Source: Methanothrix sp.
GTDB taxonomy: Archaea; Halobacteriota; Methanosarcinia; Methanotrichales; Methanotrichaceae
DNA length: 47,083 nucleotides
NCBI GenBank assembly: GCA_025361645.1
Contig: JANYKI010000098.1
Location: 1-47,083, forward strand
Direction of reading: 5' to 3'
Part shown: one piece after another, positions 1 through 47,083 of the stretch
Numbering within the stretch: position 1 is the first letter of the stretch
How the letters are laid out: each line of letters begins with the position of its first letter
The notes under the pieces: model-generated
Database searches by the model: none
What the model saw: the letters and a program-made list of their open reading frames with translations, nothing else
Told to the model about the DNA's origin: nothing
Program-made: the position numbers and the translations under genes

Positions 1-83
1 TAAAGTGCCAAATACAATTTCATTTTAAAAGAAGCAGCGGTTGATCGATATGAGTTAACGCAAAAAACGGCGAGGGTTCACTT

Positions 84-112
84 CATCCCCAACCTGAAGG
101 TTGGGGTATTCG
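84..112. mobile_element. Hairpin relic resembling an IS200/IS605-family end
   Basis: A perfect 8-bp inverted repeat (CCCCAACC at 87-94, GGTTGGGG at 99-106) encloses a TGAA loop and is flanked by CTTCAT on the left and TATTCGTGACC on the right. From memory, subterminal hairpins of IS200/IS605 and TnpB-type elements look like this. No transposase or TnpB gene is adjacent, so only an end would remain. It sits immediately before the truncated acylphosphatase gene. The hairpin is seen directly; its assignment to an insertion element is inference. Confidence 0.4.
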
Positions 113-807
113 TGACCCTCCGCACTCCCGATGTAATAAAAGGCCATATAGAAAATCTTGCAGATGGCAGGGTGCTGATTATAGCTGAGGGTGAAGAAAG
201 CGATCTGGAGAGATTTGCGAAAGCCCTTGTCATACAAAACACCATCATCAATGTTACGGGTATTGAGAAAGAATATAAAGCAGCCACATGCGAATACAAG
301 AGCTTTGCCAAATTGGTGGAAAGCGGAGAGACTGATTCACGACTTGACGCCGCCGTAGATCAATTAAAAGCGCTCATAGTCGTAACCAAAGAGGGTGTAA
401 ATGTAAGCCGAGAGATTCTTGCAGTAACACTGGAGAACCTGGCAGTCGGCAAAGAGACACTTGAAGTTAGCAAATCCGGTTTTTATGAGGTCAATAGCAA
501 GCTCGATTGCATGCTTTCAAAACAGGACTTGATGATAAGCAAGCAAGATTTGCAGCTCGACAAAACCGATCTGACCCATGACAAGCAGGATGAAACAATG
601 AATATGTTGAGCCAGGTGATAGAAAGACAGGACATTATGATTGAAAATCAAGGCGAGCTGGTGGAGAAAATGGATGAGTCCAAAAAAGAGATCGTTAAGG
701 AGACCAGGGATTTGCGCAAAGATCTGAAACCGAGCTTGGAGGACAGACTATCCCGAATCGAGAATGATGTGGCTCAAATCAAGGCCAAGATAGGTCTTGA
801 GAAATAA
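112..807 (+). CDS. Acylphosphatase-like/coiled-coil protein, N-terminally truncated
   Basis: Residues 9-58 (GHIENLADGRVLIIAEGEE and the following segment to YKSFAKL) match the second half of the acylphosphatase fold. The N-terminal strand and phosphate loop with its catalytic arginine are missing. The same frame stays open upstream to a stop at 1-3, but its translation is unlike acylphosphatase and crosses the hairpin at 87-106. Residues 75-231 form a long hydrophilic segment in heptad register, with recurring units such as MLSKQDL, MISKQDL and LQLDKTD. This should be a coiled coil. The listed GTG start is only the first available codon after the hairpin. The gene meets the next one tail to tail with one base between stops. 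It probably lacks acylphosphatase activity and may be a pseudogene, although the coiled coil is intact. Confidence 0.6.
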   Translation: MTLRTPDVIKGHIENLADGRVLIIAEGEESDLERFAKALVIQNTIINVTGIEKEYKAATCEYKSFAKLVESGETDSRLDAAVDQLKALIVVTKEGVNVSREILAVTLENLAVGKETLEVSKSGFYEVNSKLDCMLSKQDLMISKQDLQLDKTDLTHDKQDETMNMLSQVIERQDIMIENQGELVEKMDESKKEIVKETRDLRKDLKPSLEDRLSRIENDVAQIKAKIGLEK

Positions 808-808
808 T

Positions 809-1600
809 CTATTCTCTCAACAAATTTATTGTAGCAGCATACAAAAAACCCGCTTCCTTCAGCACCTCGTCCTCCGGCACCCTCGCGAGCCCCAGCCTCC
901 GCGCGAGCCTCTCCGCCCTCTCCGGCCCGAAGTAGATCTCCATGCCCTTGAGGCGCAACAGAAGGCGAAATAGCTCCACCTCGGGCCCATTGGACGCAAA
1001 GAGCCCTTCCAGCTCGCTCTTGGCCTCTGCATCTTCATCGAGCCGCAAGGAATAATCCGCTATCCTGGCCCTCAACTTTTCATCGGCGGAGCATATGGGA
1101 AAGGTGCCAATCTTTTGCTGCTCTTCACATGTGAGCAGATTCATTTTGGAGAGGTAAAGAGCGGCTGTGCATACCTGCGGCTTCACAGAATAGATGCGGC
1201 AGCCGGGCAGGCTGGAATCGAAAAATGGACAGGGCTCGCCCTCTTTTTTGCCGAGCATCCGTGCCGATCCCACCAGCTCGCCCAACAGATCATGAGGCCT
1301 TGTGTATTCCATCATGAACTTCTTCAGAGAGAGGCCCAGATGCCGGGCGATCCTGCGACAGTCATCTATAGAGACGGCTATGCCCTTCTCCTCCAGGCAG
1401 CACCGTCCGCATCTCTCGCAAGCGACCAGCAGGTGCAATGCAGCATTTGCTGAGAAATAGGGCTCGAATTCCGGGGAGATCAGCTCATCCATCTCCTCCC
1501 TGACCCTATCCCGGTTTTTCAGCCCGCCCTCCGGTACGAGCCTTTGCAGGGCCTGCATGGCATTTATACCGCGATCGATTTCTTCCCTTCTTAGATCCAA
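809..1600 (-). CDS. YkgJ-family Cys-cluster (metal-binding) protein
   Basis: The 263-residue protein carries the CxxCxxCC cluster of the YkgJ family (Zn/Fe-chelating domain, PF03692) at C61, C64, C67 and C68. Further cysteines lie at C124, C134 and C144 in the contexts EPCPFF, PGCRIY and PQVCTAA. Such proteins are thought to bind zinc or an iron-sulfur cluster, but no substrate is known for most of them. The C-terminal 100 residues are helical and unrecognised. No signal peptide is seen, so it should be cytoplasmic. Its start overlaps the 3' end of the metallophosphoesterase gene by 10 bases, so the two are almost certainly cotranscribed from a promoter upstream of 2271. Confidence 0.8.
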   Translation of the reverse strand: MDLRREEIDRGINAMQALQRLVPEGGLKNRDRVREEMDELISPEFEPYFSANAALHLLVACERCGRCCLEEKGIAVSIDDCRRIARHLGLSLKKFMMEYTRPHDLLGELVGSARMLGKKEGEPCPFFDSSLPGCRIYSVKPQVCTAALYLSKMNLLTCEEQQKIGTFPICSADEKLRARIADYSLRLDEDAEAKSELEGLFASNGPEVELFRLLLRLKGMEIYFGPERAERLARRLGLARVPEDEVLKEAGFLYAATINLLRE

Positions 1601-2271
1601 TTTACAGCGATCTCCTCACCAATTTCGATGAGCGCTGCAAACCCCTGTCGCAGCTCTCCCACATTGACGATCCTGGTGGAGCCGATGAAACACTCTCCCC
1701 GCGCCTCGTGGATATGCCCGCAAAGCAATAAGTCGGGCTGATACTCCTCCACAAAGCGGCGCAGGCTGACCGATCCCGAGCTTTCCCCATTGTAAAGAGT
1801 ATCTTGCGCTCCTCGGGGTGGCTGATGCACAACCACTATCTTGATCCTTGCGTTTGATATATCCTGATAAGCCGCGGCCAGGATTTCATACGCCTCAATA
1901 TCATGATAATAGTAGCGAGCAGGATCTTCCAGCCGCCCGGGATCTTTGGCCACCATTCCGCCCATGCCCAGAAAACCGACGTCTTCAAGGCAAAAGGAGG
2001 AACGATGAAGCATTCGTAGGCCAGCTTCTTCCCATAGATCGGGCACAAAATCTCTGTGGTCCATGTTTCCGGGAACGATGAGCACGGGCGGCCCCAGACA
2101 GGCCAGGGCAAAAGCCGTATGTCGGGCCGTCTCCATGTTGCCGGCATTGTGCAGATCTCCGCAAAAGACAATGAGATCTGCGCCAATTTCCCTCACTCTG
2201 TCCAGCATCTCGATGCGGTTATGCAGATCCGCCAGCCCTAAAATCCGCAAAGGTTTCTTTGTGCCTGCCAT
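1591..2271 (-). CDS. Calcineurin-like metallophosphoesterase
   Basis: This 226-residue protein has the complete two-metal phosphoesterase signature: D15-x-H17 (ADLHN), GD at 38-39 (CGDLH), GNMDH at 68-72, a histidine in VVVHQPP, and GHIHE. Length and order fit the short archaeal calcineurin-like family (COG2129-type), which hydrolyses phosphomonoesters or diesters with Mn or Fe. The natural substrate cannot be read from sequence. No signal peptide or membrane segment is present. The ATG start is followed at once by the first beta strand, so the N-terminus looks right. The stop overlaps the start of the YkgJ-type gene by 10 bases, which suggests translational coupling. Confidence 0.85.
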   Translation of the reverse strand: MAGTKKPLRILGLADLHNRIEMLDRVREIGADLIVFCGDLHNAGNMETARHTAFALACLGPPVLIVPGNMDHRDFVPDLWEEAGLRMLHRSSFCLEDVGFLGMGGMVAKDPGRLEDPARYYYHDIEAYEILAAAYQDISNARIKIVVVHQPPRGAQDTLYNGESSGSVSLRRFVEEYQPDLLLCGHIHEARGECFIGSTRIVNVGELRQGFAALIEIGEEIAVNWI

Positions 2272-2304
2272 ATTCTTTCCAGATATTTCTAAGCGCCAGG
2301 ATGA

Positions 2305-2312
2305 TATAAATA
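2305..2312 (+). promoter_or_regulatory. TATA box of the secreted-protein gene
   Basis: TATAAATA is a strong archaeal TATA box. It predicts transcription start near 2335, leaving a leader of about 50 bases with a GAGG ribosome-binding site at 2377-2380 before the ATG at 2388. It lies between divergent genes and points right. Confidence 0.6.
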
Positions 2313-2387
2313 GAATACGAACGGGCCAAGGAAAACAGGCTAATATGCATTCGCGAGTATTATCAAAATGGAAAAAGAGGATAGATA

Positions 2388-2984
2388 ATGAAAAACGCTA
2401 CATTATTACTGATCTGCATGGCATTCCTGGCATGCATTGTCGCTCTAGCTTCTTTCGCATCTGCCCAATGTGCATCCTGCATGAAAGAAGGCGACTGGAG
2501 CCTGAGCGCCAGCAACTTTATTGAAGGCAAGCCCACAAGCGACGTGCCCGCCGAGTTCGGGCCCAAAGCCGTGAGAAAGACCGAGTCACAATTCGAGAAT
2601 AAGACCAAATCACAGTCACCGATCGCAGAATTAATTCTAAGGAGCATCAATGCCACGCCATCTTTGGTTAACTCTGCAAGCACGGTAAAGATCACAGCCG
2701 TCTTTGCCCTGAACGGCTCCGAACAGGCGGAAAACCAATCGGAAATACAGCTCACGGCCACAGCTTCCATCAAAGACTCGACCGGCAAAGAGGTAGAAAA
2801 GCTCAGCCTGATTAAAACATCTGGAAATGAGTACTCTAAAAACTGGAACGCCAATGTCCCGGCGGGCATCTACAATGTGGATATTGCCGCCTCGTCTCTA
2901 CAGGGTGCAGGAAACTTCAACAACGCCCTGCAAATTGAGGTAGCCAGCTCCGGCAATGCGACAAAGGTCGCTACTGCAGCGTAA
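2388..2984 (+). CDS. Small secreted protein of unknown function
   Basis: The 198-residue product begins with a clear signal peptide: MKNA, a hydrophobic core, and a likely cleavage after FASA near residue 26. A CASC pair follows immediately. The mature part contains several N-glycosylation sequons (for example NKT, NAT, NGS, NQS), as usual for archaeal surface proteins. From about residue 88 to 185 it alternates beta-like segments and ends with AGIYNVDIAASS, resembling an Ig-like or macroglobulin-type beta sandwich. No transmembrane anchor is seen, so it is probably released or held by partners. It is monocistronic, with its own TATA box and a terminator hairpin at 3012-3039. I do not recognise a family. 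Confidence 0.7.
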   Translation: MKNATLLLICMAFLACIVALASFASAQCASCMKEGDWSLSASNFIEGKPTSDVPAEFGPKAVRKTESQFENKTKSQSPIAELILRSINATPSLVNSASTVKITAVFALNGSEQAENQSEIQLTATASIKDSTGKEVEKLSLIKTSGNEYSKNWNANVPAGIYNVDIAASSLQGAGNFNNALQIEVASSGNATKVATAA

Positions 2985-3011
2985 AATCTGGGATGAGAAT
3001 AGAGAGACTTG

Positions 3012-3039
3012 CTGGCGAAAAAGCCAGTTTCTATTTTTT
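3012..3039 (+). terminator. Hairpin plus T-tract terminator
   Basis: CTGGC (3012-3016) and GCCAG (3023-3027) form a five-pair stem with a GAAAAA loop, followed by TTTCTATTTTTT. It lies about 30 bases after the stop of the secreted-protein gene and separates it from the tRNA gene on the other strand. Confidence 0.6.
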
Positions 3040-3049
3040 AATTAACTTA

Positions 3050-3121
3050 TGGACTTGACGGGATTCGAACCCGTGGCCTCCGCCTTGCGAAGGCGGCGAT
3101 CTACCACTGATCTACAAGCCC
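3050..3121 (-). tRNA. tRNA-Ala (anticodon CGC)
   Basis: The complementary strand folds as a 72-base cloverleaf. The acceptor stem GGGCTTG pairs with CAAGTCC. It contains the G3:U70 pair that identifies alanine tRNA. The anticodon stem CCGCC/GGCGG encloses the loop TTCGCAA, giving anticodon CGC, which reads GCG. The T-arm carries GGTTCGAATCC. The discriminator is A73 and CCA is not encoded. The gene begins 18 bases after the stop of the aEF-1 beta gene on the same strand with no obvious TATA box between them, so it may be processed from that transcript. Confidence 0.95.
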
Positions 3122-3139
3122 AGTTGTAAAGAGAGTGGT

Positions 3140-3409
3140 TTAGAGGAGTCCGACCTCTTCCACCTCTGCCGATTCTACGTCGGGTAATTTTCGGACTGCT
3201 TCCTCAATCTCATCCGGGCTTCTGCCTCCCTTATCGTCCATTATTGTTACGACGATTAAGGCCTTCAAGCCAAAGGCTATGGGCATCTCCTCGATGGCAT
3301 GCAGCCTGGCAAAGGATGGCACTACCTTCTTGATCTCCTCGGCGAGCTTTTTTAGATCCACATCCGTGCTCACCGGCATAACCTTCATTCTTACAGCAGC
3401 TTCTCCCAT
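3140..3409 (-). CDS. ef1b: Translation elongation factor aEF-1 beta
   Basis: The 89-residue protein matches archaeal EF-1 beta in full length and pattern: MKVMPVSTDVDLKKLAEEI at the start, IAFGLKALIVVTIMDDKGG in the middle and DVESAEVEEVGLL at the end. It is the guanine-nucleotide exchange factor that recycles aEF-1A during translation. The fold is a single alpha/beta sandwich equivalent to the C-terminal domain of eukaryotic EF-1 beta. Its ATG lies 10 bases after the stop of the Zn-ribbon gene, an arrangement conserved in many archaea, so both are cotranscribed. The ATG is preceded by a GAGGTG ribosome-binding site overlapping the upstream stop. Confidence 0.93.
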   Translation of the reverse strand: MGEAAVRMKVMPVSTDVDLKKLAEEIKKVVPSFARLHAIEEMPIAFGLKALIVVTIMDDKGGRSPDEIEEAVRKLPDVESAEVEEVGLL

Positions 3410-3419
3410 CTATTACACC

Positions 3420-3590
3420 TCACGGTCCTGAGAAGCCACAGGCTTTGCAAGAATAAACGTTGCTCTGCTTTTTACATTTATTACATCTGGCAATCACGGT
3501 TCCGCAGCTGGGGCAGGGGAACCTCGTCCCGCCCACGCCGGTCAGCGTAATGCCACATGATATGCATTTCTCTGGTATTTCTTCCTTCAT
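3420..3590 (-). CDS. Zn-ribbon RNA-binding protein (HVO_2753/DUF1610-like)
   Basis: Translation of the complementary strand from the ATG at 3590 gives 56 residues. Eight cysteines lie in four CxxC knuckles: C9/C12, C26/C29, C36/C39 and C48/C51. This two-zinc-finger pattern with ISCG, CPSCG and CKACG contexts is that of the small archaeal Zn-ribbon family associated with translation and RNA binding. The ATG has a GGAG site 8 bases upstream, and a TATA box at 3621-3628 would give a short leader. It is the first gene of an operon with aEF-1 beta, 10 bases downstream. The gene is easily missed because of its size. Confidence 0.88.
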
Positions 3591-3620
3591 GTTATCTCCT
3601 CTATGATTGATGTATTTCTC

Positions 3621-3628
3621 TGTATAAA
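3621..3628 (-). promoter_or_regulatory. TATA box of the Zn-ribbon/aEF-1 beta operon
   Basis: On the minus strand the sequence reads TTTATACA, about 25 bases before the inferred start near 3598-3600. That places transcription just ahead of the GAGGAG ribosome-binding site and the ATG at 3590. Confidence 0.5.
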
Positions 3629-3682
3629 CCTTCCCATAGATAGACTGAATTTAGGATGAATTTTGCCGGAATTGTTTTCTTA

Positions 3683-4315
3683 TTAGCCCTTTATAATAGT
3701 GCCGCCTTCTCCTTTCTTCAGGGCTTGTGTGAATTGCTGCGCATCGGTGCCATTGAGCACCCAGATGCTGCTTCCTTTAAGAAGGCCACAGAGAAGTTTA
3801 ATTGTGCCTTGATCAATGCAGCTAACGCGACCAAGCATGCGGTTTGCCGGCACCTCTGAGACTACTTTTCCGTCCAGCATCACGCCATCCACATCAGTAG
3901 CCTTGATGAGTGGGGCGGATAGCTGTGCGGCTACCAGGGCCGCCACCGAATCGGAAGTATAGTCCCAGTTATGCTGAAGATCGCGATCGTCCTTAATGAG
4001 GGCCTGGTAAGGCAAGAGAACCTGCACGCGAGAGGCGTCTTTGGGACGGCGGATCTCGCGAGTGAGAGCAGCCCCGCTTCCATCCGCCAGAAAATAGGCA
4101 TATTGCTCCATGGCCAAGACGGCCATCCAGTGCGCGGCCTCCTGGCTGAGATCGCCGCGAGAATAGATATCTCGCACCAGATCGGCCATGACGCCGCCGC
4201 CCGGCACCACCAGGAAGCTGTAGCCCTCCTCCGCGAGGGCCAGGAGGGCGCGCATGAGCGGCCGGGCGCTAGCCATGAGGCTTCCTCCTATCTTCAGCAC
4301 ATAAAATGGCATCAA
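3683..4315 (-). CDS. mfnE: Methanofuran biosynthesis kinase MfnE (amino acid kinase family)
   Basis: This 210-residue protein is of the amino acid kinase superfamily: KIGGSL at residues 8-13, VPGGG near 38, the hallmark AHWMAVLAMEQYA, then SDSVAALVAAQL and ATDVDGVM. That combination identifies the COG2054 archaeal kinase group. Its characterised member MfnE phosphorylates 5-(aminomethyl)-3-furanmethanol phosphate to the diphosphate during methanofuran synthesis, using ATP. The length is typical. It is a stand-alone cytoplasmic gene here; mfnA, which acts on the other branch of the pathway, lies 30 kb away. Two adjacent ATG codons offer starts at 4315 or 4312. A uridylate-kinase-like function is the alternative, but the HWMA motif argues for MfnE. 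Confidence 0.82.
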   Translation of the reverse strand: MMPFYVLKIGGSLMASARPLMRALLALAEEGYSFLVVPGGGVMADLVRDIYSRGDLSQEAAHWMAVLAMEQYAYFLADGSGAALTREIRRPKDASRVQVLLPYQALIKDDRDLQHNWDYTSDSVAALVAAQLSAPLIKATDVDGVMLDGKVVSEVPANRMLGRVSCIDQGTIKLLCGLLKGSSIWVLNGTDAQQFTQALKKGEGGTIIKG

Positions 4316-4375
4316 TAATAGTAATCGCGCCTGCTATTAGAGCTTCATCATGAGTCTCTGGCAAAAAGGATAGCT

Positions 4376-4426
4376 AAAGGTCGATTGGATGTAGGGTAGG
4401 GAGGGATCTGTGAATAATCGACCTTT
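4376..4426 (+). promoter_or_regulatory. Perfect 11-bp inverted repeat upstream of the Nudix promoter
   Basis: AAAGGTCGATT at 4376-4386 is repeated exactly in inverted orientation as AATCGACCTTT at 4416-4426, with 29 bases between. The right arm ends four bases before the TATA-like GTATAAAC at 4430-4437, where the BRE would lie. This fits an operator for a dimeric regulator or a looping site; it could also be a large hairpin for transcripts from the mfnE side. No regulator gene is adjacent. Confidence 0.45.
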
Positions 4427-4429
4427 GCC

Positions 4430-4437
4430 GTATAAAC
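4430..4437 (+). promoter_or_regulatory. TATA-like element of the Nudix gene
   Basis: GTATAAAC lies about 60 bases before the ATG at 4493, predicting a start near 4458 and a leader of about 35 bases. The ribosome-binding site is weak. Confidence 0.4.
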
Positions 4438-4492
4438 ATCCGACTTGGGTCGTAGATAAGCCTTTTGGTTGTGATGTAGGAAATTTAGCCTA

Positions 4493-4948
4493 ATGAACGA
4501 GAGGAACAAGATTGTGACTCCCCTTCTGGCGGTGGACGCCGTCATACTCTTTGCAGGGGGAATTGTGCTCATCAAGAGAGATAACCCACCCTTTGCGGGT
4601 AGCTATGCCCTGCCCGGCGGCTTTGTAGAGGTGGGCGAAACGGTCGAGGCGGCTGCGGCCAGGGAAGCCCTCGAGGAGACGGACCTTGTCATCGAGCTGC
4701 AAGGGTTGGTTGGCATCTACTCAAACCCCACCCGCGATCCGCGCGGGCACGTCGTCTCCGTCGCCTTTCTCGCTAGGGGCAGCGGCGTGCTTCTGGCAGG
4801 CTCGGACGCGAGGTATGCGAAGGTTTTCCTTCTGGAAAGCCTGCCGCCTCTGGCTTTCGACCATGATGAAATAATAAGAGATGCTCTTTCTCTGGCAAAA
4901 GCCAAGTTAAAGAAAAAGCTAGTTTCAGTAACGGAACAATCAAATTAA
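4493..4948 (+). CDS. Nudix hydrolase (ADP-ribose pyrophosphatase-like)
   Basis: The 151-residue protein carries a Nudix box at residues 43-65: G43, E49, R57, E58, E61 and E62 fit GX5EX7REUXEEXGU, except that the final glycine is D64. The flanks, SYALPGGFVEVGE before and GLVGIYSNPTRDPRG after, are those of the ADP-ribose/NADH pyrophosphatase subgroup, which cleaves nucleoside diphosphates linked to another moiety. It is cytoplasmic. The C-terminus ends in a lysine-rich tail (KAKLKKKLVS). The promoter lies next to a perfect inverted repeat, so expression may be controlled. It is followed after 93 bases by gltX on the same strand, with no clear functional link. The substrate is not certain. Confidence 0.88.
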   Translation: MNERNKIVTPLLAVDAVILFAGGIVLIKRDNPPFAGSYALPGGFVEVGETVEAAAAREALEETDLVIELQGLVGIYSNPTRDPRGHVVSVAFLARGSGVLLAGSDARYAKVFLLESLPPLAFDHDEIIRDALSLAKAKLKKKLVSVTEQSN

Positions 4949-5041
4949 AGTATAGTAATCGAAATTAGCACACTTACCTGAATTAGGAAGATTGCAGGAA
5001 TCATTTTTCCCCAGATCTTCCGGGCCTTTGGGAGATGTGTC

Positions 5042-6721
5042 ATGGAAGAGATCCGAGAGCTCATAGAAAAGTATGCGTTGCAAAACGCCGTGAAGTACAA
5101 AGCCGCACCCAATGCCGGGGCGGTCATGGGCAAGCTCCTGGGCGAGCACGTGGAGCTACGCGCCCGGGCCAAAGAGCTATCGCCTCTGGTAAAAGAGGTG
5201 CTGGAAGGCGTGGAGAAGACCCGCCTGGAAGAGTGGCAAGAGAGGCTGCTGATCATTGCCCCAGAGCTGTTGGCAGAGCTCTCGGAAAAGAAGGAGCCGG
5301 ACAAGGGCCTGCCCGCTCTACAGGGAGCGGAAAGGGGCGCAGTCATGCGCTTTGCACCAAACCCCAATGGGCCACCAACGCTAGGCAGTGCGCGCGGCAT
5401 CATCGTCAACTCCGAGTATGTGAAAAAGTACGGCGGCAAGTTCATTATTCGCTTCGATGACACCGATCCCGTAAAGAAGCGGCCCATGCCCGAGGCCTAC
5501 GGCTGGTATCTGGAGGACTGCGCCTGGCTTGGTGCCCAGCCTGATTTGGTGATCACCGCCAGCGAGCGAGTAGACATGTACTACCCCATTGCCGAGGAGC
5601 TGATCCGGCGGGGCGGAGCCTATGTTTGCGGCTGTGCGCAGGTCGTCTTCAAGGAGCACAAGGATAAGGGAATAGAGTGCGAGCATCGGGATCAGACTGT
5701 AGAGCAGAACCTGAATCTCTGGCGACAGATGCTCGATGGCCGCATGCCTGAAGGCGGCGCTGTTTTGCGGGTCAAGACCGACATGCACCACAAGGACCCG
5801 GCTATACGCGACTGGCCCGCTTTTCGCATCGTCACCGCCTCCCATCCGCTGGTAGGAACAAAGTACCGCGTCTGGCCGCTGCTCGATTTCGAGTCGGCGG
5901 TGGAGGACCACCTGCTGGGGACCACGCATATCATTCGGGGCAAGGATCTGGCCGACAGCGGAAGCCGGCAGAGATATCTCTACGGCTATTTGGGCTGGGA
6001 GTATCCTCAGGTCATCCACTGGGGCAGGATCAAGATTCATCAGTTCGGCTCTTTCAGCACCAGCAAGCTTCGCAAAGCCATCGAGGCCGGCGAGTACACC
6101 GGCTGGGAAGACCCGCGGGTCCCTACGGTGCGGGCCATGCGCTGCCGGGGCATCCGGCCCGAAGCGCTGCGGAAATTCATGATCGACCTGGGCGTGGGCG
6201 AGACGGACATTTCCATCAGTATGGATTCCATCTATGCCGAGAACCGCAAGATCATCGATCCCGAGGCCAACCGCCGCTTCTTCGTCTGGGAGCCCGTCGA
6301 GCTGACGATCGAGGGCGATGTGCCCGCCCTGGCACATGCGCCTCTGCATCCCACCGCAGATCGAGGCTTCCGGGAGATTCCAGCGGGAAAGAGGCTGTTC
6401 ATCTGCAAAAGCGACCTGGCGGGCCTGCAGGTCGGAGACAATATCCGTCTCAAGGATCTATGCAACGTAGAAATTATAAGCCTTGAGCCGTCCAGAGCGC
6501 GCTTCCTGGGCAAGGATATGGGCAAGAGGACCAAGATCATTCAATGGGCGCCCGTGGACGGGCCGAAGGTGCGCGTACTCAGGCCGGACGGCGTCGATGA
6601 AGGCATAGGCGAAGCGGGCATTGCCGAGGAGCTGGGCAAAGTGGTGCAGTTCGAGCGCTACGGATTTGTGAGGGTCAACTCGGTAGGCGAGACGATAGTG
6701 GCGAACTTTGCGCATAGATAA
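5042..6721 (+). CDS. gltX: Glutamyl-tRNA synthetase, archaeal type
   Basis: The 559-residue enzyme has the archaeal/eukaryotic GluRS layout: a helical N-terminal extension (1-100), a class I catalytic domain starting RFAPNPNGPP, then a beta-barrel anticodon domain. It charges tRNA with glutamate. In archaea it is normally non-discriminating and also makes Glu-tRNA(Gln) for the amidotransferase. The KMSKS loop is present as the archaeal form STSK (339-342). The HIGH motif is changed to TLGS (113-116), losing both histidines. The rest of the active site, such as FIIRFDDTDP, is intact and the reading frame is full length. The ATG at 5042 has a GGAG site 8 bases upstream. I recall similar sequences in Methanosarcinales, so the variant is probably functional. 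Confidence 0.95.
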   Translation: MEEIRELIEKYALQNAVKYKAAPNAGAVMGKLLGEHVELRARAKELSPLVKEVLEGVEKTRLEEWQERLLIIAPELLAELSEKKEPDKGLPALQGAERGAVMRFAPNPNGPPTLGSARGIIVNSEYVKKYGGKFIIRFDDTDPVKKRPMPEAYGWYLEDCAWLGAQPDLVITASERVDMYYPIAEELIRRGGAYVCGCAQVVFKEHKDKGIECEHRDQTVEQNLNLWRQMLDGRMPEGGAVLRVKTDMHHKDPAIRDWPAFRIVTASHPLVGTKYRVWPLLDFESAVEDHLLGTTHIIRGKDLADSGSRQRYLYGYLGWEYPQVIHWGRIKIHQFGSFSTSKLRKAIEAGEYTGWEDPRVPTVRAMRCRGIRPEALRKFMIDLGVGETDISISMDSIYAENRKIIDPEANRRFFVWEPVELTIEGDVPALAHAPLHPTADRGFREIPAGKRLFICKSDLAGLQVGDNIRLKDLCNVEIISLEPSRARFLGKDMGKRTKIIQWAPVDGPKVRVLRPDGVDEGIGEAGIAEELGKVVQFERYGFVRVNSVGETIVANFAHR

Positions 6722-6904
6722 ATTAATATTTTTCTCCCAATATTTTTTGTTATAGTAAGCTATTTCCTCCACTCAGCCAACTGCTGCCCGTACTCTTGCT
6801 GCCATAGGGCTTTCGATCTGATCGTATATCTCAAGTGCGCTCTCTGCTTTCTTGATGCCTCGGATGGCCAGTGCCAATGCTAATCTTCTAAACTGAGCAA
6901 TCCC
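6722..6904. other. Spacer with a possible gene fragment
   Basis: The 183 bases between gltX and the first nucleotidyltransferase gene hold a T-rich stretch just after the gltX stop (ATTTTTCTCCCAATATTTTTTG), which could end transcription. On the minus strand one frame reads ALAIRGIKKAESALEIYDQ, protein-like with no start codon; another frame ends QQEYGQQLAEWRK before a stop. Either could be the worn end of a lost gene. I cannot name a family. Confidence 0.3.
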
Positions 6905-7213
6905 ATGACCGTAGCAGAGCTGAATGCAGAACTGGAGAGAATCCTAAGCCGGCTGAAGAACGACCCCAGCGTGCGAAAGGTGCTGCTCTTCGGCTCTCTG
7001 GCCAGAGGCGATGCCCGCGATCACAGCGATATCGACCTGATAGTAGTAAAGGAAACCCAGATGAGATATCTCGACCGGCTGGACGAGTTTTATGACGATG
7101 CCGGGGAGGCCATGGACATCCTGGTCTACACGCCCCAGGAGTTCGAGGAGATGAAGGAGCGGCCTTTCGTCAAGAGGGCCCTTCGAGAAGGAAAGATGCT
7201 TTATGAGGCTTGA
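6905..7213 (+). CDS. MNT-type nucleotidyltransferase (antitoxin-like), copy 1
   Basis: This 102-residue minimal nucleotidyltransferase has GS at 30-31, ten residues, then D42-x-D44 (SDIDLIVV), which is the GSX10DXD catalytic motif. Such proteins pair with HEPN partners, which in characterised MntA/HepT systems they inactivate by adding AMP to a tyrosine. It is about 93 percent identical to the product of the gene at 8812-9120, differing at roughly seven positions. Its partner, starting inside its 3' end at 7203, is deleted and cut short, so this antitoxin has lost its cognate HEPN protein. It ends in EGKMLYEA like copy 2. Confidence 0.85.
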   Translation: MTVAELNAELERILSRLKNDPSVRKVLLFGSLARGDARDHSDIDLIVVKETQMRYLDRLDEFYDDAGEAMDILVYTPQEFEEMKERPFVKRALREGKMLYEA

Positions 7214-7370
7214 ACCGAAGCGAGACCAGGATTTAGACGATGCAAAGTATAGCTTTCAGGGGAAGCGGTTAAATCAAGGACCACTTTTATCATGGGTGAA
7301 CTCATATCCGGGAGGTTTTTTGCACCTTTCGGTTTCTTCATTCAATATCCTGAGAAGGACTGGCCTGTAA
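7203..7370 (+). pseudogene. Remnant of a HEPN-domain gene, partner of copy 1
   Basis: Beginning with an ATG that overlaps the upstream nucleotidyltransferase gene, the frame reads MRLEPK, then DLDDAKYSFQGKRLN, matching the start of the intact HEPN protein at 9110. Compared with that gene, 28 bases are missing after codon 5 and one C is inserted, a net loss of nine codons that keeps the frame. Similarity stops near 7274, exactly where the convergent HepT gene ends. The frame then runs on through unrelated sequence to a stop at 7370. The cluster of hydrophobic helix residues needed for a HEPN fold is lost, so this is a fossil. Confidence 0.75.
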
Positions 7371-7675
7371 CCTGGGATCAGCTTGGTTGCCGATTCCCAT
7401 ATTATGAAAAGATCAACTCCGAAATAGCCATGAATGACTTTATCTCTGAGGCCTGCCATTTTCTTCCAGGGAATCTCCGGATGCTTCTGCCTGACTTCAG
7501 GTGGGACATTCTTTGCGGCTTCGCCCATGACCTCCATTGCCCTGATGACTGCGAAATGCGCCATGTAGTCTTCTATGAAATCCTCCTTCGTCATTCCAGC
7601 AGTAAAACTCTCTATCTTCTCCATCATCGTCATGATGTCCTGAAGATAGTCGAGATGATCCCTTCCTGCTTTCAA
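7274..7675 (-). CDS. HepT-like HEPN toxin (DUF86 family)
   Basis: The 133-residue protein contains the RX4HXY motif of HepT ribonuclease toxins at R77, H82 and Y84 (RDKVIHGY). It also has the typical helical frame with FAVIRAMEVMGEAAKNVP and IPWKKMAGLRD. HepT proteins are RNases whose tyrosine is AMPylated by the partner MntA antitoxin. The gene overlaps its MntA partner by four bases (7672-7675), so the pair forms one operon with the antitoxin first. The last residues (about FTHDKSGP) come from the junction with the HEPN fossil on the other strand, so the natural C-terminus may have been altered. Confidence 0.88.
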   Translation of the reverse strand: MKAGRDHLDYLQDIMTMMEKIESFTAGMTKEDFIEDYMAHFAVIRAMEVMGEAAKNVPPEVRQKHPEIPWKKMAGLRDKVIHGYFGVDLFIIWESATKLIPGYRPVLLRILNEETERCKKPPGYEFTHDKSGP

Positions 7676-8040
7676 GCCGAGACTACCTCGCGGAGTATTC
7701 TGTCTCCAATTTTTCCCTTCAGTGCGGGCCTAGTAACCAGGTCTACCTTCAAGCCCAGAAAGGCGGTCAAATCCTCCTCAAGATCCATGAACTTGAAGAT
7801 GTCCGGCGTCTCAGAAAATTCAACCAGAAGATCGATATCGCTTGTATCTCTGGCTTCGCCGCGAACGTAAGAGCCAAAAACACCTAGTGACTTGATCCTG
7901 TAGCGTTCTGCAAGCGCGGGCATGTGGGCTCTCAGGATCTGCCTGATTTCTGCAAGAGATCTGGCTCTGCCTGGGGAAGACTTTGCCGCTTGAGATTCAC
8001 TTTGGCTTTCTTTGGTCATGGATTCATCCACAGCTTTCAT
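7672..8040 (-). CDS. MntA-type nucleotidyltransferase antitoxin
   Basis: The catalytic stretch GSYVRGEARDTSDID fits GSX10DXD of MNT-type nucleotidyltransferases, and LGVFGSYVRGEA is typical of MntA. In characterised systems MntA transfers AMP from ATP to HepT and blocks its RNase activity. The frame is open to 8127, but the first 29 residues of that longer form are low-complexity and unlike the family. I place the start at the ATG at 8040; another ATG at 8019 is equally possible. The region before the catalytic domain (rich in S, Q, E) is probably disordered. It overlaps HepT by four bases. The C-terminus LKVDLVTRPALKGKIGDRIL is typical. Confidence 0.85.
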   Translation of the reverse strand: MKAVDESMTKESQSESQAAKSSPGRARSLAEIRQILRAHMPALAERYRIKSLGVFGSYVRGEARDTSDIDLLVEFSETPDIFKFMDLEEDLTAFLGLKVDLVTRPALKGKIGDRILREVVSA

Positions 8041-8590
8041 GGATGCTATGAGAATATCTGCTTGTCGGGCACCGGGCGAATTTGGCTCCGCCTTTCCGCC
8101 CCGCGCCCTCCCGCTCGATGCCAGCAAGGCCCGGAGCGGGGCTATGCAGGCGCGATCGCCCGCGTGCGGGACCCTTCGATTCGGTATTCGATTAATTCGA
8201 TCAGCCTAATCAGGTCTTTCGTAGCGCTTCGGCCTGGATTGCCAGGCAGAAGAGAGGCCGCCCTGAGGTGAATGGGAAAGTGAGATTTAGACCCCCAACC
8301 GTGGAATCTACTATTACTACTATGACGAAAAGTGCCCCACGCCTTGGCAAAACTTGCAGCACTGGCGGATGCGGCAGTCGAGCCGCTCTGAGACAGATCC
8401 CCGCCGCATCCGGAGCTTGCGTGCCCGGCCCGAGTGGCCACGCCCGCCTGCCCGCGCACACGGGAGCCTGAAAGAGGATGATCCCGAGCCACTTTGCCGC
8501 GAATCAGGTGGAATTTTATGTGCAAAAAATTCAGGCCTATTCCCATTCGGGAACCCGCTCGAAACAACGAGTGGCACCAGAGCGAAGCCT
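8041..8590. other. Gene-poor accessory spacer
   Basis: I see no convincing gene in these 550 bases. Open frames exist on both strands but none has a family pattern. A minus-strand stretch ending near 8142 (DLIRLIELIEYRIEG) and a plus-strand stretch after 8310 (YYYYDEKCPTPW) are protein-like fragments without starts. The composition is GC-rich and broken, as expected for decayed cargo between two toxin-antitoxin modules. Confidence 0.4.
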
Positions 8591-8740
8591 TCAGCCCGGC
8601 CCGTCCAGGAGCCTCAGGTAGTACACCACAGCCACCACCAGCGGCACAAACCCGGCCAGGAGAGCCCAGTAAGCCCGCTTTAGATTTCTATGCTTGTAGC
8701 CCACCAGCTCCCGGTAGAACTCCTCCGCAAGCTCAGCATG
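8591..8740 (-). pseudogene. C-terminal fragment of a membrane protein
   Basis: A 49-codon minus-strand frame ending at a TGA (8591-8593) encodes a charged helix (AELAEEFYRELVGYKHRN), then a hydrophobic segment (AYWALLAGFVPLVVAVVYYL) and a short tail. A TAG stop at 8741-8743 and no start codon precede it, so the 5' part is missing. The amphipathic-helix-then-membrane-anchor layout is coherent enough to be a true gene end. I do not recognise the family. Confidence 0.4.
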
Positions 8741-8811
8741 CTACCATCGGGGCTAGCTGCCCGCAGAGGGCAAGCTAAAAAAAGCAATAGTGCCTATCTC
8801 CAGTTAACCCC

Positions 8812-9120
8812 ATGACCGTAACTGAGCTGAATGCAGAGCTGGAGAGAATCCTAAGCCGGCTGAAGAAGGACCCCAGCGTGCGAAAGGTGCTGCTCTTCGG
8901 ATCTCTGGCCAGAGGCGATGCCCGCGATTACAGCGATATCGACCTGATAGTAGTAAAGGATACCCAGATGAGATTTTTCGACCGGCTGGACGAGTTTTAT
9001 GACGATGCCAGGGAGGCCATGGACATCCTGGTCTACACGCCCCAGGAGTTCGAGGAGATGAAGGAGCGGCCTTTCGTCAAGAGGGCCCTTCGAGAAGGAA
9101 AGATGCTCTATGAGGCTTGA
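8812..9120 (+). CDS. MNT-type nucleotidyltransferase (antitoxin-like), copy 2
   Basis: This 102-residue protein is nearly the same as the one at 6905-7213 and has the same GSX10DXD motif (GS 30-31, D42, D44). It sits directly before, and overlaps by 11 bases, an intact HEPN gene, so this is the functional pair of the two. The group is the COG1708-type minimal nucleotidyltransferase, expected to modify or neutralise its HEPN partner. The two copies share sequence from about two bases before the ATG, which indicates a recent duplication rather than independent acquisition. The upstream leader differs from that of copy 1. Confidence 0.87.
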   Translation: MTVTELNAELERILSRLKKDPSVRKVLLFGSLARGDARDYSDIDLIVVKDTQMRFFDRLDEFYDDAREAMDILVYTPQEFEEMKERPFVKRALREGKMLYEA

Positions 9121-9517
9121 ACCGAAAGAAGAAGGGATGCGCTGGCTTCTCCAGGCGAGACAGGATTTAGACGATGCAAAGTACTGTTTTCAGGGGAAGC
9201 GGTTCAACCTGGCATGTTTCCTCTCCCAGCAGGCGGCAGAAAAGGCAGTGAAGGCTTTCATCTACGCTCAAGGTGAAGAGATCGTATTTGGGCATTCCGT
9301 AGCCCAGCTGTTGAAACATGCGATGAGATACAATCCGGACTTGGATGATGTCAAGAGGGCGGGTGGGCTGGATAAATACTACATTCCTACGCGCTATCCC
9401 AACGGACTACCGGGAGGCTTACCCTTCGAGGCTTTTGATGAGGTTGATGCAAAGATTGCTTTAGAGATGGCAGCAATGGTATTGGAATATGTTGGAGAAG
9501 CACTAATTGAGCATTGA
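9110..9517 (+). CDS. HEPN-domain protein (COG2250 type)
   Basis: The 135-residue protein matches the HEPN family that pairs with minimal nucleotidyltransferases: ARQDLDDAKYCFQGKRFNLACF, then SQQAAEKAVKAFIYAQGEE, GHSVAQLLKHA and KYYIPTRYPNGLPGG. The family is a four-helix bundle thought to be an RNase toxin or nucleotide-binding partner. The usual RX4-6H motif is not obvious, so toxicity is uncertain. The ATG lies inside the preceding nucleotidyltransferase gene, a normal arrangement for this pair. A shortened copy of the same gene is present at 7203-7370. Confidence 0.85.
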   Translation: MRLEPKEEGMRWLLQARQDLDDAKYCFQGKRFNLACFLSQQAAEKAVKAFIYAQGEEIVFGHSVAQLLKHAMRYNPDLDDVKRAGGLDKYYIPTRYPNGLPGGLPFEAFDEVDAKIALEMAAMVLEYVGEALIEH

Positions 9518-9555
9518 ATAAAGATTTTGCTTCTGGGAAGGATGAGATCGAACAT

Positions 9556-9711
9556 CTAACTTTCCAGGCAGGAGAACTCATCGCTTTTTGCAATTTCTCT
9601 GCCCAGCTTCGCATCGATCTTTATGATGCCTTTGGATCTGCGAACCGCACTTATGATCTCTATTTGTGCCTCTTCACCTTGCTTCAGATCAAGCTGCTTT
9701 GAGGGCTTCAA
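9556..9711 (-). CDS. DUF104/AF2212-like antitoxin, start uncertain
   Basis: The minus-strand frame reads GGGILKPSKQLDLKQGEEA, then IEIISAVRRSKGIIKID and SDEFSCLES before a TAG. The pattern xGGILKPLxxLDLxEGxxVxI is the hallmark of the DUF104 (AF2212-like) antitoxin family, which accompanies PIN-domain VapC toxins in archaea. The only in-frame start is a TTG at 9711, inside the motif; upstream codons are open as far as a TGA at 9742-9744 but contain no ATG, GTG or TTG. Normally about ten residues precede the motif, so the 5' end may have decayed. No PIN-domain gene follows, since the HEPN gene ends 39 bases away on the other strand. It is probably a solitary relic. Confidence 0.55.
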   Translation of the reverse strand: MKPSKQLDLKQGEEAQIEIISAVRRSKGIIKIDAKLGREIAKSDEFSCLES

Positions 9712-9736
9712 AATGCCACCTCCAAATCTGCACGAG

Positions 9737-11209
9737 TTAAGTCACACCCTTGCATAGCTCCCCGCTCTGCAGATCCTCCTGGAAGAAGTCGCGCGCCGTC
9801 CTCCTTCCCAGAGCCAGGTCCAGCTTCCTCCTGGCATAAAAGGGCGCCAGCCTGCGTATTTCGCGGGCAAACCATTTGGGATAGAGCTTCTTCACTTTGT
9901 TATACCAGAGCCATGCCAGTCCGTAGTAGCGGGCGTTCATCTGCCAGGTGATGAATTGCACCTCTTCCTCGGAGAGGTGCTTGGTCTTCAGGTTGGCATG
10001 CAGCCCGTCGTACCTGGTAAAGTCGCTGTTGGTAACAAGCCCCATCTCCTCCAGCTCGGCGCGCATCTGTGTCTTGGGGTAGGGCGTGGAGATGTAGAAG
10101 ATGGGAAAGTCCACTTTCAGACGCCTTGCAAGGCGGAAGTTCTCCCACAGATCCTCCTCATCGTCATCGGGATTTCCGCCGATCAAGCCCGTGGAAACGA
10201 TAATATTATTATCATGAAGATACTGCACCGCTTTTTCGGCATCATTGGACATCTTGCCCTTGCCCAGGAACTCCAGGTTCCTTTTGTTGATGCTTTCTAC
10301 CCCTAGAAAGACGCCATCAAAACCGGCTTCGCCCATCTTGTCCACCAGCTGCTTGCTCGATGCTATTCCTGAGGCGGAGGCCTGCGTCTTATAGCGCAGA
10401 TGAGTGAGATTGGCATCGATGATGGCCTGGCACAGGCGTTCCAGCCTCTTTGGGTCCAAGGTGATGTTGTCGTCCGGGAAAAATATTGAGCCAGCCCCGT
10501 GCGCTTCGGCGTCCCGAATGTCCTCGATCACCCTCTCAATGGAAAAGCGCCGGAAGCGGCGGCCGTACATGAGATTGATGGAGCAGAACTTGCAGCCCTG
10601 CGTGCAGCCCCGGCTGGTCTCCACGCAGTCGATGGGCACATCAAAGCTGTAAAAGCCACTGGTGATGAGACGAGCGTCCCTTTTGGGCATGCGAATCTCC
10701 TCCACCTTAAGCAGGGGCCGAGGCGGGTTGTGGACCATTTTTTCCCCATTCCGTTCCCCCTTTTCATCGTGGTAGGAAAGACCCAGTATGCCGCGCGGGC
10801 TTTTTCCGGCCAGCCGGGCCTGCACTAGCTCCCGGAAGGTGGCTTCGCCTTCACCGCGCACAATGTAGTCGATAAGCGCCGCATCTCCGCTCTTTCCGAT
10901 CTCTTCTGCGGCCAGCGTGGGATGATAGCCGCCAAAAACCGTCTCTGCGCCTGACAGCTTGGCGATCTTTGCCAGGGCCAGGCCCTCTTGATACTGAAAG
11001 CTCATGGCGGTCAGGCCCACCAGATCGTAGCCGTTTACGATCCGGCTCACATATTCCCGGTGGTTTTTCAGGCCGTGGATGTCCGCCACATGAACCGTGC
11101 ATAGGTCATCCACATGCGCCGCCAACGAGGCCAGGCCAAGATTGGGCACGCGAGCGATGCGGTCAAAGTCGAGCTGAACTACGGGAGATGATAGTAGTAA
11201 TATATCCAT
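9737..11209 (-). CDS. B12-binding radical SAM protein
   Basis: The 490-residue protein has a cobalamin-binding Rossmann domain (about 1-130: DILLLSSP, YDLVGLTAMSFQYQEG, GGYHPTL) followed by a radical SAM core. The cluster motif CxxxCxxC is at C202, C206 and C209 (SRGCTQGCKFC). This layout is that of the BchE/P-methylase-like class, which methylates or rearranges unreactive carbons using B12 and SAM. No histidine of the DxHxxG type is seen in the B12 domain, as in other BchE-like proteins. The C-terminal 100 residues are basic and helical. It is the second gene of an operon with a related radical SAM gene 18 bases upstream. Substrate unknown. Confidence 0.85.
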   Translation of the reverse strand: MDILLLSSPVVQLDFDRIARVPNLGLASLAAHVDDLCTVHVADIHGLKNHREYVSRIVNGYDLVGLTAMSFQYQEGLALAKIAKLSGAETVFGGYHPTLAAEEIGKSGDAALIDYIVRGEGEATFRELVQARLAGKSPRGILGLSYHDEKGERNGEKMVHNPPRPLLKVEEIRMPKRDARLITSGFYSFDVPIDCVETSRGCTQGCKFCSINLMYGRRFRRFSIERVIEDIRDAEAHGAGSIFFPDDNITLDPKRLERLCQAIIDANLTHLRYKTQASASGIASSKQLVDKMGEAGFDGVFLGVESINKRNLEFLGKGKMSNDAEKAVQYLHDNNIIVSTGLIGGNPDDDEEDLWENFRLARRLKVDFPIFYISTPYPKTQMRAELEEMGLVTNSDFTRYDGLHANLKTKHLSEEEVQFITWQMNARYYGLAWLWYNKVKKLYPKWFAREIRRLAPFYARRKLDLALGRRTARDFFQEDLQSGELCKGVT

Positions 11210-11227
11210 CCATTACCTTCTCTTGGC

Positions 11228-12613
11228 TTACTTTCGCTCGCTCTCATTCTCATCCACTTTTAGCAGCCGAAGGCCGGCATTCCAGTCGAACTTATTGGCC
11301 CGGCTGATGTAGGCGGCAACTTCTTTCACACCATTCCAGCCACCGTAGCGATAGGCATTGCCCCACACCCGGGCCGAGGTGCGAAAAGGCGCATGCCAGG
11401 GATGAACCAGCTTGAAAGACCAGTCTAGGATGCCCGGAAACTCCTCCGGCTTGATGCGAGGATGATTCCAGACCATGTGCTTGCCATCGTGGTGATGATA
11501 GTCGTGATCCCAGATGCCGAACTTCTCCTCGATCTCCGTCCACATGGGCGTCTGGGGCAGAGGAGTTATGACGCAGATCTGAGTTATGTCCAGCTTCAGT
11601 GCCGCCAGCTTCTTTATGTCCTCGCGTAGCGACTCCTTAGTGTCCTCCTCAAAGCCGATCATATAATAGCCCACGCTGCCCAGATTCCTGGCTTTCAGCA
11701 TGCGCAGTGTCTCTAAAATGTCCTTTGTGCCTTCCTTCTTCTTCATCTGGTCCAGGCGCTCTTGATGCAGGTTTTCAATGCCGATAGCCGCTCCCCCAAA
11801 GCCGGACACCTTTCTGCCGTTCTTCTGCCTCATGTCCGCCCAATCGTCGATCTTCGTTCTCAGATAATCGGCCCGCGCCATGCATCCCCAGACCATCTGA
11901 TACTTGTCCAAGAGCTCTACCACCGCATCGGCATGACGACGATTGCAGCCGAAGTTCTCATCCTCGATCAGGACCACATTGATGCCCTGCTCTTTGTAGT
12001 AGGCCAAAACATGCTCTATGCTCTTCAGCGAGATGATGTTGGGCTTATTGCAGAAGACCGGCGTCTGGCAGAACTTACAGCCCACCGGGCAGCCGCGCGT
12101 GGTGAACAGCACTCCGTAAATGTTCAGCTTGATATTGAAAGGCGTGTTGAGATACTCGATAAGCGGAGGGTGAATTATGTCTTTGATCTGCCGTCCGAAA
12201 TAGGGGGCGAGCTCTCGCTCCGAGTAGCCCACAAAGATCCGATCGAACCTGTCCTGCACGGCTGTGGTCAGAGCGCCGTAGTTTCCGGCCCATACCTCGC
12301 CGACACCGGCGGAGCGCGCCGCATCCACCATCTCCAGGGCTTCATGGGTCTCACTCAGGTAAAAGGAGAGACCCACCACATCCCATCCCTCTTGCAGCTT
12401 CTTCTGGTATTCATCCCAGGTGGGAAACTCCAGGATCTCCAGCTCAGGAATGTTCTGCTTTAGAAATCGCAGGCCGAAGGACTGGATGCGCGGCCAGTAG
12501 AATCTGAACCATGACCTGGTATTGGCTCCGATGTAATCGTAAGGCTCGGAGCCCTTTCTATAAATGGTTGTGAACAGAACCCTGGGAGTCATAAACGCCC
12601 TGTCCTGTCCCAT
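11228..12613 (-). CDS. B12-type radical SAM protein
   Basis: This 461-residue protein resembles its downstream neighbour in layout but not closely in sequence. An N-terminal B12-like Rossmann region (WDVVGLSFYLSETHEAL, AGNYGALTTAV) precedes the radical SAM motif C175-x3-C179-x2-C182 (RGCPVGCKFC). Further core elements are VVLIEDENFG and GYYMIGFEEDT. The long C-terminus is rich in histidine and tryptophan (WDHDYHHHDGKHMVW, HPWHAPF), which could bind a metal or substrate. The ATG at 12613 or a second one at 12592 could start it. It lies between a DUF2240 gene (12 bases away) and the second radical SAM gene, so all three are probably one transcript. Function unknown; perhaps modification of a cofactor or lipid. 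Confidence 0.82.
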   Translation of the reverse strand: MGQDRAFMTPRVLFTTIYRKGSEPYDYIGANTRSWFRFYWPRIQSFGLRFLKQNIPELEILEFPTWDEYQKKLQEGWDVVGLSFYLSETHEALEMVDAARSAGVGEVWAGNYGALTTAVQDRFDRIFVGYSERELAPYFGRQIKDIIHPPLIEYLNTPFNIKLNIYGVLFTTRGCPVGCKFCQTPVFCNKPNIISLKSIEHVLAYYKEQGINVVLIEDENFGCNRRHADAVVELLDKYQMVWGCMARADYLRTKIDDWADMRQKNGRKVSGFGGAAIGIENLHQERLDQMKKKEGTKDILETLRMLKARNLGSVGYYMIGFEEDTKESLREDIKKLAALKLDITQICVITPLPQTPMWTEIEEKFGIWDHDYHHHDGKHMVWNHPRIKPEEFPGILDWSFKLVHPWHAPFRTSARVWGNAYRYGGWNGVKEVAAYISRANKFDWNAGLRLLKVDENESERK

Positions 12614-12625
12614 GGAAGATTAAGC

Positions 12626-13117
12626 TTACGATTCCAGACGAGTTGAAATGCACTTCTCTTCCTTTCCGCGGGCCAGCAGGTTCTCGTAGGCAATAGAAGC
12701 CAGCTCGCTGACATCGATGCCCATCTCTCTGGCGATCAGCAGCACCACGCCGTCCAGCTCCACCAGCTTTTTCAGGGAATCCTGTTTCTCATTGGCAAGA
12801 GCAATGACCTCTTTTCGGCTCATGCCCGTATGGGAAGTGATGAGCCTTATTCCCTGATCCAGTATGCCCTCCTCCGTGGACGGCTTGAATCCCAGGGGAA
12901 CCGTCACTGCCGCAGCATCAAAGATCGCATTTACCATCTCACCTTCCATCTTGACCATGCCTTCAGCTTCCGCTTCCCGGAGGAGGGCACGCACCTTCTC
13001 CGGCGGCCCCCATTTCAGGTCGAGGGATAGAGCAAAGATAAAGTCGCTGATCTTCAGGCTTGTCTTGCCACGCTTCTTGAAGGGCGTGGCCACCAGAAAG
13101 GCTTTCTCTCGATCCAA
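12626..13117 (-). CDS. DUF2240 family protein
   Basis: The 163-residue product fits the archaeal DUF2240 family. The N-terminus (residues 1-60: FKKRGKTSLKISDFIFALSLD, PEKVRALLREAEAEGMVKME) looks like a winged helix, the middle is a short hydrophobic linker, and residues 85-150 are helical (GMSRKEVIALANEKQ). The family is cytoplasmic and uncharacterised; a nucleic-acid-binding role is only suggested by the fold. It leads an operon with two radical SAM genes, 12 bases upstream of the first. Its promoter is a TATA box at 13151-13158. No link to B12 chemistry is known to me. Confidence 0.75.
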   Translation of the reverse strand: MDREKAFLVATPFKKRGKTSLKISDFIFALSLDLKWGPPEKVRALLREAEAEGMVKMEGEMVNAIFDAAAVTVPLGFKPSTEEGILDQGIRLITSHTGMSRKEVIALANEKQDSLKKLVELDGVVLLIAREMGIDVSELASIAYENLLARGKEEKCISTRLES

Positions 13118-13150
13118 GGAAACACCGACCTGTTGCTCTGATGCATAACA

Positions 13151-13158
13151 GATATAAA
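13151..13158 (-). promoter_or_regulatory. TATA box of the DUF2240-radical SAM operon
   Basis: Minus-strand TTTATATC lies about 37 bases before the ATG at 13117, predicting a start near 13128 and a very short leader. Confidence 0.5.
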
Positions 13159-13203
13159 CTAGCCCGTCGAGAGAAGAACCTTATTTATTCCTTTGAGAAA
13201 GAA

Positions 13204-13213
13204 TTTATAAATA
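13204..13213 (+). promoter_or_regulatory. TATA box of the secreted-protein operon
   Basis: TTTATAAATA is a near-ideal archaeal TATA box. The predicted start near 13235 leaves a leader of about 40 bases before the ATG at 13274. It serves the two coupled surface-protein genes; no other promoter is seen before 14857. Confidence 0.6.
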
Positions 13214-13273
13214 GGAAAAGTAGTGGGATACTAACTGTAGTAAAATCCGGCGTATGCCATCGTGTGGTGTTAG

Positions 13274-14860
13274 ATGAGGCAGATATACCCGATTGTTATT
13301 CTATTCCTGCTGATTGCCGCCAGCTCCGCCCAGCTGGCAGCAGACAAGGAAAGATTCGATGTTGTGCTCCATTCCGGTGACCTGGAGGAGAGAACGCTAA
13401 AGGTAACCAATAATGGAGATGCGACAATCTTTAAGATCACAAAAACCGAGATGAGTGGAACTGCTAGAGATTACATATTTCTGGACATGCCCCAAGAAAA
13501 ACCGCTCATGCCTCAGGATAAAGCAGAGATTAAGATCTACTTTGCCCTGCCTCCCGAGACGCGACCGGGATCTTACACAGGATTTATATATTTACTGGAT
13601 AGCGCACCTCCCTCGCTGCCTATGAGAATAGACTTCGACCTGACTGTCATAGGACAGGAGAGCTATGGCATTGGCATGACCATAGATGATGCTAAGTCTA
13701 CGATGCTTTCTGCCAATGCCGAAGATATCGCTCAGTTCGATTTGGCTGTTAAAAACCTGGGCGCTTTTAGAGATGTGGCCTCTATCGACGCCGGGCCGCT
13801 GCCGGATGGGTGGAGCGTGAGCTTGATGGATGGAGAAAAAACGCTAGCCCTTCCCTACGATGTGCCATTAGACACGGGCACAACCCATACCATGAAGCTG
13901 CAGGTGCAAACAGCCAAACCCGGCAAGAAAGGTAATCTTTCAATCGTAGCCACATCTTTAGGCAACCAGTCCCAAAGTTCTTCTGTTGAGGCTGTGGTTG
14001 ATTTTGCCGCGGCAGTTCGCGGCTACAACGTGGAAATCAAGGTCCCGGAAAAAATTGTGACCAACAAGACCTACAAAGGCTCCTTCAACATCATGCTGGA
14101 TGTCAGGGAGTTGGTAATGGTGGGAATAGTAACGCCTCCAGAGCTCATGGTTATACCTCTAGCCCAGACGGTAGAAGTCAGCCCGCATAGCCCTGGCGTT
14201 GCCAATTTTACCCTGCTGGCGACGAATGCCGGCGACTATCCGCTTGTCTTCCGGCTCATGGACTCCCAGGGCATTCCCATGCCGGAAGAGATCGCATCCA
14301 TCAAAGTGATCTTGCCGCAAGGTATGGCCATTCTGACGGGAGACGACTTCCTCTACAGCACAATTGCATCGGTAAGCAGCCTTGGCAATGGAACGGCTGA
14401 TTTCGACATAATTACCGTTCCACCTGGTAAATTGAGCGAAATGAATCTGGAGAAGCTGCAAGACTATTCCCGGATTTTGATTTTAGGCAATCAATCCATC
14501 GTCTCTAAAGACGCCGAAAAAGCACTGCAAGGGGTCGAAATCAAGCGCATTGACAAAAGTAGCCTTTACGAAGAGTGCTGGCTCTTTGCCGCAGAAATCT
14601 GGCAGAATGGAACCGCCGAGGTGGTCTTATCCGGCCCAAAGCCCTCGGATCTATTCAGAGCTTATCGAACAGCCAAGATGGCTGGCACGCCAATCGTGGT
14701 ATGCGAGGGTGATGTGAACGAAAACGCCAATGCCGCCATCGCGGAAATGACCAAAAGAAATGTTACCCTCTCAAGAGTGCTCATCGTTGGCGAAATTGGA
14801 GCGGAGTATACAAAACCGCTGCAAGATGCAGGCGTCAAAATAGAAGAGGTGAAAGCGTGA
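13274..14860 (+). CDS. Secreted surface protein with NEW3-like and CWB2-like domains
   Basis: The 528-residue product starts with a signal peptide (MRQIYPIVILFLLIAASSA, cleavage near residue 19-22). It then shows repeated Ig-like beta domains of the kind found in NEW3/CARDB surface modules (ERTLKVTNNGDATIFKI, FDLAVKNLGAFRDVASI, GVANFTLLATNAGDYPL). The last 130 residues switch to an alpha/beta pattern (VVLSGPKPSDLF, AGTPIVVCEGD, SRVLIVGEIG) resembling cell-wall-binding repeat 2. Several N-glycosylation sequons are present. No transmembrane anchor is seen, so it probably stays attached through protein or glycan contacts. The stop overlaps the GTG start of the next gene by four bases (GTGA), so the two proteins are likely made in step. 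I infer a partnership, with no known precedent. Confidence 0.7.
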   Translation: MRQIYPIVILFLLIAASSAQLAADKERFDVVLHSGDLEERTLKVTNNGDATIFKITKTEMSGTARDYIFLDMPQEKPLMPQDKAEIKIYFALPPETRPGSYTGFIYLLDSAPPSLPMRIDFDLTVIGQESYGIGMTIDDAKSTMLSANAEDIAQFDLAVKNLGAFRDVASIDAGPLPDGWSVSLMDGEKTLALPYDVPLDTGTTHTMKLQVQTAKPGKKGNLSIVATSLGNQSQSSSVEAVVDFAAAVRGYNVEIKVPEKIVTNKTYKGSFNIMLDVRELVMVGIVTPPELMVIPLAQTVEVSPHSPGVANFTLLATNAGDYPLVFRLMDSQGIPMPEEIASIKVILPQGMAILTGDDFLYSTIASVSSLGNGTADFDIITVPPGKLSEMNLEKLQDYSRILILGNQSIVSKDAEKALQGVEIKRIDKSSLYEECWLFAAEIWQNGTAEVVLSGPKPSDLFRAYRTAKMAGTPIVVCEGDVNENANAAIAEMTKRNVTLSRVLIVGEIGAEYTKPLQDAGVKIEEVKA

Positions 14861-17800
14861 GGCTGCAATATCTAATACTATTCATAGCAATCCTGTCTAC
14901 TACAGAGCAATGCTTCGCACAGGACGCACCACTGGAAAGAGGAGTTAAGGGCAACCTCGATGATGTGATTTTAGTCGGAGCAGACGATTGGCATGCAATC
15001 ATTGCAGCTACTCCTCTGGCCATCTGGTCTCTGGAAAATCAGACTAAAACATTACCTATGCTAATTCTTCCCAAATCGGTCCAGGCCGGGGATAGAAACG
15101 GCTGGGTGGAAGAGAGCGATCTGCAGAGATATGGTGCCTCTGCCATCCTTGGCACATTTAAGGCGGCAAATATCAGCACCATAACCATCCACGCCACAGG
15201 AGATCAGGTAAAATCTCTGGTTGAAGCTGCCCACAAAGACGGTCTGAAAGCTTACATCACAGCAACTCTTGAGATTCCCGTTATCTCCGAAACGGGGGCG
15301 ATCGGAGATATAGAAGAATTGCCGCAGGCCAGGAAAGCCATGCTTGCCGAGGCAGGCCTCGACCTGACCGCGACTGACGATTCCAGGATAGATAAAAGCT
15401 TGCTGCAGGTCGCAAATCCCGATATAGGCGGCAACGCCACACTTTTTTGTCCTACAAACCAAGAGGCAAGAGATAATCTCTATAATCTTATCGAAACGCT
15501 GGTAGACGACTACAAGGCCGATGGCGTTGTGCTTTATAATTTTGGCTTCCAGGATGAGAATTATTGCTACTGCAATGTCTGCAAGGAGAAGTTCTACCAG
15601 GATACCGGCATAGATCTCAGCAAAGTCAATATCAATAGCTACAATCAGGAGAGATGGACGCTATGGAAACAGGATCAGCTCATGATGATTGTAAATTATG
15701 CCCGAAATATAACCTCGGATTTGGGTCCTGTGAAGCTTGGCGTGGCTTTTGATAATCCCGTCGATCAGAGCCGAGGCTACAACTTTGCAAAGATGGCAAA
15801 GGTGACGGACTTTTCCATAATACCTCCCCTCTCCGCTCAGGATGTGGGAGCGGCCTGCCAACTCAGCGAAAAACCGGTTTATGTCCGTTTGAGCGACGAT
15901 TACCTTGGATATGTTCTCTCCACCCAGAATGTAGAAGGTGGCGTGAAGTATATCGAGGACCTCATAAAATCCGGCGCATCAGGAGTTGCTTTCGAGTACA
16001 ACGTCGTTCATACACCCGTTTGGTCGGAGCTAGAGCCACCATCATTGGCCGCTCACTGGCTACTAGGTCAGTTAGGCGGAAAGACCCTGGCCATAGGAAA
16101 TGTATCCTGGAAATGCGATGCAACGGTGCAGGCAAATAGCAGCTTTGATATGGCTGAAAAGATAAGCCGGTACTGGAAAAGCTCACCGGGAGCCGTAATT
16201 GTAGGCGAAAATTACAGCGCAGCCCTCATTGCCGCACCAATTGCCTCTTATCTAAATTGGCCACTCCTCTTTGTGAACAGTGTGCTGCCCAATGAGACGA
16301 TTGCCGCATTATCACGCCTGGATATAAAAGAGGCTGTGGTAGTAGGTGCAATCTCGCCTGTCGTGAGGCAGAACTTGGGCCAAATGAATATTACCCTGCA
16401 AGAAGGAAGTTCTGAATTTCTCGCCCTGCAGATGAGCAAAAGGGGGGAAAGCCCCACAATGGTGGTCTTTACCAACTCTCATGATCTCTCGCTTCTACCG
16501 CCTGTGCCAAATCCCGTAGTAGAGCGAACACTTGTTGACGATCTGCTCATAAGAACCGAGATAAGTCCAAGTCAGGTACCGGCCGAGGAGCTGGGAGAGA
16601 TTGTAAGGCTCAACATAACGCTGAGCAATACCGGCAAAGAGGTGCTGAAAGGTGTGCGATTACTGGACGTCTTCCCCATGGGCAGGTTCATAAAATGGCC
16701 CCGGCCACAAATGGGCGAAGCAAATGTCACAGATCCCTATAGCGGTCAACCCTCGAATGCCATAAATGCATTCCTCAACGGGTCAATGCTTCGCTGGAAT
16801 ATAAACCGGCTCGAGCCTGACAAGTCCGCCAGTTTGAATGTGGAAGTAGAACTGCTCTACCCCATGGACTCTGGCTGGAAAGAGCGACTGGACACCGGGG
16901 CTACGGCCGCATACGAGGGATTTTCCTATAACCATACCCTGGTGAATGTAGATGACGGGCCGGCAATCAATCTGACCTACCCCACCTGGATATACTCGGG
17001 AAGAACGAACATTTCCTGGAACCTTAACCGGGACGCGAGTTATACCACCCTAAACCTCTACAGCCCGGAAAAACGAAACGCAAGCATCAAGATTACAGAT
17101 ATCAAGCCTGATGAGCTCTATGAAGTGCGAGTGCAGATGCTAACGCCAGGCAAGTGGATTTTTAATATTGAGGCAGGGAACGGTTATGCCCACAGAACGA
17201 AGAACTACACCATCGATGTTCGCTCCAATATTGAGGCTTTGAATATTACAGCATTCAGCCACACTAAGGTCCCCCGGCTGTCCCTGGTTGCAGCTCACGC
17301 AGCAGCAGCTCGCCGGGCAATTCTGCTGGATGTGGCCAAAGACCCGCAGCAAATTGATCCTCTCATTGAGGAGAAAGCATTAAGGCAGAGAGTCGATGAT
17401 CTTAAGCTTTCACCCCGCTATCTGATGGTTGTGGGCGATCCGGGGTCGCTACCCTTCATATCCACCGGCCTGATTCAGAAGCTATCGGAGATAATGGAGT
17501 ACGAGGTCTACAGGGACTATCAATTGCCCATGAATGATGAGAATTACAGCAGTGTAGCCGTGGGCCGAATCATGGGGCTTTCCGTTTACGATGCCTCTCA
17601 GCTCCTGGCTCGTACCCTGGCCTATGATCGACTGAATGGATCCTGGAAGAATAATGCCCTGGTCATATCTTCGCCGCCCCTCTCTTTCCCGCAGGCTCCC
17701 ACGACTATGAGAATCAGAGATTACTTGAAAGAGGCAGGGTTGCAGGTCAAGGACCTGCGTTACGAGGAGGCTACTTACCAGCAAGTCATCTCGCAGATGA

Positions 17801-19212
17801 ATAACGGCCAGAATATTGTGAACTTCAATCATCACGGCAATGAAAACGCATGGCAGTTGTCGGATTGGTCGATGATGGATTCTGCGCTTACAGGAACGCA
17901 TGTAAAGGAGCTAACTCTTTCACCCCAGACAACCACCTCAAATGCCTGTGTTACTGCTAACCTCAAGGGACACTATCTCAATGTGACCGGCACCAGGATG
18001 TACATCCCCCTGAATCTGGAGGACTCCATTGCTCTGTCCTTTATAAGAGCGGGATCTGTTAATTATATTGGAGAGTCTGCTCTGTCCTATATCTTCGTGT
18101 CGGAAGATTCCTCAAAGAGGTTTTACCAATCCCTGGTCTTTGAGAACGCCACGGTAGGAGAGGCCGCTCTTGACGCAGAAAACCTCATGCGATTGAAGTT
18201 CCAGGGTGCAGAGAACATCAAGGCGATCTCAGAATACGATGAGGCGTTGCCGGAATGGGATACATCAGTTTCCGAAATGCTCAATCAGACGGCCTACATG
18301 GATGTCATACTGGGAGACCCCAGCTTCCGGCCGGCTCTGCAAAAAACTCCAACTCGCCCCTACAATACTGTGGTGGAGATCGTCAATGCCACGGACGATA
18401 ACATGAGCATCGTCAAGGCATCCATAACACCCATGAACGAGAGCGCAACCGACTGGATCTACTGGATCGAGACGGATAGCACCAGTGGAGAACTCAATCT
18501 CAATGCGCCGCCCGCCATCATCGGCGAGGTATTGCTGCCCAAAGATGCAGACAAGATCGTGGTTAAGGAAAACGGCCTTTCTGTCTGGCATAATGAATAT
18601 ACGTTAGGAGAAAAAAAGAAGGTGATGTGGCCCATCATACGGCCAAGGCTTGCTGAAGAGAGGAGCTTTCAGATAGAGTATGTGCTAATCCCAGGCCAGA
18701 TTCAGCGCATCAATGTAACGGCCGGCTGGAATGCCATAGCCGTATACCTCAATCCGAAAGATGCAAAGGCCTCCAAGTACCTGGCGAATAAGCCCTACCG
18801 GAGCATATTCTCCATTGCCGGCGAGGGGTGGGACTTTGGCATGAAGGATGGGGGCATGATCAATGTGACCAGCTTTTCGCCCGGCGAGGGCTATCTTATC
18901 GACAGCGCCGCCAACTTCACCATAGAGATCTATGGCAAGCCCGTCGATCTGCCCTATCGCCTCAATTTGCATGCCGGCTGGAATATGATTGGACTTCCTG
19001 TGAACAAGACGGTAGATTTAGGCAACATCACCGTGAATGCCGAGCATAAGAGGTACAAGTATCAGGAGGCGGTAAATAAAGGCCTGGTCTCGGCCTTCAT
19101 CTGGAAGTATGAAGAGCAGGGCTGGACGCACCTGGGCAAGAATGAGACGCTTGTGCCGGGAATGGCCTATCTTTTCGAGGCTATGAACGAAGCCAAGCTG
19201 GAGTTCCGCTGA
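14857..19212 (+). CDS. Giant secreted protein with C25 (gingipain-like) peptidase region
   Basis: The 1451-residue protein has a signal peptide (cleavage near CFAQ, residue 22). An N-terminal half follows with CWB2-like alpha/beta segments (VILVGADDWHAIIAATPLA; AVVVGAISPVVRQNL) and a glycosidase-like barrel with a CYCNVCKEKF cysteine cluster near residues 229-238. A beta linker comes next, then from about residue 840 a caspase-hemoglobinase (clan CD) domain: YLMVVGDPGSLPF, VAVGRIMG, NFNHHGNENAW (H992/H993) and TSNACVTANL (C1031). These fit the His-Cys dyad of family C25. The C-terminus has two similar modules beginning GWNAIAVYL and GWNMIGLPV. Many N-glycosylation sequons are present. The GTG start overlaps the upstream stop. 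No membrane anchor is seen. An inactive homologue is possible, but the dyad looks intact. Confidence 0.75.
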   Translation: MRLQYLILFIAILSTTEQCFAQDAPLERGVKGNLDDVILVGADDWHAIIAATPLAIWSLENQTKTLPMLILPKSVQAGDRNGWVEESDLQRYGASAILGTFKAANISTITIHATGDQVKSLVEAAHKDGLKAYITATLEIPVISETGAIGDIEELPQARKAMLAEAGLDLTATDDSRIDKSLLQVANPDIGGNATLFCPTNQEARDNLYNLIETLVDDYKADGVVLYNFGFQDENYCYCNVCKEKFYQDTGIDLSKVNINSYNQERWTLWKQDQLMMIVNYARNITSDLGPVKLGVAFDNPVDQSRGYNFAKMAKVTDFSIIPPLSAQDVGAACQLSEKPVYVRLSDDYLGYVLSTQNVEGGVKYIEDLIKSGASGVAFEYNVVHTPVWSELEPPSLAAHWLLGQLGGKTLAIGNVSWKCDATVQANSSFDMAEKISRYWKSSPGAVIVGENYSAALIAAPIASYLNWPLLFVNSVLPNETIAALSRLDIKEAVVVGAISPVVRQNLGQMNITLQEGSSEFLALQMSKRGESPTMVVFTNSHDLSLLPPVPNPVVERTLVDDLLIRTEISPSQVPAEELGEIVRLNITLSNTGKEVLKGVRLLDVFPMGRFIKWPRPQMGEANVTDPYSGQPSNAINAFLNGSMLRWNINRLEPDKSASLNVEVELLYPMDSGWKERLDTGATAAYEGFSYNHTLVNVDDGPAINLTYPTWIYSGRTNISWNLNRDASYTTLNLYSPEKRNASIKITDIKPDELYEVRVQMLTPGKWIFNIEAGNGYAHRTKNYTIDVRSNIEALNITAFSHTKVPRLSLVAAHAAAARRAILLDVAKDPQQIDPLIEEKALRQRVDDLKLSPRYLMVVGDPGSLPFISTGLIQKLSEIMEYEVYRDYQLPMNDENYSSVAVGRIMGLSVYDASQLLARTLAYDRLNGSWKNNALVISSPPLSFPQAPTTMRIRDYLKEAGLQVKDLRYEEATYQQVISQMNNGQNIVNFNHHGNENAWQLSDWSMMDSALTGTHVKELTLSPQTTTSNACVTANLKGHYLNVTGTRMYIPLNLEDSIALSFIRAGSVNYIGESALSYIFVSEDSSKRFYQSLVFENATVGEAALDAENLMRLKFQGAENIKAISEYDEALPEWDTSVSEMLNQTAYMDVILGDPSFRPALQKTPTRPYNTVVEIVNATDDNMSIVKASITPMNESATDWIYWIETDSTSGELNLNAPPAIIGEVLLPKDADKIVVKENGLSVWHNEYTLGEKKKVMWPIIRPRLAEERSFQIEYVLIPGQIQRINVTAGWNAIAVYLNPKDAKASKYLANKPYRSIFSIAGEGWDFGMKDGGMINVTSFSPGEGYLIDSAANFTIEIYGKPVDLPYRLNLHAGWNMIGLPVNKTVDLGNITVNAEHKRYKYQEAVNKGLVSAFIWKYEEQGWTHLGKNETLVPGMAYLFEAMNEAKLEFR

Positions 19213-19232
19213 AAGAATCATCAGCCGAACTC

Positions 19233-19250
19233 TTTTTTTTGGTTTTTTTT
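19233..19250 (+). terminator. T-tract terminator
   Basis: Two runs of eight T (19233-19240 and 19243-19250) separated by GG lie 21 bases after the stop of the 1451-residue gene. Archaeal RNA polymerase ends at such T-tracts without a hairpin. The opposite-strand gene ends at 19260, so the site is between convergent genes. Confidence 0.7.
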
Positions 19251-19259
19251 AAGATTTAG

Positions 19260-20189
19260 CTATTTCTTTCTATGCAGCTCTCGGATCATCTCTCGGTGCA
19301 TAGATGCCATCATATCTCCCTGCATGCCGATCAGAAATAGCTGGAAGCCTACGATAATCAGGATGGCTGTCAGGATGGTGAGGGGGATGTGCTCGATGCG
19401 CCAGTAAAGCCAGTCTCGGGCAACAAATAGGCCGACGAGAAATCCGGCCAGACCAAAGAATGAGCCGATCAGGCCGAAGTAGAACATGGGATTTTCGGTC
19501 TTGGCCATGCGGAAGATGGTTAGTATGATCTTTAGGCCGTCGCGAAAAGGATGAAGCTTGGTCTTGGTACCGGCCGGCCGTGGCATGTAGGTAATAGGCA
19601 CCTCGATGATACGAAGGCCCTTTTTCACGCTCTCAATGGTTATCTCCGACTCGATCTCAAAGCCCGGCGTAGAAAGGTCCAGGCGGCGAATGCCTTCCCT
19701 GGTGAACGCCCGGTAGCCGGAGAGAATGTCGGTTAAGTGAACGCGATAGATGGTGGCGAAGAAGAGGTTGATCATCTTATTGCCGAACATGTTCAGCCCC
19801 TTTAAGGCTCCACCCTGCACATTTCCCAGCCGATTTCCCACGACGTGGTCTGCCTTTCCCTGCAAAACCGGCTCCAGGACGCTTGCGGCCTCGGAGGGAA
19901 GGTAGGTGCCGTCCCCGTCGATGAGAAGGATAAACTCTTCTTCGATCTCTGCGAAGACCTCTTTTAGAGCCTGGCCCTTACCCGAGCCGGACTGGATGAA
20001 GATACGTGCACCTGCGGTCTGTGCTTTGGCAATGGTAGCATCGCTGCTGTGGCCGTCCGCCACCAGGATGTTTTCGAAGCCCAAGGCTTTGAATTCCCGG
20101 ATGACCGGTTCGATGGACTCCTCTTCATTGAGGGTGGGGATGAGAACGCAAACGTCTTTGTAGCTCAAGGATAGATCAGCTCGGTACAA
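19260..20189 (-). CDS. Dolichyl-phosphate sugar transferase-like glycosyltransferase (GT2)
   Basis: The 309-residue enzyme has a GT2 domain (1-215) with LIPTLNEEESIEP, VADGHSSDAT, the metal-binding LLIDGDGTYLP and DILSGYRAFTREG. Two transmembrane segments follow near residues 232-255 and 268-288. This is the layout of archaeal dolichyl-phosphate glycosyltransferases such as AglJ and AglD, which load a sugar from a nucleotide sugar onto dolichyl phosphate for N-glycosylation of surface proteins. The donor sugar cannot be told from sequence. It is convergent with the large sequon-rich surface-protein gene and is followed upstream by a phosphohexomutase gene on the same strand, so this corner of the window is consistent with surface glycan supply. 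Confidence 0.85.
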   Translation of the reverse strand: MYRADLSLSYKDVCVLIPTLNEEESIEPVIREFKALGFENILVADGHSSDATIAKAQTAGARIFIQSGSGKGQALKEVFAEIEEEFILLIDGDGTYLPSEAASVLEPVLQGKADHVVGNRLGNVQGGALKGLNMFGNKMINLFFATIYRVHLTDILSGYRAFTREGIRRLDLSTPGFEIESEITIESVKKGLRIIEVPITYMPRPAGTKTKLHPFRDGLKIILTIFRMAKTENPMFYFGLIGSFFGLAGFLVGLFVARDWLYWRIEHIPLTILTAILIIVGFQLFLIGMQGDMMASMHREMIRELHRKK

Positions 20190-20248
20190 TGATTATCAGC
20201 TAATAGGATGAAGCGGATTAAATAGGTTGCTTTTCCAAAAAAATTGAT

Positions 20249-21562
20249 TCATGCCTTCATGGCCCGGCGGATCAGCCCAACGTAGCGCTCCTCCAACTCA
20301 GCCATGTCGCTTGCCGTGGTCTCGATAGAAAGCCGCAGAATGGGCTCTGTGTTGCTAGGGCGGATAAGGACGCTATAGGAATCAGTGGTGACCTTCAACC
20401 CATCCATGGTATTCGGTTCCATTGCAGCGAGCGCATCCTTCAGCCGCAGCATAACGCCGGCCGGATCCTCGCTAAGAAGGATGGTTATCTGTTTGTAGGG
20501 ATAGTCCGGTATCGCGTCTGCGAGTACAGAAAGCTTCTCTCCTTGGGAGATGATTTCGCCTAAGACAAGGCTCATGGCAAATGGATCGTCGGAGTATTGG
20601 AACTCAGGAAGGAAGAAATGAGCACTGGGCTCAACGCCTAAGACTGCCCCTGAGTCTTTAACTCGGTTAGCTATGAAGACGTCACCTACTCTTTCTCGCT
20701 TAACTTTTATGCCAAAGGGTTCAAGTTCTTTTTCGAGGATCATGGAACAATCCAAACCCGCAATTATCGTGTCTCCTGACTTATACCTTCTCTCTGAAAT
20801 GATTATTGCGACTTTTTCTGGAGTTACGATTCGCCCGAGATCATCAATTATAAGGCCACGATCAGCATCCGCATCAAATCCGACACCATAATCTGCATTA
20901 TGGCTTATGACATATTTTGAAGCTTCTTGCAGTGATTTTTCAGTTGGTGCTGAGCCTCTGCCGGGAAACATGCCATCTTGGGAGCCGTTAATAACAAGTG
21001 GATTGCAGTTTAATTCCTGATAAAATGAATCCATTAGGCAAGCAGATCCATTTCCCATATCTAATACAATTTTCAATTCGTCGATTATATTAATTTTATT
21101 GCTAACATAATTTTTATATCGCGAAATAGCTTCATTAACATTACATTTTTTTTCTAAGCCGACCCCGTTCCTAAATTTGCTATTATTATAATAATTCATT
21201 ATGTCGGTTTTGGTGTACAGCATTCCATATCCCATGCTAGTACGAAACCTTACACCATTGTATTCCGGTGGGTTATGCGAAGCAGAAATATAAGCGGCTG
21301 CATTACGATTATCGGCTTGTGTCATGAAACTCAGGAGAGGTATAGGTATAACTTCGTAGTTGTCCGCATTACAGCCAGTGCTAAGTATCCCTTTTAAAAA
21401 AGCTGCCTGCAAAGATGGGCCGCTAATGCGGGTATCTCGCCCAAGTAATATTGTCCCGCCTTCGTAGCAAGAACCAAAGGCTTTGCCAATATTCTCAAAA
21501 GTATTCTCTGAAAATTCAGTGCCGTAGATCCCCCTAACATCATATGCTCGAAATATTGTCAC
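20249..21562 (-). CDS. Phosphohexomutase (phosphomannomutase/phosphoglucomutase family)
   Basis: The 437-residue protein has every signature of the alpha-D-phosphohexomutase family: the catalytic serine loop ISASHNPPEYNG, the metal loop GFDADADRG, the sugar-binding EPSAHF and the phosphate-binding RPSNTEP. It interconverts 1- and 6-phosphates of mannose, glucose or glucosamine, supplying nucleotide-sugar synthesis. Substrate choice is not decidable here. Composition is uneven. The N-terminal two thirds (20,650-21,562) are AT-rich, with many AAT, TAT, ATT and ATA codons. The C-terminal part (20,249-20,600) is GC-rich like its neighbours. That suggests a mosaic gene formed by recombination with a foreign allele. 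It lies 60 bases upstream of the glycosyltransferase gene on the same strand. Confidence 0.9.
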   Translation of the reverse strand: MTIFRAYDVRGIYGTEFSENTFENIGKAFGSCYEGGTILLGRDTRISGPSLQAAFLKGILSTGCNADNYEVIPIPLLSFMTQADNRNAAAYISASHNPPEYNGVRFRTSMGYGMLYTKTDIMNYYNNSKFRNGVGLEKKCNVNEAISRYKNYVSNKINIIDELKIVLDMGNGSACLMDSFYQELNCNPLVINGSQDGMFPGRGSAPTEKSLQEASKYVISHNADYGVGFDADADRGLIIDDLGRIVTPEKVAIIISERRYKSGDTIIAGLDCSMILEKELEPFGIKVKRERVGDVFIANRVKDSGAVLGVEPSAHFFLPEFQYSDDPFAMSLVLGEIISQGEKLSVLADAIPDYPYKQITILLSEDPAGVMLRLKDALAAMEPNTMDGLKVTTDSYSVLIRPSNTEPILRLSIETTASDMAELEERYVGLIRRAMKA

Positions 21563-21740
21563 AATCTCCGACTAATGCTAATTAGATAAAAAAGTTTTCC
21601 ATTATATCATTTACTAGGATTCGGCAGGAATAGCGGGAAGACGGAAACTGTTGAATGAAATCGTCATGCTCGCCTCTTCAGCCGTCTTTTTTCTGGCGCA
21701 ACCAAAAGTTCCATCAACCCCTTGTGCCATCCTCCCATCC

Positions 21741-23084
21741 ATGTCTATTCACCCTATTGAATTTCGATACGGCACCAAAGAGATGAAGGATATCTGGGAA
21801 GAGGACTATCGGCTCCGCTGTCTCTTTCGCGTGGAAGCGGCCCTCTCTCTGGCCGAAGAAGAGCTTGGCATGATCCCCCAGGGCGCAGCCGCGGAGATCG
21901 CCGCCGCTGCCGAGTCAACCCTTCCGGAGAGGGCCAAGCAGATCGAGGATGAGATCGGCCACGACATGATGGCCACCGTCCTGGCCATGGCGGAGTGCGC
22001 TCCCAAGTTTGGTGAGTGGATTCACCTGGGTGCCACCTCCAACGACATCCTGGATACGGCCACCGGCCTGCAGATCAAGGCCTCCTTGGATGTGCTGCAA
22101 CCCAAATTGAAGGCGCTCCTGGCGCTGCTGCTGGATCTGGCCATAAATAATAAGAGCCTGGTATGTGCCGGTCGCACACACGGCCAGATTGCTGTACCTA
22201 CCACCTATGGCCTGCGATTCGCGATCTGGGCCTCCGAGATCGCGCGCCACATGGAGCGGCTGGAGCAGCTTCGACCCCGCGCGGCTGTCGGCAAGATGAG
22301 CGGCGCTGTCGGCACTCAGGCCGCCTTCGGACTTAAAGGAATGGTGATTCAGGCGCGGGTCATGGAGCACCTCGGGCTTAACGAAGTGGATGTCTCCAAT
22401 CAGGTAGTGCAGCGCGATCGGCATGCTGAAATGATCTGCTGGATGGCGCTGGTTGCCTCCACTCTGGACAAGATCTTCGTTGTGATGCGTACCTTGCAGC
22501 GCACAGAGATTGCTGAGGTGGAGGAGGGCTTCGGCAAAAAGCAGGTAGGCTCCTCTACCATGCCTCACAAGAGAAATCCGATTAAGTCGGAGCAGATCTG
22601 CGGCCTTTCCAGAATAGTGCGAGCACAAATCCTGCCCGCCTTTGAGAACATTCCTCTCTGGGATGAACGTGATCTGACCAACAGTAGCTCTGAGCGCATC
22701 ATCTTTCCGGAGGCTTTTATCTTCACCGACCACCTCATCACCCTGGCCACGCGCACGCTTCGAGGGCTACGGCTACGCCCTGAGAATATCGAGCGCAATT
22801 TGACAATGCTGCACGGACTGAATATGGCAGAGAACGTTATGGTGGAGCTGGCCAAGAAGGGCGTGGGCCGGCAGCAGGCACACGAGATCATGCGCCAGAG
22901 CTCGATGGCTGCCTTCGAGCAAAAGAGGGAGCTGACAGAGATCCTTTTAGAGAACGAGACTGTAGTGGCATACCTCAATGCCAAAGATATAGAGGCAATG
23001 CTAGATCCGCACCAGTATATCGGCACTGCCGTGGCTCAGGTAGAGAGGCTCTACGAGAAGCTGCAAAAGCTCTATCTTGCCTGA
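21741..23084 (+). CDS. purB: Adenylosuccinate lyase
   Basis: The protein is of the fumarase/aspartase superfamily and has the signature GSSTMPHKRNP plus AGRTHGQIAVPTTYG and HLGATSNDILDTA. It carries out two purine steps: cleavage of SAICAR and of adenylosuccinate, each releasing fumarate. The frame is open from an ATG at 21651, but the first 30 residues of that form are not family-like. The ATG at 21741 begins MSIHPIEFRYGTKEMKDIW, the normal start, giving 447 residues, the usual length. No ribosome-binding site precedes it, so a leaderless or short-leader transcript is possible. A TATA-like ATTATATC lies at 21601-21608. It is divergent from the phosphohexomutase gene. Confidence 0.93.
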   Translation: MSIHPIEFRYGTKEMKDIWEEDYRLRCLFRVEAALSLAEEELGMIPQGAAAEIAAAAESTLPERAKQIEDEIGHDMMATVLAMAECAPKFGEWIHLGATSNDILDTATGLQIKASLDVLQPKLKALLALLLDLAINNKSLVCAGRTHGQIAVPTTYGLRFAIWASEIARHMERLEQLRPRAAVGKMSGAVGTQAAFGLKGMVIQARVMEHLGLNEVDVSNQVVQRDRHAEMICWMALVASTLDKIFVVMRTLQRTEIAEVEEGFGKKQVGSSTMPHKRNPIKSEQICGLSRIVRAQILPAFENIPLWDERDLTNSSSERIIFPEAFIFTDHLITLATRTLRGLRLRPENIERNLTMLHGLNMAENVMVELAKKGVGRQQAHEIMRQSSMAAFEQKRELTEILLENETVVAYLNAKDIEAMLDPHQYIGTAVAQVERLYEKLQKLYLA

Positions 23085-23111
23085 GGATGGCAAAAAAAGG
23101 AGAAAAGGAAA

Positions 23112-23741
23112 GTGCCGCAATTTCCGCCAGGAATGCCCGCGGTATTCCTTCTTAAATCCGGCTCGATTGATTGGGACAAGTTTGGCCAGATCTTAGACGC
23201 TCGATCTTCAGTGACCATGATAATCAACGGGCAGCATAAGATTATAGTGGACAGCGGCCTTCTGGGTGAAGAAGAGCCGCTTTGCAAGGCATTGGCAGAG
23301 CTTGGCGTAAAGCCGGAGGAGATCGACTGCATTGTCAATACCCATTCCCATCCTGACCACTGTGGCAACAACCATCTATTTTCCGGAGCGAAGGTCCTGA
23401 CCGCAAAAGAGGGTGATGTCATTGCACCCGGCGTTTGGGTCCTGGCAACACCCGGCCACAGCATGGACAGCGTTTCCGTCGTAGTTGAGACGCAGATGAA
23501 AACAATAGTAATATCAGGTGATGCCCTTCCTACCTTGGGAAATTTCCTGAAAAAAGTTCCGCCTGCCTTGCATGTCGATTGTGATCTGGCCGTGGCCAGC
23601 ATGCAGAGAATATTGGCACTTGCTGACTATGTAGTTCCTGGACACGATTTTCCCTTCTCTATCTCGAGAAAAGCATACGTCCCCCTTCCCTTCAGAATAG
23701 GGCCCAGAGAGGGTAGTGCTGGCTCTAAGCTCCCGGATTAA
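23112..23741 (+). CDS. MBL-fold metallohydrolase (MBLAC1-like)
   Basis: The 209-residue protein has the metallo-beta-lactamase metal motif HxHxDH at 78-83 (THSHPDHCGNN), the bridging SGD in VISGDALP and a late histidine in VVPGHDF. TPGHSMDS supplies another ligand. Spacing resembles the MBLAC1-type subgroup of hydrolases. It is cytoplasmic with unknown substrate; thioester and nucleic-acid substrates are both known in the superfamily. The GTG start at 23112 is preceded by AAAAGGAGAAAAGG, a usable ribosome-binding site. It follows purB by 27 bases and is probably cotranscribed, without a known functional connection. Confidence 0.82.
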   Translation: MPQFPPGMPAVFLLKSGSIDWDKFGQILDARSSVTMIINGQHKIIVDSGLLGEEEPLCKALAELGVKPEEIDCIVNTHSHPDHCGNNHLFSGAKVLTAKEGDVIAPGVWVLATPGHSMDSVSVVVETQMKTIVISGDALPTLGNFLKKVPPALHVDCDLAVASMQRILALADYVVPGHDFPFSISRKAYVPLPFRIGPREGSAGSKLPD

Positions 23742-23816
23742 ATTCTGGCAAAATTGATCCTGCTATCCCTTGTATATGAAGGATAGATATACCCGGAAAT
23801 CTAAGATTAGGCAACC

Positions 23817-23824
23817 TATAAATA
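23817..23824 (+). promoter_or_regulatory. TATA box for a leaderless transcript
   Basis: TATAAATA is centred 23 bases before the ATG at 23844, so transcription should begin at or next to the start codon. A second A/T-rich element (TTATAAAA) lies within the same stretch. No ribosome-binding site is present, in agreement with a leaderless mRNA. Confidence 0.55.
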
Positions 23825-23843
23825 CTTATAAAATGTATATGTT

Positions 23844-24911
23844 ATGCGAATGCAGCTAAAATTGACATCAAAGGAGAGGTTAGTTCTTTATGGTCTTGCC
23901 AGATATCCGGGGCTCAGTGACATAGATCTCGCTTCTAATATTGGCGTTGATCGCTCAACGATATTCAAGAGCAAAAGAAAGTTTAGAGATTGGAAACTCA
24001 TAAAACTTTTGAATGTGCCTTCCGGAGAAGCTGTAGGTGCCGAAATCCTGACCTCCGTCTTCGTGAAATACAATCCGACTGCTCCCTTTGAGGTAAGAAA
24101 GGGTTCCCCCTCTTATCAGAATTGGGTGAATTATCCTAATTGCGTCTCGCACATAGCCACAGATACTGATTCAGTATCAACGTTCTACTCTCGAAGTCTC
24201 ACTGACTTCCGGGTGAACTTCGATCCTATAATCGACGAATACTACCGGAACGATTTTGTGGAGGATATTCATTACTTCCATTATCCCTTCCAGGTCTCCA
24301 GCTACTCGGCTGATGCTGCTCTCGCGGTAGACGGCCTCTTTGATCTCACCAGATCCGATCTTTCTGGGGAGATAATACCACCCAAGGCCGCTTTAACTGA
24401 GGACTCCCGCCTCACAGAGAAGGACAAGCTCACGCTCTACGCCTTTGTGAAGTATCCCATGCTCTCCGACCTGGAGCTTTCCCGGAGGACGGGCATCTCC
24501 CGGCCCACCATCTCCGGAAAGCGAACCAAGTTCTTCCAGAGCGGGCTATTGACTCGCGAGGCCTACGTGGATTGGCAAAAGATCTGCTGCGAGCTGATGT
24601 CCTTTTATCATGTACGCATCAGGCACGGTCACGATCGCGAAGATCTTTCCCAGGTCTACCAGGCCTTCCGCAGGATTGGAGCGCCTCTGTACAGCTATCT
24701 GCAGCCGGGGGAGATCTTCGGAGCCTTCCTGTCCACAGGCTATCCGGATCTAAAGAACCGCATGGATAAGGAGCTTCGCGCTCTCTCTGTCCAGGGCCTC
24801 ATCGAGGAGCGGCCCATGCTCGTGATCATGCCCCTCACCGAGATCAAGGCTAGCAAGATCGATTACTCGCCCATGGTGGCTAAAATGCTGGATGTGAGCA
24901 AGGAGATCTGA
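23844..24911 (+). CDS. Duplicated winged-helix regulator-like protein
   Basis: The 355-residue protein is built from two similar halves. Each starts with a winged helix-turn-helix: residues 7-53 (LTSKERLVLYGLARYPGLSD, then DRSTIFKSKRKF) and about 192-240 (LTEKDKLTLYAFVKYPMLSD, then SRPTISGKRTKF). Each is followed by about 120 residues of alpha/beta sequence that look like a ligand-binding or dimerisation domain. The pairing implies an internal duplication that lets one chain bind DNA as a pseudo-dimer. The 5' half is AT-rich and the 3' half GC-rich, so the two halves have different histories or one was replaced. A strong TATA box gives a leaderless transcript. I do not know a characterised member; a regulatory role is inferred. 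Confidence 0.7.
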   Translation: MRMQLKLTSKERLVLYGLARYPGLSDIDLASNIGVDRSTIFKSKRKFRDWKLIKLLNVPSGEAVGAEILTSVFVKYNPTAPFEVRKGSPSYQNWVNYPNCVSHIATDTDSVSTFYSRSLTDFRVNFDPIIDEYYRNDFVEDIHYFHYPFQVSSYSADAALAVDGLFDLTRSDLSGEIIPPKAALTEDSRLTEKDKLTLYAFVKYPMLSDLELSRRTGISRPTISGKRTKFFQSGLLTREAYVDWQKICCELMSFYHVRIRHGHDREDLSQVYQAFRRIGAPLYSYLQPGEIFGAFLSTGYPDLKNRMDKELRALSVQGLIEERPMLVIMPLTEIKASKIDYSPMVAKMLDVSKEI

Positions 24912-24913
24912 AG

Positions 24914-25750
24914 ATTGCATTTCCTCGCGAGATTGCCGTAGTCTGCTCTAGAGCAGATCCGGCAAGCCTCAATATTTATGAGCGTCTGCTGGAGTTACGG
25001 TCCTGGCAGTGCAAAGAGGGCTACAGTTCTTACGGTCGATGGCTACTGATAATTCACGATGAAAAGCAGACACGTTTAAGCGGGCTGGATGATCGATTGA
25101 TCGATTTAGGATTGCAGCCAAAGATGGTGGTCTTTGCCAGCCGGCATGAAGCGAAAGCCGGTTTGCCATGGCTGGGTGGGCATTTCACGGGCATACAAGA
25201 AAACGGCCAGAGCAAGCTTTCTGCGGCTGCGCCCTCTGGCCTGAGATCATTTTTGCATAACATTGCCAATCAAGCTCTACCCGGTTTTGCGGTATCTGCC
25301 GAGGCCACTCATCACGGGCCGGTGGACTTGAAGACGCCCTGCTTTTTTGCTGAGATAGGCAGCACTCTGAAGGAATGGCAGGATCGGCAGGCAGGGGAGG
25401 CGGTAGCCAGGGCAATTTTAGCCCTGGAGACAAAGGAGCTTCCCGTATTCCTGGGCTTTGGCGGCGGGCATTATGTGGCCAGGCAGACGGATCTCATGTT
25501 CAAGGCGGCGGTGGCCTTCGGACATCTTTTCTCCAATTACCAGATGGCGGGAGTAAATCGGGATTTAGTGGATGAGGCATGCCAGAAATCGAAAGCTACC
25601 TATGCCTACCTTGATAGAAAGTCCCTCCGCTCTGAGGAGAGAAAGAGAATTGAGGGAATTTTAGCTGAGCTGGATTTGCCAGTGCTAAGAAGCCGGGAGA
25701 TTCGAGCCAAATTCCCACTGTCGGGAACGGATCATTCGACTCCGGCATAA
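24914..25750 (+). CDS. dtdA: D-aminoacyl-tRNA deacylase, archaeal type (DTD2)
   Basis: The product removes D-amino acids from mischarged tRNA. It is recognised by IAVVCSRADPASLNI at the start, FASRHEAKAGLPWLGGHFTG, EATHHGPVDLKTP, FAEIGSTLKEW and GFGGGHYVAR; THHGP and GGGHY are the DTD2 signatures. The family N-terminus is encoded here only in a frame with no ATG, GTG or TTG before a TTG at 25097, which would remove about 60 conserved residues. Upstream, ATT at 24914 lies 8 bases after a GGAG site (24902-24905). A CTG at 24908 overlaps the TGA of the previous gene. I therefore place the start at the ATT, giving 278 residues, the usual length. A sequencing error is the alternative. Confidence 0.85.
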   Translation: MAFPREIAVVCSRADPASLNIYERLLELRSWQCKEGYSSYGRWLLIIHDEKQTRLSGLDDRLIDLGLQPKMVVFASRHEAKAGLPWLGGHFTGIQENGQSKLSAAAPSGLRSFLHNIANQALPGFAVSAEATHHGPVDLKTPCFFAEIGSTLKEWQDRQAGEAVARAILALETKELPVFLGFGGGHYVARQTDLMFKAAVAFGHLFSNYQMAGVNRDLVDEACQKSKATYAYLDRKSLRSEERKRIEGILAELDLPVLRSREIRAKFPLSGTDHSTPA

Positions 25751-26090
25751 ATCGCGAATTTGTGGAAAGAGCGAAATGAAGAAATTGACCTTTGCGTCAC
25801 TGGGAATTCTCTTACTGGATGTGGTTTGACGCTCTGTATTTCGACAACACCACCTGGCGAACCATGATCACTGCCACCCCGAAGAAGCCTTTTGGGCAGA
25901 AGTCAATCATGAAATACTCCTTGTAAAATATTTTAATATAAATTAACGATTCACTAGAGTTACTATTAACAGGATTTATTCCAGCTTTTTCCGGCAAAAA
26001 GTGCATACCAACAAAAAGAATTTATACCAAAAGAACACCATAACAGTATATCAAAATAAATTAAGTTTTAATTCCGGCCCAGTGGTAAAA
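25751..26090 (+). other. AT-rich spacer with small open frames
   Basis: These 340 bases hold no certain gene. A 17-codon frame at 25776-25829 (MKKLTFASLGILLLDVV) looks like the beginning of a signal peptide. A second frame, 25792-25926, with a possible TTG start, reads HWEFSYWMWFDALYFDN and ends KKPFGQKSIMKYSL, which is protein-like. Together they could be one frameshifted small secreted protein. The rest (25927-26090) is AT-rich and contains TATA-like elements (TATAAATT near 25939, TTTATACC near 26021) that may serve the following HTH gene. Confidence 0.3.
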
Positions 26091-26423
26091 ATGTCAAAAA
26101 ATTCAGGGAACAGCCCCACAAGCAGCTTCTCTGCCCTGCAAGAGAGAGCACTCGATCTCATCGGCTCCCGAGGAAACGGCCTGTTTCAGTCGGAGCTGCG
26201 TCGTCTCATGTCCATAGACAGCAGCAAGTGCTCGAAGATTGTGTGCAAGATGCAGAGTTCCGGTCTCATCTACCGAGAAAAGGTTCCCGCCAGCAGCACC
26301 TATCTGATAAAGCTCACCCGGCCCCTCCAGGAGATCTCTTTTGACAAACCGGCTCGCCGCAACATCGATAGCTACTTAACTGAGTTCTATCTGCTCTACT
26401 TGGTGCGCGGCATCTCTGGCTAG
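26091..26423 (+). CDS. Small winged-helix (MarR-like) regulator
   Basis: From the ATG at 26091 the product is 110 residues. Residues 15-85 form a winged helix: SALQERALDLIGSRGNGLFQ, SELRRLMSIDSSKCSKIVCK (recognition helix) and SSGLIYREKVPASSTYLIK (wing). It looks like archaeal MarR/DUF7343-type HTH proteins. A frame extension to 26001 would add 30 residues encoded by AT-rich leader sequence and is unlikely. The C-terminal 25 residues are helical and hydrophobic (YLTEFYLLYLV) and may dimerise. It precedes the ether-lipid prenyltransferase gene by 21 bases on the same strand and may be cotranscribed. Target unknown. Confidence 0.65.
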   Translation: MSKNSGNSPTSSFSALQERALDLIGSRGNGLFQSELRRLMSIDSSKCSKIVCKMQSSGLIYREKVPASSTYLIKLTRPLQEISFDKPARRNIDSYLTEFYLLYLVRGISG

Positions 26424-26444
26424 GGGCCGCAGGGGCTTATTGCA

Positions 26445-27266
26445 TTGAGGGCATATTGGGAGATCTTGCGGCCGTTCAACTGCATGATGGCAGCAGCGGC
26501 TGCCATTATCGGTCTGGCTATAGCCGGGGGCCTGCCGCCCAGGGCGACAGCACTCATTTTTCTTACAGTCTTCCTGATTACAGGCGCAGGAAACGCCATT
26601 AACGATTACTATGATCGAGAGATTGATGCCATAAATAGACCCGGGCGCCCCATTCCCAGCGGACGCGTCAGCGCAAAGAAGGCTTTCTATTATTCTCTGG
26701 CCCTCTTTGTTGTGGGATGCCTATGCGCGGGACTGGTAAACCAGATCTGCCTGGCCGTGGCCGCCTTCAATTCTGTGCTCCTCTTTCTTTATGCCAGAAA
26801 TCTCAAGGCCACGCCGCTGGCGGGAAACATCTCGGTTGCTTTTCTCACCGGCTCCGCCTTTCTCTTCGGCGGCGCAGCGGCAGGCAGCGCGGGCCTTCTA
26901 GCTAACAAGGTTCCCTTTTTGCTCTCCTTTCTGGTCAGCATGAGCCGGGAGATCGCCAAAGACATTGAAGACATGGCCGGTGATCGGGCGGGCGGCGCGC
27001 GCACGTTGCCCATCCTGGCGGGCGAGCGCACCTCTGCGGCGCTGGCGGCGGCCTTTGCCCTGGCGGCGGTTGGCTTAGGCATCTATGCGCCCTTCGGCAA
27101 GGTGTATCTGGCGATAGTAGTAGTAGCTGATCTTTTCTTCCTACTCTCCGTGCTGAAGATTTCCCGCGGGGATGCCACGGGCTCGCAGAAGGCGCTAAAA
27201 AAGGGAATGGCAGTGGCGCTGGTGGCGTTCTTGGCAGCGGCCTTGCTGCAAATGAATCACTTCTGA
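26445..27266 (+). CDS. Digeranylgeranylglyceryl phosphate synthase-like UbiA prenyltransferase
   Basis: The 273-residue membrane protein has the two aspartate-rich motifs of UbiA enzymes: NDYYDREIDAINRPGRPIPS and AKDIEDMAGDRAGGARTLP. About eight hydrophobic segments surround them. In archaea this subgroup adds the second geranylgeranyl chain to geranylgeranylglyceryl phosphate, making the backbone of archaeol lipids. The start is a TTG at 26445 (MRAYWEILRPFNCMMA), which matches the family N-terminus. The ribosome-binding site is weak. Another UbiA activity, such as a quinone-type prenyltransfer, is possible, but the motif details favour the lipid enzyme. It is preceded by a small HTH gene. 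Confidence 0.85.
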   Translation: MRAYWEILRPFNCMMAAAAAIIGLAIAGGLPPRATALIFLTVFLITGAGNAINDYYDREIDAINRPGRPIPSGRVSAKKAFYYSLALFVVGCLCAGLVNQICLAVAAFNSVLLFLYARNLKATPLAGNISVAFLTGSAFLFGGAAAGSAGLLANKVPFLLSFLVSMSREIAKDIEDMAGDRAGGARTLPILAGERTSAALAAAFALAAVGLGIYAPFGKVYLAIVVVADLFFLLSVLKISRGDATGSQKALKKGMAVALVAFLAAALLQMNHF

Positions 27267-27495
27267 GTTTGATGATCATCCATTCTTCTTATGCCTGCGC
27301 TCGGCAAGCTTTCTGATCGATATATTTAGGATGGTGCGCATCTATTTGTTCTCATCGAAGATCTGAGGTTCCCATTCCGGATGCAATGTGTTCTTTGTTA
27401 CGCATGTATTGGCCTTGCACTCCAAGGAGAGTTTAAGGAGATCTGGAAAAATAGTCGCAAAAAAATATGGGCGTGAGAATTCTTACTAGATATCA

Positions 27496-28296
27496 TCACT
27501 TGCAATGGCACTCTGCGTATGTCACTTCGTAGGTCTTGGGGTCACGGTAAACCGTATTCAACTGGCATTTTTTGCCAGCAGCGCATTGGCCCACGCATTT
27601 CCCCAGGTTATAGTCGTACTGGCACCTGGCCGGTTCAGGCGTCTTGAAGCAGTACCTGAATAATCCCATTTGAGCATCTATTACCCCACAGACAATAGGA
27701 TTGCCATTGGCATCCAGACAGTTGTCTCTAAGGCCTTTTGCCACGGCCTCTTCTTTGCTCACGCAGACGCATCCAGTAGGACAGACGACGTCCGGAATCT
27801 GATAGCAGAATTTCGGGTATCCACGGGGATCTTTGCCGCACTCCTTCCTTTCGTTCCCGCAGAATTTATTGTATCCCAGCTTCCTGGCCTCTTCTTCGGT
27901 CAAGCATCTGCATTCAGCTGGACACGGACTGGCGGCTGAGAAGCAATACAATGGCCTTTTGTTCGCATCATAACCGCAGGATATCCTCTGACCGGAGCAG
28001 GGAGTGTAACCCATTTCTTTGGCTTTCTCTTCGGTCATGCAATTGCAGCCCTGGGGGCATTTGGCCTTGAAGCAATACTTAAGAACCATCGCCCCAGTAG
28101 GTGATCTCTCTTCACCGCAGGGAGCCGTCTGGCACATATCAAAATTTCCAGCGCCAAACAGCTCGTTTGCCTGAGCATTAGTAAGACACCGGCAGCCTTC
28201 CGGGCAGTTCTGAGCGCATGCTGACCAGGGGATCAGTGCAAAGACGATCAATAAAACGAAAAGCAGAGATGCTCCGAACCATCTTCTTATTTGCAT
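27496..28296 (-). CDS. Secreted four-repeat cysteine-rich protein
   Basis: After a signal peptide (MQIRRWFGASLLFVLLIVF, cleavage near SACAQ, residue 29), the mature chain consists of four repeats of about 45 residues. Each opens CPxxCxCxTxEEAxxxGY: CPEGCRCL, CPQGCNCM, CPAECRCL and CPTGCVCV. Each continues with two to three more cysteines and ends YCF or FCY. A fifth, divergent segment ends with CQYDYNLGKCVGQC and AECHCK. The total of about 30 cysteines suggests a disulfide-rich or metal-binding extracellular protein. The ATG is preceded by AAAGGAG at 28310-28316, a strong ribosome-binding site. No anchor is visible. I do not recognise a named family. Confidence 0.75.
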   Translation of the reverse strand: MQIRRWFGASLLFVLLIVFALIPWSACAQNCPEGCRCLTNAQANELFGAGNFDMCQTAPCGEERSPTGAMVLKYCFKAKCPQGCNCMTEEKAKEMGYTPCSGQRISCGYDANKRPLYCFSAASPCPAECRCLTEEEARKLGYNKFCGNERKECGKDPRGYPKFCYQIPDVVCPTGCVCVSKEEAVAKGLRDNCLDANGNPIVCGVIDAQMGLFRYCFKTPEPARCQYDYNLGKCVGQCAAGKKCQLNTVYRDPKTYEVTYAECHCK

Positions 28297-28610
28297 TTTT
28301 ATTCATCTCCTTTGATGCAGCTTTCTTTTAGGGTGCTCCTCGGGATGGTGGTCCTTCTCGGGCAATGTTTTCCGGCAGATTCTTTGGATCGAGCGGTGAA
28401 CACCCCTATAGATTGACTATAGTATATCTGTGATTATTTATCAAGGTTTTCCCTGTTTTACACGAATAATGATAATAATTGTATATGAGGTCTACATAGC
28501 TTCTCTTATCAACCAGCATCTGACAGACTGCAAAAATATTTGGGTCTTGGTCGTTTTGGTTTTGGTCCTCATGCCCGTCACTTCTTGAACATGCTTTGAT
28601 CGCGCCTATC
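28297..28610. other. Intergenic region without a gene
   Basis: These 314 bases lie between the cysteine-rich gene and the end of the binding-protein genes. They hold the leader and promoter of the former; an A/T-rich block at 28420-28480 contains TATA-like sequence on the minus strand. A T- and G-rich stretch (28540-28572) repeats TTGGTC/TTTTGGT units. Two CTATAG palindromes flank ATTGA near 28409. I see no coding or RNA gene. Confidence 0.4.
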
Positions 28611-29462
28611 TCAGATCGGTATGAAACCGTTCTCTGTAGCTATCTTCTGACCTTCAGGGCTCAGGATATAATCTATAAAGGCCCTGGCACCGGGCGAAGG
28701 CTCTCCCAAAGTGACAAAGAAAAGCTTTCTGGCCAGAGGATAAGCGCCACTTTTTATGCTCTCAATCGAGGGCTGGATGCCGTCCAGAGATATCACCTTA
28801 GTGTCTCCCGTCATGACAAAGCTGTATCCCATATAGCCGATGGCGTTGTCGCTGCGCTGCGTACTGAACTTGACCTCTGAACTCTCCCCCGCATCATAAG
28901 ATACCGCAGGAGTCTCCGCCTCCCGGCTTCCCATTATGATCTCATTAAAGGTGTCTCTGGTTCCTGAGCCGGCCCTTCTGCCAATGGCAAATATTTCCGT
29001 GTTCGGCCCGCCCAGCTCTTCCCAGTTGGTTATGTCTCCGGCATAAATCTGTTTAACTTCATCTTTGGTGAGTGTTGTTACTCCGGAATAATACACATCT
29101 GGACTTACTACCAGACATATGGCATCAAATCCCACCGGTTGCTCGATAAAACGTACCGTTGGCGTCTCATATCTCTGTCTCTCTTCCAGTTTAATCTCTC
29201 GGGAGCTCATGGCAATATCCGATCTGCCCTCGGCTACGTCCACGATGCCTACGCCGCTACCTCCTGATTTTACGTTCACGGTGTAGTTGTCCTGCATCAT
29301 ATTGAACTCCTCGGCAGCGAGTTCTGCCATGGGCATGACTGTGCTGGACCCCGATACTGCAATCGTCACCTCTCTAGCTTCACTGGACGCTCCCGCCAGG
29401 ATAAAAAACAGCAACAATGTCAATAGCATGCTTTCGGCTCTCATCAAGATATGATTTGCCAT
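28611..29462 (-). CDS. PstS-like phosphate-binding protein, copy B
   Basis: The protein is a periplasmic-type solute-binding protein of the PstS family. It has SGSSTVMPMAELAAEEF at the mature N-terminus, SGGSGVGIVDVAEGRSDIAMSSRE, the ligand loop RRAGSGTRDTFNE and a C-terminal SPEGQKIATENGFIPI. It should bind phosphate or a related oxyanion outside the membrane. The frame extends to a TTG at 29525, overlapping the upstream stop, but the signal peptide (MLLTLLLFFILAGASSEA) begins far inside. ATG codons at 29462 or 29444 are more likely; I give the first. No lipobox cysteine is seen. No permease or ATPase genes are adjacent, so its role may be sensing or scavenging. Confidence 0.82.
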   Translation of the reverse strand: MANHILMRAESMLLTLLLFFILAGASSEAREVTIAVSGSSTVMPMAELAAEEFNMMQDNYTVNVKSGGSGVGIVDVAEGRSDIAMSSREIKLEERQRYETPTVRFIEQPVGFDAICLVVSPDVYYSGVTTLTKDEVKQIYAGDITNWEELGGPNTEIFAIGRRAGSGTRDTFNEIIMGSREAETPAVSYDAGESSEVKFSTQRSDNAIGYMGYSFVMTGDTKVISLDGIQPSIESIKSGAYPLARKLFFVTLGEPSPGARAFIDYILSPEGQKIATENGFIPI

Positions 29463-29521
29463 ACTATTATGTAAGGTTGATGTCAGGCTGGAATTGAGGT
29501 GTCCAAGAATCGGTAAAAGGA

Positions 29522-30370
29522 TCAAACTGGTATAAAACCCTCTTCCGCTGCCATCTTCTGGCCCTCGCGCCCTTGCACGAAATCTATGAATGCTTGTGCA
29601 CCGTTCGTAGGCTTTCCGAAGGTGTAGAAGTAGAGATGCCGGTGCAGCTCATAGAGATCCAATTTTATGTTATCGTAGCTCGGTGCGACTCCGTTAAAGG
29701 CTATACCTTCAACGTCGCCCCCCAAATAGTTGAAACCCAGATAGCCTATCGCCTTATCGCTTCCCGATATGGCAGTCTTGACCTCGGCCCCGCCAAAGGC
29801 CACAGTATCAACGCCCGGCGTCTCGGCATCTCTGCTGCCGAGGACTACCTCATTGAAGTTATCGCGGGTTCCGGAACCCTCCTCTCGGGATATCACGTAG
29901 ATTTCTGCATCCGGGCCGCCAAGCTCCTTCCAGTTGGTGATGTTTCCAGAATAGATATCTTTGACCTGCTGCCGGGAGAGGCCCGTCACTCCCGCCAGGT
30001 ATACCTCATCGCTCACCGCCAGGCTGATGCCGTCCAGGCCGACCAAGAACTCCTCAAAAGAGTCGCCAAATCTTTGCCTTTCGTCCTCGGTTACCTCACG
30101 GGAAGCCATAGCTATGTCGTTCTTGCGCTCGGCAATGCCCAGAATTCCGGCTCCCGTCCCCCCGGCGGAAACCGTCACCACATAGTCCTTCTGCAGGACA
30201 TTGAATTGCTCTGCGGTAACCTCGGCCAGAGGCATCACGGTTGATGATCCCGAGACGGTAACATCCCTGGCCGATGCCACCGACCAGGGGATGACGAAAG
30301 CCTGCAGAGCGATTAACAAAATGACTATTATTTTTCTAATGATCCCCACCAGCAGGAAGTGTATCGTCAA
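29522..30370 (-). CDS. PstS-like phosphate-binding protein, copy A
   Basis: This 282-residue paralogue of the downstream protein has a signal peptide (IIVILLIALQAFVIPWSVASA) followed by VTVSGSSTVMPLAEVTAEQF, SAGGTGAGILGIAERKNDIA, REEGSGTRDNFNEV and GREGQKMAAEEGFIPV. The phosphate-contact loops SGSST and GSGTRDNF are intact. The two copies are clearly homologous throughout, the result of a tandem duplication. The start is a TTG at 30370 or a GTG at 30349. It is the first gene of the pair. No transporter genes are next to it, unlike standard pst operons. An insertion-element-like hairpin lies just upstream at 30432-30452. Confidence 0.83.
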   Translation of the reverse strand: MTIHFLLVGIIRKIIVILLIALQAFVIPWSVASARDVTVSGSSTVMPLAEVTAEQFNVLQKDYVVTVSAGGTGAGILGIAERKNDIAMASREVTEDERQRFGDSFEEFLVGLDGISLAVSDEVYLAGVTGLSRQQVKDIYSGNITNWKELGGPDAEIYVISREEGSGTRDNFNEVVLGSRDAETPGVDTVAFGGAEVKTAISGSDKAIGYLGFNYLGGDVEGIAFNGVAPSYDNIKLDLYELHRHLYFYTFGKPTNGAQAFIDFVQGREGQKMAAEEGFIPV

Positions 30371-30431
30371 AATATGTAAAGCTTATCGTCGCAGTTTGGT
30401 GTCATATTAATAATTGAAACGGCGACGGCGC

Positions 30432-30452
30432 ACCCGCGCAGCAAGCTGCGGG
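30432..30452. mobile_element. Second hairpin resembling an IS200/IS605-type end
   Basis: CCCGCGCAGC (30432-30441), AA, GCTGCGGGG (30444-30452) can pair as a GCAGC/GCTGC stem extended by CCC/GGG with a two-base bulge. It is followed by TATTACG, close to the TATTCG after the hairpin at 87-106. The form (imperfect GC hairpin, then GGGGTATT) is shared by both sites. No transposase is near. Assigning it to a mobile element is inference. Confidence 0.35.
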
Positions 30453-30486
30453 GTATTACGTTTAAAATCAAAATCAGTCGTACAAA

Positions 30487-31581
30487 TCATACTCTTTCAT
30501 ATAGGCTAGTCCTCTGCACCGCCCTCTTTCCCCGCCCTTCTATCAGCTCTATCAGCTCCGCCGCGGATATACGGGGTGCCTCAAGGGAATTGCGTGCGAT
30601 TCCTTCATCCATGAGCGTTCCTCCCAGATCGTTGGCCCCCCAATCCAAAGCCGCAGCAGCGGCCTGGCGGCCCAATTTGGTCCAGCTCGCCTGGATGTTG
30701 ATGATGTTAGGATAGAGTGCAACCCTGGCCAGAGCATGCATCTTCAGACGATCTAAGAGATCGGCACCTTTGGCAATCTTGCCCAGCATATTATTATCAG
30801 GAATAAAGGGAAGCAGAACCATCTCTGTAAAACCTCCCGTTTCCAATTGAATCTCTTTTAAGATCTGCAAGTGCCGCAGGCGATCTTCTAAGCTCTCCAC
30901 ATGGCCAAAGAGCATGGTCGAAGTGGTAGGAATTCCCAACCTATGCGCCGCCATGATTATCTGCCGCCACTCTTCTGCCTTCAACTTATCCGGGCATATC
31001 TTCGCTCGCACAGAATCGACAAGAATCTCAGCCGCCGTGCCGGGCATGGAGCCTAGACCACTTCTCTTTAACTCCCGCAGGGCCTCTTTCACCTCAATAT
31101 GAGAATTTCGTGACATGTGCAGCACCTCCATGGGCGAGTAGGCATGCAGATGCATCCTGGGAAAGTCGCGATGTACGAGCTCTAAGATCCGGCAGTAATC
31201 CTCAAGCATCATTTCTGGCGCGAGTCCCCCTTGCAGGCAGATCTCCGTTGCACCCAATCGCTCTGCCTCGCTGGTGCGCTCTAAAATCTGCTCCGGCGTG
31301 AGGTGATAGATACTGCTGTGCTTGAAAGAGCAGAACCGGCAGGTACCTGTACATTCATTGGTGAAGTTGATATTTCGGTTTATGACAAAAGAGACCTCAT
31401 CCTGGCAGCTCTTTTCCCGCAGGGCATTGGACAGGCGAAAGAGGCGCAGGGGCTCTGACCAGAGCCGCTTCAGCGCGTCTTGATTACAATATTCTTGATC
31501 GGAATATGGCTCTGCAAGAGATGAAACGGTTTCCTCAATCACCGAGACGTCTGAGATCATCAGGATTCTCACTCTCCCCAA
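30487..31581 (-). CDS. cofH: FO synthase subunit CofH (radical SAM)
   Basis: The 364-residue radical SAM enzyme has its cluster motif at C77, C81 and C84 in NINFTNECTGTCRFCSF, the context of CofH. Other signatures are CLQGGLAPEMMLEDY, LHAYSPMEVLHMS and LGSMPGTAAEILVDSVR. It joins L-tyrosine's hydroxybenzyl group to 5-amino-6-ribitylaminouracil, the first half of FO synthesis for the deazaflavin coenzyme F420, the main hydride carrier of methanogens. CofG, which completes the reaction, is not in this window. The gene is full length. It lies 20 bases after the stop of the small RsmF-like gene on the same strand and may be cotranscribed with it. Confidence 0.92.
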   Translation of the reverse strand: MGRVRILMISDVSVIEETVSSLAEPYSDQEYCNQDALKRLWSEPLRLFRLSNALREKSCQDEVSFVINRNINFTNECTGTCRFCSFKHSSIYHLTPEQILERTSEAERLGATEICLQGGLAPEMMLEDYCRILELVHRDFPRMHLHAYSPMEVLHMSRNSHIEVKEALRELKRSGLGSMPGTAAEILVDSVRAKICPDKLKAEEWRQIIMAAHRLGIPTTSTMLFGHVESLEDRLRHLQILKEIQLETGGFTEMVLLPFIPDNNMLGKIAKGADLLDRLKMHALARVALYPNIINIQASWTKLGRQAAAAALDWGANDLGGTLMDEGIARNSLEAPRISAAELIELIEGRGKRAVQRTSLYERV

Positions 31582-31601
31582 TCCTCACATTCGGGCCGCT
31601 C

Positions 31602-32087
31602 TCAATCCGGGCAGGTCTCGCTCTCGACCGTGCTTGCCATTCTTCGTTCTTTGGGAATCTGGGAAATAAGCTTGCCATGTGAGTACAGACCGCACCCAAG
31701 CACATCCCCTCTATAAAATACCACCACATAGCCGGGCTCACAGTCCGATTCTATACCCTGGCTGCTTCCTTCCAGGAAGATCATGGCCTCTTCCCGGTTC
31801 AGATGAATAAGGTTTTTGGCGGCATATCGGCCAAAGACCTGTAGCGCAGAGGTGGTAGGCTTCCAGGGGCGGTCTTTGCAACTCATGATGCGCATCCCAA
31901 TGGTCTCATAGCTTAGCCGGGGAAGATCGACATCGCTAATGACCCAGATGCTTCTAGCTTTCCTGAAAAATTTGCAGCCGGAAAAGGCCTGCTCTGGAAT
32001 GCCGAACCGGTCTTGCCACAGCTTCGCTATGAGAGACTTGTCCAGCGGCTCGAATATGTTCCTAATTCTTGATGATCTTGGCGACAT
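31602..32087 (-). CDS. NSUN-associated protein (RsmF C-terminal-like, PUA type)
   Basis: The start at 32087 (MSPRSSRIRNIFEPLD) has a strong GGGAGG site six bases upstream; the frame is open to 32144 but the added residues overlap coding sequence of the upstream gene and have no ribosome-binding site. The 161-residue product resembles the C-terminal RNA-binding part of RsmF-type methyltransferases: IPEQAFSGCKFFRKARSIWV in the front half and a PUA-like end, REEAMIFLEGS, GYVVVFYRGDVLGCGLYSHGKLISQIPKERR. It overlaps the methyltransferase gene by 26 bases. I infer that it presents the RNA substrate to the catalytic subunit, as a split version of a fused bacterial enzyme. Confidence 0.75.
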   Translation of the reverse strand: MSPRSSRIRNIFEPLDKSLIAKLWQDRFGIPEQAFSGCKFFRKARSIWVISDVDLPRLSYETIGMRIMSCKDRPWKPTTSALQVFGRYAAKNLIHLNREEAMIFLEGSSQGIESDCEPGYVVVFYRGDVLGCGLYSHGKLISQIPKERRMASTVESETCPD

Positions 32088-32958
32088 AAAAACCTCCCGT
32101 GTCGTTGATATGAGGGTAGTAGCGGGCGGTGCATGACAAATCATCGTTTAGTCTTTTGCCGTTCCACTCTGTTATTCCCGGACATTCCAAAAGGCCGGGA
32201 ATGCAGACCTTCTCCAGCCGGAACTCCTCCGCTTCTCCCAGTGCCTCCTGCACCACCAGCTCGTTTTCTTCCGGGGCATAGGTACAGGTGGAGTAGACCA
32301 CGACCCCTCCTGGCTTTGTCAGGCGCAGGGCGTTTTTGAGAAGGCCGATCTGCAGGACCTGCAAATCCAGTGATCTTTCGGTGCTACATCTGGATAAGAC
32401 CCCCGGCCCTCTTCTCTCCCGGCCCTCGCTGGAGCAGGGGGCGTCCACCAGAACCCTGTCAAAGAGGCCACGGGGAAAATTGCGCCCGTCATAGCGGGTG
32501 ATGGCAACGTTGATAGCCCCCAGCCGCTCGCAGTTCGAGCGCAGAGGGGAGACTCGGGCTAAGGAGGGCTCATTGGCGATTACCAGGCCCCGATTTTCCA
32601 TCATCTGCGAGATCTCTGTGGTCTTGCTGCCGGGAGAGGCACACAGGTCCAGGACGCTTTCGCCGGGCTGTGGGTCGAGCACCAGGGGCGGAACCATGGA
32701 CAGCTCCTCCTGGATGTGAATGTAGCCCAGGAGGTTTTCCAGCAGCTTGCCTGGGCTCTCTATGTCCAGCTTCAGGCCCAGAGGATACCAGGGGAAGCTC
32801 TGAAAGAGCACGCCCCCTTCCTCCAGCCTTTCCAGGAGATTTTCCCTCTTTATCTTCAGTGTATTGATGCGTGCGGAGTTGTAGAGTGGCAGGCATTGAA
32901 TAGCCTGGAAGGCATCATAATCCGGCACGATTTCCCTGTATCTATCCAGGTAGTCCAT
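32062..32958 (-). CDS. NOL1/NOP2/Sun-family RNA m5C methyltransferase
   Basis: The 298-residue enzyme has the SAM-binding LCASPGSKTTEIS, motif IV with its conserved cysteine DAPCSSEG, and motif VI with the catalytic cysteine STCTYAPEENE. These two cysteines mark RNA cytosine-5 methyltransferases of the NSUN/RsmB/RsmF group. The N-terminus (RINTLKI, LGYIHIQEELSMVPPLVL) is normal and the protein ends GGFYVAKIIKN, so only the RNA-binding tail is missing. That role is probably filled by the overlapping downstream gene. The target (tRNA C48/C49 or rRNA) cannot be decided. The ATG at 32958 is preceded by AGGATGTCGCTC, a weak site. Confidence 0.9.
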   Translation of the reverse strand: MDYLDRYREIVPDYDAFQAIQCLPLYNSARINTLKIKRENLLERLEEGGVLFQSFPWYPLGLKLDIESPGKLLENLLGYIHIQEELSMVPPLVLDPQPGESVLDLCASPGSKTTEISQMMENRGLVIANEPSLARVSPLRSNCERLGAINVAITRYDGRNFPRGLFDRVLVDAPCSSEGRERRGPGVLSRCSTERSLDLQVLQIGLLKNALRLTKPGGVVVYSTCTYAPEENELVVQEALGEAEEFRLEKVCIPGLLECPGITEWNGKRLNDDLSCTARYYPHINDTGGFYVAKIIKN

Positions 32959-33079
32959 ATACAGAAGAGCGACATCCTAGCAGAAATAAATTGGCCTTCT
33001 AGGAGCAAATGGATTCTCATGATGGAGCAAAAGGATTTAATAGTCGGATAACGAGGAAGCTGATCGCGAAAAGTATTTT

Positions 33080-33331
33080 ATGGCTTATCGCAAAGGACGG
33101 CGATGTGTTTTGGCAAATTACGATGCAGATCGATCCTCCATGGGCACTCCTGCCCCTGTAGAGGTCGGAAAAGAGTACGATGTTAATATTGAGGACATTG
33201 CCAGGGAAGGCGACGGCATTGCCCGATTGGAAGGTTTTGTGATCTTCGTGGCCGACACCAAAGTAGGCGACGCAGTCAAGATCCAGATCGATAAGGTAAT
33301 GAGACGTTTTGCCATTGGTCATAAAGTTTAA
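33080..33331 (+). CDS. TRAM-domain RNA-binding protein
   Basis: The 83-residue protein is one TRAM domain (about 23-83): VEVGKEYDVNIEDIAREGDG, then IARLEGFVIFVADTKVGDA and VKIQIDKVMRRFAIG. Single-TRAM proteins are abundant in methanogens; some act as cold-inducible RNA chaperones and bind tRNA and 5S rRNA. The first 22 residues are basic and could form a tail. The short form starting at the ATG in SSMGTPAPV is also possible. It is monocistronic and followed by a hairpin at 33356-33380. Confidence 0.85.
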   Translation: MAYRKGRRCVLANYDADRSSMGTPAPVEVGKEYDVNIEDIAREGDGIARLEGFVIFVADTKVGDAVKIQIDKVMRRFAIGHKV

Positions 33332-33355
33332 ATTTACCGGATTCATGCCAAATGA

Positions 33356-33380
33356 GGTCGAAGGTTCTCAGAACCCGACC
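33356..33380 (+). terminator. Stem-loop after the TRAM gene
   Basis: GGTCG, AA, GGTTC, TCA, GAACC, CGACC forms a ten-pair stem with a two-base bulge and a three-base loop, 25 bases after the TRAM stop. The flanking sequence AACTATTTGTTTAACTTT is T-rich. It may end or protect the TRAM mRNA, or act in the leader of the following TIR gene. Confidence 0.5.
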
Positions 33381-33488
33381 AACTATTTGTTTAACTTTAT
33401 AATAGAGTTCATGCCAATAATCTCATACGATAGAGATAAGCGTAAATATGCAGAAACCAATTAATGGTTAGTGCAGGAGCATACTGTG

Positions 33489-33932
33489 ATGTCTGAGGAT
33501 TATGATGTATTTCTCTCCCATAGTTTCAAAGATCGCGATTGGGTGAGAGGCTTAATCAAAGCTCTATCGCAAAGAAATCTGCGCGTTTGGAGTGATTCCG
33601 AATGGGTCCAAGCAGGAGATTCCTGGCGCGAGGCTATAGATGAAGGTATTCGAAAAAGCAAATCCTTTGTTACTATCATTACTCCCGAAAGTGTCAGTTC
33701 AAGTTTTATGGCTGCGGAGCTTGGCTCAGCCCTTGCCTTAAAAAAGCCGCTTATACCGATCGTATCAAGAGATACTCCTTCAGAGGAATTGCCGGGTCCA
33801 GTAAGATTAAGAAGATACATCTCCATGGATGAACCAGAAATTGTTGCAGAGGAGATCTCTCGCAGATTAATTACAAAATCGCGGAATTATGGATTGAGCA
33901 AAGACGAAGACCGTCTTTGTGTAACGAATTAG
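33489..33932 (+). CDS. TIR-domain protein 1
   Basis: From the ATG at 33489 the 147-residue product is one TIR domain: YDVFLSHSFKDRDWVRGLI (strand A and the BB region), VWSDSEWVQAGDSWREAI, KSKSFVTIITPESVSSSFM, then the putative catalytic glutamate E77 in MAAELGSALAL and PLIPIVSRD. This is the bacterial/archaeal TIR type, which can consume NAD+ or make cyclic ADP-ribose signals in defence systems such as Thoeris and short Argonaute pairs. No effector, sensor or membrane partner is attached. A GTG at 33471 or 33486 could be used instead. It converges with a second, different TIR gene with 13 bases between stops. Confidence 0.82.
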   Translation: MSEDYDVFLSHSFKDRDWVRGLIKALSQRNLRVWSDSEWVQAGDSWREAIDEGIRKSKSFVTIITPESVSSSFMAAELGSALALKKPLIPIVSRDTPSEELPGPVRLRRYISMDEPEIVAEEISRRLITKSRNYGLSKDEDRLCVTN

Positions 33933-33945
33933 ATTTTCTATCATC

Positions 33946-34377
33946 CTATTTCCCAAGGCGAGCGCCTAGCTGCATAAGATAATTGTCAAATTTGTTAATG
34001 TCTATAAGATTGCGTCTTTTTATCAGATTGGGAATTCCTGCATTGGAATTTAGTTCTTCTGGTGTTAGCCCGTGAAGAACGCCGATAATGGGCATACGCT
34101 TGCCCCACGCAGCACCTATCTCTGTCCAAACATAAGGACGTGTAAGAGACCAAGGCGTAAAATAAACGATTAGTTCTTTTGATTGGTCTAAGGCGTCAAG
34201 GATACGATCTTCGAAATCCTCACCAATAGCAATGTGAGCTTCATCTAAGAACGTTGCTGCGCCTTTCTCTTCAATCGATTGAGCCAGCTTTTTGGCTACC
34301 CAAGTATCTGATCCTGCATGGCTTATAAAAACCATATAATCTTGATGTAAATCTTCTTGATTTCTTTCGGCAGGCAT
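33946..34377 (-). CDS. TIR-domain protein 2
   Basis: The ATG at 34377 has an AAAGGAG site six bases upstream, so the product is 143 residues (frame open to 34404). It is one TIR domain of the TIR_2 type: YMVFISHAGSDTWVAKKLA, TFLDEAHIAIGEDFEDRI, KELIVYFTPWSLTRPYVW and the putative catalytic E86 in WTEIGAAWGKRMPII. It is only distantly like the first TIR protein. The start lies upstream of the window's mfnA stop with 23 bases between, so the TIR gene may follow mfnA on the same transcript. As a lone TIR it could be a signalling enzyme or a defence effector; no sensor is visible. Confidence 0.82.
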   Translation of the reverse strand: MPAERNQEDLHQDYMVFISHAGSDTWVAKKLAQSIEEKGAATFLDEAHIAIGEDFEDRILDALDQSKELIVYFTPWSLTRPYVWTEIGAAWGKRMPIIGVLHGLTPEELNSNAGIPNLIKRRNLIDINKFDNYLMQLGARLGK

Positions 34378-34400
34378 ACTTTTCTCCTTTGAAGGAAAAA

Positions 34401-35531
34401 TCACGTGGCCAGGATGGTCTTCAAATCCTCCAGAAACAGGTCAATGTTCTCCAGTGTCATATGCTTCATCAGGATCAGTCGCAGGGCTCTATTTGGCTCG
34501 CGAGTCATGGAGACGTGCCAGCCTCGTTTCATAAGCTCCTCGCGCACCTCAGCAGGGGAGGGGACCTCTAATGCCACCACATTCATGATGGGCTCGATCG
34601 CCGGCTGAATGCCGATCTCTCTTGCGCCTTTTACCAGATGGTGAGTCAGATCCATACAGTAGTCGACGATCTCTTTAAAGCCCTCCCGGCCCAGATGCAT
34701 CATCACGGCGTAGGTGGCCGCGGCTGCAGCTCCGCTCCTCGTGCCGGTTAGAGATGCTTGCCGGGCCTTCGTAAGATAATGTGTCTCCGTCTCCAGGGCA
34801 CTCAAGCACTCCTGGCCGCGGAAGAGCAGGCCGCCGGCAGGAATGGTGCTCATGCCCATCTTATGCGGATCGATGGTAATGGAAGAGACGCCCGGCACCG
34901 AAAAATCCCAGGCAAATTTTTTATCCAGGAAGGGCAGGACAAAGCCGCCAAAGGCAGCGTCCACATGCAGGTGAATGCCCCGTTCCACGGCCATTCTTGC
35001 TAACTGCTCAATGGGGTCCACCTGGCCAAACTCGGTTGTCCCGGCGATGCCCACCAGGGCTACGGTTCTCTCGTCCAGCAGAGACTCGACCGACGATAAG
35101 TCAACCTTGAGATTCTCATCAAGCTTTGCCTTTCTTACTTCCAGACAGAGAAGATCTCCGATCTTGTCGAAGGAGAAGTGGGCCGAGGCGGGAACGACAA
35201 TATTGCCGTCTTTTCTGCCCGCCTCATTCCTGGCCGCCCGGATGGCCTGAATGTTGGACTCCGTGCCGCCCGTGGAAACATATCCCGAGGCGTCCGGACA
35301 GCCCAGCATCTCGCCCAGCATGGCCACCACCCGCTCTTCCAGTTCAGAGACGCCCGGAAACAATCCCGGATCGCCAAGGTTCGTCTCCAGGAACATGTTG
35401 TGAGCCCTTACCGCAATTGGGTGGGGCAGGGTGCACATAGTGGATAAGAAGCGGTCATAGCTGTAGTCACGCGCTCTCGTTTCCGCCAGGATGCGCATTA
35501 CCTCATCTTCGGGAAGGGCTTTGTCTCTCAT
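34401..35531 (-). CDS. mfnA: L-tyrosine decarboxylase MfnA
   Basis: The 376-residue group II PLP decarboxylase has the PLP lysine K224 in TIDPHKMGMSTIPAG, the ring-stacking H118 in SAHFSFDKI and D191 in VDAAFGGF. It matches archaeal MfnA, which makes tyramine for methanofuran. Some homologues use aspartate and supply beta-alanine for coenzyme A, and that remains possible here. The length is usual. The gene follows ppsA by four bases on the same strand, so the two are cotranscribed, and a TIR gene follows it. The ATG at 35531 is preceded by AGGAAATAAAGCC, a usable site inside the ppsA 3' end. Confidence 0.9.
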   Translation of the reverse strand: MRDKALPEDEVMRILAETRARDYSYDRFLSTMCTLPHPIAVRAHNMFLETNLGDPGLFPGVSELEERVVAMLGEMLGCPDASGYVSTGGTESNIQAIRAARNEAGRKDGNIVVPASAHFSFDKIGDLLCLEVRKAKLDENLKVDLSSVESLLDERTVALVGIAGTTEFGQVDPIEQLARMAVERGIHLHVDAAFGGFVLPFLDKKFAWDFSVPGVSSITIDPHKMGMSTIPAGGLLFRGQECLSALETETHYLTKARQASLTGTRSGAAAAATYAVMMHLGREGFKEIVDYCMDLTHHLVKGAREIGIQPAIEPIMNVVALEVPSPAEVREELMKRGWHVSMTREPNRALRLILMKHMTLENIDLFLEDLKTILAT

Positions 35532-35535
35532 GGCT

Positions 35536-37827
35536 TTATTTCCTGTTTCTCAGGGCATTGAGCATAAGGATCTTCTCAGATCTGGCCACTGTTTCCCGGA
35601 CCGTGGCCACGGCATCGATATTGGCCGATATGCTGGTGATGCCGATCTCCACCAGCCTCTTAGCCATCTCCGGGTATGATCCGGCCTGGCCGCAGATGGA
35701 GGTCTTGACTCCTGCAACATTACAGCGCTCCACCACGTACTCGATGAGCTTGAGTATGGCGGGATGCAGTTCAGAATACAGTTCGGCCACGTTCTCGTTG
35801 TTGCGGTCTACCGCCAGGGTGTACTGAGTCAGATCATTGGTGCCGAATGAGACAAAATCAATTCCATCCTCGATGAAGTCTTCAATGGTGAGCGCGGCGC
35901 CGGGCGTCTCCACCATGATGCCTACATCGATCTTCTCCAGGTCTAAGTTCTCATCAACCATGATGGCCTTGGCCTTCTGAAACTCGCGAACGTGCTGTAC
36001 CATGGGCAGCATAATGCCCACGTTGGTAAGCCCCATCTCATGCAGCTTCTTAAAAGCCCTTATCTCCAGGCGGAAGTGATCAGTCTCCGTCAGGTCGCGT
36101 CGAATGCCGCGCCAGCCGAGCATGGGATTGTGCTCGTGAGGCTCGTTTTCGCCGCCCTCCATGGCCCGGAACTCGTCTGTGGGCGCATCCAGGGTGCGCA
36201 CCCACACCGGTTTGGGGTAGAAGGCATCGGCCACCACCTTGATGCCCTTAACCAGCTCGGCGATGTACTCCTCGGTCTTGCCGTTCTTGATGTACCAGTT
36301 GGGTGTCTTGCCAAGTCCCAGGATCATGTGCTCTATTCTTAAAAGGCCCACGCCATCAGCCATGGTGTCGGCCGCTGCCGCCGCTCTATCCGGTTCGCTG
36401 ACATTGACCTTGATCTCTGTGGCCGTCATGAGTTTAGTAAAGACCACACCCCCCCCACTAGCTGCGGACGCAGGCTTGGCAGGCGCTGCCAGGGCCACGC
36501 GCCCCTCATAGACGATGCCCTTGCTGCCATCTACTGTGATCTCCATGCCTTCTTTCAGTATCGTTGTGGCTTTTTTAGTTCCCACCACAGCCGGACAGCC
36601 CAGCTCGCGGCTCACGATGGCTGCGTGGCAGGCCATGCCGCCCTCGTCGGTGACGATAGCCCCGGCGCGCTTCATGCCAGGAACCATGTCCGGCATGGTC
36701 ATCTTGGTGACCATGATGTCACCCTGCTTGACCTTATCCAGCTCTCTGCCGCTGGCAATCAGTCGTACAATGCCTGTGGCCCCGCCCGGTGCGGCTCCCA
36801 GGCCCGTGAACAGAACCTTGCCGCTGACGGCGAGCGCAGGCTCTGCCTTTTTGGCGTTATTGATGGTGGTGATCGGGCGGGACTGGAGGATGTAGATCTT
36901 GTCCTTCTCTATGCCCCACTCGATATCCTGGGGAATGCCGTAGTGCTTCTCCAGGATCTCGGCATATTTGGCGAGTTCAATTGCCTCGTTGTCTGTGAGA
37001 ACGATGGCCTCTTTCTTCTCGTCCGGGACCTTGACCGTGACCGTCTTCTGAGTCTTGGGATCCCTGATAATCATGATCTCCTTGGTGGCGATGTACTTGC
37101 TTATGATGTTCTTGGTCTTTCTGTCCACGACGAAGTTATCGGGAGAGACGCTGCCGCTAACCACAGATTCGCCCAGGCCCCAGGCGCCTTCTAAGACTAC
37201 CAGTGCTTCGCCGGTAGAAGGCTCTGAGCTGAACATGACTCCCGACTTTTCGGAGTCCACCATTTTTTGCACAATGGCGGAGAGGTTGACCTTATCATGC
37301 TCGAAGCCCTGCTCCACCCGGTAGAAGATGGCGCGTGCCCCATAAAGAGATGCCCAGCACTTGCGAACGGCGTTGAAGACATCCTCAGCTCCGCGCATGT
37401 TTAAGAAGGTCTCCTGCTGGCCTGCGAAACTGGCATCGGGCAGATCCTCGGCTGTGGCGCTGGACCGCACGGCCACGAAGACCTGCTCGCCCTCGCGCTT
37501 GCATAGCTCCTCATAGCGGGATTTTATGGCCTTCTCGATGTCCTCTGGCACCTCTGCATCCATGATGAGCTTCTTGGCCGTCTGCTCGGCCCGGTGCAGC
37601 TCAGACTCTTGATTCACATCGACTTTGAGGGCCTCGAAAAGCTTCTTGGCGATGCCCGCCCGGTTGATGAAATCCCGGAAAGCTTGAGCCGTGACCGCAA
37701 ATCCGCCAGGTACGGGAACGCCAATATTTATCATCTCACCCAGGCTTGCACCCTTGCCGCCCACTACGGAAAGATCATTCTTTCCCACTTCTTCCAGCCA
37801 TACAACAGCGTCCATTAAATCATCCAT
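35536..37827 (-). CDS. ppsA: Phosphoenolpyruvate synthase
   Basis: The 763-residue enzyme converts pyruvate and ATP to phosphoenolpyruvate, AMP and phosphate, the entry to gluconeogenesis in an acetate-using methanogen. An ATP-grasp domain (about 1-320) includes GGKGASLGEM and VRSSATAEDLPDASFAGQQE. The swivelling domain carries the phosphorylated H401 in GGMACHAAIVSRELG. The C-terminal barrel ends with the catalytic C712 in CGQAGSYPE. The alanine-rich segment near 452-466 is the linker before the barrel. Two ATG codons at 37827 and 37815 can start it. A TATA-like ATATAA on the minus strand near 37886 would serve it. mfnA follows after four bases. Confidence 0.95.
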   Translation of the reverse strand: MDDLMDAVVWLEEVGKNDLSVVGGKGASLGEMINIGVPVPGGFAVTAQAFRDFINRAGIAKKLFEALKVDVNQESELHRAEQTAKKLIMDAEVPEDIEKAIKSRYEELCKREGEQVFVAVRSSATAEDLPDASFAGQQETFLNMRGAEDVFNAVRKCWASLYGARAIFYRVEQGFEHDKVNLSAIVQKMVDSEKSGVMFSSEPSTGEALVVLEGAWGLGESVVSGSVSPDNFVVDRKTKNIISKYIATKEIMIIRDPKTQKTVTVKVPDEKKEAIVLTDNEAIELAKYAEILEKHYGIPQDIEWGIEKDKIYILQSRPITTINNAKKAEPALAVSGKVLFTGLGAAPGGATGIVRLIASGRELDKVKQGDIMVTKMTMPDMVPGMKRAGAIVTDEGGMACHAAIVSRELGCPAVVGTKKATTILKEGMEITVDGSKGIVYEGRVALAAPAKPASAASGGGVVFTKLMTATEIKVNVSEPDRAAAAADTMADGVGLLRIEHMILGLGKTPNWYIKNGKTEEYIAELVKGIKVVADAFYPKPVWVRTLDAPTDEFRAMEGGENEPHEHNPMLGWRGIRRDLTETDHFRLEIRAFKKLHEMGLTNVGIMLPMVQHVREFQKAKAIMVDENLDLEKIDVGIMVETPGAALTIEDFIEDGIDFVSFGTNDLTQYTLAVDRNNENVAELYSELHPAILKLIEYVVERCNVAGVKTSICGQAGSYPEMAKRLVEIGITSISANIDAVATVRETVARSEKILMLNALRNRK

Positions 37828-37960
37828 CCACCGTCATGATTCTTTACTATATCTTCAGTATCTGCCCTCCTCTCCCTCTTTACATTATATGAAGCTTTCA
37901 CACGATATACAGAATATATACAAAAGCATATATCCAGGAAAGGGCTGACACAATATTTGC
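37828..37960. promoter_or_regulatory. Divergent promoter region between ppsA and moeA
   Basis: The 133 bases contain TATA-like elements for both directions: minus-strand CATATAATG (near 37883-37891) ahead of ppsA, and plus-strand ATATATAC (near 37913-37920) about 45 bases before the moeA ATG. Shared control is possible but not shown. Confidence 0.45.
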
Positions 37961-39112
37961 ATGTTTAAACGTTTTCGCGGGGCAGCAGCGGCAAAAGAGA
38001 TGCTCCTCCTTCGCTGCTTACCCTTACAGCGGACCGAGCTCCTGCCAACCGTGCAGGCGGCAGGCCGGGTTTTGTCGCAGGACATCGCCTCTCCCGTGAA
38101 CCTGCCGGGCTTTGACCGGGCCGCCATGGACGGTTTTGCCGTGCGATCCCTGGACACAAGAGGCGCAAAGCCCAATGCTCCCGTTTTTCTGGATAATTTC
38201 CGGCCCGTACGCACCGGCATGCCCGTTCCCGGAGATTATGATGCCGTGGTGATGCTGGAGGATACCAGGAAGCGTGACACGAATTTGGAGATCACAACGC
38301 AGCTACACGCTTACAAGAATATCTCCCCCATTGGCGAAGACATCAGACAGGGGGAAACGGTCTTTTCCCAGGGCCACACCCTTCGGCCCCCGGATGTGGC
38401 AATGCTGTCGGCGCTGGGAATTGACGAGGTGCGGGTTTATGAAAAGCCGAAGGTGGTCATCATCCCCACGGGAGGGGAATTGGTGGCCATCGGCGCGCGC
38501 GCTCTATGCGCCGGCGAAGCATACGAGATCAACGGGCTCATGGCCCGGCTTTATGCAGAAAAATGGGGAGCTCTGGCCGAGAAAAGAGAGATTGTACCCG
38601 ATGATGAAGAACTCATTCGCGAGGCCATCTCATGCAACATAGATGCGGATATGATCATAATAATCGGCGGAACCTCCGTGGGTGAGAAGGACTATGCACC
38701 AAGGGTGCTGGAAGAGATGGGCGAGCTTTTCGTGCATGGGGTGCGCTTGCAGCCGGGAAAGCCTACTGCCTTCGGTGTCGTGGCCGGCAAGCCTGTTGTC
38801 TGCCTGCCCGGCTATCCAGTGGCAGCAATCTCTGATCTCTTTCTTTTCGTGCGGCCGGCCCTGCAAAAGATGGCGCACCGCTCTGACCTTCAGCCGAAAG
38901 TCTTGGCAAGGCTGGCAAGAAAGATCCCCTCGCGACCGAGCTATTTGAGTATGGTCAGAGTGGCCCTGCGGGGCGAACAGGCCGAGCCCATCATGATCTC
39001 AGGGGCGGGCATCCTCAGCTCCGTGGCAAGGGCGGATGGCTTCGTGCTGGTGGCCGAGGAACGGGAGGGGATAGAGGAGGGAGAGACGGTGGAAGTGATG
39101 CTGTTTGAATAG
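37961..39112 (+). CDS. moeA: Molybdopterin molybdenumtransferase MoeA
   Basis: The 383-residue protein has the MoeA layout: FDRAAMDGFAVRS at the start, GAVVMLED-like DAVVMLEDT, GEDIRQGE and a central MoCF domain with PTGGELV and IGGTSVGEKDY. LQPGKPTAFGVVAGKPVVCLPGYPVAA follows, and a C-terminal beta-barrel ends the chain. It inserts molybdenum or tungsten into adenylylated molybdopterin, needed for formylmethanofuran dehydrogenase and other oxidoreductases of methanogens. It is slightly shorter than the bacterial enzyme (about 400). The ATG at 37961 is well placed. The thermosome TATA box begins three bases after its stop. Confidence 0.92.
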   Translation: MFKRFRGAAAAKEMLLLRCLPLQRTELLPTVQAAGRVLSQDIASPVNLPGFDRAAMDGFAVRSLDTRGAKPNAPVFLDNFRPVRTGMPVPGDYDAVVMLEDTRKRDTNLEITTQLHAYKNISPIGEDIRQGETVFSQGHTLRPPDVAMLSALGIDEVRVYEKPKVVIIPTGGELVAIGARALCAGEAYEINGLMARLYAEKWGALAEKREIVPDDEELIREAISCNIDADMIIIIGGTSVGEKDYAPRVLEEMGELFVHGVRLQPGKPTAFGVVAGKPVVCLPGYPVAAISDLFLFVRPALQKMAHRSDLQPKVLARLARKIPSRPSYLSMVRVALRGEQAEPIMISGAGILSSVARADGFVLVAEEREGIEEGETVEVMLFE

Positions 39113-39114
39113 GC

Positions 39115-39122
39115 TTTATATA
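39115..39122 (+). promoter_or_regulatory. TATA box of the thermosome gene
   Basis: TTTATATA begins three bases after the moeA stop. Start is predicted near 39144, followed by a leader with a GAGGT site (39163-39167) six bases before the ATG. A short inter-gene promoter suits a heat-inducible gene, but no known heat-shock operator is recognised. Confidence 0.6.
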
Positions 39123-39173
39123 GAAGTTCAAACAACATCTAGCTGTTAAATTAGTATTTGTTGAGGTTAATTA

Positions 39174-40814
39174 ATGGCTGGACAATTCAGTGGCACACCT
39201 ATTTACATTCTTAGGGAAGGCAGTCAGAGGACTGCTGGAAGAGACGCACAGAGATCGAACATCATGGCAGCTAAGGCCGTTGCCGGCGCAGTGAGGACCA
39301 CTCTCGGCCCCAAGGGCATGGACAAAATGCTGGTCGATACCATGGGCGACGTTGTGATCACCAATGATGGCGTCACCATTCTTAAAGAGATGGATATCGA
39401 GCATCCCGCAGCCAAGATGATGGTGGAGATTGCCAAGACCCAGGACCAGGAAGTCGGGGATGGCACGACCACTGCCGTTGTGCTGGCCGGAGAATTGCTT
39501 AAGCAAGCCGAGGAACTGCTGGAGCAAGAGATTCATCCTACTGTAATTGCGGCAGGCTACAGAGCTGCGGCAGACAAGTCAATGGAGATTCTCAAAGGCT
39601 TAGCCATAAAGGTCTCGGCAAAAGATGAAGATCTTCTCAGGAAGATCGCAGTCACTGCCATGACCGGCAAGGGCTCTCAATCGGCTCGCGATGAGCTGGC
39701 TGCCATGGCGGTTCAAGCTGTCCAGTCGGTAGTGGACGAGGATGGGACGGTCGACACCGACAACATCACCGTGGAGAAGAAGGTCGGGGGCGGAATCACC
39801 GACTCCATGCTGGTAAGCGGAGTGGTCATCGATAAGGATCGGCTTCACCCCAATATGCCCAAGTCCGTCGCCGATGCCAGGATCGCTCTCCTGAACGCTG
39901 CCGTGGAGATCGAGAAGACAGAGGTTGATGCCAAGATTCAGATCACCTCCCCGGATCAGCTGCAGGCTTTTCTGGATCAAGAGGAGAACATGCTAAAGGG
40001 CATGGTCGATAGGATCGCGGCCACTGGCGCCAATGTACTGTTCGTCCAGAAGGGCATCGATGATCTGGCCCAGCACTTCCTGGCCAAGGCCGGCATCTAC
40101 ACCGTGCGCAGGATTAAGAAGAGCGACATGGAGAAGCTGGCACGCGCCACAGGCGGCAGGGTCGTCACCAGCATCCACGAGATCTCCAAGGAAGACCTGG
40201 GCAAGGCTGGTCTTGTCGAGGAGAGGAAGGTCTCAGATGAGAAGATGACCTTTGTGGAAGATTGCAAGAATCCCAAGTCCGTATCCATCATTCTACGCGG
40301 CGGAACTGAGCACGTGGTCGATGAGCTGGACCGGGCCATGGAGGACGCGCTTCGCGTTGTTGGCGTGGCTGTGCAGGACAAGCTCCTTGTTGCCGGCGGC
40401 GGCGCACCTGAGGTAGAGCTGGCTCTGAGGCTCCGAGCTTATGCTTCCACAGTGGGAGGACGCGAGCAGCTGGCCATCGAGGCTTTTGCCAATGCCATGG
40501 AGGTCATACCCAAGACCCTGGCCGAGAATGCCGGCTTAGACCAGATCGATTCCCTGGTTGCACTAAGAAGCCAGCATGAGAAGGGCATGAAGAGCGCCGG
40601 CCTGGACATGGATACCGGTAAGCCCGTGGACATGCTGAAGCTGGGCGTTGTTGAGCCGCTCAGGGTTAAAACCCAGGCCATCAACTCGGCAGCCGAGGCC
40701 GCCATCATGATTCTGAGAATCGATGATGTCATCGCCTCCAAGTCCGGCGGACCGGGCGGAATGGGCGGCGCGGGCGGAATGCCTGGCGGAATGGGCGGCG
40801 AGGACTTCGAGTAG
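39174..40814 (+). CDS. Thermosome subunit (group II chaperonin)
   Basis: The 546-residue protein is an archaeal Hsp60-type chaperonin of the CCT/thermosome class. Family marks are [16 protein letters not shown]-like [35 protein letters not shown], the ATPase GDGTT at 95-99, the apical segment [13 protein letters not shown] and [16 protein letters not shown]. It ends in the glycine/methionine-rich tail [15 protein letters not shown] typical of thermosomes. It folds proteins in an ATP-driven double ring without a co-chaperone lid. It has its own promoter and T-rich terminator, so it is monocistronic. Whether this is the alpha or beta type cannot be judged. Confidence 0.97.
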
Positions 40815-40827
40815 GTCCTAGCTCCCA

Positions 40828-40847
40828 TTTTATCTTTTCTTTTTTTC
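40828..40847 (+). terminator. T-rich terminator after the thermosome gene
   Basis: TTTTATCTTTTCTTTTTTTC begins 13 bases after the stop and is a typical archaeal T-tract terminator without a hairpin. Confidence 0.6.
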
Positions 40848-40945
40848 TAAAGACAAATAATCTCGCTGATGCTTGAGGGCGGCAGCAAACCCACAGATTA
40901 ATTTAGCACCTGTTGAATTCCATAACTTCAGAGGTCAATAGCATT

Positions 40946-42118
40946 ATGCCGTCAACAAGCCGTCGCCTGGAATATTTCTCCGAATCGGTCATCCGCAAAA
41001 TGACCAGAATTGCCAACGCCCATGGAGCTGTCAACCTCTCGCAGGGCTTTCCGGATTTCCAGCCGCCAGAACCGCTTTTGCGGGCTCTTGAAGATATAGC
41101 CATGAAGGGACCGCATCAGTATGCAGTAACCTGGGGCGCTCAAAATTTCCGAGAAGCTCTGGCTAAGAAGCAGTCTCGGTTTATGGGCCTGCCCATCGAT
41201 GCGGAGAGAGAGGTCGTTGTCACCTGCGGAAGCACAGAGGCCATGATGACCGCTATGATGACGGTCTGCAATCCGGGAGACAAAGTTGTTGTGTTCTCAC
41301 CCTTCTATGAGAATTATGGTGCGGATGCCATACTATCCGGTGCCGAACCGATCTTTGTGCCATTACATCCTCCGAACTTCTCCTTTGATGAAGAAGAGCT
41401 AACAAAGGCATTTGAGCAGAGACCCAAGGCGTTGATTCTATGCAATCCCTCCAATCCTACCGGGAAGGTTTTCACAATAGAAGAGCTGCAGTTCATCGCA
41501 AATCTGGCTGATCGGTACGATGTATTCGTAATAACCGATGAGGTCTACGAGCATATTGTCTACAAGCCGTACAAGCATATTTATTTCGCATCTTTGCCGG
41601 GCATGTTCGAGAGGACCATTTCCTGCAGCTCCCTATCCAAGACCTATTCCATCACCGGCTGGAGGCTGGGATATTTGATAGCTCCGCCGGCAATAATCGA
41701 CGGCGCAAGAAAGGTGCATGATTTTCTGACCGTAGGCGCGCCCTCACCCTTGCAAGAGGCAGCAGTCACTGCACTTGGCTTTCCCGATGAGTATTATGAG
41801 GGGCTGTGCGAGATGTACACGGAGAAGAGAGACTTCTTCATCAAAGGATTGGATGAGGAAGGATTCACTTACACCTTTCCCCAGGGAGCCTATTATGTGA
41901 TGATGGATATATCCGAGTTCGGATGTCCTGACGATACCGCGTTCTGTGAATGGATGGCAAAGAAGGTGGGCGTGGCAGCCGTTCCGGGCTCCAGCTTCTT
42001 CCGGGAAGATGTAAGACATTTGGTGCGCTTCCACTTTGCCAAGAAAATAGAGACTTTAGAGGATGCCCTGCAAAAACTCTCTACATTGAGGAGCAAAGCC
42101 AAAAAAGGAATTGATTGA
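40946..42118 (+). CDS. Class I/II aminotransferase (aspartate aminotransferase-like)
   Basis: From the ATG at 40946 (MPSTSRRLEYFSESVIRKM) with a GAGGTC site ten bases upstream, the product is 390 residues. Earlier TTG codons at 40913 would only add a poorly conserved head. Fold type I PLP marks are NLSQGFPDFQPPEPL, CGSTEAMMTAMMTV, CNPSNPTGKVFT, ITDEVYEHI and the PLP lysine in SSLSKTYSITGWRLGY. This is the AspC/YbdL-like subgroup, acting on aspartate, aromatic or methionine-type amino acids with 2-oxoglutarate. Substrate cannot be set from sequence. It is monocistronic, with the convergent secreted-protein gene ending five bases beyond. Confidence 0.9.
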   Translation: MPSTSRRLEYFSESVIRKMTRIANAHGAVNLSQGFPDFQPPEPLLRALEDIAMKGPHQYAVTWGAQNFREALAKKQSRFMGLPIDAEREVVVTCGSTEAMMTAMMTVCNPGDKVVVFSPFYENYGADAILSGAEPIFVPLHPPNFSFDEEELTKAFEQRPKALILCNPSNPTGKVFTIEELQFIANLADRYDVFVITDEVYEHIVYKPYKHIYFASLPGMFERTISCSSLSKTYSITGWRLGYLIAPPAIIDGARKVHDFLTVGAPSPLQEAAVTALGFPDEYYEGLCEMYTEKRDFFIKGLDEEGFTYTFPQGAYYVMMDISEFGCPDDTAFCEWMAKKVGVAAVPGSSFFREDVRHLVRFHFAKKIETLEDALQKLSTLRSKAKKGID

Positions 42119-42123
42119 GAATC

Positions 42124-42573
42124 TCAGAAAAGCTGAGGCTGCTCCTGAGGGTCAACTATACGCCAGAGGTTATCTTCCCGTCCGTTTCCGAAGATATCTC
42201 CTGCGGCTTTGTCCCTGGAAGAGAAGTAGAGCGGCCAGCCCTTGAATGTAGTCTGCTTTGATCCATCGGTTCTGGTTATGCTGGCAAAGTCAGCGTTTCT
42301 CAGACTGTCCGGCACGGTTATCGTTTGGGCATAGAAGGGCGGCCACTTGGTGGCGCAATCGTCATAACAGGTGCTGACGCCACTCGCACTGCCGTCATTT
42401 GAGAAGTAATAAAGAGCAAAGCCGCTCTGATTTACCAGATAATTGCCCTGAAATTTATTCGCCGTGAGGTTCACGGTGTAATTGCTCTCCGCCAGAGCCG
42501 AGATCAAGATAATCGATACTGCTAGGAATAAGAGTACAAGCTTGTGGCTTCTTGACATGTTTTTCACCACCAA
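42124..42573 (-). CDS. Secreted protein of the PF03640 (COG4315) repeat type
   Basis: A signal peptide (MSRSHKLVLLFLAVSIILIS) precedes a chain of about 120 residues. It carries the family marks GFALYYFSNDG, STCYDDCATKWPPFYAQ and GWPLYFSSRDKAAGDIFG. The two units YLVNQSGFALYYF and TTFKGWPLYFSSRD are the repeat of this 'secreted repeat of unknown function' family, common in actinobacteria and in methanogen surface proteomes. The CYDDC pair and several sequons suit an exported protein. Starts at 42573 or 42558 are both possible. No lipobox is visible. Function unknown. Confidence 0.8.
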   Translation of the reverse strand: MVVKNMSRSHKLVLLFLAVSIILISALAESNYTVNLTANKFQGNYLVNQSGFALYYFSNDGSASGVSTCYDDCATKWPPFYAQTITVPDSLRNADFASITRTDGSKQTTFKGWPLYFSSRDKAAGDIFGNGREDNLWRIVDPQEQPQLF

Positions 42574-42600
42574 TTTCTTATCGGCCTGATAATTAAGGAT

Positions 42601-43173
42601 TTGCCATTGAAGAGAGGTAATTTCAGCTTCGAGCTGAGAAGGAAGCTATTCCACTTTTTTTTCGGCCTTTTTCTGATATTCATTCTAATTTATTCGGGTA
42701 GAATAAATCTAATAATTTTTCAGAGCTTCGTTCTCATCTTTGGCAGCATAATGATCGTCTTGATGCAAAAAGGCCGGAATATTCCTATTACCGGTTGGCT
42801 TGAAGAGACTTTCGAAAGGGAGAACGTCAGATTTCCAGGCTACGGAGCCTTCTGGTATGTTGTGGGTGCGCTGCTTTTGGCTCTCTTCCTGGGCAGTACC
42901 GATGAGATTGCTGCCGCAATTGTGGCTCTGGCTGCTGGAGACTCGGCCGCCACAATTTTCGGCGTCCGAGGTCGGCACCCGCTTCCCCACAACCCGCGTA
43001 AAACTGTGGAGGGATCTATTGCATTTTTTGTCTTCACTCTGCCGGCTTGTCTGTTTGTGGGCTGGATTGGGATAGCGCTGGCAGCTCTGGCGGCAGTAGT
43101 GGAAAGCCTGGACACGCCTGTGGACGACAACCTCTTAATTCCCATAACAGCCATATTATTTTTTATCTCCTAA
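42601..43173 (+). CDS. Dolichol kinase/SEC59-like membrane protein
   Basis: The 190-residue membrane protein has about five hydrophobic segments and the CTP-dependent kinase marks of the SEC59/VTE5/YtfB-type family: ELRRKLFHFFFGLF near the start, ALAAGDSAATIFGVRGRH and NPRKTVEGSIAFFVF. Family members phosphorylate polyprenols or phytol; dolichol phosphate in archaea carries the N-glycan. The start is a TTG; AAGGA at 42595-42599 favours the TTG at 42607 over 42601, a difference of two residues. The stop overlaps the stop of the convergent HExxH gene by four bases. Confidence 0.8.
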   Translation: MPLKRGNFSFELRRKLFHFFFGLFLIFILIYSGRINLIIFQSFVLIFGSIMIVLMQKGRNIPITGWLEETFERENVRFPGYGAFWYVVGALLLALFLGSTDEIAAAIVALAAGDSAATIFGVRGRHPLPHNPRKTVEGSIAFFVFTLPACLFVGWIGIALAALAAVVESLDTPVDDNLLIPITAILFFIS

Positions 43174-43670
43174 GCAATATACGACACGCTCGACCTGTCA
43201 AACCCCTGCACCAGTTCCAGTCCCTCATCTTCCGGCTTCCAGGTTACATCGGGGTAGGCCAGATGCTTGATGAACTCATTCGCATTGGCTGCTATTTGCG
43301 CGGCCAGATGCTCTTCTCCCAGAGCCTCTCTTGTGATGGCAAAGACCTTTGACTTTACATCTGCCTCATCCAGGTAGCCCAGGGAATGGATGTATTCATG
43401 CAACAGGACATGAAAGACGTAGGGCTTGTAAAGCTCAGGACGCGTCTCCTTGATCCTTTGCAGCGGGATCTTATTGAGGACGATGACATTGGTGCCCGTG
43501 GTGAAGAATCCTCCGAAAAAGCCCTGCGGATGGTTTCCCAGGTTGGCCATGCCCAGCATCAGACCACCCCGGCTCTTGCCCATGCTCTTCAATACCAATG
43601 ATTTGACCAGTTCGAATATATCAGGCAGGGACTTTGCCTCATCCAGTCGAGTGCGGTAATCAGTGCTCAT
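43170..43670 (-). CDS. Archaeal HExxH metalloprotease-like protein
   Basis: The 166-residue protein contains a zincin motif HEYIHSLGYLDE at H91, E92, H95. A neighbouring alanine- and glycine-rich stretch, SRGGLMLGMANLGNHPQG, lies 45 residues before. No signal peptide or membrane segment is found, so it would be cytoplasmic. The zinc motif is of the HExxH type but the third ligand is not evident; the D or E in LDEAD is a candidate. I cannot place it in a named family, and activity is inferred only from the motif. A TATA box at 43696-43704 would give an almost leaderless transcript. Confidence 0.65.
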   Translation of the reverse strand: MSTDYRTRLDEAKSLPDIFELVKSLVLKSMGKSRGGLMLGMANLGNHPQGFFGGFFTTGTNVIVLNKIPLQRIKETRPELYKPYVFHVLLHEYIHSLGYLDEADVKSKVFAITREALGEEHLAAQIAANANEFIKHLAYPDVTWKPEDEGLELVQGFDRSSVSYIA

Positions 43671-43695
43671 TTGAAATGCATATAGGCCAGTCTAA

Positions 43696-43704
43696 GTATA
43701 TAAT
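43696..43704 (-). promoter_or_regulatory. TATA box of the HExxH gene
   Basis: Minus-strand ATTATATAC is about 30 bases before the ATG at 43670, predicting a transcript with almost no leader. Confidence 0.5.
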
Positions 43705-43756
43705 ACTAACTTAAAGTTACTGACGGTTGGAGCCACCTCATGATATTAATAATAAC

Positions 43757-44041
43757 TCATTCACTCTGCTGCAAAAGCCCTTTCTCTAGTCCAATCTCCA
43801 TCCAGGCCCAGGCCCAGATCACGGCCTCAAAAGCCCTGATTAGGTCTCCCTTCTCCAGAAAATACTGGCAGTCGCGAATGTAGGCGGAGACATTCTCCCG
43901 GAACTCTCCATCCCCGGATACCTTCTCATAGAGATCCTCGGCCTTTTTTTGCCATTTCACGGTCTCGGCACGCAGATCTTCTTCCAGTTTTCCCTCTGCC
44001 TCTTCAATATTTCTTCCCGGGCATCCTTTTTCACTGTTCAT
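43757..44041 (-). CDS. DUF357 family protein
   Basis: The 94-residue protein matches DUF357, an archaeal family of small helical proteins. The conserved half is YIRDCQYFLEKGDLIRAFEA followed by VIWAWAWMEIGLEKG. The N-terminus is a charged helix. Family members are cytoplasmic and without known function, often next to phosphoribosyltransferase or RNA genes. Its ATG is one base after the stop of hpt on the same strand, so the two are translationally linked. Start at 44041 is well supported by this spacing. Confidence 0.8.
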   Translation of the reverse strand: MNSEKGCPGRNIEEAEGKLEEDLRAETVKWQKKAEDLYEKVSGDGEFRENVSAYIRDCQYFLEKGDLIRAFEAVIWAWAWMEIGLEKGLLQQSE

Positions 44042-44042
44042 T

Positions 44043-44609
44043 TCAATCTCGAGACTTTGTGACGCTGGTTACATGGCTTTCATCGACCTTTACATCGACC
44101 ATGGTCTTGACAACGTAGCCCTCTGCCCTCAATCGCTCCACACCGTCGCCCCGCCTTATTACGACTACTACATCCTTGACAACTGCACCCGCAACCTTCA
44201 GGGACTGAAGCGTGGCCAGAAGCGTTCCACCGGTGCTGATGACATCATCTACCACAATGACCCGATCGCCCTTATTTATGCCGTTTAAGAAGAGCTGCGA
44301 CTTGGAGTAGCCTGTGACCTGGGAAACCTCGATCTCGCCGGGCAGGCCGTATTTGCGCTTTCTTATTATCACGAGAGGTATGTCACAGATGATGGAAAGG
44401 CCTATGCCGATGGGAATTCCCATAGCCTCTACCGTCACAATTTTGTCTACCTCCAGATCGGCAATGCGCATGATATGGCCGGTAACCTCCCGGATCAGCT
44501 CCGGCCTGACCTCGGGCACGCCGTCGGTGATGGGATGTATGAAGTAGTTGTATTCGCCCCTCTTGAATACGGGAGCCTCCAGTAATGATTTCGTGAGCCT
44601 TTCCAGCAT
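44043..44609 (-). CDS. hpt: Archaeal hypoxanthine/guanine phosphoribosyltransferase-like protein
   Basis: The 188-residue enzyme is a type I phosphoribosyltransferase. Its PRPP loop VIVVDDVISTGGTLLATL near residues 117-134 is intact, and the archaeal Hpt group marks FIHPITDGVPEVRPELIREV and VEAMGIPIGIGLS are present. It joins a purine base to PRPP for salvage; hypoxanthine or guanine is the usual substrate in this archaeal group, with adenine the alternative. It is the first gene of a pair with the DUF357 gene, one base away. The region upstream holds the repeat-bearing spacer before cas4-cas1 on the opposite strand. Confidence 0.88.
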   Translation of the reverse strand: MLERLTKSLLEAPVFKRGEYNYFIHPITDGVPEVRPELIREVTGHIMRIADLEVDKIVTVEAMGIPIGIGLSIICDIPLVIIRKRKYGLPGEIEVSQVTGYSKSQLFLNGINKGDRVIVVDDVISTGGTLLATLQSLKVAGAVVKDVVVVIRRGDGVERLRAEGYVVKTMVDVKVDESHVTSVTKSRD

Positions 44610-44716
44610 GTTTGAGCCTCAATTCTTAATATTCTTAAATCTGGGAAATAAAGGTGTTGGATGAGGGCGGGAATTTCTGGCGCGGGATTTGGGAAAGGGA
44701 TGCTTTACGGTAATAA

Positions 44717-44919
44717 AACCGCAGAGTCGCAGAGCGCACAGAGGACGAACGCACGGAGACGACTATTATTCAGAAGTATGCTTTCATTTCAAGTGCTGGT
44801 TATAATGTAAATTTCCTGTCTCTGCGGTTAATATTATAAATTTCCCGGATAATAATTTACAGTCCTTTTTATTCCATCGACAAGCAAACACACGGTAAAC
44901 CACAGAGCGCACAGAGGAC
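44717..44919. repeat. Dispersed CAGAG-rich intergenic repeats
   Basis: The 366-base spacer between hpt and cas4-cas1 (44610-44975) contains a 17-base direct repeat, CAGAGCGCACAGAGGAC, at 44730-44746 and 44903-44919. A preceding AACCGCAGAG at 44717-44726 has its reverse complement CTCTGCGGTT at 44820-44829. The units have a step of 6-9 bases (GCAGAG, GCAGAG, ACAGAG). I recall similar short G/A-rich tracts between genes of many bacteria and archaea. They are not CRISPR repeats: no regular spacers. The rest of the spacer shows the cas4-cas1 leader with AGGGGTG before the ATG. Confidence 0.6.
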
Positions 44920-44975
44920 TCTATTATTAACAGGTACATCCGTATACATTTTCTAAAGATCTTAGGGGTGCAAAA

Positions 44976-46670
44976 ATGTCGGAGAATAAGAGTTCCATTG
45001 AAGATGGAAATGACCTCATCCCAGCCAGCATGCTGGCCGCTTTCGCCTACTGCCCGCGGCTCTGCTACCTGCAGTTTGTGCAGGGCGAGTTTTTGGATAG
45101 CGCCGAGCTGGCCGACGGCAGATTCCAGCACCGCTGGATAGACGCGGAGCAGGACGCTGTGCCGGAGGACTTTGTGCCCTTCCACGTCCGCTCCGTTTCG
45201 CTTTCCGCCCCGCAGGCGGGCGTGTGCTGTCGCATCGATCTCTTGGAGGGCGACGGCCTGATAGTTACGCCGGTGGAGTACAAGCGGGGCGAAGCGCCCA
45301 AGACCCAGGCGGGCCTTTACGAGCCGCATCTGATGCAACTGGCTGCGCAGTGTCTGGCCCTGCGGGAGAACGGCTTCTCCTGTAAAGAGGCAATGGTCTA
45401 CTTCATCCGCTCCAAAGAAAGGGTCCCGGTGAAGTTCGACGTTGCCCTGATGGACAGAGCAAAGAGCCTTTTGGGGGTTCTGCGCAGCACGGTAGAGCGG
45501 GGCGAGATTCCCCCGCCCCTGCGCAGCAGCGCGCGCTGCGACCGCTGCTCACTGGCCGGAATTTGCCTGCCCGATGAGGTGAACCTCTTGCGGGAGATGG
45601 AGGCGGAGACCGCGCTGGAGGGCAAGCCCGAGGAAGAGAAGATCAGAATGCTGCTTGCCTGCCGGGACGATCAGGTGCCTGTTTACGTGGTCGGCCAGGG
45701 AAAGACGGTGCGAAAGCGTGGGGAGCGGCTGGAGGTCTGGTCTTATGAAGAGGGCAAGGTGAGCGAAGCTCGGATCAGGGAGATCTCCAAGGTCTGCCTT
45801 TACGGTGGTGCGGAGATCACCACTCCGGCCATGGTGGAGCTGATGCAGAGGAATGTGCCGGTGCTGCACTTCTCTCACGGAGGCTGGTTTCTTGGCATCT
45901 GTCAGGGTATGAGCCACAAGAATGTGCTCTTGCGTATCAAGCAATTCTCGTGGGCCGGGGATGAGGAGAAGTCGCTATCCATTGCCAGAAAGATCGTAGC
46001 CGCGAAGATTGAGAACTCCAGAATTCGGCTGCGCAGATACGATCCGGAAGGGCGAAGCCAGGTGCTGGAATCGCTGTCCAATCTCGCCAAAGATGCTGAG
46101 AATGCCACCAGCCGGCAGAGCTTGCTGGGAATTGAGGGTGCAGCCGCCGCGGCCTATTTCTCCCGGTTCAGTTCACTGCTCAAAGCGGACCCTGGAGATT
46201 TTTCCTTTGAGGGTAGAAACAAGAGGCCACCTCGCGATCCCGTGAATTCGGTCCTCTCTTACCTTTACGGCATCCTGGCCAAGGAGCTCTTCACAACGGT
46301 TCAGACGGCGGGCTTTGAGCCCTATCTCGGCTTCTATCACCAGCCCAGGTACGGTCGTCCGGCTCTGGCTCTGGATATGATGGAGGAGTTTCGACCGGTT
46401 ATTGCCGATGCTGCAATGTTCTCGCTCTTCAACAACGAAGAGCTGACGGCAAAGGACTTCATTAGAACGGGCATTGGCATCTCCATAATGCCTGAGGCCA
46501 AACGAAAGGTTATCGCCGCATACGAGCACAGGATGCAGACCGAGGTTACTCATCCCATTTTCGGCTACAAAGTGAGCTACAGACGGGTGCTTGAGGTGCA
46601 GTCGCGTCTCCTGGCGAGAGTTCTTTCCGGAGAGCTGAAAGAATACCCGGCATTTATTTCGAGGGGATAA
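44976..46670 (+). CDS. Cas4-Cas1 fusion (CRISPR adaptation)
   Basis: The 564-residue protein joins a Cas4 nuclease to a Cas1 integrase. Cas4 (1-200) has the FeS cysteines C26, C188, C191 and C197 (AYCPRLCY; CDRCSLAGICLP) and the RecB residues H52, D88, E101 and K103 (RIDLL, VEYKRG). Cas1 (about 232-564) has the metal site E387 in LLGIEGAAAAAYF, H455 in FYHQPRYG, and D467/E470 in LALDMMEEFRP. Cas4 trims prespacers and checks the PAM; Cas1 inserts them into the array. Such fusions are known with subtype I-G (formerly I-U) and type V-B. An AGGGGTG site precedes the ATG. No interference genes lie upstream. cas2 follows after two bases. Confidence 0.95.
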   Translation: MSENKSSIEDGNDLIPASMLAAFAYCPRLCYLQFVQGEFLDSAELADGRFQHRWIDAEQDAVPEDFVPFHVRSVSLSAPQAGVCCRIDLLEGDGLIVTPVEYKRGEAPKTQAGLYEPHLMQLAAQCLALRENGFSCKEAMVYFIRSKERVPVKFDVALMDRAKSLLGVLRSTVERGEIPPPLRSSARCDRCSLAGICLPDEVNLLREMEAETALEGKPEEEKIRMLLACRDDQVPVYVVGQGKTVRKRGERLEVWSYEEGKVSEARIREISKVCLYGGAEITTPAMVELMQRNVPVLHFSHGGWFLGICQGMSHKNVLLRIKQFSWAGDEEKSLSIARKIVAAKIENSRIRLRRYDPEGRSQVLESLSNLAKDAENATSRQSLLGIEGAAAAAYFSRFSSLLKADPGDFSFEGRNKRPPRDPVNSVLSYLYGILAKELFTTVQTAGFEPYLGFYHQPRYGRPALALDMMEEFRPVIADAAMFSLFNNEELTAKDFIRTGIGISIMPEAKRKVIAAYEHRMQTEVTHPIFGYKVSYRRVLEVQSRLLARVLSGELKEYPAFISRG

Positions 46671-46672
46671 TA

Positions 46673-46975
46673 TTGAGCGGACTTAATTTTTTTGTGGTCA
46701 GCTATGATATCAGGGAAAAGAAGAGGCTGTGCAAGGTTCATCGGGCTATGAAAGGATTTGGCGAGCCGGTCCACTACTCGGTTTTTCGCTGCGATCTCAC
46801 GCAACGTGGCAAGGTGGAGATGGTGGCCGTTCTCACCGACCTGATCGCGGCGGATGAGGATAGGATTATGATAATCGATCTGGGTCCCGTGGATGGAAGG
46901 GTGGAAGAGAGGATTGAATTTCTGGGGGTGCATGCAGCTAAGAGGAACATGCTCAATACTATGATTGAGCAATAG
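46673..46975 (+). CDS. cas2: Cas2 (CRISPR adaptation)
   Basis: The 100-residue protein has the ferredoxin-like Cas2 pattern: FVVSYDIREKKRLCKVHRAM with the conserved aspartate of the first strand, GEPVHYSVFRCDLTQRG and MIIDLGPVDG. Cas2 bridges two Cas1 dimers in the spacer-integration complex. The start is a TTG at 46673, six bases after a GAGGGG site. It directly follows the Cas4-Cas1 gene with two bases between. The C-terminus (HAAKRNMLNTMIEQ) is complete. Confidence 0.93.
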   Translation: MSGLNFFVVSYDIREKKRLCKVHRAMKGFGEPVHYSVFRCDLTQRGKVEMVAVLTDLIAADEDRIMIIDLGPVDGRVEERIEFLGVHAAKRNMLNTMIEQ

Positions 46976-47083
46976 TCAGTATCTCAGCTAGCCTCGGCAT
47001 GGCAAATGATTTTGAATAAATATCGTGCATATATTGAAAGAAGCTCACCCCAAGTTTTCTGCACGTATCCTTAATCGATAAAC
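46976..47083 (+). other. Region downstream of cas2, probable start of a leader
   Basis: The last 108 bases are A/T-rich, with no repeat unit and no open frame. In this position a CRISPR leader would be expected, but nothing in the sequence itself proves one. The window ends before any array could be recognised. Confidence 0.3.

Follow-up and report, generated by a model that had tools for sequence, protein, structure and literature searches.

Fusion of Cas4 and Cas1 into one protein is treated as a mark of CRISPR subtype I-G (and V-B), and in Geobacter sulfurreducens the partner effector of the Cas4/Cas1-Cas2 complex is indeed of subtype I-G. The locus described here lies at the 3' end of a 47,083-nucleotide stretch of Methanothrix sp. 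DNA (the window), which is the entire contig JANYKI010000098.1 (C76) of a 141-contig genome (assembly GCA_025361645.1). The closest solved structure to its fused Cas4/Cas1 protein (Cas4/1) is that of the G. sulfurreducens type I-G Cas4/Cas1-Cas2 (PDB 7MI4 series), which matches window residues 12-563 with 492.9 bits. Fusion order, length, catalytic residues and the cas2 partner are the same in the two systems; unlike the Geobacter locus, the window has no adjoining I-G gene and its branch of the family is linked to type III-B Cmr. Subtype I-G loci, both bacterial ones and those of its own genus, have a Cas4/1 of the same family, and within the genus the repeats are similar, but I-G loci carry cas3, csb1, csb2 and usually csx17 beside Cas4/1, and these are missing from the window and its branch. 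In type III-B clusters an adaptation module is often missing, as described for myxobacteria (PMC11237760). In the relatives of the window the Cmr genes come with a fused Cas4/1; the genome of the window itself yielded no Cmr2.

Results

The fused gene (Table 1) belongs to the Cas4g/Cas1g family, since the NF049935 model (cas4g_cas1g) scores 687.6 bits over its full length where the cut-off is 560; Pfam gives 302.6 bits for Cas1 and 52.1 bits for Cas4, and PADLOC gives 561 bits for Cas1g. The Cas4 domain spans approximately residues 16-200 and the Cas1 domain approximately residues 236-563. Alignment with 7MI4 locates the Fe-S/nuclease residues of the Cas4 half, including the invariant C26, C30, C188, C191 and C197, as well as the invariant catalytic E387, H455, D467 and E470 of the Cas1 half, and the active-site residues are kept across twelve relatives. 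The ORF that follows matches Cas2 in Pfam (52.7 bits) and PADLOC (Cas2g, 79 bits). Judged by these matches, the 3' end of the window is a real spacer-acquisition module made of a fused Cas4/Cas1 and Cas2. The window yielded neither an I-G gene nor a Cmr gene, which bears out the original prediction of a Cas4-Cas1/Cas2 module without effectors in view; accordingly, csx17 or a variant, csb1, csb2 and cas3 do not share a locus with the module within the window, which ends in an insertion sequence (IS).

Table 1. Coordinates of features on the window and of polymerase genes in related loci
Feature	Coordinates	Strand	Evidence
DUF357 protein, ordinary neighbour	43757..44041	-	PF04010
hpt-like phosphoribosyltransferase, ordinary neighbour outside the module	44043..44609	-	PF00156
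Cas4/Cas1 fusion, 564 aa	44976..46670	+	NF049935, Pfam and PADLOC matches; 7MI4 match
cas2 ORF, TTG start, 100 aa	46673..46975	+	Pfam, PADLOC; residues 1-91 are Cas2
Possible 8-bp target-site duplication GCTAAGAG	46937..46944	.	one copy seen; up to the junction, identical to the uninterrupted G015 site (L062)
IS66-type element end (GAACATGCTC...)	46945..47083	-	same end on 6 contigs; homology to IS66 transposases
Transposase C-terminus, last 40 codons	46959-47081	-	homologous to 478-aa and 471-aa IS66 transposases (PF03050)
Family-A polymerase beside Cas4/1-Cas2-array module, Methanotrichaceae	L062:9409-11265	-	
Same	L068:16777-18627	-	
Same	L107:6359-8182	+	
Same	L100:3326-5185	+	
Same	L104:8990-10576	+	
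Same	L097:7566-9107	-	
Same	L105:2147-3676	+	
Same	L116:13076-14530	-	

The hpt and DUF357 genes, noted earlier on the opposite strand upstream of Cas4/1, are both confirmed there in divergent orientation. They also precede the module in the relative G008 (L071), and other genes stand upstream of it in G015 and G014. Because the upstream neighbours of the module differ among genomes in this way, reading hpt and DUF357 as genes that occupy the place of effectors is not warranted.

The window ends at 47083 because an IS, of IS66 type by the homologs of its transposase, starts at 46945, within the last ten codons of cas2 (junction 46944/46945). Up to 46944 the contig is unique and tracks the ortholog in its closest relative (G015) to that base. 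The intact cas2 of G015 continues as AGAACAGG... and ends in EQEGKIIIV; in the window the frame happens to stay open for nine residues of IS sequence before a stop, ending in NMLNTMIEQ. Since the DNA from 46945 is the end of the IS, these last nine residues of the ORF are not Cas2, and the module falls short of the intact Cas2 that belongs to a complete Cas1-Cas2 adaptation module. Of 102 aligned Cas2 sequences, nearly all have a hydrophobic final strand, which is absent from the window Cas2; the protein is probably impaired because this conserved end is lost. A Cas2 with nine altered end residues might still work, and perhaps not every cell of the population carries the insertion.

The final 141 bases of the contig are identical to the end of C111, and the same sequence starting with GAACATGCTC also ends contigs C41, C59, C69 and C86, in each case after unrelated unique sequence. 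By itself the 40-residue transposase fragment matched no Pfam model; its full-length homologs in relatives match PF03050 (IS66). A short repeat element without a transposase had been considered and was dropped once full-length IS66 transposases were found among the relatives. As the contig ends in the IS, it cannot be extended. At its opposite end, window positions 1-141 also occur at the start of contig C101 and hold an inverted repeat, CCCCAACCTTCAGGTTGGGG, resembling the end of an IS200/IS605 element, so the contig seems to run into a mobile element on either side.

A tree of 38 Cas4/1 proteins carries effector-linkage labels on 18 rows, 11 of them from Methanotrichaceae; the labelled rows were picked by us from loci with enough flanking sequence, and the labels are therefore not blind. 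The tree places the window protein in a separate Methanotrichaceae branch that goes with type III-B Cmr rather than with I-G: wherever linkage is visible its members are linked to Cmr, and never to I-G, so that the window protein lies outside the I-G-linked clade. The Cas4/1 of contig C101 of the same genome falls in the clade in which every member with readable linkage goes with I-G, and a single clade of the window and C101 proteins was rejected (p-AU 4e-6). The nine-row clade of the window has support of 100/99; the deepest fork of the larger Cmr-linked branch has modest support (90/77). The I-G/Cmr label changes once on the tree, whereas shuffling all 18 labels 500 times never gave fewer than three changes; with only the 11 Methanotrichaceae rows, a single change came up in one of 500 shuffles. 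The assumption of an I-G or V-B partner is thus unsupported for the window, which the tree sets on the Cmr-linked side. Because a branch of the family is paired with type III-B, subtypes should not be called from the Cas4/Cas1 fusion alone.

The Cas4/1 ortholog of G015 is 94% identical over 564 residues to that of the window, and its locus displays the undisturbed order: cas4/1, an uncut cas2, a leader of ~250 bp and an array of ~40 repeats of ATTTCCATGACTGAAAAGTCGTGGCTCAATTGAAAC, then a family-A DNA polymerase ~1 kb past the array, cmr1-cmr6 with Card1, and a second Cas4/1 (87%). An effector operon immediately downstream, which would have spoken against a module without effectors, is not seen there; the array is found instead. 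Nor are csb1, csb2 and cas3 the effectors near the module, as had been expected, for G015 has no I-G gene near the ortholog and its nearest effector operon is the type III-B Cmr operon, starting ~9 kb after cas2. Cmr genes and Card1 occur on contigs with a Cas4/1 module of the window type in G015, G024, G016 and others.

Within the genus, Cas4/1 is present in 16 of 26 members, Cmr2 in 12/26 and csx17 in 6/26, so that there are more Cas4/1 modules than effectors of the csx17 type, although csx17 is missing from some I-G loci. In two relatives the ortholog of the window Cas4/1 is truncated, past about residue 195 in G008 (L071:2730-3410) and about residue 163 in G014 (L070:1723-2220), and the module therefore seems to decay repeatedly. 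Certain members of the Cmr-linked branch, for example that of G003 C165, have no Cmr on a 35-kb contig and none in the genome; orphan modules of this kind are thus not unique to the window.

On the Cmr-linked side of the tree, a family-A polymerase (PF00476) lies within ~5 kb of Cas4/1 or the array in about ten loci (examples in Table 1), and at the threshold used none was found beside the I-G loci of the genus or beside bacterial Cas4/1 loci. The polymerase motifs are conserved, and by our reading of the alignment the 3'-5' exonuclease motif appears degraded. Viral contigs yielded no relatives of the polymerase to a single-sequence query, and a recent phage origin is unsupported because phage family-A polymerases share less than 60% identity with it.

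The genome of the window contains three Cas1 genes, on the window, on C101 and on C54. C101 holds a second Cas4/1-cas2 pair, 64% identical to that of the window and starting at the contig edge; C134 holds cas3-csx17-csb1-csb2, with the only csx17 of the genome and with csb2 running to the contig edge; and C54 holds an I-B system with Cas8b and Cas7b and the start of an array at the contig end. A search for Cmr2 in this genome (97% completeness) found none, so that no Cmr1-6 set that would assign the module to type III-B was recognised in the locus or the genome. Of the two earlier options, that effectors lie beyond the end or that the module stands alone, the second therefore holds for this genome insofar as no effector of its own was found, the I-G set being on C134 and no Cmr2 having been detected, but the partner expected was the wrong one.

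In the ~0.72 Mb of the genome covered (54 stretches, ~30%), neither the other end of the IS nor the missing array, the polymerase, Card1 or Cmr was found, and a search of the genome with the leader of the G015 ortholog locus, run without a positive control, returned nothing. A solitary leader with a single repeat and no further repeats occurs at C12:153-187 (L080), at C35:7624-7658 (L081) and at L097:7016-7333, and a lone repeat at C52:28110-28144 (L082). The C12 and C35 leaders resemble one that precedes the array in a third Cas4/1 branch (G003 C165; 84% over 331 bp), and not the leader behind the ortholog of the window. The leader-repeat site on C35 lies ~80 bp ahead of an ORF that looks like a nucleotidyltransferase of the MNT type.

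Discussion

The reading that we consider probable is that the window carries an extra adaptation module of the III-B-linked lineage, orphaned and probably crippled by an IS insertion. By homology to the Geobacter complex, its Cas4 half would cut back captured DNA on the PAM side, and Cas1-Cas2 would then integrate this DNA at the leader end of an array; such an array presumably once stood behind cas2 in this genome. The IS66-type insertion in the last cas2 codons parts the module from whatever followed. This, together with the failure to find Cmr2 in the genome, makes it a second, orphan adaptation set beside the I-G and I-B systems. The array or effectors of the module may lie beyond 47083 on an unbinned contig. 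The window thus presents an adaptation module without a partner, being broken by insertion.

Since the repeats of the two lineages are much alike, as in G015, where the III-B-linked array repeat ATTTCCATGACTGAAAAGTCGTGGCTCAATTGAAAC closely resembles the I-G array repeat ATTTCCACGGCTGAAAAGTCGTGGCCCCATTGAAGC, the module might instead work in trans, acquiring spacers for arrays elsewhere and being shared with the I-G effector on C134. The intact active-site residues of Cas4/1, the solitary leader-plus-repeat sites on C12 and C35 and the lone repeat on C52 would fit such a role; we nevertheless regard it as unlikely, given that the I-G lineage has a Cas4/1-cas2 of its own on C101, that the window Cas2 is without its conserved end, and that the C12 and C35 leaders resemble that of G003 C165. 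It is far less credible that the window is an ordinary I-G locus split by assembly alone, with the I-G effectors just behind the IS. The cas4g_cas1g match is to the I-G family and the I-G operon on C134 does end at a contig edge, but the natural partner of C134 would be the I-G-clade Cas4/1 on C101, likewise at a contig edge, while the window protein belongs to the other clade and its G015 ortholog has no I-G gene nearby. Equally improbable is an assembly artefact at the junction that hides an intact cas2: a 141-base shared overlap at a contig end is typical of an unresolved repeat, yet the contig is unique and ortholog-like up to 46944, and on five other contigs this IS end is preceded by unique sequence that differs each time.

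Beyond the orphaned module itself, we propose tentatively that the Methanotrichaceae possess a distinct Cas4/1-Cas2 lineage that serves III-B Cmr and has a dedicated family-A polymerase filling the gaps left by spacer insertion, with the window as a decaying member. The nearby polymerase would be a direct candidate for the enzyme that finishes the insertion of spacers in these archaea. Linkage between a polymerase gene and the genes of CRISPR adaptation is also known from CRISPR-associated primase-polymerases (PMC8211822), but those enzymes are primase-polymerases, whereas the Methanotrichaceae enzyme is a family-A polymerase. No paper on family-A polymerases with CRISPR adaptation was found in the literature searched, and the clade-wide pairing of Cas4/1 with Cmr and this polymerase may be the part that is new to the specialist.

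Between the Cmr genes and Cas4/1 of related loci lie a Card1-like nuclease and small CARF- or SAVED-domain proteins (L063:1070-2317(+), L063:3184-3849(+), L068:9112-9681(+) and L065:10867-11511(+)), which suggests that these genes are cyclic-nucleotide signalling parts of the III-B loci.
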